This document shows positions 1-64,000 of a DNA stretch of 64,000 bases, in pieces (the stretch's first letter is position 1; each line of letters opens with the position of its first letter). Both the position numbers and the translations under genes were made by a program. Under the pieces are notes generated by a model. It ran no database searches. It worked only from the letters and a program-made list of their open reading frames with translations, and had not been told where the DNA came from. The stretch covers positions 62,001 to 126,000 of the forward strand of contig NZ_BSDE01000003.1 of assembly GCF_030268085.1 (NCBI RefSeq), written 5' to 3'. The stretch is from Geothrix limicola (GTDB lineage: Bacteria > Acidobacteriota > Holophagae > Holophagales > Holophagaceae).

Positions 1-1808
1 CTCATCTTGGCGGGATCCAGTTCGAAGCCCAGGCGTCCTGTCATGGCCACATCGAAACGGAACTTGAGGGGCACGGTGCGACCCGTCGTGTGATTGGGCA
101 CCACCGTCACATGGGAAGCCATGGCATTGGCCGGATAGACGTGGCTGGCGCTCCACTGGATGAAGAGCCGCTGGAGGGCGTCCGTGTTGTCGCTGGTCCA
201 GAACTCGTGGGCATAGGCCAGGTTGCCGTAGTCCATACGCCCCCCGCCCGAAGCGCAGTCCTTGAAGAGCACCGCCGGGTGCTTGGCCTGGATGCGGCCC
301 AAAACCGAATAGAGCCCACGGGTGTACTCCACCCAGATGTGGCTCTGGTCCTGGGGTCCCAGGAAGGTCGATCCCACATTCAGGAAGTCCGCGTTCGCGT
401 CCCACTTGATGTACGAGATGCCCGGATGCTCCGTCAGCAGCTTGTCCATGAAGCCCACGATGAAGTCCTGCACCTTGGGGTTGGACAGGTCCAGCACCAC
501 CTGGGTGCCGCCCCGCCCCTTGTTGAGGGGCCGCCCTGCTGTCTGCAGGATCCAGTCGGGATGGTCCTTCACCAGCTGGCTTTCGGTGTTGGCCATCTCC
601 GGTTCCACCCAGAGCCCGAACTTCAGGCCGCGGGATTCCGCCTCCTTGGCCAGGTAGGAGAGGCCGTGCGGCAGCTTGGTCGCGTTCACCTGCCAGTCGC
701 CCAGGCCCCGTTTGTCGTCGTCGCGGGCAAAGGCGCCGTTGCCGAACCAGCCGTCGTCCACCACGAACATTTCTCCGCCCATGGTCTTCACGCCATCCAT
801 CATCTTGAGGAGCCGCGCCTCGTCGAAGGTGAAGTAGGCGCCCTCCCAGCTGTTGAGGAGAATGGGGCGCAGTTTGTCGCCGTCGCGAAGGCCCACCTTG
901 CGAGCCCACCGGTGGAGGTTACGGCTGGCCTGACCCTTGCCCTGGGCGCTGAAGGTGAAGAGGAAATGGGGCGTTTCGAAAGGGGTGCGCGGCTTCAGAT
1001 GGTAGCTGAGGTTCGCGGCGTTGAGGCCCGCCTCCAGGGACATCAGTCCATCGACATCCCGCCGCAGGCTGATGTGCCAGGCCCCGCTCCAGGCCAGGGC
1101 ACCGGCGATCACGCGACCCGTGGTTTCAGCGGCCGGACCGTCCAGCGAGAGCAGGAAGGAGGGGTTGGTGCCGAAGGCGCCCCGCACCCCGGCGCGGTTT
1201 TCCAGGGTCAGGCTCCGCTCCGTGCCGAGGGCCGTTCCTGAACGCCGGCCTTCTGAGGCCCAGGAGGAGGGGAACGAGGTCACCCACGCCGTTTCGGGCA
1301 TGTGGTCGAAGAGCATGGCCGCCGAATCCGCCCGGTGCAGGGTGAGGGGGCGTCCCTCCTCGTGGCGGATCCGCGTCCAGGTATCGAAGGTGTCCGAATC
1401 CTGGTGGGCGCGGATGAACACGCTGAGGTAGAAGGGGTGCGTCCGGTCCTTGAATTCCAGGGTCGTGAGGATGGAACCCGTGGCTTCCTGCACCTGGCTG
1501 CTGCCGGTGCAGGCCAGATCCAGGGTCGGATCCCCGTTGTCGTGGGTGACGGCGAGTCCGCCGAAGGCGTTCTGATCCCCGTAGGCCGCATGAAAGGCTT
1601 CTCCGCCCGCGGGCAGGGCGCACAGGTCCGCGTCCGCGAGGCGGGGGCCGAAGTAGCGCAGCCGCACCTGCTGGTCCTGCTGCAGGAAGAGGGTCGTATG
1701 GGCCGTGTGCAGGATGAGGGGACGCGGTGCCTCCGCGCGCAGCGCCAGCACGGCGAGCCCGATGGCGAGGCCGCAGGTCAGGTTCCGGTGAAGGCCGGAG
1801 CGCCTCAT
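1..1808 (-). CDS. alpha-galactosidase, GH36 family (C-terminus beyond window)
   Basis: This enzyme should hydrolyse terminal alpha-1,6-galactose from melibiose- or raffinose-type sugars. The first 602 residues are visible; GH36 enzymes are usually about 700 or more, so the C-terminal beta domain is cut by the window edge. Residues 1-27 form a signal peptide (RR start, hydrophobic core, ALRAEA), so it is probably periplasmic. The family signatures are present: YIKWDAN with the nucleophile Asp near residue 470, and [11 protein letters not shown] with the acid/base Asp near 540. FVVDDGWF and LWVEPEM are also typical. Its ATG overlaps the stop of galT (ATGA), so the two genes are translationally coupled. 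Confidence 0.93.
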
Positions 1809-2842
1809 CGGGCGGCCTTGTAGTGAATCTCCGGCATCTCGCGCAGGCGCGCGGCGGCGACCTCGGGCGTGATGTCGCGGCCGGGCATGCCGAGCATTTC
1901 GAAACCGACCATGAACTTGCGCACCTTGGCGCTGCGCAGCAGGGGCGGATAGAAGTGCATGTGCAGGATCCACTCCGGGTGGGCATCCCCGTCGAAGGGC
2001 GCCTGGTGGAAACCCATGCTGTAGGGGAAGCTCGTGTCGAACAGGTTGTCGTAGCGCGTCGTGAGCCGCTTGATCAGGTCCGCGAGCAGCAGCCGGTCCC
2101 GGGCATCAAGATCCAGCAGCGTGCGCAGCGGCCGGCGGGGGAGCACGAGGGTCTCGAAGGGCCAGGCGGCCCAGAAGGGCACCAGGGCCACGAAGCCTTC
2201 GTTCTCGACGACGATGCGCTCGCCCGCCTTCAATTCTTCGGCGAGGAGGTCCATCAGGAGCGGGTGGCCCGCCTTGGCGAAATGGGCCCGCTGATGGTGG
2301 AGTTCCTTCAGGGATTCGTTGGGCAGATGTTCGGTCGCCCAGATCTGGCTGTGGGGATGGGGGTTGGAACAGCCCATCAGCTCGCCCTTGTTTTCGAAGA
2401 CCTGCACGCACACGATGTCTTCCCGGGCGCTCAGGGCGCGGGTCTCCGAGGTCCAGGCGTCCAGGACCGCCTCCAGCTCGGGCAGGCTCATCTCGGGCAG
2501 GCTGAGGTCATGGCGCGGGGAAAAGCAGAGCACGCGGCATTCCCCGCTTTCGGGCTCGGCCACCAGGAGGCTTTTCCTGGAAGGGACCTTGCTCCCGGAT
2601 TCCTTGGGCGTGAGCGCGGCGAAATCGTTGCCGAACACGAAGGTGCCCGTGTAGGCCGGGTTCTGATGCCCTCCGGCGCGGGCGTTGCCCGGGCAGAGAT
2701 AGCAGGCCGGATCGTAGGCGGGCCGATCCTCTCCGGCTTCCCGTTCGACCTTGCCCTGCCAGGGCCGTTGGGTCCGGTGCGGACTCACAAGGACGTACTC
2801 GCCGGTCAGCGGGTTCAGGCGGCGATGGGAGCGGTCGAACAT
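1805..2842 (-). CDS. galT: galactose-1-phosphate uridylyltransferase
   Basis: This is the Leloir pathway enzyme that exchanges UMP between UDP-glucose and galactose-1-phosphate. It has 345 residues, the normal length. The active-site motif [11 protein letters not shown] is at about residues 159-169, with the uridylylated His near 164, and CYLC at residues 47-50 supplies zinc ligands. The start is an ATG preceded by AAGGAA. It lies between the alpha-galactosidase (4-bp overlap) and a small membrane protein gene, so galactose released outside could be imported by the upstream symporter and processed here. No galK or galE is visible in the window. Confidence 0.96.
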
Positions 2843-2852
2843 CGAGGGTTCC

Positions 2853-3059
2853 TTATTTCATTTCCGCGCGACGGGCGCGCAGGGCGAACCCGAGCATGAC
2901 CGCCCCGAAGACGAGGATGAGTGCGCCGCACCACAGGTTCATGTTGAGGCCCAGGGATTTCCGGTAGAGCTCGGCGGGCGTGAGCAGGCCGAAGACACTC
3001 AGCAGCACGCCGAGGATGGAGAACAACAAACCGATGGGAAGGCGCAGGTCGAAGTTCAT
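2853..3059 (-). CDS. small two-helix membrane protein beside the SSS transporter
   Basis: This 68-residue protein has two hydrophobic segments (about residues 8-28 and 41-62), separated by a short polar loop, and a basic tail. It starts 10 bp after the symporter stop, with GAGGGG upstream of the ATG, and ends 10 bp before galT, so it is clearly inside the operon. I do not recognise a named family. Its position suggests an accessory or stabilising peptide for the transporter, but that is inference only. Confidence 0.75.
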
Positions 3060-3069
3060 GGCGTTCCCC

Positions 3070-4812
3070 TCAGGCGAAAAGGATGTTTAGGACGAGGGCC
3101 ACGAGAAGGATCAGGGCCCCCAGGTAGAGCGGCCGCTTGTACCAGGGCAGGTGCCCTTCGGCGTGCCGCTCGGTGAGGCTGTATACGAGGCCGCGCAGCT
3201 CCTCGTCGCTCTTCGTGCGGCGGGTCGCGAGGCTGATCAGAATCGTGACGATGAAGCAGGTGCTCCAGGACCAGATGGCCGTCCAGAAGTTCTGCGCCAT
3301 TTCGCTCGGGTAGACGTGCAGCACATGGCCGATCCAGCCGCCCTTGAAGAGGCTTTCGGCGCCGATGGGCACGGTCAGTCCGTGGTGGAGCGCCGCCGCC
3401 GCCGTGCCCGAAAGCAGGCCGAAGAAGGCGCCGTGGCCCGTCGTCCGCTTCCAGAACATGCCCAGCAGGAAGGTCGCGAAGAGCGGCGCGTTCACGAACG
3501 CGAAGATCAGCTGCAGCATGTCCATGATGTTGTTGAAGTGCACCGCCATGTAGGCCGTGAGGATCGACAGCAGGATGCCGCCCACCGTCGCCATGCGGCC
3601 CATCCAGAGGTAGTGGCTGTCGCTCTTATCTTTCGCGATGTGGCTCTGGTAGATGTCGTAGGTCCACACCGTGTTGAAGGCCGTCACGTTGCCCGCCATG
3701 CCGCTCATGAAGCTGGCCATCAGCGCCGTCAGGCCCAGGCCCAGCAGGCCCGTGGGGAAGTAGTGCTTGAGCATGAGCGGGATCGTCATGTCGTAGTCGT
3801 AGGACGCGCCCTTCACCGGCAGCGCGAAGCCCGTCTGGCCGCTCTTGTAGGTGAGGCCGATGGCGATCATGCCCGGCAGGATGACGAGGAAGGGGAAAAG
3901 CATCTTGGGCACGGCGGCGATGAGCGGCACCTTGCGCGCGGCCGTTTCGTTCTCGGCCACCATGGCCCGCTGCACGACGAGGAAGTCCGTGCACCAGTAG
4001 CCGAAGGAGAGCACAAAGCCCAGACCCATGGCCATGCCGAACCACTCGACGCCCATGGGATTGGCACCCGGCGTGCCCATGTGCCGCCAGGTGCTCACCC
4101 AAGCGCCGCCCGCGTAGGCCTGGCCCTGTAGATTGTGGCTGCTGCCCGCGACGAGGTTGAGGCGCTGCACGAGGCCCGTCCAACCGCCGCAGTCCTTCAG
4201 GCCCAGGAAGACGAGGGGCGCAAATCCCAGCACGATGAGGAAGAACTGCATCACCTCGTTGTAGATGGCCGAGGTCAGGCCGCCGAGGAAGATGTAGGCC
4301 AGCACGATGGCGGCGCTGATCCAGAGAGAGACGTTGAAGTTCCAACCCAGGAGCAGGTTCAACAGCTTGGCCATGGCGTACATCGAGATGCCGCTGGAAA
4401 AGACGGTCATGATGGCGAAGCTGAAGGCGTTGAAGGTGCGCGTCTTCTCGTCGTAGCGCAGCTTCAGGTATTCCGGCACGCTGCGGGCCTTGGAGCCGTA
4501 GTAGAAGGGCATCATGAAGACGCCGACGAAGACCATGGCCGGCACGGCGCCCACCCAGTAGAAGTGGGCGGTCATCATGCCGTATTTCGCGCCCGAGGCC
4601 GCCATGCCCATGACCTCCTGCGCACCCAGGTTCGCGCTCAGGAAGGCCAGGCCCGCGATCCAGGCGGGGATGGCCCGGCCCGACAGGAAGAAGTCCGTGG
4701 AGCTCTTCATGCCGCGCTTGAGCACCACGCCGATGCCGACGACGAAGGAGAAATACAGGACGAGGATGGTCCAGTCGATGGGGCCAAGCTGGATGCTCGG
4801 GATGCCGCTCAT
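3070..4812 (-). CDS. sodium:solute symporter (SSS family), probable sugar transporter
   Basis: An inner-membrane Na+-coupled symporter of 580 residues with about 14 hydrophobic helices. The N-terminal part reads like SGLT-type sugar transporters: TDFFLSGR, IPAWIAGLAFLSANLGAQE, then YWVGAVPAM. FLGGLTSAIYNEVMQ and the later FMSGMAGNVTAFNTVWTYD segment are also typical of the family. I chose the ATG at 4812 because GGAGAGG lies just upstream; the frame stays open 27 codons further but without a good ribosome site. The operon with galT and an alpha-galactosidase suggests galactose or a galactoside as substrate. Confidence 0.88.
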   Translation of the reverse strand: MSGIPSIQLGPIDWTILVLYFSFVVGIGVVLKRGMKSSTDFFLSGRAIPAWIAGLAFLSANLGAQEVMGMAASGAKYGMMTAHFYWVGAVPAMVFVGVFMMPFYYGSKARSVPEYLKLRYDEKTRTFNAFSFAIMTVFSSGISMYAMAKLLNLLLGWNFNVSLWISAAIVLAYIFLGGLTSAIYNEVMQFFLIVLGFAPLVFLGLKDCGGWTGLVQRLNLVAGSSHNLQGQAYAGGAWVSTWRHMGTPGANPMGVEWFGMAMGLGFVLSFGYWCTDFLVVQRAMVAENETAARKVPLIAAVPKMLFPFLVILPGMIAIGLTYKSGQTGFALPVKGASYDYDMTIPLMLKHYFPTGLLGLGLTALMASFMSGMAGNVTAFNTVWTYDIYQSHIAKDKSDSHYLWMGRMATVGGILLSILTAYMAVHFNNIMDMLQLIFAFVNAPLFATFLLGMFWKRTTGHGAFFGLLSGTAAAALHHGLTVPIGAESLFKGGWIGHVLHVYPSEMAQNFWTAIWSWSTCFIVTILISLATRRTKSDEELRGLVYSLTERHAEGHLPWYKRPLYLGALILLVALVLNILFA

Positions 4813-4914
4813 GGGCCTCTCCAGGTCGATGGGCAAGGGCCCGAGTGGATGATAGGGCGCCCGGCCCTGATATCCCAGAAGCCCGCCGGTCAATTTTGTA
4901 AGGAATCAGGTCAC

Positions 4915-6666
4915 CTATTTTTCGACCTTCGGAGCCTGGAGGTACTCATGCATCAGGAGGAGATCCACCGCCGAGGTCCAGGCAAAGCCGCGACAACGAA
5001 GGCCTTTCCCAGACAGCGAGTCGTAGTTTTCATAGTGTCCACCAGCCAGAGCCACCGTGTCACAGAAACGTCGAGCGATTTCACGTGAGAGATCCGGTCG
5101 GCCTCCCCGACGCAATCCGTCCACTAGCAGGTAGGTCGTCGGCGCCCAGATCGGCCCCAGCCAGTAGCCATCGGGTTGGTAGTGGGAACTCATGGGATCC
5201 TCGGTGGCCGGGCCATAGGGCGTGAGGAACCGCTGCTCCAGTTCCTCGGCCATCCGGTTGAACACGGCCTTGTCCAGATGCTCCCCCAGCACCAGGGGTA
5301 TCAGGTTGAGCAGGGAGGTCGGTTCGGCCTCCACAGCCTCTGTGCCCACTTTGCGCACGACGAAGTGACGGCCATTCCAGAAGCGCGCCATGAGCCGCTT
5401 GAGATGGGCCTCGGCGCGGCACTCCCATTCGGCCGCCTCGGCGGGGCGGTCCAACCCCCGAGCCACCCGCGCGAGGGCCTTCATCTGCAGCACCAGGTAA
5501 GCCTGCAGGTCCGGAGACTGGTAGGCGGCCTTGGGATCCCCGAGGACGCTCGCGTTGTCCCACCCGCTTTCCCATCCCGAATGCTCGCCGGCGTAGGCGG
5601 GGATGCCGTCGTGGTTCAGGTCGCGATGGGCGAACCAGAATTCGGTCCACTTCTTCAGCGGCGGATAGACCCGCTCCAGCTGCGCCTTCGTGAAGGGGTG
5701 CCAGTCCATCAGCTTCATCAGGGCCCAGCCGTGGATGGGCGGCTTGGTCACGCCGCGGTACATGAAGTCGGGCGCGGTTTCATCGGGTAGCTGGCCGTTG
5801 ACGTCGGCATTGAGAAAGGGCAGGAGGAACTGCTCCAGGCCCGCCTCTAGATCCGTGCGCCCCAGGGCCAGGGCCGGGAAGCAGTGGTCCCAGGGCCAGA
5901 CCGCGTTCATGTCCACCTTGGCCACCAGGACGGCTTCCGTGGGGAAGTTCGTATCGGGCGGCGCGTAGAGGCTCCAGAGGTTCCACCAGGCGGCCTCGGC
6001 CATGGCACGACGCTCCGGCGGGACGCTCGGCAGCTTCGTACGGAAAGCCTCCCAGGAGGCCTCGATGGCCGCGAGATCCTTCGCGGGCTCCGGATGCAGC
6101 CACTCGGTTTCCGCGCCCTGATGCATGCGCAGGGCCACGCGCAGTCGTCCCTCAGTGGCCCTTAGGCGCCAGCCCTTCTCCTGGCGTTCGGCACGCCCCT
6201 GCAGCATCTGGACATCCAGTGTCCAACCCTCTGCTTCCATGGAGAAGCGCCGCACGGGGTCTTCTTTCGAAGCACCGAGGTTCAATCCCGTCTTCACACC
6301 CGCGAGGTCCACGTCCATGTCCCACCCATCGATCACGGCATCGCAGCGCCCCAGCAGGTAGACCTGGGCATGGGGCGCGACGCGGCCGCCCGCGCTGACC
6401 TGGATGTGGCTTGCCGTGGCTGTGAGGGCCAGGGGGCGGAGCTTGCCGTTCACGAGAAAGGTCAGGTCCAGCCAGGAGCCCTTCTCCTCCAGCATGCGGC
6501 TGAACACGTAGCGGAGGGTGGCGGGCTTGTCCGTCGGATACAGCGCGATCCAGGAGTCCCGGCGGCTGAAGAAGGTGTGGCGCAGGTCCACGGGAAACGC
6601 GGCGCGGAGACCCATCACGCAAAGCAGGACCACCAGGCAGGTTCGAAAGAAGGCCGATCTCCGCAT
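4915..6666 (-). CDS. secreted (alpha/alpha)6-barrel glycoside hydrolase, trehalase/GH63-like
   Basis: A 583-residue protein with a signal peptide (MRRSAFFRTCLVVLLCVMG) and a C-terminal catalytic domain of six-hairpin glycosidase type. WDHCFPALALG, HSGWESGWDNAS and GYWLGPIWAPTTYL match the conserved blocks of trehalase (GH37) and GH63/MGH1-like enzymes, which invert alpha-glucosidic bonds. The N-terminal 200 residues form a separate beta-rich region. The start was moved to the ATG at 6666, preceded by GGAG, because the longer frame lacks a signal sequence at its N-terminus. The exact substrate cannot be told from sequence; the neighbours suggest a plant or microbial oligosaccharide. Confidence 0.78.
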   Translation of the reverse strand: MRRSAFFRTCLVVLLCVMGLRAAFPVDLRHTFFSRRDSWIALYPTDKPATLRYVFSRMLEEKGSWLDLTFLVNGKLRPLALTATASHIQVSAGGRVAPHAQVYLLGRCDAVIDGWDMDVDLAGVKTGLNLGASKEDPVRRFSMEAEGWTLDVQMLQGRAERQEKGWRLRATEGRLRVALRMHQGAETEWLHPEPAKDLAAIEASWEAFRTKLPSVPPERRAMAEAAWWNLWSLYAPPDTNFPTEAVLVAKVDMNAVWPWDHCFPALALGRTDLEAGLEQFLLPFLNADVNGQLPDETAPDFMYRGVTKPPIHGWALMKLMDWHPFTKAQLERVYPPLKKWTEFWFAHRDLNHDGIPAYAGEHSGWESGWDNASVLGDPKAAYQSPDLQAYLVLQMKALARVARGLDRPAEAAEWECRAEAHLKRLMARFWNGRHFVVRKVGTEAVEAEPTSLLNLIPLVLGEHLDKAVFNRMAEELEQRFLTPYGPATEDPMSSHYQPDGYWLGPIWAPTTYLLVDGLRRGGRPDLSREIARRFCDTVALAGGHYENYDSLSGKGLRCRGFAWTSAVDLLLMHEYLQAPKVEK

Positions 6667-7074
6667 GAAAACTCCGAAGGAAATGCCGGTGCGCCGCTTC
6701 GCCCCACCTCGATGATGAACACGCGGCGCCCGCGGCGATACGGCCTGACCTAAACCCTTCCAAGATTGACCGGCAGCCTCCTGTCCCGCCCCAGCGCCCC
6801 GCCTTATTCTCTCTCTGACCATCCACCCGCCCATTCATTCGACTCCCCAAACGAAAACCAACATTCCCGTTTTTCTTCTCCGTTCACCTTCAGCTTCTAT
6901 ACCGAGCCCCACCCACCCCCACATCCACCCAACACAGGGCGGCCCTCCGAGAGGGCACCCCTTCCTGGACCTCTCCGCCTCGACGCGGGGCTGCCCGGGT
7001 TTTGCCTCCATGCCCCCAGGAGTCTCATGCGATCCCCCTCCTCCCCTCCCAACCCCCTTTTCCAAGGTGGCCTC
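6667..7074. other. divergent intergenic region, pyrimidine-rich
   Basis: This 408-bp gap separates the minus-strand hydrolase from the plus-strand outer-membrane genes and must hold both promoters. The plus strand is strongly C/T-rich. I could not pick a convincing -35/-10 pair. One C-tract cluster (6907-6930) gives a G-quadruplex motif on the minus strand. Plus-strand frames here are open but lack coding character. Confidence 0.6.
6907..6930 (-). other. putative G-quadruplex motif
   Basis: Read on the minus strand this stretch has four runs of at least three G separated by loops of 7, 1 and 1 nt, which satisfies the usual G3+N1-7 rule. It sits between divergent promoters. Folding in the cell is not shown by sequence. 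Confidence 0.4.
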
Positions 7075-7800
7075 ATGATTCGTTCCACCCTTCTCGTGGC
7101 CCTCGCGGCCGGCCTCGTCGGCCTCCCGGCTCGATCAGCCGAGACGCCCTTCCAGATGGGCTTGGCCCTGCGCACGGGCTACAGCCTGAGCACGCAGGAC
7201 CACCTCAATCCGAGCCTGTTCGGCCTGGGTCTGTCCGGCGACTACGCGCTCAGCAGCACCCAGACCCTCCGGGGTGAGCTGGCCTACTTCTACGAGGCCG
7301 GGCGCACGTACCGCACCGACTTCCTGCCCGCCGCGCCGGGCCAGGCCCAGCCCGATCCCACCAAGTCCGCCGACGTCCGCAAGAACAAGCTGGAAGGCCT
7401 GACGCTGCGCCTCAGCGGCATCCAGGCCCTGTCCTCCGGATGGTCGATGCAGGGCGGCCTGCAGATCGGCAACAGCCGCTTCACGCAGGAGTACATCGGC
7501 AACACCATCGACGCGAACCGGCTGTATCAGGACACCTACAACGGCGTGCCCGTGAAGTCCGCCCTGAAGCTGAGCCCCTTCGCCGGGCTGCAGTACGACA
7601 TCGACCGCGACGGCGCGGTGGAACTGAACCTCATCGGGCTTTCCTACACGGCCATCGAGTTCCAGCACACGCCCGGCGCACCCCTGGTGTCCGGCGATCT
7701 CACCCGGCCCGGTTCCCACCTCGTCTACGCCGGAGACCACCTGGAGGAGCGCTCCCGGATGCGCCTGGCCGTCGAGTTCAGCTACCGCTTCCGCTTCTGA
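7075..7800 (+). CDS. outer-membrane beta-barrel protein
   Basis: A 241-residue protein with a cleavable signal peptide (MIRSTLLVALAAG, cleavage after ARSAE or nearby) and alternating polar/hydrophobic strands throughout, ending FSYRFRF. A terminal Phe is the usual recognition signal for the barrel assembly machinery. I chose the ATG at 7075 (AAGGTGG upstream) rather than longer starts, because only this one places the signal peptide at the N-terminus. It lies 15 bp before a TonB-dependent receptor and may help sense or pass glycans, but no specific family was recognised. Confidence 0.8.
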   Translation: MIRSTLLVALAAGLVGLPARSAETPFQMGLALRTGYSLSTQDHLNPSLFGLGLSGDYALSSTQTLRGELAYFYEAGRTYRTDFLPAAPGQAQPDPTKSADVRKNKLEGLTLRLSGIQALSSGWSMQGGLQIGNSRFTQEYIGNTIDANRLYQDTYNGVPVKSALKLSPFAGLQYDIDRDGAVELNLIGLSYTAIEFQHTPGAPLVSGDLTRPGSHLVYAGDHLEERSRMRLAVEFSYRFRF

Positions 7801-7815
7801 GACCAGGGAGAATCC

Positions 7816-10800
7816 ATGTTGCGCAACCGTCTGTTTCCCCTCTCCAGCTCCATCCTCTTCCTGCTGGTGGGCACCGGCCTCCAGGCCCAGGAAAGCGCCA
7901 TCCTGCACGGCGTCGTCAAAGGCCCCGACGGCCAGGGCATCCCCGAGGCCCGGGTCACGCTGGAATCCCCCGCCCTCTTCAGTCCCCGCGTCCTCACCAC
8001 CAACAAGAACGGCGAATGGCGCGCGCCCCTGCTGCCCATCGGCAGCTTCAAGGTCACGGTGGCCAAAGATGGCTTCGATTCCACCCACCGCGGCGACATC
8101 CGCCTGGGCATCGGCAGCAATGTCCGCATCGACCTCGCCCTGGCACCCATCAAGTCCGCCGTCGTGGAAGTGCTGGCCGCGAGCGGCAGCGTCATCGACA
8201 AGACCCAGGTGAATTCCGGCGCCAACTATTCGGCCGAAGCCATGTCGGAGCTGCCCCTGGTGGACCGGAACTTCTTCGGCGCCCTCGACATGACGGCGGG
8301 AACCTCCGCCAGCATCGACGGCTCGTACATCATCCGCGGCGGCTCCAACACCTACACGAACTTCCGCGTGAACGGCGCCGAGGTGAAGGACGACTACGCC
8401 AACGGCCTCGGCGCCACCTGGGCCATCGACGACAACATCGAGGACGCCCAGGTGGTCACCTCCCAGGTGAACGTGCGCTTCGGCCGCGCCCTGGGCGGCG
8501 CCGTGAACATCGTCACCAAGAGCGGCGGCAACACCTTCGAGGGCTCGCTGCGCGTCAAGCTCTCCCGCGACGACTGGCGGGCCCGCACGCCTGACACGAC
8601 GCCCGACGCCCAGTGGGCCGATACGCTCAACCGCGAGTACGACCTCACCTTCCGCGGTCCCCTCGTCAAGGACCGCCTCTGGTTCGCCGTCGGCACCATC
8701 CTCAAGCCCAACCAGGCCTGGAGCCAGGGCCTGGCCCAGTTTCCCGCCGAGGCCAACGCGCCCATGCAGACCGGCGATGCCGGTGTGGACGCCCTGCTGA
8801 ACGCGGGGCCCGGGAACGGCTACAAGGTGGCCAGCTTCGACAACGGGAAGTTCTACACCGAGAAGTTCGATTCCCACTACTACGAGGGCAAGCTCACCGG
8901 CGCCGTCACGACGGATCACATCGTCGAGCTGAGCTTCGTGGACCAGAAGCAGGTCTACTCCAACGCCGATCCTTCGGGCCAGGCCCTGAGCCTCGCCTCC
9001 CTGGGCAACCAGTTCAACAAGTACCAGATGGCCAGCTTCAATTACAAAGGCGTGCTGGGCCCGGCAGCCTTCCTCGAGGGACGCTACACCACCAGCAAGA
9101 CGACTTGGGGACAGGACACGGGCGATCCGGCCTATGGCGGCCAGGAAGGCGTCTACGTGCAGCTGGGCCAGGCGGGCTTCCCCGATAACGGCCTGCAGGG
9201 ATTCGGCCTTCCCTTCGGCTTCGCCCTGGGGGCGACTCCCGAAGTGCATGGCAACGTCAGCGCCGCCCTCAACCTCAACCTGGCCCCGCAGGCCGCGGGA
9301 TCACACGACATCGACCTGGGCTTCGAGTACTTCGACAGCTACACCGACAACGGCGAGGACTGGGGCAAGCGCAGCCTGCGCTTCGACGTAGGCGGCGCCT
9401 ACTACAACGATCAGACGAAGAGCTACCTCTTCCCGGTGCTCAACTATCCGAAAAACCCGTCGGACTACTACGTCTACCACAGCCCCGACGACGGCCACAG
9501 CTACGGCGCCGCGCCCTTCGTCCGCCAGGCCCTGGGGCCCAAGGGCCGGGCCCACTGCAGCCAGTTCGGCACCTACGCCAACGAGACCTGGACCATCAAT
9601 CCCAACATCCAGGTCGGCGCGGGCCTGCGCTTCGACACCAACAAGGCCACCGATGTGGACGGGCGCGTCATGGCCAAATCCACGGATCCCACCTACTCCT
9701 TCATCTTCCGATGGGATCCCAGGGGGGACAGCAGCCATCTCGTGACCTTCACGGCCGCCAACAACGCGGGCAACTTCAACCAAGCCCTCTTCGGGCAGTT
9801 CACCGCCAAGAAGACCACGGTGGAGGTGGACCGCGGCTGGGGCGCCAATGCGGCGGACCTGGGCGCAGGCACGCCCTCCCAGGTCGTGAACTTCGTCGAC
9901 TACAAGACCCTGGTGGACCTGGCCAACTACAGCCGCATCGTCTCCTTCGTCGACCAGACCAAGCGAAACGCCCTGGCGCCGGACCTGCGCCCCCCCCGCA
10001 CCCAGGAGTTCACCCTCGGCTACAAACGCGGCTACGCCGACCAGTCCCGCGTGGGCATCACCTTCGTCTACCGCCGCTGGCTGGACATGTGGGCCCAGCG
10101 CTGGGACTTCGCGGATCCCTATGTCATCACCGTGCAGGATCCCTCCCACTCGGGCCTGCCCGCCATGCAGGACATCACCCGCCGCTACGACAACAGCAAC
10201 GACCTCACCCGCCAGTACAAGGCCGTCGAGGTGGAGTTCGTGCGGCATTTCGGCCCCCGCTGGAGCGTCCAGGGCAACTACACCTATAGCCGCCTGACCG
10301 GCAACAACGACGACGGCGACATCGCCTGGGGCGGCTGGCGGAACAACGATCCCACCATGGGCACCATCATGTGGAACCCCATCGTGCTGCAGAACATGGG
10401 CCTCAGCCGCGCGGATTACGGCGCTTCGGGCCTGCTCGCGAACAACCAGAGCCAGAAGGCCCGGCTCGCCCTGCTCCACGTGCTGCCCGTGGGGAAGAAC
10501 GGCCGCATGACCCTCTCCCTCATGGCCAGCTACGACAGCGGCAAGCCCTGGAACGCGCGGAACTACGCCGCCATCGACCAGACCAAGTGGGGCGTCGACC
10601 TCAACGCGAAATACCCGAACCTCGGCGTTTCGCCCGATGCCGTCTACCGCCAGTACTACGCCGCGCTGGGCGCCTACTCCTTCAATGACATCTACAACGT
10701 CGACATGAAGGCCACCTGGGACATCCCGCTCTCCACCTCCAGCGTCCACTTCATCGGCGACGCCAGCATTTCCAACGTCTTCAACGTGACCATGCCCATG

Positions 10801-18433: not shown

Positions 18434-19683
18434 ACTGCACCCCAAGACCTCAAGCCTCCGAGCTCGAAGGCGGACTCCTGCCGGATCCCCTGAAGACGCC
18501 CCGCATCGCCCTGCTGGTGGAAACCTCCCTCGCCTCCGGTCGCGACATCCTCTGCGGCATCGCGAAGTACGCGCGGAACCACGGCCCCTGGGCGCTCTAC
18601 CACGAGCCGCGCAGCCTGGCCGAGGGACTGCCCGGCTGGCTGCAGCACTGGGAGGGCGATGGCATCATCGCGCGCGTCCAGGATCCCGCCCTGGCCGAGG
18701 CGGTCCAGGCCACGGGCCTGCCCGTGGTGGACGTGCTCGGCGCCGTGCCCGCCGCCGGCCTGCCGCTGGTGCACGTCGACGACCGCCGCATCGCCGCCCT
18801 GGCGGCGGAACACCTCATCGAGCGCGGCTTCCATCACTTCGCCTTCCTGGGCATCCAGGCCGAGAACTGGTCCGAACAGCGCCTCGAAGGCTTCCGCCTC
18901 GCACTGCCGGGGCCGCCCGAGACCGTGCCCCGTTTCGAGGTGCCACGCCAGCTCATGGACCGCTCACCCTGGGAAACCCAGATGGAGGCCCTGGCCCGCT
19001 GGATCGTCCAGCTACCCAAGCCCATCGGCATCATGGTCGCCAGCGACCAGCTGGGCCACCACCTGCTGGAGGCCTGCCGCCGCGCGCGCATCCTCGTGCC
19101 CGACGACGTGGCCGTCGTGAGCGTGGACAACGACGAGACCCTTTGCGAGGTGTGCAACCCGTCCCTGTCCTCCATCGAAGCGGGCCACCGCCTCGTGGGC
19201 TACAAGGCCGCCGAGCTGCTGGATCACCTCCTGCGCGGCGGTGAGCGGCCGACCCGGGCCGAGCGGGTGGAGCCCCACCGCGTCATCACCCGGGCCTCCT
19301 CCGACGTGCTCGCCACCTCGGACCGCCAGGTGGCCACGGCCCTGCGCATCATCCGCGATCTGGCCTGCACGGGCCTGTCGGCCTCGGCCCTCATCGCCCG
19401 CATCCCGACCTCGCGCAGCGTGCTGCAGCGGCGTTTCCGCTCGGAGACGGGCCGCTCCATCCAGCAGGAGATCATCCAGGTGCGCCTCAACCACGCCCGG
19501 CGCCTGCTGGCGGAAACGGACCTGCCCCTGGTGGAGGTGGCCGAGCGCTCCGGCTTCAAGCACCGCGAGTACCTCGGCGCCATCTTCAAGGCCCACCTGG
19601 GCAAGTCCCCGGCCGAGTACCGCCGCGAGGTCGCCATGATCGGCTCCGACGGCCGCCACTACCCGCTCTCCGAAGGCGGCTGA
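18430..19683 (+). CDS. XylR-like transcriptional regulator (LacI-type sensor plus AraC HTH)
   Basis: A 417-residue regulator joining a periplasmic-binding-protein-like sugar sensor (about residues 25-290; RIALLVETSLASGRDIL, HFAFLGI, VVSVDNDE) to a C-terminal AraC DNA-binding domain with two helix-turn-helices (about 310-405; IPTSRSVLQRRFR and VAERSGFKHREYLG). This arrangement is that of XylR, which activates sugar genes on ligand binding. The ATG overlaps the GH42 stop (ATGA), so the two are coupled. It probably senses a monosaccharide released by the operon's hydrolases. Confidence 0.9.
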   Translation: MNCTPRPQASELEGGLLPDPLKTPRIALLVETSLASGRDILCGIAKYARNHGPWALYHEPRSLAEGLPGWLQHWEGDGIIARVQDPALAEAVQATGLPVVDVLGAVPAAGLPLVHVDDRRIAALAAEHLIERGFHHFAFLGIQAENWSEQRLEGFRLALPGPPETVPRFEVPRQLMDRSPWETQMEALARWIVQLPKPIGIMVASDQLGHHLLEACRRARILVPDDVAVVSVDNDETLCEVCNPSLSSIEAGHRLVGYKAAELLDHLLRGGERPTRAERVEPHRVITRASSDVLATSDRQVATALRIIRDLACTGLSASALIARIPTSRSVLQRRFRSETGRSIQQEIIQVRLNHARRLLAETDLPLVEVAERSGFKHREYLGAIFKAHLGKSPAEYRREVAMIGSDGRHYPLSEGG

Positions 19684-19697
19684 GGCCCGGTGTCCGG

Positions 19698-20522
19698 TCA
19701 GCTCCGCTGCGCGTCCAGCCAGGCCCGCGGCGACAGGCCCGTGAGCTCCCGGAAGGCGCGGGACAGGGCCGTGGAACTGCCGTAGCCCACGTCGTAGGCG
19801 ACCACCTTCAGGGGCAATCCCCGGGCCAGCCGCTCCTGGGCCGTGGCCACGCGGAACCGCGCCAGGTGCTCACCCGGCGTGGTGCCCACCGTCTGCTTGA
19901 AGAGCGCCGCGAAGGCGCTGCGCGACAGACCCGCCTCCGCGGCCATGTCCTCGAGCGACCAGGCCCGCGCGGGATCCGCGTGCAGGGCCGTGAGGGCGTT
20001 CCGCAGCTGCGGATGCATGAGGCCCGCCATCAGCCCCGCCTGCGCCTGCCCCGCCTCGAGCGCCTGGCGGACGAAGTGGACCAGCACCACTTCGCAAAGA
20101 CGATCCACGACGGCCTGCCGGCCCTGGGCGGTCCCGAAGGCCTCCTGGAAGATGAGCTCCGCCAGCGGGCCCACCTGCCCAACCCCCAGGTGCATGACCT
20201 CGGGCAGGGCCAGGGCGAGCGGGCAGCCCACGCCCAGTCCGAAGGTGATGGTGGCGCAGACCAGATCCAACCCTTCGGGCCCCTCGGGAACCAGGTGATG
20301 GGGCAGGTTCCGCGGGTAGAAGAGCAGGCCCGGGCCCTCGATGCGCAGAGCCTTCCGGCCGCTCTGGTAGCGGATCTCCCCGCGGCCCGCCCGCACCAGG
20401 TGCAGGTGCCCATGATCCTGCGGCTTTTCGAAGCTGGCCACGGCGCAGAGGTTGCCGGTGAAGAAGGTCTGGGCCCGAAGCCGGAAGTGCTCGAAGAGGG
20501 GCTGGAGGGCGTCGCTCGGCAT
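19698..20522 (-). CDS. AraC-family transcriptional regulator with cupin-type sensor
   Basis: A 274-residue protein: an N-terminal cupin-like domain (about residues 10-150, with HLHLVRAGRGEIRY) and a C-terminal AraC HTH (about 175-270; MAAEAGLSRSAFAALFKQ, VGYGSSTALSRAFRELTG). The ATG at 20522 has GGAG upstream. It is divergent, with a 103-bp gap, from the AhpD-like and PNPOx-like genes, which it probably controls. Related cupin_6 regulators often respond to small electrophiles or redox stress; the ligand here is not deducible. Confidence 0.87.
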   Translation of the reverse strand: MPSDALQPLFEHFRLRAQTFFTGNLCAVASFEKPQDHGHLHLVRAGRGEIRYQSGRKALRIEGPGLLFYPRNLPHHLVPEGPEGLDLVCATITFGLGVGCPLALALPEVMHLGVGQVGPLAELIFQEAFGTAQGRQAVVDRLCEVVLVHFVRQALEAGQAQAGLMAGLMHPQLRNALTALHADPARAWSLEDMAAEAGLSRSAFAALFKQTVGTTPGEHLARFRVATAQERLARGLPLKVVAYDVGYGSSTALSRAFRELTGLSPRAWLDAQRS

Positions 20523-20625
20523 GCGTGGACTCCGGGTCTGCTTTCTCGGACCCTCAGTCACCTTCGGGTGGAATCAGGGTGCCACCTTTGGACGGTGCAC
20601 TGAGCACCCATTCCCAGGAGCCATC

Positions 20626-21171
20626 ATGGCCACCATCCAGCCTCTCGACCTCAGCCAGGCTTCCCCGGAAGTCGCGCCCATCCTCCAGGCCGTGAAGGCC
20701 AAGCTGGGCCGGGTGCCCAACCTCTTCCTCACCCTGGCCCAGGCCCCGGCCGCCCTGAAGGCCTACCTGGGCGCCTCCGAAGCCATCGGCGGCGGCCGCC
20801 TGGACGCGGAGCAGCGCGAAGTGATCGCCCTGGCCGTGGCCGAGGTCAACGGCTGCGACTACTGCCTGGCGGCCCACAGCGCCATCGGCCACATGGTGGG
20901 CCTGGACGCCGACACCATTCTTCAGTCTCGATCGGGCGTGCCCGCCAATCCCCGCCAGGCGGCCCTGGCGGCCTTCTCCCGCGCCGTGGTCCGCGAACGG
21001 GGGCAAGTCTCAGCCCTTGATCTGCAGGCCGCCCGCGAGGCCGGTCTCGACGATCAGGACCTGCTGGAGGTCGTGGCCAACGTGGCCGTGAACATCCTTA
21101 CCAACTACACGAACCACGTGGCCGGCACCGAGGTTGATTTCCCCGCCGCCGCGCGCCTGAGCCGCGTCTGA
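20626..21171 (+). CDS. AhpD-like carboxymuconolactone decarboxylase family protein
   Basis: A 181-residue all-helical protein with the redox motif CDYCLAAHS (CxxC plus His) of AhpD-like alkylhydroperoxidases, about residues 83-91. The N-terminal VPNLFLTLAQAP and C-terminal NILTNYTNHVAGTEVDFP match the peroxidase-related subgroup. A clear AGGAG precedes the ATG. It is divergent from a cupin-AraC regulator and followed by a PNPOx-like gene, which suggests a small oxidative or electrophile response unit. Confidence 0.9.
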   Translation: MATIQPLDLSQASPEVAPILQAVKAKLGRVPNLFLTLAQAPAALKAYLGASEAIGGGRLDAEQREVIALAVAEVNGCDYCLAAHSAIGHMVGLDADTILQSRSGVPANPRQAALAAFSRAVVRERGQVSALDLQAAREAGLDDQDLLEVVANVAVNILTNYTNHVAGTEVDFPAAARLSRV

Positions 21172-21248
21172 GACGGACCAGGACTGAAATGAACCGGGCC
21201 TGGGCCGCATCGAACCAGGGTGCGGCCCGCCCCGCGAAGGGAGTTCCC

Positions 21249-21848
21249 ATGTCTTCCCGCTTCATGGATCTGATGCTGACCCCGAGCGTGCAGGCCGCCC
21301 AAGCCCGCGCCTACGGGCGCAGCCAGGCGAGGCCTACGACAGAAGGGCCGCAGGTTCTCGGCCCCGACGAGGCCGCCTTCATCGCCGGGATGGACAGCTT
21401 CTACCTCGCCACCGTGAGCGAGGAAGGCTGGCCTTATGTGCAGCATCGGGGCGGGCCCAAGGGTTTCCTGAAGGTGCTCGGCCCCGCCGAGCTTGGCTTC
21501 GCGGACCTGCGTGGCAACCGCCAGCTGCTGAGCACGGGCAACCTGTCGAAGGACGGCCGGGTCTGCCTCTTCCTCATGAACTACCCCCTGAAGGCCCGCC
21601 TGAAGATCCTCGGCCGCGCCGAGGTGCTGGAGGCGGCGTCGAACCCCGAACTCGCGGAGGCCCTGATCGTCCCAGGTCAGCAAGCCGTCACGGAGCGCTT
21701 GTTCCGCATCCGCGTCGAAGCCTTCGATTGGAACTGCCCCCAGCACATCACGCCCCGCTACACGGAAGCCGAGATCCGGGAGGCGGTCCTCCCCCTCCGG
21801 ACCCGCATCGCCGAGCTGGAGGCCGAACTGGCGCGCTTCAGACCCTAG
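21249..21848 (+). CDS. pyridoxamine 5'-phosphate oxidase family protein
   Basis: A 199-residue FMN-binding split-barrel protein. FYLATVSEEGWPYVQHRGG (about 50-68) and GNLSKDGRVCLFLMNYP (about 97-113) are the flavin-binding strands typical of this family, and a coiled-coil-like tail (RIAELEAELARF) ends the protein. GGGAG precedes the ATG at 21249. Members are flavin-dependent oxidoreductases of broad specificity and are not necessarily involved in vitamin B6 synthesis. It is probably co-transcribed with the AhpD-like gene. Confidence 0.87.
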   Translation: MSSRFMDLMLTPSVQAAQARAYGRSQARPTTEGPQVLGPDEAAFIAGMDSFYLATVSEEGWPYVQHRGGPKGFLKVLGPAELGFADLRGNRQLLSTGNLSKDGRVCLFLMNYPLKARLKILGRAEVLEAASNPELAEALIVPGQQAVTERLFRIRVEAFDWNCPQHITPRYTEAEIREAVLPLRTRIAELEAELARFRP

Positions 21849-21959
21849 GGATGTGATTCCCGCCCGGCGGCCCCCGTGAAAGAATCCAGCACACGATTTC
21901 TGACGGCGCAACACAGGTTCTTCCGTCACGATGCTTGGATCCTTTCCTCCGGGGCCCCC

Positions 21960-23243
21960 ATGCTGCGCCGCGCCATCGACGTCGAGGAACGCCTGCCCCT
22001 GGGACAGACGCTTCCCCTCAGCCTGCAGCACCTCTTCGCCATGTTCGGCGCCACCGTGCTGGTGCCCTTCCTGTTGCATGTGAACCCGGCCACCAGCCTG
22101 CTCATGAACGGCGTGGGCACCCTGCTCTACCTGTGGATCTGCAGGGGCCGCATCCCCGCCTACCTGGGATCGAGCTTCGCCTTCATCGCGCCCGTATTGG
22201 CCGTGCTCGCCCAGCCCGCGCTGGGCAGCTACGCGGCGGCCCAGGGCGGCTTCATCGCCTTCGGCCTCTTCTTCGTGCTCGTCAGCCAGATCGTCCGCGT
22301 GGCGGGCACGCGCTGGATCGACGTCATCTTCCCCGCCGCGGCCATGGGCGCCATCGTGGCGGTGATCGGCCTGGAACTGGCCCCGGTGGCCGCCGACATG
22401 GCCGGCCTCACAGGCAAGGTGTCGGGCCCCTTCACGGCCGGATCGGCCATGGCGGTCTCCCTCTTCACCCTGGGCCTCACCATCCTCTGCTCGGTGCTGC
22501 TGCGCGGTTTCTGGGGCGTGATCCCCGTGCTGCTGGGCGTCGTGGGCGGTACGGCCCTGTCGCTGGTCCTCGGCAAGGTGGATCTCGCTTCCATCGCGGC
22601 GGCGCCCTGGTTCCAGGTGCCCTCGCTCTACCGTCCGATCTTCAGCCCCCAGGCCATTCTCATGATCATGCCCGCGGCCCTGGTGGTACTGGCGGAGCAC
22701 ATCGGCCACCTGGTGGTGACGGGCAACATCGTATCTCGGGATCTGGTGAAGGACCCGGGCCTGCACCGCTCCCTGCTGGGCGACGGCCTGTCCAACATCC
22801 TGTCGGGGCTGGCGGGCGCCACGCCCAACACGACCTACGGCGAGAACATCGGCGTCATGGCCATCACCAAGGTCTACAGCGTGTGGGTGATCCGCGGCGC
22901 GGCCCTCATCGCCATCGCCGTCAGCTTCGTGGGCAAGGCCGCGGCGGCCATCCGCGCCATCCCCGTGCCCGTCATGGGGGGTGTCTGCCTCCTGCTCTTC
23001 GGCGTCATCGCCGCCGCGGGCATCCGCATGCTGGTGGAAAAGCAGGTGGACTACACGAAGGCCCGCAACCTCGTGCTGACCAGCGTCGTGCTCATCAGCG
23101 GCACCAGCGGCGCCACAGTGAAACTGGGCACGGTGGAACTGCGCGGCATGGCCCTCGGCACCCTGGTGGCCATCTTCCTCAGCCTGCTCTTCTGGGCCTT
23201 CGACCGCATGGGCCTCAGCAACGATTCGGAAACAGCGCACTGA
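21960..23243 (+). CDS. uraA: NCS2 family uracil/xanthine permease
   Basis: A 427-residue inner-membrane nucleobase:H+ symporter with about 14 helices. LPLSLQHLFAMFGATVLVP at the N-terminus and the NTTYGENIGVMAITKVYS motif (about 293-310) are hallmarks of UraA-type carriers. I chose the ATG at 21960 since the family begins just before this block; the longer frame adds 28 residues of unlikely composition. It is followed 22 bp later by a second permease. The uracil assignment rests on similarity of these motifs to UraA. Confidence 0.87.
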   Translation: MLRRAIDVEERLPLGQTLPLSLQHLFAMFGATVLVPFLLHVNPATSLLMNGVGTLLYLWICRGRIPAYLGSSFAFIAPVLAVLAQPALGSYAAAQGGFIAFGLFFVLVSQIVRVAGTRWIDVIFPAAAMGAIVAVIGLELAPVAADMAGLTGKVSGPFTAGSAMAVSLFTLGLTILCSVLLRGFWGVIPVLLGVVGGTALSLVLGKVDLASIAAAPWFQVPSLYRPIFSPQAILMIMPAALVVLAEHIGHLVVTGNIVSRDLVKDPGLHRSLLGDGLSNILSGLAGATPNTTYGENIGVMAITKVYSVWVIRGAALIAIAVSFVGKAAAAIRAIPVPVMGGVCLLLFGVIAAAGIRMLVEKQVDYTKARNLVLTSVVLISGTSGATVKLGTVELRGMALGTLVAIFLSLLFWAFDRMGLSNDSETAH

Positions 23244-23265
23244 GCTCCCCTTTCTGGAGGACGAC

Positions 23266-24684
23266 ATGGATCGCTTCTTCAACCTGAAAGCCAAGGGCAC
23301 GACGGTGGCCACCGAGGTGCTCGCGGGCACCACCACCTTCATTTCGCTGGCCTACGTGATCTCGCTGATCCCCAACGCCTTCCTCAAGGTGGCGGGCATC
23401 GCGCCGGCCCAGGGTTTCACGGCCTTCCTCGTCTGCGCCATCATCTCGACCCTCATCGGCGCCTTCTACGCGAACCTGCCCATCGCCTTCGCCTCGGGCA
23501 TCGGCCTCTCGGCCTTCTTCGCCTTCACCGTCTGCGCGCCCGCCAGCCAGGGCGGCATGGGCTACACCATCCAGGCGGCCCTCACGGCCCTGCTGCTCGA
23601 AGGCATCGTCTTCATCTTCCTCAGCGCCATGAAGGTGCGCGAAGCCTTCATGGACGCCATCCCCTTCTCGCTGAAGAAGGGAATCTCCGTGGGCATCGGA
23701 CTCTTCATCGCCATCATCGGCTTCGTGGATTCGGGCGTGACGCAGGTGGGCCTGAAGTTCGACGCCGACGCGGTCTTCCCGGTGTTGAAGAACGACCCCT
23801 CGGCCCTCTTCGGCCTGCACGACGTGAACAACCTCTTCATCGCGAAATTCTGGGACCACGGCCACCTGACCCCCGCCTTCTGGAGCGTCGTCGGCCTCTT
23901 CCTCATCGCCGTGCTCGTGGCCCGGCGCGTGAAGGGCGCCATCCTCCTGGGCATCCTCGCCATCACCCTGGCGGGCCTGCTGCCCGCCAGCTTCGGCGGC
24001 GGGTTCACGCATCTTCCCAAGGGCGCCCTCTTCCAGATCCCGAGCTGGCCGAAGATGTTCCAGTACGACTGGTCCTGGACCAGGTCCCTGGGCGGCATGG
24101 TCAACATCTTCATCATCCTCTTCACCCTGCTCTTCGTGGACATGTTCGACACCATCGGCACGCTCATGGGCATCGGCGCCCAGGGCAAGCTGCTGGACAA
24201 GGAGGGCAAATTCCCCGGCGCCTCGAAGGCCTTCATGGCCGACGCCGTGGGCACCACCTTCGCGTCCATGTTCGGCACGACGGCCATCACGGCCTACATC
24301 GAAAGCGCCTCGGGCGTGGCCGAGGGCGGCAAGACGGGCCTCACGGCCCTCGTCGTCGCCGGCTGGATGGCCCTCGCGCTCTTCCTTTCACCCTTATTCC
24401 TGATGGTGCCCCTGCAGGCCACCTCGCCGGCCCTCATGATGATCGGCTTCTTCATGCTGTCGGAGATCAAGGAGATCCGCTTCGACGACATCACCGACGC
24501 CATCCCCGCCTATCTCGCCGTCATCGTCATGCCCTTCACCTTCTCCATCGTGAACGGCATCGCCCTCGGCATGATCGCCTACACCGTGCTGAAGGCCGCC
24601 ACCGGCCGCCGGAAGGAGATCAATCCCATCATCCTCGTGCTCTCGGTGATCTTCCTGCTCAAGCTGCTCTTCCTGTCGGCCTAG
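23266..24684 (+). CDS. NCS2/AzgA-type purine permease
   Basis: A 472-residue inner-membrane transporter of the AzgA/PbuG branch (hypoxanthine, guanine or adenine). The N-terminal FFNLKAKGTTVATEVLAGTT and TFISLAYVI are near-invariant in this group, and DMFDTIGTLMGIG and TAYIESASGVAEGGKTGLT (about 345-363) form the substrate region. GGAGGA precedes the ATG. Tandem placement after a UraA-type carrier makes a nucleobase salvage uptake pair. The exact purine is uncertain. Confidence 0.9.
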   Translation: MDRFFNLKAKGTTVATEVLAGTTTFISLAYVISLIPNAFLKVAGIAPAQGFTAFLVCAIISTLIGAFYANLPIAFASGIGLSAFFAFTVCAPASQGGMGYTIQAALTALLLEGIVFIFLSAMKVREAFMDAIPFSLKKGISVGIGLFIAIIGFVDSGVTQVGLKFDADAVFPVLKNDPSALFGLHDVNNLFIAKFWDHGHLTPAFWSVVGLFLIAVLVARRVKGAILLGILAITLAGLLPASFGGGFTHLPKGALFQIPSWPKMFQYDWSWTRSLGGMVNIFIILFTLLFVDMFDTIGTLMGIGAQGKLLDKEGKFPGASKAFMADAVGTTFASMFGTTAITAYIESASGVAEGGKTGLTALVVAGWMALALFLSPLFLMVPLQATSPALMMIGFFMLSEIKEIRFDDITDAIPAYLAVIVMPFTFSIVNGIALGMIAYTVLKAATGRRKEINPIILVLSVIFLLKLLFLSA

Positions 24685-24691
24685 CTCGCGA

Positions 24692-25234
24692 TTATTTTCT
24701 GGCGGGAGCCGGGCGATAGTACTGACGGTACGCCTCTTCCCGCGCGTACTGGCGGTTCCGCGCGGCGTTGTCGTCGGGGATCTCGGCGAAACCCTTCATG
24801 AAGGACACCTTCAGCAAGGTGTCGTCCATCCACACGGTCTTCAGGATCGTGATGGCGTGGGCAGGCTCCTGATGGTGGAAGGTCATGAGGCAGGTCGTGG
24901 TGCCGTCGGCCTTCTGCAGCGTTTCCAGCTCCACGCCTCCCGCCTCCTGGCGGTTGGCGGGCAGCGCGCTCAGACGAGGGCGCCAAGGTGCGACGAAGTA
25001 GGCGAAGTGCTCCTCGGACCCGAAGGAATCCCCGAGGCCGCGGTGGCTGGCGAAGACCTTCCGCGTACCCTCGTCGGTGACGAGAAAGGAGACCAGGGTC
25101 CTCAGGCGTCCCCAGTACTTGTCCGCCGCGGCCGGAACGGGCGTCGCCATGGGCGCGAGCCCCTGGGCCCTTCCGGGGCACACACCCAGCAGAAGAACGG
25201 AAAGGATCCAGGCACGATTCGATCGCGGCATCAT
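24692..25234 (-). CDS. hypothetical secreted protein
   Basis: A 180-residue protein starting with a signal-peptide-like segment (RAWILSVLLLGVCPGRAQG). The mature part has no motif I recognise; it is mixed alpha/beta, with KYWGRLRTLVSFLVTDEG and a basic, Tyr-rich end (REEAYRQYYRP). The start could be either of two consecutive Met codons, and the ribosome site is weak. It faces the permease gene with a 7-bp convergent gap. Confidence 0.6.
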   Translation of the reverse strand: MMPRSNRAWILSVLLLGVCPGRAQGLAPMATPVPAAADKYWGRLRTLVSFLVTDEGTRKVFASHRGLGDSFGSEEHFAYFVAPWRPRLSALPANRQEAGGVELETLQKADGTTTCLMTFHHQEPAHAITILKTVWMDDTLLKVSFMKGFAEIPDDNAARNRQYAREEAYRQYYRPAPARK

Positions 25235-25268
25235 GGGGCACTCGAAGGTTGGGCAGAAGCCTGCCACA

Positions 25269-26168
25269 TCATAACGAAGGATCGGCGCCCGCCGGAGCAG
25301 GGTTCGGCGAGGAGGCGGGTTTCGGCACGCTGGGCATCCCCTCGCAGGCGTTGGGATTGAGGCGCAATTTCCAACTCCCGTCACCGGCGGGTCCCGCCTG
25401 CACCTGGTACGTCAGGCCAGGTTTGACCTGCTTGGCGCCGGGCCCGAACCCTTGCTGTTGACCGTACCAGTGGCTGCCCGTCACATAGGCCAGTTCGAAA
25501 CTGCCCTCGGGCGCCAGACCTTGGTAGGTCTCGCCACCGCGCAGGTAGAGCGTCAGGGCGAGGGCCTGGGACTTCGCGTCGAGCAGGGTCAGGACGTAGT
25601 CCTGGCCGGGTTCCGTATCGATCCGCCAGGACACCGTGGGACGGATCTCCGGGCCCAGCTGAAGCCAGCCGTGATCCGGAGGCGGCATGGGCGCCAGTTC
25701 CTCCGCCCGCGGCGCGGATTCCCCCGCGGGTCGTGGCCGGGTTTCGCGAAGCCCCTGTCCCGGCGCGGTGACTTCCGCCCCCGGGACCACGCGGGCGGCG
25801 CGCATGCCGATTCCCACGATCAGGGCCACGAGTATCAGGCCCGCCACCGCCCAACCCGTCCTTCGGAAGCCCCGGGCGGACGCGTGCGCCTGGCCGCGGA
25901 CAGGGGCGCGGGCCGGGGTTTCAAAGGCCCGAGGAGGATTCGAAAGGCCCGGATCTTCCGCAAGCCCCAGGCTGGACCGGACCGCCGACAGCTCCCGACC
26001 TCGGCTCAAAACCCAGTCGTACCGCGCCTTCCGGGAAGCGTCCAGCAGCACGAACCGGGCGGCCTCGCGCAGCTCCACGGGGCATCCGGGCCGGGCGAGG
26101 GCCCGCTCGATACTGGGGCGGTCGGCCTCGATGCCGGAAAGGCCCAGGGCTCGGTAGAGATCCCTCAT
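25269..26168 (-). CDS. membrane-anchored protein with J-domain-like N-terminus
   Basis: A 299-residue protein. Residues 1-60 resemble a degenerate J-domain (LYRALGL, then FVLLDASRKARYDWVLSRG), but the HPD motif is absent. One transmembrane helix is at about 105-125, followed by a Pro-rich linker and a periplasmic beta-rich domain. Its ATG overlaps the stop of the preceding HPD-containing J-protein gene (ATGA), so the two proteins are co-produced. I do not know the family; a role in an envelope Hsp70-type or structural process is only a guess. Confidence 0.62.
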   Translation of the reverse strand: MRDLYRALGLSGIEADRPSIERALARPGCPVELREAARFVLLDASRKARYDWVLSRGRELSAVRSSLGLAEDPGLSNPPRAFETPARAPVRGQAHASARGFRRTGWAVAGLILVALIVGIGMRAARVVPGAEVTAPGQGLRETRPRPAGESAPRAEELAPMPPPDHGWLQLGPEIRPTVSWRIDTEPGQDYVLTLLDAKSQALALTLYLRGGETYQGLAPEGSFELAYVTGSHWYGQQQGFGPGAKQVKPGLTYQVQAGPAGDGSWKLRLNPNACEGMPSVPKPASSPNPAPAGADPSL

Positions 26169-26899
26169 GCCTCGACCTTCAGCAAGAACTCGTAGGCATC
26201 CTTGAGGCGGCGGAAGGCCAGGTCCGCCTCTTGGGCGGCCTCGGGCCCGGAGGCGGCGTAGTGGTCCGGGTGGTGCACGCGGCTGATGCGCAGGAAGGCC
26301 CGCCGGATCTCCGCCTCGGAAGCCCCCTCGTCGAGCCCCAACAATCCCAGGGCCTTGATGCGGGCCAGGCGGTCCCCGCCCATCGGAGCCACCGCACCTG
26401 GATGGGGTCCGCCGTCATCCCAGGGGCCTCCAGGGCCGGGGCCATTTCCATCCCGTCCCCGCCATGCGGCCGGCAGACTCGGATCCCAGGGTTCCGGCAG
26501 CACGGCGCCGGTCCGTTGGGACATGAGCTCCGCCAGATCGCCCGGTCCCAAGGCCAGGGCCTCCGTCACGGTGCGAAGGGCTTGGTTCTGCGCCAGGGGC
26601 AGGGTTCCTCGGCCCAGAGCCACTTCCAGGGCACCTCGCAGCGCCAGCCGCCGCGTCGAGGGTGCGGCCTCCCGCAAAAGGGACAGGCTTTGCGTGAAGG
26701 CTTCCAGCGGAAGCGGCAGCTCCGGAAAGGAAGGCGGAACCCCGATCTGCGCCGACAGATCCAGGCGCCGTCCAGCCTCCTCCAGGCGCGCCGCCGCTGC
26801 CCTGGAGTCGAGGGGCTCCCATCGGGTCATGGCGGCGCACAAGATCCAGATCGCCCTGCACTGGGGCGGCGAGGGCGATGGAATCTTGTCGAACGTCAT
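26165..26899 (-). CDS. J-domain protein with TerB/DjlA-like N-terminal helical region
   Basis: A 244-residue protein. The C-terminal 65 residues are a canonical J-domain (ALGLLGLDEGASEAEIRRAF, HPD in VHHPDHY, FRRLKDAYEFLL), which stimulates an Hsp70 ATPase. The N-terminal part is helical and acidic, and resembles the TerB-like region of DjlA-type proteins; a Gly/Pro linker joins them. The start at 26899 is uncertain because no clear ribosome site precedes it; the ATG at 26830 is an alternative. It is divergent, 31 bp away, from a large Sel1-like membrane protein. Confidence 0.68.
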   Translation of the reverse strand: MTFDKIPSPSPPQCRAIWILCAAMTRWEPLDSRAAAARLEEAGRRLDLSAQIGVPPSFPELPLPLEAFTQSLSLLREAAPSTRRLALRGALEVALGRGTLPLAQNQALRTVTEALALGPGDLAELMSQRTGAVLPEPWDPSLPAAWRGRDGNGPGPGGPWDDGGPHPGAVAPMGGDRLARIKALGLLGLDEGASEAEIRRAFLRISRVHHPDHYAASGPEAAQEADLAFRRLKDAYEFLLKVEA

Positions 26900-26930
26900 A
26901 GGAAAAAGCCACCATCTTTCTGGCTCAATA

Positions 26931-29138
26931 ATGGACACCCCACCCCACCAACCGTCTATCCCTTTTTCCTGGACGTGGCCTTTGAACCAAGAACCCTCCG
27001 ATTCGCTGGACATCCTTCTCGACCTCTCCGGCGATTCCGGCGCAGGCAGCCCCAAGGCCCCTGAACCCGAGCCGAAGATCCTGCTGGCGGAGGAACCCAC
27101 CCCGCGCAAAGTCACGCCGCGGACCTTTGAACCCCTGCCCGACGACACACCCTTCGTGCCTGCGGATCCAGAACCCCAGGCGACCGCCCGGCCTTCTCGC
27201 CTGGCGCCCATCAAGAGCATGGTGGCCGAGGTCTACTTCGACCCCGCCAAGGCCTTCGCGGCGGAAGTCGACTGGTCCCGGTTCCGCAAGGCCCAGATCT
27301 CACTCTTCGGGCTGTCGTTGGCCATGCCCTTCATCATGCTGCTGCTGCTGGGGGTCATCCTGGGCGTGGTCTACCATGCGGGCGCCTCGCTCTACAACGC
27401 CACCACGCCGAACCCCATCTACCAGCTCATGCTCTACCCCCTGGTGTTCGTGCTGGCCCGCGGCTACTGGATGGCCTACCTGGCCCTGCCGCTCATCCTG
27501 TTCGGAGTCGGATGGCTTTGGGCTGCCGTCACGGCGGGAGCCCTCTCCCGCATCGAAGACGGGGCCCACATCGACTACAAAACGGCCCTGAGTATCCTCG
27601 CCATGCTCGGCGCCATGCTGGCGCCCTTCACGATGTTTCCCTTCCTGCGCCTGCTGGCCCTGGCCGTCATCTTCTGGTTCACGATCCGGCGTCTGGAAGA
27701 CACCTTCGGCATCGGGTTCTGGACCGTGGCCGGACGCGGGGGCCTGACCCTGGTCGCATCGATGTTCCTCTACGGGGCCATGGAGCGGAAGGTCGAATCC
27801 CTCTTCCCCGCCGGCGAGGAAATGAAGGTCAACCTGAACGCCTTCGTGAACCAGCGCAAGATGCTGGAGTGGCCCTCCTTCCACGAGAAGATCTATGTCA
27901 AACCCAACGAGCGGCTCTACGCGGACCTGACGAACTTCACCCCGCAGATCCGTGACCTGGCGACCCAGAAGGCCATGAACCTTTTGAAGGCCGGAAGTGA
28001 CACGCCCGAGTTCCGCTACCGGCTGGCCCAGCGCCTGGCCGAGAACGGCCAGAACGAGGCCTTCCTCTACCTGTCCCGCTACGCCGCCGCGGGCCAGGGA
28101 ACGCCCCTCGATGCTGCGGCCGCCCTCGTGTGGATCCAGAAATACACCCTCGCCAATCCCAACAACCTGGACGTCAATCTGGACAAGGTCCGCCTGCTCA
28201 TCCAGAACAACCGGCGGCTGGAGGGGAAACGCCTGCTCGTGAGCCTGGTCAAGGCCCAGCTGACCGACATGAACCGCATCACCGACTTCATCCAGAAGGA
28301 GGGCCTGGGCCAGACCAACTCAGGATTCAACGATGAGGTCCAGAACCTCTACCAATTCGGAAACGGCACGAACTACGTGGGCAGCTACACGCCATCCAGT
28401 GGATCCTCAAGCGGATATTCCCGCTACGGCTATGAGACCCAGACCAAGCAGGAGGGGCTGTTGAAGCGCCTCTTCGTCAACGAGCACGACAACTCCCTCT
28501 GGTTCTACCGTGCCATGGTGGTCGAGTACAACCGCAGCGCCGAGGCAGGCCCGGAAATCTATGGGGAGATCCCGACGATCATGGGACAGGCCGAACTCGA
28601 CCAGAAGATCCAGGAGGGCGATCCCATCGCCATGGACATCCTCGCCGACCGGAGCGCTCGGGATGGCGACATCGCCAAGGCCCGCCAGTATTGGCTGGCC
28701 GCCATCCGGGTGCTGGACAGCGATAACCGTTATCCCAACGTGGCCTACTACATGAAGCTCGCCGAGAGCTATGATCCCGCCGAAAGCGACAAGGCCGCCG
28801 ACCCGGCACAAGCCACCAAGTACTACCTCGCCGCCCTGCTGATCTCCAGCTGGCAGGGGCGCGGCATTCCCGTGGGGCTGAAACCCCTCCAGCGCCTCCA
28901 GCCCGGAAAGCTCTCCGATCCCAGGGGACAGCCCTTCCTCGACACCTGCCTGAAATACGACATCCCGGAGGCCTGGGCCATGATGGGCGACCGTTACTTC
29001 AACGGCGATTTCCCCGGCGTGCCCAAGAACATCGCCAAGGGCAGGGACTGTTTCATGAAGGCCCAGGCCCTCGGCTACAAGGGCCCCCAGTTCCAGAAAC
29101 AGCTGGCCCTGATGGGCGCCGCCACTGCAACCCGCTAG
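26931..29138 (+). CDS. polytopic membrane protein with C-terminal TPR/Sel1-like region
   Basis: A protein of about 735 residues. A disordered acidic N-terminus (about 1-95) leads to roughly five or six transmembrane helices (about 125-290; AMPFIMLLLLGVILGVV and others). A long soluble helical region follows, with repeat-like units (FRYRLAQRLAENGQNEAF, WAMMGDRYFNGDFPG, KGRDCFMKAQALGYKGP) of Sel1 type near the end. The start may be ATG 26931 or TTG 26982; the latter has GGACGTGG upstream. No family was recognised. The tRNA gene follows 12 bp after its stop. Confidence 0.65.
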   Translation: MDTPPHQPSIPFSWTWPLNQEPSDSLDILLDLSGDSGAGSPKAPEPEPKILLAEEPTPRKVTPRTFEPLPDDTPFVPADPEPQATARPSRLAPIKSMVAEVYFDPAKAFAAEVDWSRFRKAQISLFGLSLAMPFIMLLLLGVILGVVYHAGASLYNATTPNPIYQLMLYPLVFVLARGYWMAYLALPLILFGVGWLWAAVTAGALSRIEDGAHIDYKTALSILAMLGAMLAPFTMFPFLRLLALAVIFWFTIRRLEDTFGIGFWTVAGRGGLTLVASMFLYGAMERKVESLFPAGEEMKVNLNAFVNQRKMLEWPSFHEKIYVKPNERLYADLTNFTPQIRDLATQKAMNLLKAGSDTPEFRYRLAQRLAENGQNEAFLYLSRYAAAGQGTPLDAAAALVWIQKYTLANPNNLDVNLDKVRLLIQNNRRLEGKRLLVSLVKAQLTDMNRITDFIQKEGLGQTNSGFNDEVQNLYQFGNGTNYVGSYTPSSGSSSGYSRYGYETQTKQEGLLKRLFVNEHDNSLWFYRAMVVEYNRSAEAGPEIYGEIPTIMGQAELDQKIQEGDPIAMDILADRSARDGDIAKARQYWLAAIRVLDSDNRYPNVAYYMKLAESYDPAESDKAADPAQATKYYLAALLISSWQGRGIPVGLKPLQRLQPGKLSDPRGQPFLDTCLKYDIPEAWAMMGDRYFNGDFPGVPKNIAKGRDCFMKAQALGYKGPQFQKQLALMGAATATR

Positions 29139-29150
29139 ACTGGGTGCTGC

Positions 29151-29227
29151 GCGCCCATAGCTCAGGTGGATAGAGCAGCAGCCTTCTAAGCTGCAGGTCG
29201 CTGGTTCGAGTCCAGCTGGGCGCACCA
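29151..29227 (+). tRNA. tRNA-Arg (anticodon TCT)
   Basis: A complete 77-nt cloverleaf. Acceptor GCGCCCA pairs with TGGGCGC, the D-stem is GCTC/GAGC, the anticodon stem GCAGC/GCTGC encloses the loop CTTCTAA, and the T-arm has GGTTCGAGTCC. Anticodon TCT is at 29185-29187. CCA is encoded at 29225-29227. Confidence 0.96.
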
Positions 29228-29244
29228 GCGCCCAGCTGGACTCG
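29207..29244. repeat. inverted repeat: tRNA 3' end copied in reverse orientation
   Basis: The last 17 bp of the tRNA body (29207-29223) are repeated as an exact reverse complement at 29228-29244, separated only by ACCA. The transcript could form a 17-bp hairpin in competition with the tRNA T-arm and acceptor stem. Confidence 0.9.
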
Positions 29245-29352
29245 GGCCAGCGAGTGGGATCGTGAGACGCCACAAACGTGGCGTCGGAACGAGACCGGCG
29301 GATGGCGGAGCCAGACGCGTTCGAGGCCCCTCCACATATCCACCACCCTGGC
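29222..29352. repeat. tRNA-derived tandem repeat, unit A (131 bp)
   Basis: The first of a near-identical series. It begins with GCACCA and the inverted tRNA 3' segment. It contains a perfect hairpin at 29266-29285 (GACGCCAC, loop AAAC, GTGGCGTC) and ends CCACCCTGGC. Confidence 0.88.
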
Positions 29353-29484
29353 GCACCAGCGCCCGGCTGGACTCGGGCCAGCGAGTGGGATCGTGGAGAC
29401 GCCACAGGCGTGGCGTCGGAACGAGACCGGCGGATGGCGAAGCCAGACGCGTTCGAGGCCCCTCCACATATCCACCACCCTGGC
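29353..29484. repeat. tRNA-derived tandem repeat, unit B (132 bp)
   Basis: Differs from unit A by only a few substitutions and one inserted G. The internal hairpin (29398-29417) keeps the stem but has loop AGGC. Confidence 0.88.
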
Positions 29485-29549
29485 GCACCAGCGCCCAGTT
29501 GGACTTGGGCCAGCAGGTGGCGGTTCGAGGCTCCCGCCTTCCTACGACC
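29485..29549. repeat. tRNA-derived repeat, truncated divergent unit C
   Basis: Shares only the first 30 bp with A and B, then runs into GGTTCGAGG...GCACCA, which resembles a second tRNA T-arm and CCA end. It lacks the internal hairpin. Confidence 0.75.
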
Positions 29550-29659
29550 GCACCAGCGCCCGGTTGGACTCGGGCCAGCGAGTGGGATCGTGGAGACGCC
29601 ACAGATGTGGCGTCGGAACGAGACCGGCGGATGGCGGAGCCAGACGCGTTCGAGGCCCC
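29550..29659. repeat. tRNA-derived repeat, unit D (about 110 bp)
   Basis: Matches units A and B to GAGGCCCC and then diverges. The internal hairpin (29595-29614) has the conserved stem and loop AGAT. Confidence 0.85.
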
Positions 29660-29684
29660 GCTCGCTCAAAGCCACTTAGCCCGC

Positions 29685-29840
29685 TCAGCGGTTCTCCCCA
29701 TAGACCTTGTCCAGCACCTTCCGCGCATCCACGCAGATGGGGCACATGCAAATGGATCGGCTGGCGGATTTGGCGTGCTCCATCATGAAGCGGCGCAGCA
29801 GTGCGATCAGCTTGGCGTTGGAGATGGCTTCCGGCGACAC
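29685..29840 (-). CDS. small protein with CxC-x2-C motif
   Basis: A possible 51-residue product from a GTG start preceded by GGAG at suitable spacing. It is helical and basic, with a Cys cluster (ICMCPICVDARKVL) that could bind metal. The composition looks coding, unlike the repeats around it, but the gene is short. It could also be the tail of a decayed gene, since the frame remains open upstream. Not recognised. Confidence 0.42.
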   Translation of the reverse strand: MSPEAISNAKLIALLRRFMMEHAKSASRSICMCPICVDARKVLDKVYGENR

Positions 29841-30011
29841 GAGAACTCCAGGGGCCAGGCAACCTCCCCGACCCGGATGAGACCCATCATCCTGTAGGGG
29901 GCATCGCCTGCCCGTCACAAGTGATCTTTGCAGGGTAGGTGCCAAGTCGGGGGACCATTCGGGCCTCGATCGGAAGACCGGGGTGGCCAACCTGGCTGTG
30001 ATGCTCAGCCC

Positions 30012-30058
30012 GGCGGGTGGCGAGGAACGCTGCACAGCAGCGCCCCTCGCCACCCGCC
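30012..30058. repeat. strong hairpin (14-bp outer stem)
   Basis: GGCGGGTGGCGAGG (30012-30025) pairs exactly with 30045-30058, and an inner CGCTG/CAGCG stem lies between. There is no T-run, so it is not a classical terminator. Confidence 0.8.
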
Positions 30059-30070
30059 TGGGCTTCGCCC

Positions 30071-30122
30071 CAGCGGTCTCGTGGCATAAGCTCCTCGCTG
30101 GGTCCCGGCTTCGCGGAGGACA
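30071..30122. repeat. 52-bp direct repeat, copy 1
   Basis: Begins CAGCGGTCTCGTGGCATAAG and ends GCGGAGGACA. It is identical to the copy at 30212-30263. Confidence 0.85.
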
Positions 30123-30194
30123 GAGGCTCCGACGCTGCAAGCCTGAAGGGCGCGCAGGAGCCCAGGGCTTGATGCCCTGAGCCTCCGGCGGAGG

Positions 30195-30261
30195 TCCTCC
30201 GCTTCGCCACCCAGCGGTCTCGTGGCATAAGCTCCTCGCTGGGTCCCGGCTTCGCGGAGGA
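30195..30261. repeat. REPIN-like imperfect palindrome
   Basis: The arms TCCTCCGC (30195-30202) with GCGGAGGA (30254-30261), and ACCCAGCG (30209-30216) with CGCTGGGT (30237-30244), pair around a loop with TCTCGTGGCATAAG. Two inverted short palindromes in one element is the layout of REPINs. Confidence 0.72.
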
Positions 30262-30263
30262 CA
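30212..30263. repeat. 52-bp direct repeat, copy 2
   Basis: Identical to 30071-30122 and offset by 141 bp. It forms the right part of the palindrome at 30195-30261. Confidence 0.85.
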
Positions 30264-30267
30264 TTCA

Positions 30268-30293
30268 GTCCTCCGCTTCGCCACCCAGCGGTC
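30268..30293. repeat. 26-bp direct repeat of the left palindrome arm
   Basis: Identical to 30194-30219 and lying 2 bp from the icmF stop codon. It is an orphan half-element. Confidence 0.78.
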
Positions 30294-30295
30294 GC

Positions 30296-33200
30296 TTACA
30301 TGTTCCTCCGGTACTGCCCGCCGACTTCGTAGAGGGCCTGGCTGATCTGGCCGAGGCTGCAGACCTTGGCGGCGTCGAGAAGCTCCTCGAAGAGGTTGCC
30401 GTTGGCCCGGGCGACCTCCTTCAGGTGCTCCAAGGCCGCGGGGGCGCGGTCGGCGTTGCGGGCGTGGAAGGCTTCGAGGTTGGTGATCTGCTGGCGCTTT
30501 TCGGTCTCGGTGCTGCGGATCAGTTCCGGTGCGCCGAGCTCGGCGGGCTGGGGGTTCAGGAAGGTGTTCACGCCAATGATGGGCAGCTCGCCGCTGTGCT
30601 TGAGGTGCTCGTAGTGCATGGATTCTTCCTGGATCTTGCCGCGCTGGTACATGGTCTCCATGGCCCCCAGCACGCCGCCGCGGTCGGCGATGCGGCGGAA
30701 CTCCATGAGCACCGCCTCCTCCACCAGCTCGGTCATCTGCTCGATGAGGAAGGCGCCCTGCAGTGGGTTCTCGTTCTTCGCCTGGCCCAGTTCGCGGTTG
30801 ATGATGAGCTGCACGGCGATGGCGCGGCGCACGCTTTCTTCGGTGGGCGTGGTGATGGCCTCGTCGTAGGCGTTCGTATGCAGGCTGTTGCAGTTGTCGT
30901 AGATGGCGTAGAGGGCCTGCAGCGTCGTGCGGATGTCGTTGAAGTCGATCTCCTGGGCGTGCAGGGAACGGCCGCTGGTCTGGATGTGGTACTTCAGCTT
31001 CTGGCTGCGGTCGTTGGCGCCGTACTTCTCCTTCATGGCCACGGCCCAGATGCGGCGGGCCACGCGGCCGATGACGCTGTATTCGGGATCGAGGCCGTTG
31101 CTGAAGAAGAAGCTGAGGTTCGGCGCGAAGTCATCAATGTGCATGCCGCGCGACAGGTAGTACTCGACGAAAGTGAAGCCGTTGGCCAGCGTGAAGGCCA
31201 GCTGGCTGATGGGGTTCGCGCCGGCCTCGGCGATGTGGTAGCCGCTGATGCTCACCGAGTAGAAGTTGCGGACCTTCTCCTCGATGAAGGTCGACTGGAT
31301 GTCGCCCATCACCTTGAGGCTGAACTCCGTACTGAAGATGCAGGTGTTCTGGGCCTGGTCCTCTTTCAGGATGTCGGCCTGCACGGTGCCGCGCACGGTC
31401 TGCAGCGCCTCGGCGCGGAGCTTGGCGTAGACGTCGGCGGGCAGGATCTCGTCCGAGGTCACGCCCAGCAAGGCCAGGCCCAGGCCGTGGTTGCCTTCGG
31501 GCAGACCGCCCTCGTAGCGGGGCCGCGACAGGCCCTTGGCGGCGTACATCGCGTCGATCTTGGCCTGGGCGGCTTCCATCTGCCCGTGCTCCTTCAGCCA
31601 CATCTCGGCGCGCTGATCGATGGCGGCGTTGAGGAAGAAGGCCAGCATGGTGGGCGCGGGGCCGTTGATGGTCATGCTCACGCTGGTGGTGGGGCAGAGC
31701 AGATCGAAGCCCGAGTAGAGCTTCTTCGCGTCGTCCACCGTGCAGACGGAGACGCCACTGTTGCCGACCTTGCCGTAGATATCGGGGCGGACGTGGGGGT
31801 CTTCGCCGTAGAGCGTGACGCTATCGAAGGCCGTGCTGAGCCGCACGGCGGGCTGGCCCTGGCTCACGTAGTGGAAGCGCTTGTTCGTGCGCTCAGGCGT
31901 ACCCTCGCCGGCGAACATGCGGGTGGGATCCTCACCCACGCGCTTGTACTCGAAGACACCGGCCGTGAAGGGGAAGCGGCCCGGCAGGTTTTCCAGCAGC
32001 TGCCAGCGCAGCAGCTCGCCCCAGCCCGAGTAGGGCGGCAGGGCCACCTTGGGCACCAGCGTGCCACTGAGCGAGGCGGTGTAGTTCTCGGTGCGGATCT
32101 CCTTGCCACGCACGACGTAGACATTCTCCGGCTCGGTGTAGCTGCGCTTCAGCTCGGCCCAATCGTGGATGAGGCGGCGGCTTTCGGTGTGCAGCTCGCC
32201 CAGGTGCTCCTGGTAGCGCTGGCGGAGCAGCAGGATCGCCGCGCCCTGATCGCCCTCGCCGGCCTCCGTGAGGTGGATGGCGTCATAGAAGCCCCCCGCG
32301 GGCGGCACCTTGTCGCCCAGGGCCCGCAGACTGGTCCACAGCGCGAAGGCGATCTCGGCCGTGTCGGCCTGGCGGCGGGCCCAGGCCTTGAAGCCCTGCA
32401 CGGTATCGGCGATCTCGGCCAGGTAGCGCACCCGCTCGGGGGGAATAATGGCGGCCCGGCGGGGATTCACGGCCTGGGCTTCGAGCTTGGGCATCCAGTC
32501 CAGGCCGGCCTTGGCGGCGATGGCCTTCACCAGGTTCACGAAAAGCCAGTTGGTGGCGGGGTCGTTGAACTGGCTGGCGCAGGTGGCGTAGACGGGCATG
32601 TCATCGGCCGCCTCGCTGAAGCGCTTGTGGGCGCGCTGGTACTGCTTGCGCACATCGCGCAGGGCATCCTCGGCGCCCCGCTTGTCGGCCTTGTTGAGCA
32701 CGACGAGGTCGGCGAAATCCAGCATGTCGATCTTCTCGAGCTGGCTGGCGGCGCCATATTCAGGCGTCATCACGTACATGGAGAGGTCCACCATGTCCGC
32801 GATTTCGCTATCGCTCTGGCCGATTCCCGCCGTCTCGACGATCACCAGGTCGAAGCCCTCGGCCTTGGCGGCGGCGATGCTGGCCACCAGGGCCTCGCTG
32901 GTGGCACGGTGGGCGGCGCTGCGGGTGGCGAGGCTGCGCATGAAGACGCGATCCCGCAGCTCGGGGTGGTAGAGCGAATTCATGCGGATACGGTCGCCCA
33001 GCAGGGCCCCGCCGGTCTTGCGCTTGGTGGGATCGACGCTGAGCACGGCCACGCGCTTGTCGGGGAAGTCCACCAGGAAGCGCCGCAGCAGCTCATCGAT
33101 GAGGGAGGATTTCCCCGCGCCGCCCGTGCCGGTGATGCCCAGCACGGGGATCTTCTGGGTGCCGAGGGCCGAAGGCAGGGCGGCCACTTCACCCAACTCG

Positions 33201-33718
33201 ATGCGCGTGATGCGGCGGGCGAGCGGATGGAATTCGGGGGTGGTGCGGGGATCGATGTCACAGCGGCGCACCATGTCGTCGATCATGCCCTGGAGGCCCA
33301 TGTGGCGGCCGTCCTCGGGGCTGTAGATGCGGGCGACGCCGTAGACTTCCAGTTCGCGGATCTCCTCGGGGGAGATGACGCCGCCACCGCCGCCGAAGAC
33401 TTGGATATGCCCCGCGCCGCGCTCCCGCAGCAGGTCCACCATGTACTTGAAGTACTCCACGTGACCGCCCTGGTAGCTCGATAGCGCGATGCCCTGGGCA
33501 TCCTCATGGATGGCGGTCTCGACGATGTCCTGCACGGCCCGGTTGTGGCCCAGGTGGATCACCTCGCAGCCCGTGGCCTGAAGGATGCGGCGCATGATGT
33601 TGATGCTGGCATCGTGGCCATCGAAGAGGCTGGCGGCGGTGACGAAGCGCACCTTGTGCTGGGGTACATAACCCTCGAGAGAAGGGTCGAGAGACGCGGG
33701 CGCGGTCAGTGTGGACAT
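30296..33718 (-). CDS. icmF: fused acyl-CoA mutase IcmF (isobutyryl-CoA mutase type)
   Basis: A 1140-residue protein with the full IcmF architecture. The N-terminal B12-binding domain has [14 protein letters not shown] (residues 32-45). A MeaB-like G-protein chaperone follows, with P-loop [12 protein letters not shown] (about 194-205) and NKAD. The C-terminal methylmalonyl-CoA-mutase-like barrel starts at about 560. The enzyme interconverts branched and linear C4 (or related) acyl-CoAs with adenosylcobalamin in the cytoplasm; the in-built chaperone loads and protects the cofactor. GGGAG precedes the ATG. The substrate subtype (isobutyryl, isovaleryl or pivalyl) was not resolved. It is bordered downstream by palindromic repeats. 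Confidence 0.95.
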
Positions 33719-33792
33719 GGGACTCCCGGATTGGGGGAAAACCCAAGTTTACCGGCCCTTTCCATTCCTTCGAAGAGATGGTTTCCGACCCC

Positions 33793-35307
33793 TCAGAGGT
33801 CCTCCAGCAGGCCGATGGGAAAGCGGTCTTCCATCAGGAGTTGCCGTTCCCGGAGGTGCTGCAGGAGGGCCTGCCATTTGGGCAGGCCACGCAGGGGCTC
33901 CAGCATGGGGCTCCGCTCGTACCAGGCGGTGCAGCCGAAACCGCGCGCAAAGGCCCGGCTGGCCATTTCCATGGCACTGGCCCGGTCGCCCATCATCGCG
34001 TAGGCCTCCGCCAGGCGGATGGTGAACTCGCCGTCGGGTTCGCGCATGCCGATGCGCTCCTGGTCATATTCCCGCAGCTTCTTCCAGGCCTCATCCTTGC
34101 GGCCTTCCAGGATCAAATCGTAGATCTGGCTCAGGCGCAGGATGTTGGGATAGCCGCCATTGAGGTTGGCCGCCGCCTCGAATTCCTGGTGCGCCAGGGC
34201 CTGGTTGCCCCGGACCAGGGCCAGATAGCCGCGGTAGAAGGGCAGCACGCCCGAGGTGCTCCTCAGGTGCCCCGGCTGTTCCTGCAGGCTGGCCTCGAAA
34301 CGGGCGATCTCGCCGGTGTAGAGGCAGGTGATATCCACCGCCTGCGGCTGCAGCTGCGCGAAGGCGAGGCGGTCCCGCAGGTCCATGGCCCGTCGCGCCA
34401 TCGGCAGCAGGCCCGCCCCGCGCGCGGCGTAGGCGATCCCCGTGAGAAGGGTCGGGTTGTGCGACTGCTTGCGCCGCACCCGCAGGAGCAGGTCCAGGGC
34501 CTCTCGCTGGTTCCCGATGTCGCTCTTGAGCAGGGAGAGCAGGAAGGTCCCGCGCGGATGTCCCGGCGCCAGGGCGAGCCCCCGCTGGAGGCAGGCCTCC
34601 GCGTCGGTCTGCTCCTGACGGAAAGCCGCCTGGCTGTTGAGCATCTGACGGTAGCGGAGGTTCCCGAGCAGGATCCAGGTGGACGCGCAGTCGGGCTCCA
34701 GGCGGGTGGTCTGCTCGGCGAGTTGCATCGCCTCGTCCAGATGCTGGTTCTGCAGCCGCCAGGTGGTCGAGCGCACCAGGTCCCAGAACACCGCCGCCGA
34801 CCTGGGCACGAGGCTTCCGGCCGGCAGGTTCACGGGCTTGGGAAAGGTCCTGAGGAAGGCATCAAAGGCCCGGGAAGGCGGCAGCGGCTCCGCCTCGTGC
34901 CGCACCCAGGGCACCGGCGATCCCTTGGCGAGTTGCTTGCCCCAGGCAAAGCGGTAGGAGAGCGCCAGATCCTCGCCCTGGCGACTGGGCTCGGTCTGCA
35001 CCATCAGGGTGCGCGCCTGGCCGATCAGGGGGCCCAGGTCCGCGGGCAGCTCGGTGACGCTGGTGACGGCGAATCCGCCGAGGTGCTCCAGATGATCCTG
35101 GATGAGGGCTCCGAGGGCCCGGCCCTGAGCCGCTTCCAGCCCCGAGGCCGGGGCCGCGGGCGGGGTGACGAGGAGGATGCGCAGTGGGGCCCGGACGCCC
35201 TGCCCCGCCAGCAGCCAGGCCATGGCGCTACCGCCCCCCAGCAACACGAGGAAGGCGATCCCCAGAAACAGGGCCGTGCGCGGGGATCGTGACCTGAGGT
35301 CGAGCAT
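33793..35307 (-). CDS. membrane-anchored TPR protein
   Basis: A 504-residue protein with one N-terminal transmembrane helix (about residues 12-34). A domain of about 90 residues resembling the small alpha/beta region of TolB- or SpoIIE-type sensors follows, but with no diagnostic motif, and then about eight TPR-like helical pairs from residue 190 (STWILLGNLRYRQ, AHQEFEAAANLNGGYPN, FTIRLAEAYAMMGD). It is divergent from an HtrA-type protease gene. TPR arrays bind proteins; the partner is unknown. Confidence 0.68.
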   Translation of the reverse strand: MLDLRSRSPRTALFLGIAFLVLLGGGSAMAWLLAGQGVRAPLRILLVTPPAAPASGLEAAQGRALGALIQDHLEHLGGFAVTSVTELPADLGPLIGQARTLMVQTEPSRQGEDLALSYRFAWGKQLAKGSPVPWVRHEAEPLPPSRAFDAFLRTFPKPVNLPAGSLVPRSAAVFWDLVRSTTWRLQNQHLDEAMQLAEQTTRLEPDCASTWILLGNLRYRQMLNSQAAFRQEQTDAEACLQRGLALAPGHPRGTFLLSLLKSDIGNQREALDLLLRVRRKQSHNPTLLTGIAYAARGAGLLPMARRAMDLRDRLAFAQLQPQAVDITCLYTGEIARFEASLQEQPGHLRSTSGVLPFYRGYLALVRGNQALAHQEFEAAANLNGGYPNILRLSQIYDLILEGRKDEAWKKLREYDQERIGMREPDGEFTIRLAEAYAMMGDRASAMEMASRAFARGFGCTAWYERSPMLEPLRGLPKWQALLQHLRERQLLMEDRFPIGLLEDL

Positions 35308-35383
35308 GAACCCTCAGCTTAGAACCCGACGGGGTCTTGGTGAAGTGACGCAGACAAAAAGGAATCCGGGCCCTTGGCCTCGA

Positions 35384-35409
35384 CTCGGGGCAACCAGCTC
35401 CGCCCCGAG
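35384..35409. repeat. inverted repeat between divergent TPR and htrA-like genes
   Basis: CTCGGGGC and GCCCCGAG form 8-bp arms around a 10-bp spacer, 27 bp upstream of the protease start. It could be an operator or a 5' UTR hairpin. Confidence 0.4.
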
Positions 35410-35435
35410 ACCCCATAATCGACCCGGGAGCCCCC

Positions 35436-36620
35436 ATGATCCGTGCCGCCCTGACCGCCCTGATGGCCCTACCCCTGGCCGCGCAGACGGCATCCAAGCC
35501 CGCGCCCCCCACTGAAGAGGCCACCATCGAGCGCTTCCGCGCCCATGCGAAGGCCCGCCCCGTGGCGCCTCAGGCCCCGCTCAGCCCGGAAGAGCGCAAC
35601 ATCATCCGCCGCTTCAAGGAGGCCAAATCCAGCGTCGTCTTCGTGTCGGCCATCGTGAAGGGACAGGATCCCCGGACCCTCGACATCGCCAAGATCCCCA
35701 CGGGATCTGGCACGGGCTTCGTCTGGGACGACTGGGGCCACATCGTCACCAACCACCACGTCATCACGGTGGAGGATCAGGGCCTGCGCATCGGCGAGGT
35801 CCAGGAGGTGGAAGTCACCCTCGCCGACGGGAAGACCTACAAGGGCCGCGTCATCGGCGTCAGCTTCGCCTACGACATCGCGGTGATCCAGGCCTTCGCC
35901 CCGCTGAAGGACATGAAGCCCATCCCCATCGGCCGTAGCAGCGATCTGCAGGTGGGCCAGTCCGTGCTCGCCATCGGCAATCCCTTCGGCCTGGACCATT
36001 CGCTCACGAGGGGCGTCATCTCGGCCCTCAGCCGGAAGATCGACACCGGCTACAACTCGAGCATCCTGAACGCCATCCAGACGGACGCCGCCGTGAACCC
36101 CGGCAACTCCGGCGGCCCGCTCCTGGACAGCGGCGGGCGCCTGGTCGGCATGAACACCGCCATCACCAGCACGAGCGGCAGTTCGGCGGGAGTGGGCTTC
36201 GCCATCCCCGTGGACACCTTGAATGACATCGTGCCCAAGCTCATCGCCCGCGGGCGGTTGGAGCCCCCCCGCATGGGCTTCGAAGTCTTCACCACCGCCG
36301 CCGCCCGGCAGACTTTCGGCATCACCCGCGGGCTGCTGGTCATGACCGTGGACCCGGATTCGCCGGCCGGGCGGGCCGGACTCCGACCACTGGAGGTGGA
36401 CGCGTCGGGCCAGGTCAAATCGATGGGCGACATCCTGCTGGGCTACGAAGGACGGGCCCTCGAAAGCGAAGGCCAGTTCATGGCCATGCTGGAAGTAATT
36501 CCGCCCAGCGACAAGGTCGTCTTCGACGTGCAGCGGGACGGAAAGGTCATCAGGATCGAGCTGAACCTCAAGGACACCAAGGCGGGCAAGAAGGTCAAAG
36601 CCCAGCCCGCCAGCATCTAG
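35436..36620 (+). CDS. HtrA/Deg-family periplasmic serine protease
   Basis: A 394-residue envelope quality-control protease with a signal peptide (MIRAALTALMALPLAAQ). The trypsin-like catalytic triad is His108 (VTNHHV), Asp147 (AYDIAV) and Ser225 (NPGNSGGPLLD). One PDZ domain follows (about 285-385; GLLVMTVDPDSPAGRAGL). A single PDZ is the DegS-like arrangement, but a cleavable signal rather than an anchor is seen. GGGAG precedes the ATG. Confidence 0.92.
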   Translation: MIRAALTALMALPLAAQTASKPAPPTEEATIERFRAHAKARPVAPQAPLSPEERNIIRRFKEAKSSVVFVSAIVKGQDPRTLDIAKIPTGSGTGFVWDDWGHIVTNHHVITVEDQGLRIGEVQEVEVTLADGKTYKGRVIGVSFAYDIAVIQAFAPLKDMKPIPIGRSSDLQVGQSVLAIGNPFGLDHSLTRGVISALSRKIDTGYNSSILNAIQTDAAVNPGNSGGPLLDSGGRLVGMNTAITSTSGSSAGVGFAIPVDTLNDIVPKLIARGRLEPPRMGFEVFTTAAARQTFGITRGLLVMTVDPDSPAGRAGLRPLEVDASGQVKSMGDILLGYEGRALESEGQFMAMLEVIPPSDKVVFDVQRDGKVIRIELNLKDTKAGKKVKAQPASI

Positions 36621-36629
36621 AAAGGCTGA

Positions 36630-37541
36630 TCACTTCTTCCCAGACACCTGGATCATGGGCGTGGCCCCGCCCATGGGCGTGATGATGAGGTTGCCCTTGG
36701 AGCCGATGTCGCGCAGGGCCTGGATGCGCTGGTACTCGATGATCTGGGGCGTCAGGCTCTGGCTCACGATCTGCTGGGCCCGGGCCTGGCCCTCGGCCTC
36801 GATGCGCTTGCGCTCGGCCTCCTGCTTTTCCTTCTGCAGCACGAAGGCCATCTTCTGCGCGTCCTGGTCGGCGGCGATCTTGTCGTTGATGGCCTTGGTG
36901 ATCTGGTCGGGCAGCAGCACGTTGCGCAGCAGCACCTGCTCCATGACGATGCCGCGCTCCTTGAAGGCCGCCGTCAGCGTCTTCGTCACGTTCTCGACGA
37001 AACCCATGCGATGCGTGGTGTAGAGTTCGGTGGCGCTGAGGCCCGCCGCCGCATCGCGCAGCGAGGTGCGGATCTGGCTGCGGAGGATCTGCCCTTCCAC
37101 GTCGGTGCCGATCTTCTCGTAGATCTTGGCGCAGTACTCCTGGTCCAGGTGGTAGAAGACCGTGGAATCCAGCTTCACGGTCAGGCCGTCGGAGGTGATG
37201 ACGGGGATGGAATCATCGCCCCGCTTCTGGCCCTCGTCGGCGATGCCGGACATGGTGTAGTTGCGGGTGCGGACCTCCATCTCCACCACCTGGGAGAAGG
37301 GGTTGATGAAGTGCAGGCCCGCGGGCAGCACCTGGGTCTGCACGTGGCCGAAGAGCACCACCACGCCCGCCTGGCCGGGCTGCACGATGACGGCCATGGA
37401 GGCGAGGAAGACCACCACGCCGAGTCCCAGGCCCACCCACTGCACGATCACCAGGCGGGCCGACAGCGGAAACCCGACCTTGGTCTTCCAGCGCCAGGCC
37501 AACAATCCGACGACGAGCAGCAGAACGGCGATGAGGATCAA
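36630..37541 (-). CDS. SPFH/band-7 (prohibitin/HflC-like) membrane protein
   Basis: A 303-residue protein that starts with TTG (GGAGG six bases upstream). Two hydrophobic segments (about residues 1-16 and 30-50) precede the SPFH domain (VQPGQAGVVVLFGHVQTQVLPAGLHF) and a long charged coiled coil (about 215-260; AQKMAFVLQKEKQEAERKRI). Such proteins oligomerise on the membrane and organise lipid microdomains or regulate FtsH-type proteases. It is convergent with the protease gene with a 9-bp gap. Confidence 0.87.
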   Translation of the reverse strand: MILIAVLLLVVGLLAWRWKTKVGFPLSARLVIVQWVGLGLGVVVFLASMAVIVQPGQAGVVVLFGHVQTQVLPAGLHFINPFSQVVEMEVRTRNYTMSGIADEGQKRGDDSIPVITSDGLTVKLDSTVFYHLDQEYCAKIYEKIGTDVEGQILRSQIRTSLRDAAAGLSATELYTTHRMGFVENVTKTLTAAFKERGIVMEQVLLRNVLLPDQITKAINDKIAADQDAQKMAFVLQKEKQEAERKRIEAEGQARAQQIVSQSLTPQIIEYQRIQALRDIGSKGNLIITPMGGATPMIQVSGKK

Positions 37542-37615
37542 AGAGCACCTCCAAGGGGCGCGTCAGATTAACAGGGCGCCTTGCCCGGCCCCGCCGGGGG
37601 CCCGTTAAAAGATCG

Positions 37616-38617
37616 CTAAGGTCGGGGCTCGGGTGTTGCGGGAGCTCCTGGATCCAGGAAACGGAGCGGCACCTGGAGCGGCGTCTCCTGGTTCGAGCAG
37701 CGAAGCACCAGCACAGCCTCGGTCTGGCGCCCGGTGCGGCGCACACGCAAGGTGTGGCGCACGGCTTCGGGCCCCGGCGCGTCGATGAGTTCGAAGCCCC
37801 TGCCCTGGATCTCGGCGCCGAGGATGCGGAAGGGCTTGCCATCCCGCGCCGCCAGTTCCAATCCCAGCAGGGTCGTCTTCAGGTCCGTGAACACCAGGCG
37901 GGAGGGCGTGGGCACCACCGGCGTGGCGATGCGCCAGTCGAGGTAAAGGGTGAACTGTGGCTGCCGGGGCCCGTTCGTCTCCACCTTGAGGACCTCCAGA
38001 CCCGCCGTGGTGCCCGGTTTGAGACGATTCGGGCGCAGGGTGACCCGCAGATCCGCGGTCGTGCCTTCGTGCACGAGTTCGGCCGCGAGATGCGGGGGCA
38101 GCTCGCCGGCCAGCACGAGCTTGAGGGGGTCGCCGCCTTCCCGCGTGAAGTGGAAGCGCGCCTCGGGGGTCTCGTGAGGTGCCACGTCGCCGAGGCTCTT
38201 GCGCGTGTTGTCCACCGCCACCTCGGGGCGGACCGTCATGTCGTAACGCAGGATGTAGTTGGGCTGGGCGGGATCATCCGTGCCCAGGCGCACGGCGCCC
38301 TTGATGGGGCCTTCCAGCCCCGAGGGATCCACCTTGAGGCGCAGCGTCCGCACTTCACCCGGTTGCATCGGCGCCGCGAGCTGGGCCTCGTCGAGGCTCA
38401 GCCCCAGCGACAGGTCGAGCACGCGGAATCGGAAGGGGCGATCGTGGGTGCTTCGGATGCCGAAGAGGGCCTCGCGGGCTTCGCGCGGGCCCACGCTGCC
38501 GAGGTGCACGGGGAAGGGCGTCGTCAGTTCGATGCGCGCCAGCGGCACCGGATCGGGCTTGGCGGCGGGCACGGGAACCGGGGCCTGGATCATTACAAGG
38601 GCGGGAAGGATGAGCAT
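37616..38617 (-). CDS. secreted protein with DUF1573-like Ig-type domains
   Basis: A 333-residue protein with a short signal-like N-terminus (MLILPALVMIQAPVPVPAAK) and two or three beta-sandwich repeats. FPVHLGSVGPREAREALFGI and KSLGDVAPHETPEARF resemble the DUF1573/ASPM-like domain in which a conserved DFG.V...E segment opens each unit. The start was shifted to 38617 (AGGA upstream) to expose the hydrophobic N-terminus. Role unknown; probably periplasmic. Confidence 0.58.
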   Translation of the reverse strand: MLILPALVMIQAPVPVPAAKPDPVPLARIELTTPFPVHLGSVGPREAREALFGIRSTHDRPFRFRVLDLSLGLSLDEAQLAAPMQPGEVRTLRLKVDPSGLEGPIKGAVRLGTDDPAQPNYILRYDMTVRPEVAVDNTRKSLGDVAPHETPEARFHFTREGGDPLKLVLAGELPPHLAAELVHEGTTADLRVTLRPNRLKPGTTAGLEVLKVETNGPRQPQFTLYLDWRIATPVVPTPSRLVFTDLKTTLLGLELAARDGKPFRILGAEIQGRGFELIDAPGPEAVRHTLRVRRTGRQTEAVLVLRCSNQETPLQVPLRFLDPGAPATPEPRP

Positions 38618-38762
38618 GGTGCGTCCTGGGGGGTCTACCAGTGTGCCGCGAGAGGCCTCCGCATCCGAGTTGTTAATTGTTGTTAAGCCCCGTGAATTCA
38701 CCTCGCGTTCACATCCCTCCCGGGTGCAATGGGGGATTCCATTCCCCTTTCAGGAGCACCTC

Positions 38763-41441
38763 ATGCAACCCTTCCGAACCCTCTGCTGTCTGGCCCTGGC
38801 TTCGGCCCTGAGCCTGGGCGCGCAGACACCCAAACGGATCCTCTTCGACCACACGCGCCACGAGGAGGCGGGCACCTCCGCCGAGTGGGTGATCTGCACC
38901 GCCAGCGAACCCGATCCCAGCCCCGCCAACCCCACCACGGAGACGGACTGGAACGGCGGCATCAGCGCCTGGGCCTTCGATCTCTACAAGGCGGGCTACA
39001 CCGTGCAGTCCCTGCCGCCCACGGGCCGAGTCACCTACGGCGACACCAGCAATGCGCAGGACCTTTCCCATTACGCGGCCTACATCATCGACGAGCCCTA
39101 CATCCTGTTCACGGCCGCGGAGAAGCAGGCCATCCTCAGCTACGTCCAGCACGGCGGCGGGCTCTTCGTCGTGGGCAACCACGTGGGCGCCGCCCGCTAC
39201 AGCGGAGGCACGGACGCCTACACCGTCTTCAACGACATGGTCCAGGTGAACGGCACCAACCCCTACGGCTTCACCTTCGTGCCCGGCCACGGGCCCGGCG
39301 ACGCTCAGGCCAACACCACCAGCACCGCCTTCACCACCAGCTCCTCCCCCGCGGCCCAGACCATCGTCAACGGCTCCTTCGGTTCGCTGGGGATGATGGA
39401 CTTCCACTCCTACTCCTACCTGAACTACAGCACCGCGCAGAACCCGAGCGTGCAGGAGATCCTCCACACGCAGGTGAGCGGCGACAGCGGCTCCTTCATC
39501 GTCACCTGCACCGTCGGCAGCGGGCGCGTCGTGGCCATCAGCGACAGCGCTCCGGCCGACGACGGAACCACCACGACCTCCGGCAAGAGCCTGCATGCCA
39601 GCTGGCCCATCAACAGCAACCGAGCCTTCTTCATGAACGCCACGGCCTACCTGGCGGGCGCGGCCACCACGGCGCCCGTGCCCGTAGTGAGCATCAGCTC
39701 CCCGGCCACCGACCCCACCATCACGGCCGGCGGGTCCGTCAGCTTCCAGGGAAGCGCGACGATCTCCGACGGCAGCGCCCTCAGCTACAGCTGGTCCTTC
39801 GGAGACGGTGCCTCCGCGGCGGTCCAGGGCCCGGTGAACCACACCTACACGACGGCGGGCACCTACACCGCCACCTTCACGGCCACCAGCAACCAGGGCC
39901 AGGCGGCCTCCGCCACGCGTACCGTCACGGTGAGCCCCACGGCCGACACCCAGCCGCCCACCGTCTCCGTCTCTGAATCCGGCACGAGCGGCACGATCTC
40001 CTTCAGCGCCTCCGCCACCGACAACGTGGGTGTCACGAAGGTTGAGTTCTATGTGGATGGCGCCCTGGTGGGCACCGATACGGCCTCGCCCTACACCCTG
40101 GCCTCCGATTCCACCAAGCTGGCTAACGGATCCCACACCCTGGTGGCCAAGGCCTATGACGCCGCCGCCAACGTCGGCACCTCCGCCTCCGTGGCCTTCT
40201 CCGTGAACAACCCCACGGGCGGCGGCACCACCACCCAGATTCTGGGCAACCCCGGCTTCGAGACCGGCTCGGCCAGCCCCTGGACGGCCTCTGCCGGCGT
40301 CCTTGACAACAGCACGTCGGAGGCCGCCCACAGCGGCAGCTGGAAGGCCTGGCTGGACGGCTACGGCAGCAGCCACACCGACTCCCTCTACCAGCAGGTG
40401 GCCATCGATCCCACGGCCACGGCGGCCACGCTGACCTTCTGGCTCCACGTCGATACCGCGGAAACCACCACCACGGCGGCCAACGACACCCTGAAGGTGC
40501 AGGTCCGCAACGGCTCGGGTACCGTCCTGGCGACGCTCGCCATCTACTCCAACCTGAACGCCAGCACGGGCTTCGCCCAGAAGAGCTTCGACCTCACCGC
40601 CTACAAGGGCCAGACCATCCAGATCTACCTGGTGGGCACCGAAGACAGCTCCAACCAGACCTCCTTCGTCGTGGACGACTTCGCCCTGAGCGTCACGACC
40701 TCGGGCGGCAGTTCGGATACCACGCCGCCCACCGTCTCCGTCACCGAGAGCGGCTCCACCGGCACCATCACCTTCAATGCCACCGCCACGGACAACGTGG
40801 GCGTGACGAAGGTGGAGTTCTATGTGGACGGCGTCCTGAAGGGCACGGACACGGCCTCGCCCTACGCCCTGGGCTTGGACAGCACCACCCTGGCCAACGG
40901 CGGCCACTCGCTGACGGCCAAGGCCTATGACGCCGCGGGCAACGTGGGGAGCTCCCCGGCCCTGAGTTTCTCCGTGAGCAACAGCGTCCCCACCGGCTCG
41001 TCGCTCGCCGAGTCCTTCGACACGGGTACGAAGACGTCCTACACCGCGGGCCCCGTAACCCTGCCCACGGGCACCTGGACCCTGACCGACGCCCTCCTCG
41101 GCAACAGCACCAGCGACGCCAAGAACGGCGCCCAGAGCGTCCGCGTCCGCAACAGCGGCAAGGTCACCATGGGCTTCGATTTCGCCACCGGCGCCCAGAC
41201 CGTATCCGTGAAGCACGCCAAGTTCGGCACCGACGGCAACAGCACTTGGGGCCTCTGGTACTCCACCGACGGCGGATCCACCTGGATCCAGGCCGGCAAC
41301 CTCGTGACCACCTCGTCCACCACCCTGGCCGCGGCCTCCTTCACGGTGAACGTGACGGGCACCATCCGCTTCGAGATCCGCAAGACGGACGGAACGTCCA
41401 ACCGGATGAACGTCGACGACTTCGCCATCGCCGGCTACTGA
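38763..41441 (+). CDS. secreted multidomain protein: GATase-like, PKD, Ig-like and jelly-roll modules
   Basis: An 892-residue extracellular protein. After the signal peptide comes an alpha/beta domain of glutamine-amidotransferase/ThuA type ([27 protein letters not shown]). A PKD domain follows (about 305-395; [12 protein letters not shown]). Then two near-identical Ig-like units (PPTVSV...[14 protein letters not shown], about 400-490 and 655-745) alternate with jelly-roll domains that resemble carbohydrate-binding or MAM-type modules ([16 protein letters not shown] at the ends). AGGAG precedes the ATG. It may act on or bind a surface polymer; no catalytic residues were assigned. Confidence 0.78.
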
Positions 41442-41460
41442 CCCTTCGCGACCCGCCAAG

Positions 41461-41488
41461 AACCCCGGGCCCCGGCCCGGGGTTTTTC
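41461..41488 (+). terminator. intrinsic terminator
   Basis: A perfect 8-bp stem, CCCCGGGC with GCCCGGGG around a 4-nt loop, followed by TTTTT, 20 bp after the multidomain protein gene. Confidence 0.88.
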
Positions 41489-41503
41489 GTTATGCTTCGA
41501 CCC

Positions 41504-41938
41504 ATGAAGAGCCACCGGACCGTCCTCACCCTCCGCCTCCCCGGCCGCGCGGGCTTCGTGAACATCACGGACCAGGTGGCCGAGGCCGTGCGCGAAAGCG
41601 GGGTTCAGGAGGGGCTCTGCCTCGTGAACTCCATGCACATCACCTCCAGCGTATTCATCAACGACGAGGAGTCGGGCCTCAAGCAGGACTACCTCCGCTG
41701 GCTGGAGAAGCTGGCCCCCTTCAACGCCGGATCCGATCCCGCCCAGGGCGGCTACCTGCACAACCGCACAGGCGAGGACAACGGCGACGCCCACCATAAG
41801 CGGCAGATCATGGGCCGCGAAGTGGTCGTGGCCATCACGGGCGGACGCCTCGACTTCGGAACCTGGGAGCAGATCTTCTACGGCGAATTCGACGGCCGCC
41901 GGGACAAGCGCGTGCTGATCAAGATCATCGGGGAATGA
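41504..41938 (+). CDS. YjbQ/UPF0047 family protein
   Basis: A 144-residue single-domain protein with the family's conserved blocks: [39 protein letters not shown] and [19 protein letters not shown]. Members fold as a small metal-binding barrel, and some have weak thiamine-phosphate synthase activity. The true start may be ATG 41492 or 41504; neither has a clear ribosome site, and translation begins close behind the terminator. The stop overlaps the next gene's ATG. Confidence 0.92.
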
Positions 41939-42558
41939 GCATGATCACCCGCGACCTGGCCTCCCTGCCCAAGCGTGACGTCTACCGCGTGCTGTCCAGC
42001 CTCGTCATCCCGCGGCCCATCGCCTGGATCACCACCTTGAATGAAGGGGGGGCCGTGAACCTGGCGCCCTTCAGCAGCTTCATGGGCATCTTCGGACCCC
42101 CCATGCTCGCCGTCACCCTGGGTCGGCGGCGGGACGGATCACTCAAGGACACCCACCGCAACCTGAGGGAACGGCGCGAAGCCGTCGTGCACCTGGCGGA
42201 CCTGCCCCTGCTGGAAGCGCTTCACGCCAGTGCCGATGAAGTAGCTCCGGAGGTCAGCGAAGTCGAGCGGCTGGGCCTGCCCACGGAACCTTCCCTCCGC
42301 GTGGGTCCGCCCCGTCTGAAGGACGCCCCCGTGGCCCTGGAGTGCCGCCTGAACCAGGAGCTGGAGCTGGGACCCGCCAGCACCCTCGTCCTGCTGGATG
42401 TGCTGGTGAGCCATGCGGCCGAGCGCATCTGGAGCGCCGAGGCCGATTGCGCGGATGCCAGCCTCTGGACGCCCCTGTCCCGACTCGCCTCCGTTGTCGG
42501 CCCCAACTATGGCGCTCTCGGACAGACCTTCCGCCTCGGCGCTTCCGAATTGCCCTGA
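41935..42558 (+). CDS. flavin reductase-like FMN-binding protein
   Basis: A 207-residue split-barrel flavoprotein. [24 protein letters not shown] (first 20 shown: [20 protein letters not shown]) is the FMN-binding signature of the flavin reductase/DIM6-NTAB family. The ATG overlaps the YjbQ stop (ATGA), with a second ATG two codons later. It probably reduces free flavin or an unknown acceptor with NAD(P)H. Confidence 0.88.
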
Positions 42559-42565
42559 TCCCGCC

Positions 42566-43231
42566 TCAGTCCCAGTGACGGATCCAGGTCGGATCGAACT
42601 TGCTGTCCGCCGATCTCGGCTCTGCCTCGACGGCCGCCTGCGCCACCCCCAGGGCGCGCAGCGCGGCCTGCAGGGATTCCGCCCGCTGTTTCTGAAGGGC
42701 CGGCGTGGCCTTGTCCGAGGGCACCTGCACCGCCCAGCGGCCCGCCCGGCCCCAGGCTTTCACCCAGGCCTCCAGCTTCTTCACGCCGGCCGGACTGAGC
42801 TCGCCCTGCTGGGGCAGGAAATAGAGGATGCCCTCCCGAGGCGGCGCCGCGGACGTCATCATCGGCGCAGGAGCGGCCGGAATCGGATCGACGTTCAGCG
42901 CCCGGGCCTTGGGCACCCAGGTGGGAAGGGCTGGAAAGGCGAGGTCGCCCTTCATGGGATAGAGCGCCTCCTTGGGCTCGAAGCGCGTTTCCGCCTGGGC
43001 GCCGCGAAGGCCCGTCACATAGGCGTAGCCCAGGGTTCGCAGATCCCCCGCCCGCTTGACGATCAGACGGTCCCCCACGTGGAGGCCCTGCTCCTGCGCG
43101 CCATCCAGGCAGTAGATCCGATCGCCGGGTTCGTAGGGCGGTGGACCGCGCCGCTCCACGGCCACCACGTGGAGGGGGGCCTGGGCGCCGAGCACGGCGC
43201 AGAGCGCGAGACAGAGGGAGAACCACCGCAT
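42566..43231 (-). CDS. hypothetical exported protein with OmpA-like C-terminal region
   Basis: A 221-residue protein with a signal peptide (MRWFSLCLALCAVLGAQA). An N-terminal small beta domain (residues 25-90) has DRIYCLDG and LHVGDRLIVKR. The C-terminal part (about 130-205; GILYFLPQQGELSPAGVKKL, KQRAESLQAALRALGV) resembles a peptidoglycan-binding OmpA domain but lacks the usual Asp and Arg of the binding site. The family is not certain. Confidence 0.6.
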   Translation of the reverse strand: MRWFSLCLALCAVLGAQAPLHVVAVERRGPPPYEPGDRIYCLDGAQEQGLHVGDRLIVKRAGDLRTLGYAYVTGLRGAQAETRFEPKEALYPMKGDLAFPALPTWVPKARALNVDPIPAAPAPMMTSAAPPREGILYFLPQQGELSPAGVKKLEAWVKAWGRAGRWAVQVPSDKATPALQKQRAESLQAALRALGVAQAAVEAEPRSADSKFDPTWIRHWD

Positions 43232-43264
43232 GGGCTGCTTATCGGTCGGCGGGGGGCATCTTCC

Positions 43265-44494
43265 TTAGTACGGCCGGATGCCCATCTCGCGGAGGAGGTC
43301 CCCCAGCAGGTAGAGCGATCCTGTCACCAGGCGCGGGGCTTCCGCCGCGGCCCGCAGGTGCACTGCGGCCTGCCGCAGGGTGAGCATGGGTGCTTCCAGT
43401 CCCCAGGCTTCGCCCAGGCCCTGGGCCGTGGCGTACCGTTCCGCATCCCCCTGCACGAAGGTCACCGACAACGGATGCATGCGCTTGAGTTCGCGTGCCA
43501 CGCCCGCGAGATCCTTGTCTCCCATGGCGCCGACATAGAGGTGGGGCCTCACGCCGCAGGCCAGGGCATGATCGGCCAGGGCCCGCGCGCCGTCGGGGTT
43601 GTGGGCGCCGTCCATCCACACGCCTTCCAGGCTCGGCACCTTCCACAGGCGTCCGGGCCAGCGTGCCGCCGCCACGCCCTCCCAGAGCCGGTCGTCGGGA
43701 ATCGGGAAGCCCAGCGCCTGAAGTTGGCGCACGGCTTCGAAGGCCGTGGCCAGGTTGTCCAGCTGGTGGAGGCCCGCGAGCCCAACGCGCTGTCCCGCCA
43801 CGCGCGAGTGGTCCCAGCGGATGTCGGCAGGCCCGAGGCGGGAGGCCGGATGCAGAGTGGGCCGGCAGGGCAGCAGCGGGCGGATCCACTCCGGATCCAG
43901 TGTCGGGCCCAGCACGAGCGGACGGTCGTCCCGGGCGGTGCAGAGCTTTTCTTGCGCAATGGCTTCCCGCGTGTTCCCCAGGTACTGCTGGTGATCGAGC
44001 CCCACCGTGGTGAGCACCGTGAGGATGGGATCCGTGGCGTTGGTGGCGTCCCAGCGCCCGCCCATGCCCACTTCCAGGAGGGCCACCTCCACGCCGGTCA
44101 TCCGGAAGGCGGACAGCGCGGCGGTGATCATCAGTTCGAAGTACGTGGCCTGCAGCCCGGTCCGCTCCTCAGCCTCGAAAGCCTCACCCAGCAGCAGGTC
44201 CAGCGCGCCCACGCCGATGGGTTCGCCATCCACCCAGATGCGCTCGGTGACGTCGACCAGGTGCGGCGAGGTGGTCCAGCCCACCACGAAGCCCGCGGCC
44301 TTCAACATGTGGGCGAGGAAGGCGCCCGTGCTGCCCTTTCCGTTGGTGCCCGCGATGAGCACCACCGGAAACCCGTGATCGGGGTGGCCCAGGCTCTCCA
44401 GCAGGGTCCGGATGTTGTCCAGTCCGCACTTGATGCCAAGGTGGCCCCGCTCCTGGAGGCGCGGGACGTGGATGGGTACGAATTCGCCGGCCAT
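43265..44494 (-). CDS. folC: folylpolyglutamate synthase/dihydrofolate synthase
   Basis: A 409-residue ATP-dependent ligase of the Mur ligase superfamily that adds glutamate to folates (and to dihydropteroate in bifunctional members). The P-loop is VVLIAGTNGKGST (about 44-56), and the second-domain blocks DGAHNPDGARAL and LLEVGMGGRWDATN are present. Start at 44494, where its ATG overlaps the accD stop (TGATG). The accD-folC arrangement is widespread. Confidence 0.94.
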   Translation of the reverse strand: MAGEFVPIHVPRLQERGHLGIKCGLDNIRTLLESLGHPDHGFPVVLIAGTNGKGSTGAFLAHMLKAAGFVVGWTTSPHLVDVTERIWVDGEPIGVGALDLLLGEAFEAEERTGLQATYFELMITAALSAFRMTGVEVALLEVGMGGRWDATNATDPILTVLTTVGLDHQQYLGNTREAIAQEKLCTARDDRPLVLGPTLDPEWIRPLLPCRPTLHPASRLGPADIRWDHSRVAGQRVGLAGLHQLDNLATAFEAVRQLQALGFPIPDDRLWEGVAAARWPGRLWKVPSLEGVWMDGAHNPDGARALADHALACGVRPHLYVGAMGDKDLAGVARELKRMHPLSVTFVQGDAERYATAQGLGEAWGLEAPMLTLRQAAVHLRAAAEAPRLVTGSLYLLGDLLREMGIRPY

Positions 44495-45348
44495 CAGTCC
44501 CTGGGCGAGGGCATCATCCACGCCAGGGTCGCGGCGATGAAGTCCTTGAGGTGATCGCGGTTGACCACCTTGTCCACCATGCCGTGGGCCTGGAGGAACT
44601 CCGAGCGCTGGAAGTCATCCGGAAGGGTCTGCTTGATGGTCTGCTCGATGACGCGGCGCCCCGCGAACCCGATCTGGGCCTTGGGCTCGGCGATGTTGAG
44701 ATCCCCCAGCATGGCGTAGCTGGCGCTCACGCCGCCGGTGGTGGGGTCCGTGAGGATGCTGAGGTAGGGCAGGCCGGCCTTGTCCAGCTTGGCGAGGGCG
44801 GCGCTCACCTTGGCCATCTGCATCAGCGACAGGGTGCCCTCCTGCATGCGGGCACCGCCGCTGCAGCTCACGATGACGTAGGCGCACTGCTTCTCGAGGG
44901 CCCGCTCGGCGGCCAGCCGGAGCTTCTCGCCGACCACACTGCCCATGCTCGCGGCGAGGAAATCGAAGTTCATGACCGCGGCCACCACGGGATGGCCCGA
45001 GATGGCGCCTTCGACCACCACCACCGCATCTTCCGTATGCCCGGCCTCTTCCAGCTTCTTCAGCTGGTCCTTGTAGCTCTTGGTCGAGACGAATCCGAGG
45101 GGGTCCCCGCTCTTGAGGTCGCTGAAGAGCGTCGTCCAGCCCTCATCCATCAGGTTCTCGAGCCGCTCGTCCACGCCGATGCGGAAGTGGTAGCCGCACT
45201 TGGGGCAGACGTTGTGGGTGTTGACCAGTTCCTTGCGGTAGATCAGCTCCTTGCAGGCTTCACACTTGATCCAAAGGCCCTCAGGCACCCGGACGGTCTT
45301 TTCCTCTACGGCGGTTTTCTGCTGACGTTTCTTGACGAACCACGACAT
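44494..45348 (-). CDS. accD: acetyl-CoA carboxylase carboxyltransferase subunit beta
   Basis: A 284-residue subunit that, with AccA, transfers CO2 from carboxybiotin to acetyl-CoA. An N-terminal four-Cys zinc ribbon (CEACKELI, CPKCGYHF, about residues 31-55) and the crotonase-like fold with SCSGGARMQEG and DPTTGGVSASYA are typical. AAGGAG precedes the ATG. It is followed by folC with overlapping codons. Confidence 0.97.
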   Translation of the reverse strand: MSWFVKKRQQKTAVEEKTVRVPEGLWIKCEACKELIYRKELVNTHNVCPKCGYHFRIGVDERLENLMDEGWTTLFSDLKSGDPLGFVSTKSYKDQLKKLEEAGHTEDAVVVVEGAISGHPVVAAVMNFDFLAASMGSVVGEKLRLAAERALEKQCAYVIVSCSGGARMQEGTLSLMQMAKVSAALAKLDKAGLPYLSILTDPTTGGVSASYAMLGDLNIAEPKAQIGFAGRRVIEQTIKQTLPDDFQRSEFLQAHGMVDKVVNRDHLKDFIAATLAWMMPSPRD

Positions 45349-45373
45349 GGAGACTCCTTACTGAGACGCGGTG

Positions 45374-46240
45374 CTAGCGGCGCTTCGCCGGACCGTGCTT
45401 GAGGGCTTCGAAGAGGCGGTCGAGTTCGCCTTCGCTGCCGTAGTGCATCACCAGGGTGCCCGTCTTGCCCTTGGCCTTGATTTCGATCTTCGTGCCCCAG
45501 GACTGGGTGAGTTCTTCCGCCGCGGCCTTGATGAAGAGCTCCTGGGGGTGCTTCTTCTTGCCCTTGGCCTTGGTCTGTTTCTGAAGCTTCTGGATGCGGG
45601 CCTCCAGGGCGCGGACGCTGAGCTGCTGGTCGACCACTTCAAAGGCCAGCTGCTCCTGCAGGCGCGGATCCGGAACGCCGAGCAGCACCTTCGCGTGGCC
45701 CGTGCTGAGCCGGCCGTCGGCCACCTCGGCCTTGAGTTCAGCCGGCAGGCGGAGCAGGCGCAGGGTGTTCGCGACCTGGGGCCGGGACTTGCCCACGCGG
45801 TCCGCCACCTGTTCCTGCGTCAGCCGCAGGTGCTCGCCGAGCTGCCAGTACGCGGTGGCCTCCTCGATGGGGTTCAACTCCTGGCGCTGGATGTTCTCGA
45901 CGAGCGCGATCTCCAGCAGGCGGTCGTCCGGAACCTCCTTGATGACCACGGGCACCATGGCGAGGCCCGCCTTGCGGGCGGCCCGCCAACGGCGCTCGCC
46001 GGCGATGATCTCGAACTGCTCGCCCACCTTGCGCACGACGATGGGCTGAACCATCCCGTGCTGCTTCAGACTTTCGGCCAGCTCCGCCAGCGCCGTCTCG
46101 TCGAAGTGGGTGCGCGGCTGGGCGCGGTTCGGCACGAGACTGCCCAGGGGCAGTTCCCGCTGATTGGCATCTTCAGGAGCCATCTGGCTCATGAGCGAGG
46201 TGAGTCCACGGCCCAGGGCCGGTCGCTTCAACTGGGTCAT
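45374..46240 (-). CDS. parB: chromosome partitioning protein ParB
   Basis: A 288-residue CTP-dependent DNA clamp that loads at parS. The N-terminal domain has GERRWRAARKAG and VENIQRQELNPIEEA; the HTH (about 125-150) has LTQEQVADRVGKSRPQVAN. The Lys-rich C-terminus is the dimerisation domain. Its ATG overlaps the parA stop (TGATG). No good parS was seen in this window. Confidence 0.96.
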   Translation of the reverse strand: MTQLKRPALGRGLTSLMSQMAPEDANQRELPLGSLVPNRAQPRTHFDETALAELAESLKQHGMVQPIVVRKVGEQFEIIAGERRWRAARKAGLAMVPVVIKEVPDDRLLEIALVENIQRQELNPIEEATAYWQLGEHLRLTQEQVADRVGKSRPQVANTLRLLRLPAELKAEVADGRLSTGHAKVLLGVPDPRLQEQLAFEVVDQQLSVRALEARIQKLQKQTKAKGKKKHPQELFIKAAAEELTQSWGTKIEIKAKGKTGTLVMHYGSEGELDRLFEALKHGPAKRR

Positions 46241-47019
46241 CAGGCTTCCCTCTTCGCAAGGATGTCCAGTCCAAGCCACTCCTTCGCAAGGCTGAGGTAG
46301 GCTTGGGCGCCTTTGGAGCGCAGATCGTAGAAGGCCACGGGCTTGCCGTGGCTGGGCGCCTCGGCGAGGCGGATATTGCGCGGGATCATGGTCTGGAAGA
46401 CCTTGCCCGGGAAGGCGTGACGCACTTCGTTGGCCACCGCGGCGCCGAGGTTGGTGCGCTCTTCAGCCATCGTGAGGAGGATGCCGCCAAGCTGCAGGTT
46501 GGGATTCGGACCGGACTGGATGCGGCGCAGTGTCTCCGTCAATTCCGCGAGGCCATCGAGCGCGAAGAACTCGCAGGGCATGGGGACGATCACCTCGTCG
46601 GCGGCCGTGAGCGCGTTCAGTGTGATCATGCCGAGGCTCGGGGGCGGGTCGATGAGGATGTAGTCGAAGCGGTTCATCAGCGGGGCAAGCCCCTGCTTGA
46701 GCACCTGGAGCTGGGGCATCTCGAAGAGTTCGAATTCCAGCTGGGCGAGATCCTTGCCCGCGGGGATCACCTGCATCATCGGCACTTCGGTGCTCAGCAG
46801 CAGCGCCTCCGCCGGCGCGCCCTTCATCAGCGCGTACGAACCCGCGCGATGGTCCGGCTTGGGAAAGCCGAGGCCGGTGGTGCTGTGCCCCTGGGGATCG
46901 AAATCCACGAGCAGGACCATCTTCTCCATCATCGCGAGAGACGCGGCGAGGTTGATCGCCGTGGTCGTCTTGCCCACGCCACCTTTCTGGTTCGCCAATG
47001 CCACCACGCGGGCGCGCAT
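46240..47019 (-). CDS. parA: chromosome partitioning ATPase ParA
   Basis: A 259-residue deviant Walker ATPase. ANQKGGVGKTTTAINLAASL (about residues 8-27) is the P-loop, and LLVDFDPQGH and ILIDPPPSLG are the Walker A' and B motifs. The start at 47019 (GAGGGG upstream) fits the family length, as the longer frame adds unrelated residues. It moves ParB-parS complexes on the nucleoid. Confidence 0.97.
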   Translation of the reverse strand: MRARVVALANQKGGVGKTTTAINLAASLAMMEKMVLLVDFDPQGHSTTGLGFPKPDHRAGSYALMKGAPAEALLLSTEVPMMQVIPAGKDLAQLEFELFEMPQLQVLKQGLAPLMNRFDYILIDPPPSLGMITLNALTAADEVIVPMPCEFFALDGLAELTETLRRIQSGPNPNLQLGGILLTMAEERTNLGAAVANEVRHAFPGKVFQTMIPRNIRLAEAPSHGKPVAFYDLRSKGAQAYLSLAKEWLGLDILAKREA

Positions 47020-47130
47020 CAGGCGCCCCTCTTCGTCACGCAGGTGCTGGCGGAACCAAACATCTCGACATCCCCTCGGGTGTGGAACATGCCAGTCTAG
47101 CAGGTTGGGTTCCACGGCGAAGCGCCGCGT

Positions 47131-47937
47131 TCACCGGCCCCGCAACTCCAGCAGCAGCGAGGGATCGGGATGCACGATTCCGAGACGGCGGACCGGGCCG
47201 GACAGCCAGAGGTCTCGCCATTCACCGTTCGCATCCAAGGCCAGTTCCACCTTCACCGTCTCGCCACCCGCGGTGTGGAGGCGCCAGCTCGAAACACCTT
47301 CCGTGCGCATCAGCCAGGCCGCCGCCACCGCGCTGCCAGTGCCGCAGCAGAGCGTCTCACCTTCCACACCCCGCTCCCAGGAGCGGATGCGCGCTTCGCC
47401 GGGTGCGATCACTTCGATCACGTTCACGTTCGTTCCATCGGGTACCGCCGGGTGATGGCGGAGCGGCGGCGCCAAGGTCGGCAGATCCACTGCGGCCACC
47501 GAAGGCACGCGCAGCACCAGCTGTGGATTGCCGATCCATCCGAAGCCTGCGGGCTCCGCCGTGGCCATGGGGACGTCGCGCAATCCGAACCCCTCACCCT
47601 CGGGCATGCGAATGCCGATGTCCTTCCCATCGCGACGAAGGAGAATCCGCTCTCCGCTGGAGATCACCTCGACAAGGGGCTCCACAGGTGCCCCCGGAAT
47701 CGCGAGCGCCGCCCTTGAACCATTGGAACAAAAGGATTTAGATCCATCTGTATCCCAGTGCTCCAGGATCCAGCGACCCGATTCGGGCCTTTGCATCAAA
47801 AAAAAGCCATCTAAACCAAAACCATGCCCCCGAGGACAGAGCAATTTTGCATAATCCTCGCCAGAGCAACCTTTAGCCTCCTCAGCCCAGAGGTAGCCGA
47901 AGACGTTGCCGGCGGCAGATGCGAGATGGAGTTCCAA
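47131..47937 (-). CDS. dapF: diaminopimelate epimerase
   Basis: A 268-residue PLP-independent racemase that converts LL- to meso-diaminopimelate for lysine and peptidoglycan. The two catalytic Cys are in SFCSNGSRA and ETLCCGTGSA, and GNPQLVL and GEARIRSWERGVEGETLC also match. I propose a TTG start at 47937 with GGGAG upstream, 1 nt after the preceding stop; this gives LHLASAAGN as the family's N-terminal strand. An upstream GTG or ATG would extend into the ftsB-like gene. Confidence 0.92.
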   Translation of the reverse strand: MELHLASAAGNVFGYLWAEEAKGCSGEDYAKLLCPRGHGFGLDGFFLMQRPESGRWILEHWDTDGSKSFCSNGSRAALAIPGAPVEPLVEVISSGERILLRRDGKDIGIRMPEGEGFGLRDVPMATAEPAGFGWIGNPQLVLRVPSVAAVDLPTLAPPLRHHPAVPDGTNVNVIEVIAPGEARIRSWERGVEGETLCCGTGSAVAAAWLMRTEGVSSWRLHTAGGETVKVELALDANGEWRDLWLSGPVRRLGIVHPDPSLLLELRGR

Positions 47938-47938
47938 G

Positions 47939-48244
47939 CTACCGCTCCCGGTTGCTGCGGAAGGTGTAGACCGTCTCGCCCTTGCGCGCATAGCCCTGAC
48001 GTCGCGCCAGGGCTTCCATCAGTTCGGGGTCCTTGGCCGCGAGCCGCTGGACCTCGTCCATCAGCTCGCGGTTACGGCGGTTCAATTCGATCAGGCGCGT
48101 CCGGGCCGTCTGCAGCTCGGCCTCGCGCTTGCGCAGCTCAGGCAGCCCCCCCTGTGAGAAGAGGATGGCCATGAGGGACAGGAACGCCGAGGCTCCCAGC
48201 ACTCCCCACAGGGTGGAGGACTTCAGGAGCCAGTTGGCGTTCAT
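47939..48244 (-). CDS. septum formation initiator (FtsB/DivIC-like)
   Basis: A 101-residue bitopic protein: cytoplasmic tip, one transmembrane helix (about residues 12-29), then a coiled coil (LRKREAELQTARTRLIELNR) and the short RQGYARKGETVYTF end of FtsB/DivIC proteins. It links FtsL and FtsQ-type partners in the divisome. AGGAGG precedes the ATG. Position directly after eno is the same as ftsB in many genomes. Confidence 0.9.
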   Translation of the reverse strand: MNANWLLKSSTLWGVLGASAFLSLMAILFSQGGLPELRKREAELQTARTRLIELNRRNRELMDEVQRLAAKDPELMEALARRQGYARKGETVYTFRSNRER

Positions 48245-48253
48245 GCGGCCCTC

Positions 48254-49579
<1,326 letters not shown>

Positions 49580-49607
49580 TTAGCCAGGTTGTGCAGGCTC
49601 GAAGGGC

Positions 49608-50087
49608 CTACTTCTTGGCGGCCTTCTTCGGCGCGGCCTTCTTCACGACCTTCTTGGCAGCCGGCTTCTTGGCAGCGGCCTTCTTCGGCGCGGCCTTCTT
49701 CACGGCCTTCTTCACGACCTTCTTGGCGGCCGGCTTCTTGGCGGCGGCCTTCTTCGGCGCGGCCTTCTTCACGGCGGCCTTCTTCGGCGCGGCCTTCTTG
49801 GCAGCGGCCTTCTTCGGCGCGGCCTTCTTGGCAGCGGCCTTCTTCGGCGCGGCCTTCTTGGCGGCGGCCTTCTTCGGCGCGGCCTTCTTCACGGCAGCCT
49901 TCTTCACCGCGGCCTTCTTCGGAGCGGCCTTCTTGGCGGCCGGCTTCTTGGCGGCGGCCTTCTTCGGCGCGGCCTTCTTGGCAGCCGGCTTCTTGGCGGC
50001 GGCCTTCTTCTTGGGGGCGGCCTTCTTCGCCGGCTTCTTAGCGGCGACGGGCTCAGTGGTGGCGACCGGGTTGGTCATTTCAGCCAT
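49608..50087 (-). CDS. histone-H1-like DNA-binding protein from internal in-frame start
   Basis: A proposed 159-residue product starting MAEMTNPVATTEPVAAKKPA, from AAAGGAG followed by six bases and ATG. Almost all the rest is Lys, Ala and Pro in PAKKAAPKKA-like units, as in bacterial H1/HctB-like and AlgP-type nucleoid proteins. It would bind DNA by charge. Whether it is made alone, only as the tail of the longer protein, or both, cannot be told from sequence; the ribosome site argues for separate production. Confidence 0.68.
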   Translation of the reverse strand: MAEMTNPVATTEPVAAKKPAKKAAPKKKAAAKKPAAKKAAPKKAAAKKPAAKKAAPKKAAVKKAAVKKAAPKKAAAKKAAPKKAAAKKAAPKKAAAKKAAPKKAAVKKAAPKKAAAKKPAAKKVVKKAVKKAAPKKAAAKKPAAKKVVKKAAPKKAAKK

Positions 50088-51056
50088 GGGTGGCTCCTTT
50101 ACGCCCTTTTGGGCGGGGTTGGAAGGGGTCGTGCGTGAAGATGGCTTGCCTGTAGCAACTTTCGCGCCAGGATGGACCGAACCTTCACGCTGGGTGGATA
50201 TGCGTTCCTTGGCCGCAGAAGCAGCCGTGGGGGCTAGCGCCGCGTCGGCGGCAGAGCCGGTCTTGCCCTTGGGCTTCGCGGCTTTTTTCGGGGGCTCCAC
50301 GCCGGCCAGAATCTGGGCCAGGCGCTTGCCGGGATAGTAATCATCGAGGAGGGCGTCGCCGATCACCAGGCCGTGGACGCCGAGGGCCTCCATCTGCTTG
50401 ATCTGCTCCAACCGGTGGATGCCGCCTTCGACGAGTTTGAGACAGCTCTTGGGGACCTTCTTAACGAGGGCCACGGCCTGATCCCAGGAGGCTTCCCAGG
50501 TATCGAGGTTCCGACCCACGGCGCAGATGATGTCCGCCCCGGCCTCCATCGCCCGCTGCAGCTCCGCTTCCGACGTGACTTCCACGACCACGTCGAGGCC
50601 CTTGCTGGTGGCGAATTTCAGGAGGGCCTGAAGCCGGTCCTGCGTCAGCAGGGCGGGCATCAGGAAGATGGCGTCGGCGCCGAGGATCTTGCTCTCCTCG
50701 ACCTGGTATTCCTCGAAGATGAACTCGCGCCTCACTAACGGGAGCTTCACCTGACTCCGCACTTCGGAGAGGTGCTTGTCCTCGCCGAAATAAAGGAACT
50801 TGTCCGTGGCGATCGACAGGGCGCGGGCGCCGTTTTCGGCCAGGCTTTTGGCATGCGTGGAGGCCTTGTAGGACTCCCGGACCTGCCCACGGCCGGGGTC
50901 GCCCCCGGCAACTTCACCCAAGATCGTGATTCCAGGCTGGCTGAGCTCTTCTTTCAGCGAGTGATGCCCCTTGTAGGCATCTTTTACCGCCACAGGGCCC
51001 CTCTGCTTCTTGATTTCAACATCCAGGGCCTTGAAGATGGCGACTTTCTTTAGCAT
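49608..51056 (-). CDS. TrpC-like barrel fused to histone-H1-like Lys/Ala-rich tail
   Basis: A single 482-residue frame with no stop. Residues about 40-255 form a TrpC (indole-3-glycerol phosphate synthase)-like beta/alpha barrel (LVRREFIFEEYQVEESKILG, DVVVEVTSEAELQRAM, GVHGLVIGDALL). Catalytic positions are altered: the family EIKxxSP reads GEVAGGDP, RKDFI reads RREFI, NNRNL reads VGRNL and SESGI reads VEGGI. Residues 256-323 are a disordered linker, and 340-482 are KKAAPKKAAAKK-type repeats. A strong internal ribosome site and ATG at 50087 would give the tail separately. ATG 51056 has GGAGAG upstream. Enzymatic activity is doubtful. Confidence 0.85.
   Translation of the reverse strand: MLKKVAIFKALDVEIKKQRGPVAVKDAYKGHHSLKEELSQPGITILGEVAGGDPGRGQVRESYKASTHAKSLAENGARALSIATDKFLYFGEDKHLSEVRSQVKLPLVRREFIFEEYQVEESKILGADAIFLMPALLTQDRLQALLKFATSKGLDVVVEVTSEAELQRAMEAGADIICAVGRNLDTWEASWDQAVALVKKVPKSCLKLVEGGIHRLEQIKQMEALGVHGLVIGDALLDDYYPGKRLAQILAGVEPPKKAAKPKGKTGSAADAALAPTAASAAKERISTQREGSVHPGAKVATGKPSSRTTPSNPAQKGVKEPPMAEMTNPVATTEPVAAKKPAKKAAPKKKAAAKKPAAKKAAPKKAAAKKPAAKKAAPKKAAVKKAAVKKAAPKKAAAKKAAPKKAAAKKAAPKKAAAKKAAPKKAAVKKAAPKKAAAKKPAAKKVVKKAVKKAAPKKAAAKKPAAKKVVKKAAPKKAAKK
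49620..50045. repeat. coding tandem repeats in the Lys/Ala-rich tail
   Basis: Plus-strand GGCGGCCTTCTTCGGCGC-type units of about 30 bp recur many times with small changes, giving an internally repetitive stretch that could expand or contract by slippage or recombination. Confidence 0.85.
50088..50100 (-). promoter_or_regulatory. internal ribosome binding site AAAGGAG
   Basis: On the minus strand AAAGGAG ends six bases before the ATG at 50087, one of the best ribosome sites in the window, and lies inside an open reading frame (codons for V-K-E-P-P). Confidence 0.75.
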
Positions 51057-51541
51057 TTCCCACTCTCCAAATCTCAGATACCTCGCTGCTGGCCCTATGG
51101 GGAAGATGATCGGTCGTTTTTCCTCTGATTCAACATGAAACCAGCGATCTGGATGAGGTCAACAGAGAAATCCAAAAAATCTTCATTTTTTTTGACGCTA
51201 CCTGTCCATCATCGCACCATTCGTTTCCGCGTTCACAGACCCGATTTCTGACCTTCAAGCTTCGGAGTTCGCGCTCACGGCTCGATGAGACACGACTCTT
51301 TCAATGAGTTCGCATCGTGCGAAGGCGCTGTACCAGCGCGTTTGCTCAAGTCGATATGTTTTCTCGACACGATCCCATGCGCTTGCGATTCGATTCGGTA
51401 TTCACGTCGAGGCCACCCACTCCCGGTCCCCTTCGTGCCGCTTTCCCGCCCCTGCGCCTGCTAGGCTTCTTCTCGCGCCTTCCGCCCTTGGCGCCGTGCG
51501 AGCGGTACCTCGGAACCCAACCACACCCTCGAGAGGCCCCC
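51057..51541. other. divergent intergenic region, locally AT-rich
   Basis: This 485-bp gap between the TrpC/H1-like gene (minus) and upp (plus) holds both promoters. The part at 51165-51200 is unusually AT-rich and contains a small A/T hairpin (CAAAAAAT, loop CTTC, ATTTTTTTTG). On the minus strand a TTGACC box lies nearby, but no good -10 is at the right distance. No gene is supported here. Confidence 0.55.
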
Positions 51542-52168
51542 ATGACGATCCACGTTGTCGACCATCCACTCGTCCACCACAAGCTCTCCCTCATCCGCGA
51601 CCGCAAGACGCCGGGCATCCTCTTCCGCGCCCTGATCGAAGAGGTCGGCCTGATCCTGGCCGCAGAGGCGACCCGAACACTGCCCACCGAATCCGTCGTG
51701 GTGGAGACGCCCCTCGAGCGTACGGGCTCACTCCGCCTGAAGTCCCTCGATCCAGTGCTGGTGCCTGTTTTGCGGGCCGGCCTCGGCCTCCTTCCGCCCT
51801 TCCTTCAGCTGATGCCCACGGCCAAAGTCGGCCACCTCGGTCTCTACCGCGACCACGATTCCCTCGTGCCGGTGCCCTACTACCGCAACTTCCCGCCCCT
51901 CCTGGAAGCGCGGCCCGTCTTCATCCTGGATCCCATGCTCGCGACCGGGGGGAGCGCCTCCGAAGCCGTGCGCCAGCTCAAGACGGCCGGCGCCGTGAAC
52001 CTCTCCCTCGTCTCGCTGCTGGCCGCGCCGGAAGGCCTCGAGCGGCTGCAGCGCGACCACCCGGATCTCACCATCGTCGTCGGCGCGGTGGACCGGCAGC
52101 TCAACGACAAGGGCTACATCCTCCCCGGTCTCGGCGATGCCGGCGATCGACTCTTCGGAACGGTCTAG
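51542..52168 (+). CDS. upp: uracil phosphoribosyltransferase
   Basis: A 208-residue salvage enzyme joining uracil and PRPP to give UMP. The PRPP loop is FILDPMLATGGSASEAV (about 124-140), and VLRAGLGLLPPFL and GLGDAGDRLFGT are typical UPRTase blocks. GAGAGG precedes the ATG at 51542. Its stop codon shares the palindrome CTAG with the convergent fliS stop. It would act with the uracil permease at 22 kb. Confidence 0.96.
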   Translation: MTIHVVDHPLVHHKLSLIRDRKTPGILFRALIEEVGLILAAEATRTLPTESVVVETPLERTGSLRLKSLDPVLVPVLRAGLGLLPPFLQLMPTAKVGHLGLYRDHDSLVPVPYYRNFPPLLEARPVFILDPMLATGGSASEAVRQLKTAGAVNLSLVSLLAAPEGLERLQRDHPDLTIVVGAVDRQLNDKGYILPGLGDAGDRLFGTV

Positions 52169-52566
52169 AACTCGGGGTTTTCCGACATCCCCTGCCCCTT
52201 GAAGAGCACCTGCTCCCAGGACTTCCTGATTTCGCCCATCTGATCGGCGACCGTCCTCAGACGCTCGACATCGTCCTGCTCGCCGCCGTCCAGAACCTCT
52301 CTCCCCCACCAGTCGTAGATCCGGATGAGGTTGTTCACCAGCGAGCCGCCCAGTTCGCAATTCACGCGCTTGGTCAGTTCCAGGATGATGCTGAGGACGC
52401 GCTTCAGGTAGAAATCCCGGAGCATCGAGTCCCGGGCCTGGATGGCCTCCTCGGCCTTCCCCAGGAAACGCTGGGCCCCCTCCAGCAGCATCACCACCAC
52501 GTGCTCGGGCATCTCGGCCGCATCGGAGGAGGCGATGGAATCCGGTGGTTCGGGCGCAGGAGTCAT
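52165..52566 (-). CDS. fliS: flagellar export chaperone FliS
   Basis: A 133-residue helical protein that keeps flagellin soluble and delivers it to the export gate. VVVMLLEGAQRFLGKAEEAI, then LSIILELTKRVNCELGG and LVNNLIRIYDWWGREVL, match the four-helix FliS core; the usual YEGA reads LEGA. It ends the minus-strand cluster of glycosyltransferases, linking those genes to flagellin modification. The start has only a weak ribosome site. Confidence 0.85.
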   Translation of the reverse strand: MTPAPEPPDSIASSDAAEMPEHVVVMLLEGAQRFLGKAEEAIQARDSMLRDFYLKRVLSIILELTKRVNCELGGSLVNNLIRIYDWWGREVLDGGEQDDVERLRTVADQMGEIRKSWEQVLFKGQGMSENPEF

Positions 52567-52710
52567 GATGTGGCCTCGACTCGGACGTCACCCCGCGCCA
52601 CCGGCATCGGAGCGCTCGCTGCGGAAGGGGTTGGTCGGTGGATCATGTCTGCCGGACTATTCGGCCTGGGTTGCCAACCCTTGAATCCAGGCCGCGATGC
52701 GGAGGTCCCG

Positions 52711-55227
52711 CTACGAGGCTGTCCATTTCCGCCACATGGTCCGGTAGGCGGCTTCCACGGTGCGGGTGTAGCGCCCAGGATGACCCGCCGATGAGGCCAG
52801 GATCCGCGGGCGGATGCCTTCACGGAATCGCGCCAGCGCGCCGAGATCGGCCGCTTTCCGGATGGCCACATCCAGGTAGGCATCCTCATCTCCGGCCACC
52901 CATTCGCCCAGATCCAAACTGTCGAGGATCGCGCCGGAGATCCGACTGACGAACCTGTCGCCCAGCAAGGCGATCACCGGCCCGCCCATCCACAGCGATT
53001 CCCACGTGGTGATCCCGCCGTTCTGCGGGAAGGAGTCGAGCACGATGTCGACTTCGCCGTAGGCTGCGAGGTGACGCTGGTGCGAGGTGAAACCGCGGAA
53101 CTCGAGACGGCCCGGATCGATGCCCTCCCGCTCGAACGAGGCCAGGGTGACGCGCCGGGCCTCGGGCTCATCGAACAGGCCATCCTTCAGCAGCAGGCGG
53201 GATCCGGGGATCGCCGCTAGGATCCGCGCCCAGAGGCGCTCCACCGCCGGCGTGACCTTCGTGTACCGGTTCAAGCTGCCGAAAGTCAGATGGCCTTTGG
53301 TGAGGGCAGGCAGGGGCGCGACGGGCGGCGCGAAGGCCGGCGCCTCAAAAGTGATGAAGCAGGGCAGGTCGTAACAGGCTTCCGCAAAGAGACCACGGAC
53401 CGAGGCCGGAATGCTGACGGGATCCGTGAACTGATAATCCACCATCGGCAGGCCCGTGCCCCCCGCGTGCCCCCAGGCGGTCACCTGGATGGGCGCGGGT
53501 TTGCGAGCGAAGACCAGGAGCCGGTTTCCCTTGGAATGCCCCGACAAATCGATGAGGATGTCGACGCCGTCGGCCTGGATCTGGTCGGCCAGGGCATCAT
53601 CCGAAAGCCCCGCCACCGGCCGCCACACCTCCGCGCAGGCCTTGAAGCGGCCCGTCCAGTCGTCCTCCGCCAGCACGCCCGAATAGCAGATGACCTTGAA
53701 ATCCCCCTGGGCGTGGCGCTGCAGGATGGGCAGGAAGCAGGAGGCGGCGGAGTGGTGCTTGAAGTCCGCGGACACATAGCCCAACACCAGCCGACGCTCC
53801 GGATCCCGGTCCACGCCGGACAGGTCCCGTGGCTGGATCCGTCCTTTCACGTGGGCTTCGAAGAAGTCGCGGCGGGCCTGTTGATGCGCTTCGAAACTCA
53901 CCTCCGGAATGAAATCCAGGAGGAAGATCCGGTTGGAGTGGACCTGGCTGTGGCTGGGATCGATGGCGAGGGCGCGGTCATAACTCTCGACCGCCTCCCG
54001 GTGGCGCCCGAGCATGTGCAGCGCCGTGCCATGGTTCATCAGCAGATTGGCATTCTCGGGGTCCAGGACCAGGGCCCGGTCGAAGGTGGCGAGGGCCTCC
54101 GCGGGGCGCTTCAGATCCAGCAGCGCCGTACCTCGGTTCACGAGTGCGCCCGCATGCTCCGGCCGAAGTGCCAAAGCCTGGTCGCAGGCCTCCAGCGCTT
54201 CGTGGGGACGCTTGAGGGCGAGCAGCGCGTGACCGCGGTTCAACAGCACGTCCGGGTCATCCGGCTGCAGGGCCTGCGCCCGGTCATAGCTGGCCAGCGC
54301 TTCGGCGAGGCGGCCCAGGCTCATCAGCGCATTACCCCGGTTCATGTGGAGGCCCGCGTGATCCAGCCTCAGGGCCAGGGCCCGGTCGTAGCAGGCCATG
54401 GCCTCCAGCGGCCGGCCAAGGGCCAGCTGCGCGGTGCCGCGGTTCATCTCGCCATCCGCATGATCCGGCTCGAGGGCCACCACCTCACCGAAGCTGGCCA
54501 GCGCCTCTTCGTAGCGGCGAAGGCCCATGAGCGCGTTGCCCCGGATCAGCCAGGCTTCGGCGCGCCCCCGGTGGAGGGACAGAACCTGCTCGCACATGTG
54601 GAGGGCTTCGCCCGGACGCTGGGTCAGGGTCAACTCGCGGGCGCGATCCAGAAGGTTCGCCGCCATGGCCGGGTCGAGGGCCAGGGCCCGGTCGAAATCC
54701 GTCCGGGCCTCGTCTTCCCGGTGAAGCTCCTGCAGCACGATGCCGTGGTTCAAGTGGGCTAGGGCATCTCCAGGCACGAGGGCCAGGTAACGGTCCCAGA
54801 GCGCCAGCGCCTCCTCGGTCTGCATCATCACCTGCAGCGAGAAGGCCAGGCGCAGAAGGGTTTCGGGATGGTCCCGCTCCAGCACGAGGGCATAGCGGTA
54901 GTGGGTGATCGCCTCGTGCTGCCGCCCCAGGTGCCACAGGGCGATGCCCAGGTTCAGATGGACCACCGCCGAGCGCGGGCTCAACCTCAGGGCCCGGCTC
55001 AGGACGTCGGCGGCGGCCTGGTGGTCCCCGCACTGATTCCTGAGCACGCCGAGCAGGTGGGTCGCGCTGAAATGGTTGGGTTCCTGTTCAAGGATGCGCA
55101 GGTACAGGCCCTCGGCTTCCGGCATGTCGCCGCGCTCATGGGCGGCCATGGCCCGCTCCAGCAGGGTCAGCGTCTCCTGCGGAAGCTCCCCTGCCCCTTC
55201 GATCGGAGGTTCGGAGGATTCGCTCAC
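52711..55227 (-). CDS. TPR-containing GT41 glycosyltransferase (OGT/SPINDLY-like)
   Basis: An 838-residue protein. An N-terminal array of about 13 TPRs (residues 20-460; AHLNHGIVLQELHREDEA) is followed by a GT41 domain (about 480-830) with LGYVSADFKHHSAASC, DILIDLSGHSKGNRL, LTFGSLNRYTKVTP and the nucleotide-sugar site LDSFPQNGGITTWESLWMG. Such enzymes add a sugar to Ser/Thr of proteins, here probably flagellin, in the cytoplasm. The start is a GTG overlapping the upstream stop (GTGA) behind GGAGCGGG. A paralogue lies directly upstream. Confidence 0.9.
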   Translation of the reverse strand: MSESSEPPIEGAGELPQETLTLLERAMAAHERGDMPEAEGLYLRILEQEPNHFSATHLLGVLRNQCGDHQAAADVLSRALRLSPRSAVVHLNLGIALWHLGRQHEAITHYRYALVLERDHPETLLRLAFSLQVMMQTEEALALWDRYLALVPGDALAHLNHGIVLQELHREDEARTDFDRALALDPAMAANLLDRARELTLTQRPGEALHMCEQVLSLHRGRAEAWLIRGNALMGLRRYEEALASFGEVVALEPDHADGEMNRGTAQLALGRPLEAMACYDRALALRLDHAGLHMNRGNALMSLGRLAEALASYDRAQALQPDDPDVLLNRGHALLALKRPHEALEACDQALALRPEHAGALVNRGTALLDLKRPAEALATFDRALVLDPENANLLMNHGTALHMLGRHREAVESYDRALAIDPSHSQVHSNRIFLLDFIPEVSFEAHQQARRDFFEAHVKGRIQPRDLSGVDRDPERRLVLGYVSADFKHHSAASCFLPILQRHAQGDFKVICYSGVLAEDDWTGRFKACAEVWRPVAGLSDDALADQIQADGVDILIDLSGHSKGNRLLVFARKPAPIQVTAWGHAGGTGLPMVDYQFTDPVSIPASVRGLFAEACYDLPCFITFEAPAFAPPVAPLPALTKGHLTFGSLNRYTKVTPAVERLWARILAAIPGSRLLLKDGLFDEPEARRVTLASFEREGIDPGRLEFRGFTSHQRHLAAYGEVDIVLDSFPQNGGITTWESLWMGGPVIALLGDRFVSRISGAILDSLDLGEWVAGDEDAYLDVAIRKAADLGALARFREGIRPRILASSAGHPGRYTRTVEAAYRTMWRKWTAS

Positions 55228-57761
55228 GGATGCCCGCTCCCCAGGTCTTGGGCCTGCCTGCCCTCCAACCATCGCCTCCACATGGTTCGATAGGCCGCCT
55301 CCACCGCCCGGGTGAACAGGACGGGGTTCCCTGCCTCCGAGGCCGCGATGCGCGCCCGGATGGTCTCCCGAAAACCTTCCAGGGCCGCCGCGTCCGAGGC
55401 TTTATCAATCGCGAGATGGAGGTAGGCCTCCTCGGATTCAGCGATCCAATCGTTCAGCCCGAGCGCGTGGAGGATGCCTCCGGAAATGCGGCTCGAAGGT
55501 TTGGAGCCGGGCATGGTGATGACGGGCACGCCCATCCACAGGGCCTCCCAGGTGGTGATGCCCCCGCTGTGGGGAAAGGGATCCAGGGCGATGTCCACCT
55601 CGCCGTAGGCCGCAAGGTGATCTCGATGGGAACTGCCACCCCGAAGCAGGAGGCGGTCCGGCGCGATGCCGAGCCCTTCGAACCGCGCGCGGAAGTCGTC
55701 CTGCACGCGGGAATCTTCCAGAAGGCCGTCCTTCAGGCACAGCTTCGAGCCCGGCACCGCCTCCAGGAGGCGGGCCCAGAGGGCCAGGGCCTCAGGCGTG
55801 ACCTTCATGGTGCGGTTGAGGCATCCGAAGGTCAGGTACCCGTGGCGGCGAAGGGGCAGGTCCGACACCTCGGGCGCGTAGTCGGGGGCCTCGAAGGTGA
55901 TGTTGCAGGGAAGGTCGAAGCAGGTTTCGGTGAACAGGGGCCGGGCCCAGTCCGGGATGTGGACGGGGTCGGTGAACTGGTAGTCGATCATGGGTAGGCC
56001 CGTGCCGCCGCCGCCGCCCCAGGCCGTGACCTGCACCGGCGCCGGCCTGCGCGCAAAGACCAGGAGCCGGTTGCCCTCCGAATGGCCCGACAGATCGATG
56101 AGCACATCGACGCCATCGGCCCGGATGAGATCGGCGAGCTCCGCGTCAGGCATCCGCGCCGTCCGGCGCCACGCGTCGGCCCCGGCCTGGAACCCGCGGG
56201 TCCAGTCGTCCTCCTCCAGCACGCCTGAATAGCAGATCACTTTGAATTCCGCCCGGTCGTGATGCCTCAGAACGGGCCCGAAACAGGCGGCCGCCGAATG
56301 ACGCTTGAAGTCCGCCGACACATAGCCCAGCACCAGCCTCCGAGCGGGATCGCGGTCGTTCTCGAAGACGGGCTCCTCCAGCGCGAGTCGCTGGGCCTGG
56401 GCTTCGTAGTACCGCCGGCGCGCGCCCTGATGAGCCTCGAAGCCGAGGGACGGCAGGTAGTCCATCACGAAGATCTTGTTCGAATGCGCCACCGCATGAT
56501 CCGGCCTGAGGGCCAGGGCCGCATCATAGCTCGCCACTGCTTCCACGTGGCGGCCCAGGCGATGCAGCGCCGTGCCGCGGCTGACCAGGGTTTCCACGTG
56601 GTCCGGCTGGCGGCCAAGCAGCTCGGTGTAGGTGGCCAGGGCCTCCTCATTCCGGTGCAGCAGCACCTGGGCATTGCCGCGCCCCAGGAGCGCTTCCAGG
56701 TGTTCCGGATGAATCGAGAGGAGGTGGTCGAAACTGGCGAGGGCCTCAGGGGGGCGGCGAAGCTCGATCAGGATCTGGCCCCGGTCCATGAGTGCGCCCT
56801 CGTGGTCCGCATCCAGATCCAAAGCCTTGTCGAAGCTGGCCAGGGCCTCCAGGGGACGCTGGAGCTCCCGCAGGGCTCGTCCCCGGTTCACGTGTGCCTC
56901 GACCCTTCCGGGTTCGAGGGCCAGCAGGCGGTCTACATCCACCAGGGCCTCGGCCGGAAGATGGAGCGCCAGGCGGAGGACGCCCGCGTGCAAGAGGCCC
57001 GCGGGCAGGTCCGGATGCTGCGCGAGCACCTTTCCCACCTCGGCCAGGGCCGCTTCGTCCTGATGCTCGAGGTGCAGCACACCCGCGAGGTTGAGCCGGG
57101 CCTCCTCCCATTCGGGCCGGAGCCGCAGGGCCGCCTCATAGTCCGCCCTGGCCGCCTCGAGCCGACCCAGTTCCTGCAGCGCGAAACCGCGCTGGAAGTG
57201 GACCTCGGCGAAATCCGGGCACTCGGCGAGGGCCTGATCGAAGCTGGCAAGGGCCTCCTCCATCCGGTCGAGGGCGGCGAGGGCGAGGCCGCGGTTCAGC
57301 AGGGCCGCGGGATCCCCGGGGGCGAGCGCCAGGTAGCGGTCCCAGTTGTCCAGGGCCTCCTCCTGCTGATGCAGCACCTGCAGCGCGGAAGCGAGGTGGC
57401 GAAGGGCTTCAGGCTCGTCCCGCTTGAGCACCGAGGCGTAGCGGTAGTGCGTCAGCGCCTCCTCCTGCCGACCCAGCTGCCAGAGGGCGATACCCAGGTT
57501 CAGGTGCACCCTTGCCGATCGCGGATTCAAGCGCAGGGCACGGCTCAGCCATTCGGCCGCGGCGCTGTGATCACCGCGCTGATTCTTGAGTACGCCGAGA
57601 AGGTGCGTGGCCGCGGCATGCTGGGGTTCCCGTTCCAGGATGCGGGTGTAGAGCGCCTCGGCCAGGTCCAGGTCGCCCTTGTCATGGGCGGCGGTGGCTG
57701 CCTCCAGCCAATCCCCCGTTTCAGGGACGGGTGCTACGGGGCTGTCGGCGGGATCACTCAC
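55224..57761 (-). CDS. TPR-containing GT41 glycosyltransferase, second paralogue
   Basis: An 845-residue protein with the same layout as its downstream neighbour: TPRs (about residues 15-470), then a GT41 domain with LGYVSADFKRHSAAACF, DVLIDLSGHSEGNRL, LTFGCLNRTMKVTPEAL and LDPFPHSGGITTWEALWMG (HSGG in place of QNGG). I chose the GTG at 57761 (GGAGTGG upstream), which gives the same M-S-acidic N-terminus as the paralogues. It is probably a tandem duplicate specialised for another sugar or site on flagellin. Confidence 0.9.
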   Translation of the reverse strand: MSDPADSPVAPVPETGDWLEAATAAHDKGDLDLAEALYTRILEREPQHAAATHLLGVLKNQRGDHSAAAEWLSRALRLNPRSARVHLNLGIALWQLGRQEEALTHYRYASVLKRDEPEALRHLASALQVLHQQEEALDNWDRYLALAPGDPAALLNRGLALAALDRMEEALASFDQALAECPDFAEVHFQRGFALQELGRLEAARADYEAALRLRPEWEEARLNLAGVLHLEHQDEAALAEVGKVLAQHPDLPAGLLHAGVLRLALHLPAEALVDVDRLLALEPGRVEAHVNRGRALRELQRPLEALASFDKALDLDADHEGALMDRGQILIELRRPPEALASFDHLLSIHPEHLEALLGRGNAQVLLHRNEEALATYTELLGRQPDHVETLVSRGTALHRLGRHVEAVASYDAALALRPDHAVAHSNKIFVMDYLPSLGFEAHQGARRRYYEAQAQRLALEEPVFENDRDPARRLVLGYVSADFKRHSAAACFGPVLRHHDRAEFKVICYSGVLEEDDWTRGFQAGADAWRRTARMPDAELADLIRADGVDVLIDLSGHSEGNRLLVFARRPAPVQVTAWGGGGGTGLPMIDYQFTDPVHIPDWARPLFTETCFDLPCNITFEAPDYAPEVSDLPLRRHGYLTFGCLNRTMKVTPEALALWARLLEAVPGSKLCLKDGLLEDSRVQDDFRARFEGLGIAPDRLLLRGGSSHRDHLAAYGEVDIALDPFPHSGGITTWEALWMGVPVITMPGSKPSSRISGGILHALGLNDWIAESEEAYLHLAIDKASDAAALEGFRETIRARIAASEAGNPVLFTRAVEAAYRTMWRRWLEGRQAQDLGSGHP

Positions 57762-57815
57762 GAATACCACTCCATGGCTGCCGGCCTCTGGGACGTTCTG
57801 GCCGGCTCGGCACGA

Positions 57816-59963
57816 TCAAGGATGATCCCAGAACCTGTCCTGGAGGCGTCCGATCCCCTCCATGATTTGATCCACCACCTGTCGCGATTCCCGCAGGCGG
57901 GGATCGTCCGCGGCCTGGCCCGTCGGATCGAAGCAGACCTGCTGGGGGAAAAGCCAGGTGGCGACCCGGCCGAGGTGGGCGCCGAAACGGCTCAGGCGTT
58001 CGAGGCTGAATTCCCCCATGTCGTACTCGAAGGCGTCGCCATTGGCGCTGACGAAACGGTTGCCCCGGGAGAGCTCGAAATAGTTGGCTTCGGCGGGGTC
58101 GGTCAGCATCACACAGCGGCCGAGCTCTTCTTCGGAGCGGATGATTTTTGGGAGGAAATCCCCGTCCAGGTTTTTGAACATCGACCCATCGAAGCGGCTC
58201 ATGGCCTCGGCCGAAATCAGGAAGGGCGTGTGGTGGTAGCCATGCATCACGAAGCCCCCTCCCCCCAGGGGCCAGAGGAAGACCGCCACCGTCGAACGCC
58301 GGGCACCGGGGGTGTAGACGTAGTCCTGTTTCACGAAGGGGTGCACGTGACGCATGCCCAGGCCCAGCAGGTCGCGGGGGGCCAGGGACAAGCGCCGGCC
58401 CACCGCCGGGAAGGCCTGGGCCTGCTCTTCTGCGAAGGCCTCCAGATGAAGGATCAGGCCGGGCGCGAAGACCACGTCGCAGCCGTCGCGCAGCCGCCGG
58501 TCCAAGGCGCGCAGGAAGTCGCGGGAGAAGACCAGGTCCGGCGCCAGGAAGAAGAAATGGGATCGGCTGGCCTTGGCCACCTCCATGCAAGCCAGGTGCA
58601 TGGCGCTCATGAGCCGGTAGTTGTCGCCCGTGCGGGTGAGCGCCTCGGGGAAGGTGAGGATGTCGACCGGAAGCATGGCCCGAAGATCTTCAAGGATGGG
58701 CATCCGCGCGAGGCGGTCAGCCCCGGCTTCTGTCGTGAAGAAGAGAAGGTGGGCGTCCCCCGCCCCTTGGAAATAGGGGAGGTTTCCCTCGGCCATCAGG
58801 CTGGGAAGGGTGAACTGCTCCAACGTATCCAGGTAGGCGTCACCCCACACCACCATGGGGAAGACGTACCGGGGGCTGTCTTCGCGGAAGGGAGACAGGT
58901 CGCGCAGGGGCGCCTTCAGAAAGGCCACCAGCCAATCGAGGAGAAGGAGGTGCCAACGACGCGCCCGCTCCCCCGCCTCCAGAATCAGCGCGTCGGGACA
59001 CTGGAAGGGTTCCGACAACAGGCGCAGCGCTTCCCCATATCGGCCCGTGTCCATGAGGGTCGTGATCATCAGAAGCACCACTCGCGGAGAGGCTTCTCCC
59101 GGCGATCGCCGGTGCACCGCCAGGGCGCGCTCGAAGGCCTGCCCGGCCTCCGAGGTGCGGTGAAGGGCCAGGAGCGCCAGGTGCCGGTTGATGAGCCCCT
59201 CCAGCCAGTCCGGCCGCAGACGCAGGATGTGATCGTAGTCGGCGAGCGCCTCTTCGGCCCGCCGCAATTCCAGCAGGACGACGCCCCGAACCATGAGGCT
59301 CTCCACATCGTCGGGGCGGGCGGCCACCACCTCATCCAGATCTCGGAGCGCTTCGGCGGGCCGCTTGAGCATCAACAGCGCCTGGCACCGGCTGCGGCGC
59401 GCCTCCAGGCTCTGCGGCTGGTTCGCCAGGGCCCGCTCGAAGCTGGCCAGGGCTTCGGCCGGCCGCTGAAGATCCAGCAGGCTCTGGCCGAGGTGGATGT
59501 GGGCGGAGGGGTGTTCCGGATGAAGCGACAGCAGCCGTTCGAGATCCTCAAGGACCTCCTCGTGCCGCCCCAGTTCCTGCAGAACGAGCCCGCGGTTCAG
59601 CAGGGCTTCGGGATTGTCCGGGTTCAGCAGCAGGGCGCGGTGGAAGGCCGCCTGGGCTTCATCCAACCGCCTGAGGTTCCACAGGGCGATCCCCAGGTTG
59701 AGGTACGCCATGACCGATCGCGGTCTCAGATGCAGGGCCTCCCGGAAACAACGGGCTCCGGCCTCGAAGTCGCCGCGCTGGTTGTAGAGCACTCCGAGCA
59801 GCTGAAGGGCCGTCACGTGTTCGGGTTCGTTCTGGAGGATGGTCCGGTAGATCGCCTCGGCGTGATCCAGGTCGCCCGCCTGCTGCAGGGCCGTGGCCTC
59901 CTGAACCAGGACGGAGGCATCGGACGTCGCGCCGGGAAGCTTCGAGGACGGATGATCGGACAC
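57816..59963 (-). CDS. TPR protein with C-terminal GT-A-like glycosyltransferase domain
   Basis: A 715-residue protein. The N-terminal TPR array (about residues 15-320) is closely like that of the GT41 neighbours (TALQLLGVLYNQRGDFEAG), but the C-terminal 390 residues are not GT41. FPMVVWGDAYLDTLEQFTLP, HFFFLAPDLVFSRDFLRAL, FAPGLILHLEAF and NLDGDFLPKII suggest a nucleotide-sugar GT-A fold, with PDL as a possible metal site; no standard DxD is evident. The GTG start has GGGACGGGACA upstream. A different transferase sharing the same targeting array is the simplest reading. Confidence 0.68.
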   Translation of the reverse strand: MSDHPSSKLPGATSDASVLVQEATALQQAGDLDHAEAIYRTILQNEPEHVTALQLLGVLYNQRGDFEAGARCFREALHLRPRSVMAYLNLGIALWNLRRLDEAQAAFHRALLLNPDNPEALLNRGLVLQELGRHEEVLEDLERLLSLHPEHPSAHIHLGQSLLDLQRPAEALASFERALANQPQSLEARRSRCQALLMLKRPAEALRDLDEVVAARPDDVESLMVRGVVLLELRRAEEALADYDHILRLRPDWLEGLINRHLALLALHRTSEAGQAFERALAVHRRSPGEASPRVVLLMITTLMDTGRYGEALRLLSEPFQCPDALILEAGERARRWHLLLLDWLVAFLKAPLRDLSPFREDSPRYVFPMVVWGDAYLDTLEQFTLPSLMAEGNLPYFQGAGDAHLLFFTTEAGADRLARMPILEDLRAMLPVDILTFPEALTRTGDNYRLMSAMHLACMEVAKASRSHFFFLAPDLVFSRDFLRALDRRLRDGCDVVFAPGLILHLEAFAEEQAQAFPAVGRRLSLAPRDLLGLGMRHVHPFVKQDYVYTPGARRSTVAVFLWPLGGGGFVMHGYHHTPFLISAEAMSRFDGSMFKNLDGDFLPKIIRSEEELGRCVMLTDPAEANYFELSRGNRFVSANGDAFEYDMGEFSLERLSRFGAHLGRVATWLFPQQVCFDPTGQAADDPRLRESRQVVDQIMEGIGRLQDRFWDHP

Positions 59964-59977
59964 TGTCCCGTCCCCGC

Positions 59978-61183
59978 CTAGGCCTGGTTCTTCTGGAAGC
60001 ATAGGTAGTGGTAGGCCGTGCCCCATTGGCTGCGCAACAGGGCAGACCCCCGATAAGTGGACAGGAGTTCGTCGGAGAATGGGGAACCCAGAGTGCCGAG
60101 CAGCGCCAGCAGTTCGCGCGCGAAGGCCCGCGGGGCTTCCTGTGGGCTGGCCATCAAGTACTCAAAGAAGCGCGGCGCCTCGAAGGGCGCGGGAGCTCCC
60201 GGATCGAGCGTGTCCCCGATGCGCGCGAGGGCCCGGACCAGGCCCGCCACCTCATCCAGGACCTCATCCGAAGCCCGGGCCTCCTTCCCCGCGGGGGGCA
60301 ATCCCGTGAGGAAGTAGAACAGATGGCGGCGCCATTCCTCTTCGAAACGGCCGTTGACGGAGCCCGCCTCCGGCGTGTTCTTGTACCAGTTGAAATGCTC
60401 CCAGGTGGACCACATCGGGGAGGTTCCGAAGGCCGTCGCGCCCTCGGCCTGGAGGATGGCCAGCATCTCGGGGTAGGACCAGAGGTGCTCATATAGATAG
60501 ACCGGGGCCACGAGCGTATCCCGCCACCAGGTCTCGAAGGTGCGCGAAGCCTTCAGCTTGAGGAAGTCCGCTTCGAAGAAGCCACGGGCGATGGCCAGGG
60601 CCTCCTCGGATTGCACGTCGGTTACGGAAGCCAACGCGTAGGCGCGGTAGAGGACGGCCCGCTTCAGCATCTCCAGGAGGCCGCCGGGACGGTCGTTGAA
60701 GGAAACGACGCCGAAGCCGCCGGGACGGACGAGACCGACGATCTTGGCGAGCATCGCCTCCCGATCGGCGAGGGTGCTGAGGAAGCCTTCGGCGATCACC
60801 AGGTCGAAGGTCTCGTCGGTCTGGAAGTCGGCGATTCCGGCTTCGTGGAAGGCCTCGATGGACGCCTCCAGACCGAAGGACTGGAAGAGTTCCCGCAGCC
60901 GGGGCGCCACGAGGGGATTGGGCTCGACGAAGGTGAGCCGGGCGCCCTGGGTGGCGAGCACCAGCGCGTTCTCGCCGGAATTGCATCCGAATTCGAGCAC
61001 GCGGCGGCCCCCGAGCAGACTCAGGGGCAGGCCCAGGTGGCGCTCGTAGAGGTGGCGGCGTTTGGCGACGTGCTCCTTCCAGACCTCCTGGCGCTCCACG
61101 GGGATGAGCACCGGATTGAAGGCCTGGGCCTTGTAGTACTCCACCATCGTGAGGGACCCGGGAGTGGTGGTCTTGGGGTCCAC
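59978..61183 (-). CDS. class I SAM-dependent methyltransferase with C-terminal extension
   Basis: A 401-residue protein. The Rossmann methyltransferase core is at about residues 40-190 (RRVLEFGCNSGENALVLA as motif I, FDLVIAEGFLSTL), followed by about 200 residues with no family I know (SPMWSTWEHFNWYKNT). The start is a GTG one nucleotide after the preceding stop, behind AAGGAGG. It is embedded in the flagellin-modification operon; the substrate may be a sugar or a glycan intermediate. Confidence 0.82.
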   Translation of the reverse strand: MDPKTTTPGSLTMVEYYKAQAFNPVLIPVERQEVWKEHVAKRRHLYERHLGLPLSLLGGRRVLEFGCNSGENALVLATQGARLTFVEPNPLVAPRLRELFQSFGLEASIEAFHEAGIADFQTDETFDLVIAEGFLSTLADREAMLAKIVGLVRPGGFGVVSFNDRPGGLLEMLKRAVLYRAYALASVTDVQSEEALAIARGFFEADFLKLKASRTFETWWRDTLVAPVYLYEHLWSYPEMLAILQAEGATAFGTSPMWSTWEHFNWYKNTPEAGSVNGRFEEEWRRHLFYFLTGLPPAGKEARASDEVLDEVAGLVRALARIGDTLDPGAPAPFEAPRFFEYLMASPQEAPRAFARELLALLGTLGSPFSDELLSTYRGSALLRSQWGTAYHYLCFQKNQA

Positions 61184-61184
61184 C

Positions 61185-61871
61185 TCAGCCTCCTTGCCGC
61201 ACGCAGAGCGCCAGGAGGTAGTGAGCCATCTTGGCGAAACCCGTATGCACCATCTCGTCGTTCATGGAGAAGGGGAAGACGTGCGAGAAGTGGCCCTCCA
61301 GGGTGCTGACGAAGCGGTCCGGATCGAAGAGGTTGATGTGGCCGGCCCGGCTCGGCGGCGAGGCGAAGGCGTCCGAAGCGATGTTGGGTGTGCCGAAGAT
61401 GGCCACGGCACCGGGTTTCAGCACACTCACGCAGTTTTCGAGGAAGCGCGCCTCCTCCTTCTGATCGACGTGCTCGATGACGTCAAGGCAGACCAACCCA
61501 TCGAAGGGTCCCGCGGCCTGGGCCTCAGTGGTGGCGTCCCCGCACAGGAAAGAGAGCCGACCGCGGCCGTGGGGCGCGACCTCGCGCTGGGCGTACAGGA
61601 TCTGGGCTTCGTCGAAATCCACTCCCAGCACCCGGGCCGGCGTGTCCCGCACCAGCATGAAGGCGCCGAGGCCCTCGCCGCAGCCCACTTCGAGGATGGC
61701 CTGGCAGCGTCGCATCATCTTGGCGGCGAACTTGTAGCGGGCCAGCATGAAGCCCATGTGGCGGGGATCGCGCAGCCAGGTGGCGGCGTTGACGGGGCCG
61801 AGCAGGAACCCTTCGGGGTGGTTCAGCTCGGTGACTTTGTTCCAGGTGTCGCGGGACTGGGTCATGGGCAT
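61185..61871 (-). CDS. class I SAM-dependent methyltransferase
   Basis: A 228-residue enzyme with motif I ILEVGCGEGLGAFML (about residues 60-74), VLGVDFDEAQI and LDVIEHVDQ, the UbiG/Methyltransf_11-type pattern. Its ATG overlaps the radical SAM gene stop (TGATG), so the two are coupled. It probably methylates a sugar or lipid-linked glycan made by this cluster. Confidence 0.85.
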   Translation of the reverse strand: MPMTQSRDTWNKVTELNHPEGFLLGPVNAATWLRDPRHMGFMLARYKFAAKMMRRCQAILEVGCGEGLGAFMLVRDTPARVLGVDFDEAQILYAQREVAPHGRGRLSFLCGDATTEAQAAGPFDGLVCLDVIEHVDQKEEARFLENCVSVLKPGAVAIFGTPNIASDAFASPPSRAGHINLFDPDRFVSTLEGHFSHVFPFSMNDEMVHTGFAKMAHYLLALCVRQGG

Positions 61872-62935
61872 CAGACAAAGGGAAGGTGGTTGGGGTCGGC
61901 GTCCAGGTACTCGACGAGCAGCTTGTTGGCGCTGTGGGCGACGCAGTGGTGGTTGCAGTGCCGCGTGGGATCGACCTTCATGAACTGGGCCTTGCTCTCC
62001 ATCCAGGCATCCTTGAAGCGGCGGTCCTTGATGGAGAAGAGCAGGCCGTCGGGATTGTAGGCCTTGTCCTGGCAGGAATAGATATTGAGGTCGGCGCCGA
62101 TGACGGGGCGCACCTGGAGCATGGGGCACCAGGTGTAGGCCTTGTCGAAGGTGTGGAGCTGGTTGTCGAAGGCGTCCGAGATCTCGGTGTACTGGCCGAA
62201 ATCCTGGATGGCCCGGGCCACCTGATCCTTCACCGCCTCGAAGTGCTTCGCGTGGTAGGCGACGTTCTTCGCGCCCTCGTTGCTGACGATGACCGGGGAG
62301 ATCTTGATGCTGTCGAGGCCGAGGGTGGCCATGCGGCTCACGAGCTCGTGGATGTGAGGGCCGTTCTCGTGGCCCACCACGATGACGGCGCCGAGGTAGC
62401 ACTTGCCGCCCAGCTTCTTGAAGGCCCGCATGTTCGACAGCACCTTCTCGAACTCGGTCTCCTTGGTGTTTCGCGCCTTGGCGTAGCTGGGCCCATCCCA
62501 GCCGTCCACGGAGATCCGCACCCAGGTGCCGTGCTCCGCGAAGAGCTCCGCCACCTCGCCCGATAGACGCGATCCGTTGGTGAGGCTGGCGAAGGCGATG
62601 CCGCCATCGACCAGGCGCTGGGTGGTCTTGAGCAGGTGGGGATAGACGAAGGGTTCGCCGCCCCCGCTGAAGGTCACAGCCCGCACCTTCATCTCGATGA
62701 GGTCGTCCACGATCTCCATCATCTTGTCGAAGGGGATCTGATCCCGCTCGACCATGGTTTCACCCAGCTGGAAATCCTCCTGGCGGTAGGCGCAGAACCA
62801 GCAGTCGTGGTTGCAGATGTTGGTGGGCTTGATGCGGACGTGGATGGGGGGGAGGACTTCGTCCACGGCAGGAGGGAGCGAGCTCACCTTGTCCGGATAG
62901 CCGAAGACCTTGAGGTTCGTGTTCAGGATGGCCAT
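61871..62935 (-). CDS. radical SAM protein
   Basis: A 354-residue iron-sulfur enzyme. The cluster-binding CNHDCWFC (about residues 37-44) is the CxxxCxxC motif, and VTFSGGGEPFVYP is the glycine-rich SAM region. Further Cys in the C-terminal part (YSCQDKAYN, CNHHCVAH) suggest a second, SPASM-like cluster. It makes a radical from SAM to modify a sugar, peptide or nucleotide-sugar; neighbours point to flagellar glycan synthesis, but no substrate can be deduced. Confidence 0.88.
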   Translation of the reverse strand: MAILNTNLKVFGYPDKVSSLPPAVDEVLPPIHVRIKPTNICNHDCWFCAYRQEDFQLGETMVERDQIPFDKMMEIVDDLIEMKVRAVTFSGGGEPFVYPHLLKTTQRLVDGGIAFASLTNGSRLSGEVAELFAEHGTWVRISVDGWDGPSYAKARNTKETEFEKVLSNMRAFKKLGGKCYLGAVIVVGHENGPHIHELVSRMATLGLDSIKISPVIVSNEGAKNVAYHAKHFEAVKDQVARAIQDFGQYTEISDAFDNQLHTFDKAYTWCPMLQVRPVIGADLNIYSCQDKAYNPDGLLFSIKDRRFKDAWMESKAQFMKVDPTRHCNHHCVAHSANKLLVEYLDADPNHLPFV

Positions 62936-62941
62936 GGGCCC

Positions 62942-63604
62942 CTACTCGAAAAAGATGAACTCATAGTCCCCTTCGTAGCCGAAGTGGCCTAGAAGCCAGA
63001 TCCATTCCTCTTCGTCAAAGAAGCTCTCGGCCGTTAATGCCCAGCATTGAAGGTTGAACAGCTCCTGCTCGTTCCGGTAGCTCTCCACCATCAGGTACTG
63101 GCGGCGGGCGACGCGGCTCATCTCCTTCAGGGCCCGCTCCAGCTGGAAGATCCGCAGGTTGTGCAGGGTGCCCAGCGAGATCACCAGATCGAAATGCCCG
63201 TCGGGAAAGGGGAAGGGCTGGCGGGCATCGTGCTTGAAGAGGAAGGGCCGGATGGGTTCGGGCGCGTCGGCCAATCCGTGTTCCGAGATGTCAAACCCCC
63301 GGCACTCCGCCTGGGGCAGCAGCTGCTGCAGCTCGTAGAGCAGGTGGGCCTTGCCGCAGCCCACATCCAGGATCCTGGCGTCCGGCCCGAGGTTGTAGGT
63401 CTCGATGAGCCGCTGGGCCACGCCCTTCCAGCGTCCATCGTAGCGGTAGCCGCCGTAGCCGTAGCGGCGGTCCCCATCCCAGTAGTCGCGGCCGTACTGC
63501 TTGCTGACGAGCATGGCTTCGACCTTGTTGTCGACCATGCGGGCGAGACAGTCCCGCTTCGTCTGGCGGTGGAGGGGCGTCACGAGGTTCAGCAGGGGGC
63601 TCAT
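62942..63604 (-). CDS. class I SAM-dependent methyltransferase
   Basis: A 220-residue protein with a basic N-terminus (VTPLHRQTKRDCLARM), a Tyr/Gly-rich stretch (GDRRYGYGGYRYDGR) and motif I ILDVGCGKAHLLYEL (about 88-102). FDLVISLGTLHNL is motif II-like. ATG 63604 begins 10 bp after the previous stop. It is the second gene of the visible operon. Confidence 0.85.
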   Translation of the reverse strand: MSPLLNLVTPLHRQTKRDCLARMVDNKVEAMLVSKQYGRDYWDGDRRYGYGGYRYDGRWKGVAQRLIETYNLGPDARILDVGCGKAHLLYELQQLLPQAECRGFDISEHGLADAPEPIRPFLFKHDARQPFPFPDGHFDLVISLGTLHNLRIFQLERALKEMSRVARRQYLMVESYRNEQELFNLQCWALTAESFFDEEEWIWLLGHFGYEGDYEFIFFE

Positions 63605-63614
63605 GTGGATCCGA

Positions 63615-64000: not shown

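Follow-up and report, generated by a model that had tools for sequence, protein, structure and literature searches.

A TrpC-derived barrel fused to a histone H1-like tail in the Holophagaceae: probably one gene with two products from the same frame

Within the 64,000-nucleotide stretch of Geothrix limicola DNA that we analysed (the window), a single reading frame leads from a barrel that resembles TrpC into a lysine- and alanine-rich tail that resembles histone H1, and a ribosome-binding site stands where the tail begins. This raises the question of whether the gene encodes one protein or two. Our reading, to which we give a probability of about three in four, is that one Holophagaceae gene would supply, from the same frame, a pseudo-TrpC tethered to the nucleoid and, separately, a free H1-like protein. 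Sequence comparison establishes that barrel and tail are fused, that the linker is open, that the signal for the internal start is conserved, and that the catalytic residues are replaced; we regard the fusion as real and old in the family, and the gene as probably a dual-product one.

The initial annotation had described one continuous frame running from the barrel through a linker into a Lys/Ala tail, with a strong AAAGGAG site and an ATG where the tail begins (50087). Both descriptions hold, as the 482-residue frame is unbroken along 51056-49608 of the minus strand in the ORF translation, with Pfam matches to IGPS and HC2, and AAGGAG lies at 50099-50094. The sequence GTAAAGGAGCCACCC precedes the tail-initial ATG (50087). 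The features of the locus are as follows.

51066..51069, minus strand: GGAG ahead of the long-form ATG (51056).
49608..51056, minus strand: full fused ORF of 482 aa (stop included in the coordinates), consisting of the pseudo-TrpC barrel, the linker, and the H1-like tail.
50304..51056, minus strand: TrpC-like TIM barrel, aa 1-251, assigned by Pfam, residue comparison, and AlphaFold2 with Foldseek.
50088..50303, minus strand: linker, aa 252-323 (72 residues).
50088..50129, minus strand: the 14 codons (42-base block) ahead of the internal ATG, with no within-genus same-amino-acid codon difference.
50121..50124, minus strand: UUCC, which could pair with the GGAG of the internal Shine-Dalgarno sequence; a possible masking strand, suggestive only.
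50103..50114, minus strand: GCCC-AAAA-GGGC, a small hairpin 3 nt ahead of AAGGAG.
50094..50099, minus strand: internal Shine-Dalgarno sequence AAGGAG (AAAGGAG when 50100 is counted).
50087-50085, minus strand: internal ATG, at a spacing of 6 nt from AAGGAG.
49608..50087, minus strand: nested short ORF, a predicted 159-aa H1/HC2-like Lys/Ala protein.
48254..49534, minus strand: enolase gene (eno), directly downstream of the fusion.

The barrel is found throughout the family. A search at E <= 1e-40 matched 62 of the 77 Holophagaceae genomes and all 11 of the 11 genera, with full-length matches 64-96% identical; two of the 62 (G098 and G083) match only in part, through a fragment or a split barrel. 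Named records with the gene include Geothrix species (G. fermentans, G. rubra, and G. terrae among them) and MAGs labelled Holophagaceae, Geothrix, or Acidobacteria. Among genomes of the class outside the family, 7 of 16 gave matches at E <= 1e-20, on a par with ordinary TrpCs, and the five of these that were fetched all keep the TrpC catalytic residues. A pattern scan of contig records, with patterns that reach close relatives only, returned 41 Holophagaceae-type loci and three weak ones from Actinomycetospora.

The analysis took in 66 loci, and 63 of them cross the junction between barrel and tail; those left out are L071 and L074, whose contigs end inside the barrel, and L083, whose contig starts in the tail. 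Counts given over 61 loci exclude L051 and L052, and tests on 59 sequences exclude L060 and L082, in which the barrel start is broken or missing. Two genomes (G016 and G032) contribute two junction loci each and near-copies are included; the loci share ancestry, and the counts are not independent. In all 63 junction loci the barrel reads into the tail in the same frame, the tail of L066 containing a run of N. The barrel of L060, from a MAG (G083), is seemingly split by a frameshift near residues 64-77, through draft error or decay.

We also looked for eno in the 15 genomes where the barrel search found nothing at E <= 1e-40 and in G098, which has a fragment, and found it in 11 of these 16. In five genomes lacking a barrel match (G013, G066, G068, G084, and G085) the distance from eno to a contig end is 173-388 bases, and the missing barrels there look like breaks at the repetitive tail. 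The barrel is absent from the eight contigs of G013, and its contig C7 begins inside the tail. Gene loss was accordingly set aside for the genomes in which eno lies less than 400 bases from a contig end.

The neighbourhood of the gene was compared across 41 named-record loci from four genera, and the order fusion-eno-ftsB-dapF-parA-parB was found in 23 of the 27 that reach parB; in this comparison ftsB was not detected in three loci of genus g16, nor dapF in L123. Six of the eight single-contig genomes (G020, G033, G065, G070, G088, and G089) carry the fusion approximately 65-116 kb from a contig end, as would be expected near an origin with parAB if the contigs begin at dnaA, while G074 and G093 differ. 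The gap between the fusion and eno (49535-49607, minus strand) contains a perfect 13-bp hairpin with the stem TCAGAGAGGCGCG. Roughly 13 bases separate its end from the eno start, no T-run follows it, and it gave no Rfam match. A perfect stem of at least 9 bp occurs in this gap in 27 of 32 complete Geothrix loci, nearly always as a variant of the TCAGAGAGGCGCG stem with matched changes (AGAGAGG, AGAGGGG); in other genera it occurs in 2 of 13 complete loci, with unrelated stems.

To what extent does the barrel remain a TrpC? Its residues 10-239 match the Pfam IGPS family (PF00218) at 167 bits against a cut-off of 27, and a Pfam search of the whole fusion gave IGPS, HC2, and a sub-threshold QRPTase_C match only, with no phasin or AlgP-type N-terminal domain. 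Against the NCBIfam TrpC models, whose cut-offs are at least 258 bits, it scores at most 179 and falls under every TrpC cut-off listed. The AlphaFold2 model of the barrel has a mean pLDDT of 78, with residues 1-31 and 85-92 unreliable, and Foldseek matched it to IGPS structures and to designed enzymes of that fold at TM scores of 0.7-0.76, with an rmsd of about 11-12 in most rows and of 2.8-3.4 in two.

The residues at the active site tell a different story from the fold. At K53, K110, N180, and S211 (S. solfataricus numbering), which we take to be the catalytic residues of IGPS, the barrel in the window has A, R, V, and G, and all four are replaced in each of the 61 full barrels (K53 by A/S, K110 by R/H/Q, N180 by V/L, and S211 by G/A/C). 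All four are kept in 21 of 21 ordinary TrpCs that we fetched, a subset of the search matches made up of 11 from the family (L002 among them) and 5 each from the class and the phylum; 19 of these are in the residue alignment, and the other two (L159 and L163) were read from their proteins and stand outside the tree. In that tree the 16 barrels included form one clade with a support of 100/100 on a long stem, and the nearest TrpC (L149) joins on long branches, leaving the attachment of the barrels among TrpCs unsure. An intact TrpC that keeps the catalytic residues (L002) is encoded elsewhere in the same genome, at G000:C1:955414-956097. It is 25% identical to the barrel, and its open frame extends upstream to 548 residues. 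By its sequence, then, the barrel is not a working TrpC. It shares its fold and Pfam family with IGPS/TrpC, but differs in the four replaced residues, in its scores below the NCBIfam cut-offs, and in the H1-like tail fused to it. The label TrpC-like, used when the locus was first annotated, should not be taken to mean a functioning TrpC.

It is possible, though on the doubtful side, that the barrel retains enzymatic activity of an altered kind and that the tail does no more than localise it. Purifying selection on the barrel is consistent with such an activity (within-genus dN/dS of 0.06-0.07), as is the invariance of E48, R182, E210, G233, and D234 in 61/61 barrels and of E159 in 59/61. However, every residue of the known chemistry listed above is gone from all 61, and no relative outside the family hints at another reaction, either in the class search, where matches were at TrpC level, or in the pattern scan, which reaches close relatives.

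The tail is the part of the protein that would contact DNA. The 159 aa that follow the internal ATG match Pfam HC2 (PF07382) at 40.7 bits against a cut-off of 40, a marginal match that is to be read with the caveat that KA-rich sequence is of low complexity. The short form would be 38% lysine, with a net charge of +59 over its 159 aa. It resembles HC2 and Burkholderia-type H1-like proteins in tail composition and through this weak profile match, but differs from them in scoring below both curated NCBIfam H1-like cut-offs (39.4 against 80 and 21.3 against 135) and in being nested inside another gene. In its own genome the fused tail is the sole HC2 match at E <= 0.01 (41.5 bits in the genome scan); the weaker KA-like matches elsewhere (26 and 40% identity) do not match HC2. 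This leaves the internal start as the one evident origin of a free HC2-type protein there. A search with PF07382 of 15 family genomes gave a match in 10, each at the fusion and in 7 over the cut-off, compared to none above and two below the cut-off in 14 control genomes; there was no match in the genomes searched from g16, which has a short tail, or g17, in which the tail has drifted.

Tail length varies within the family. The three g16 loci (L048-L050) come from genomes of 0.9-1.2 Mb, far smaller than the others, and keep both the fusion and the internal start, although the short form there would be just 29-33 residues with 55% lysine. Two Geothrix loci (L006 and L020) have short forms of 66 and 75 residues, compared to 135-177 in the other complete Geothrix loci, and these short tails are possibly collapsed assembly repeats.

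If the initial annotation was right, relatives should carry both the fusion and its internal site, and they do. The fusion was found in loci from all 11 genera, and AAGGAG-N6-ATG is kept in 61 of the 63 junction-spanning loci (10 genera). The remaining two belong to g17: L051 has AAGGAG-N6-GTG, and L052 has lost the internal site while its tail has drifted to DPTPVPDS repeats, so the short form appears to be dispensable there. These two loci, neither of whose genomes has an HC2 match, amount to a natural experiment on the need of the short form for an H1-like tail. No other A?AGGAG-N4-9-ATG occurs upstream of the internal ATG in any of the 61 coding sequences. The sequence GCCCNNAAGGGCNNNAAGGAG occurs exactly once in the 4.23-Mb genome, and allowing up to two mismatches it is found in 57 places, compared to 15 for a reversed control.

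Duplex energies, calculated with an assumed anti-Shine-Dalgarno sequence, range from -7.9 to -8.5 kcal/mol for the internal site in 59/59 loci scored; of 917 start codons that lie in frame within the barrels, 3.3% have an equally strong site. We judge from these comparisons that AAGGAG-N6-ATG at the junction is not there by chance.

Codon usage around the site points in the same direction. Over the nine codons before the ATG, the share of pairs with a synonymous difference is 0.000 for within-genus pairs against a gene mean of 0.303, and 0.082 for between-genus pairs against 0.506 (59 sequences). The lowest three of 290 between-genus windows are the final three of this stretch, and within the genus the zero reaches back to codon -14. 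In a comparison of 87 close Geothrix pairs, pS falls from 0.306 in the barrel to 0.152 in the linker and to 0.000 in the last 14 codons. When all 741 genus pairs are taken, those 14 codons have a pS of 0.019, which arises from pathway counting across amino-acid changes, and the corresponding dN/dS of 3.7 is meaningless. Selection on the nucleotides around the internal start is well supported by these codon comparisons.

What this selection acts on may include more than the Shine-Dalgarno sequence. The small hairpin upstream of it has the form GCCC-NNNN-GGGC, and its pairs form in 99.4% of alignment cells and are nearly invariant, with a compensated change at one of four pairs in one sequence. 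Read by eye, the loop is AAAA, TTAA, or GAAC in Geothrix, and the hairpin is displaced by one base in g25. Synonymous recoding gave an equally stable hairpin in 4.5-35% of draws, which is not significant in most single genomes, and the junction stretch as a whole is no more stable than its recoded versions (25-78% were as stable). The stem in which UUCC would mask the Shine-Dalgarno sequence is 95.6% paired and a hairpin around the internal start codon 88.9% paired, both with no covariation, and the latter pairs in a shifted register in g22-g24 when read by eye. The junction gave no Rfam match to a known RNA family at E <= 1. We consider RNA structure at the junction suggestive; strong proof for the small hairpin was sought and not reached, given a single compensated pair and recoded versions that are often equally stable.

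The 42-base block could instead, or in addition to binding ribosomes, be a DNA element such as an operator or a promoter for a short transcript, or a site of mRNA cleavage. GCCC-N4-GGGC is indeed palindromic, and the within-genus constraint begins about 30 nt upstream of AAGGAG. We nevertheless find this account unlikely, as no sigma-70-like promoter was found in 49450-51350 by a scan that covers the sigma-70 type, the loop is of the GNRA type in 8/10 genera (by eye), which suits RNA better than DNA, and the constant spacing to the ATG is what a ribosome-binding site would call for.

Another way to explain the site away is to suppose that only the long fused protein is made and that AAAGGAG-ATG arises incidentally, from conservation of a K-E...M peptide that the linker encodes. 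Both AAG and GAG are used often in this gene (0.695 of Lys and 0.594 of Glu codons), and AAGGAG is also present inside the barrel, for example in L051. What makes this improbable is that the silent positions are themselves under selection, with no within-genus difference over 14 codons and with mostly rare codons chosen next to the Shine-Dalgarno sequence: codon -5, which adjoins it, ends in A in 54 of 61 loci (GTA in 33, AAA in 14, GCA in 4, and GAA in 3), and in the rest of the gene the share among synonymous codons is 0.049 for GTA (Val), 0.067 for GCA (Ala), 0.305 for AAA (Lys), and 0.406 for GAA (Glu). Furthermore, the length of the linker, counted between GKR and the internal Met, ranges from 61 to 88 residues, yet the distance from AAGGAG to the ATG stays fixed.

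The opposite simplification is that what the second half of the gene really produces is the short H1-like protein, with the fusion a harmless consequence of a lost stop codon and the long form minor. The relative strength of the two ribosome-binding sites would fit this, as the internal one is uniform and the stronger of the two in 45/59 loci, whereas the long-form site is variable, its genus means spanning -2.7 to -10.2 kcal/mol, and is the stronger one in g18, g20, and g22-g25 (14/59 loci). The linker argues otherwise. In the frame of the barrel it contains no stop codon in 61/61 loci from 10 genera, while the other two frames contain stops in 51/61 and 49/61. The probability that all linkers are open by chance is 4e-9, as the product of composition-shuffled probabilities for one locus per genus, a figure that ignores shared ancestry. 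The within-genus dN/dS of the linker is 0.39-0.43, again below 1, and in g17 the tail is still fused even though the internal start is GTG or gone. By these measures the fusion itself is under selection, and a lost stop has little to recommend it. Together, the open fused frame and the synonymous collapse before the ATG suggest that selection maintains the internal start as well as the fusion.

A sequencing or assembly artefact is practically negligible as an explanation: repetitive tails do break assemblies, as the eno genes near contig ends and the contig of G013 that starts in the tail illustrate, but the stop codon or separate genes in relatives that would have betrayed an artefact did not turn up (linkers open in 61/61, fusion in 11 genera, single-contig G020, G033, G065, G070, G088, G089, and others included), and fusion in loci of all 11 genera likewise excludes an artefact or a lost stop confined to one genome.

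We can now outline how a dual-product gene of this kind may work. Initiation at 51056 would yield the long protein, in which an IGPS-derived TIM barrel without its catalytic residues is followed by the linker and the Lys/Ala H1-like tail, and initiation at the ATG at 50087, from the conserved AAAGGAG behind the small hairpin, would yield the tail alone as a free nucleoid protein. Both proteins are presumably made. Judging by its composition, the tail probably binds DNA and, by analogy with PhaF and AlgP, may keep the barrel at the nucleoid as PhaF does with granules. The barrel may be a binding or adaptor module, and our guess is that it perhaps senses a phosphorylated ligand or holds a partner. 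The free tail could then compete with the long form on DNA, or dilute it. As to the earlier proposal of one gene with two products, the comparative evidence backs two products from one frame, while the barrel part needs amending, as it is not a working TrpC. A bolder version would make the long protein a nucleoid-tethered metabolite sensor, in which a phosphorylated metabolite would bind to the dead IGPS barrel and govern how the protein reshapes or reads chromatin, with a translational RNA element (the SD-masking pyrimidine strand, the GNRA hairpin, and the start-codon hairpin) setting the ratio of the long to the free H1-like form, all of it encoded alongside enolase and the ParAB segregation genes in one operon. 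We offer this version as speculation and think it rather unlikely to be correct in full.

Parts of this arrangement have precedents. In phage lambda, an enzyme-like N-terminal part (C) is fused in frame to a structural protein (Nu3), which an internal start also yields on its own; this pair serves phage head assembly, and we take it to be unrelated to the Holophagaceae fusion. The Pseudomonas phasin PhaF and AlgP each join an N-terminal domain to a Lys/Ala/Pro repeat tail that has been compared to histone H1 and binds DNA; according to the available text of the two reports, PhaF helps to place PHA granules and AlgP helps to space polyP granules, with the KA-rich tails needed (PMC3574117, PMC9239181). 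Where the Holophagaceae fusion has an IGPS barrel, PhaF has a PHA-binding phasin domain and AlgP a predicted helical domain, and the same text makes no mention of a free tail from an internal start (PMC3574117, PMC9239181). AerR (PMC6199135) and SpaO (PMC13059759) are each described, in the portions available, as yielding a long product and, through an internal start in the same frame, a shorter C-terminal one, and in each case both products matter. The internal start is CTG with two offset promoters in AerR and GTG for SpaO-short, compared to ATG in the Holophagaceae fusion; no histone-like tail is mentioned in those portions, and the likeness considered here is one of layout. The statement in the initial annotation that no system with this layout had been described was too broad, given these internal starts and KA tails. 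Dual-start genes and KA-tailed tethers are both known, and what is new is their combination, with an unexplained pseudo-enzyme at its core. We found no report of this combination, or of either protein, among the open-licence papers listed by our searches, as judged by titles and the beginnings of abstracts.

Annotated by its best profile match, this gene would probably be called TrpC and the second protein missed. As a family-wide gene with two apparently conserved outputs in one frame, it would provide a clean case for studying how bacteria balance two starts, and the key tests are ordinary ones because Geothrix isolates exist. The joining of a former enzyme of tryptophan biosynthesis to a chromatin-type tail may also give a direct handle on whether a metabolite-binding fold can act on the nucleoid.
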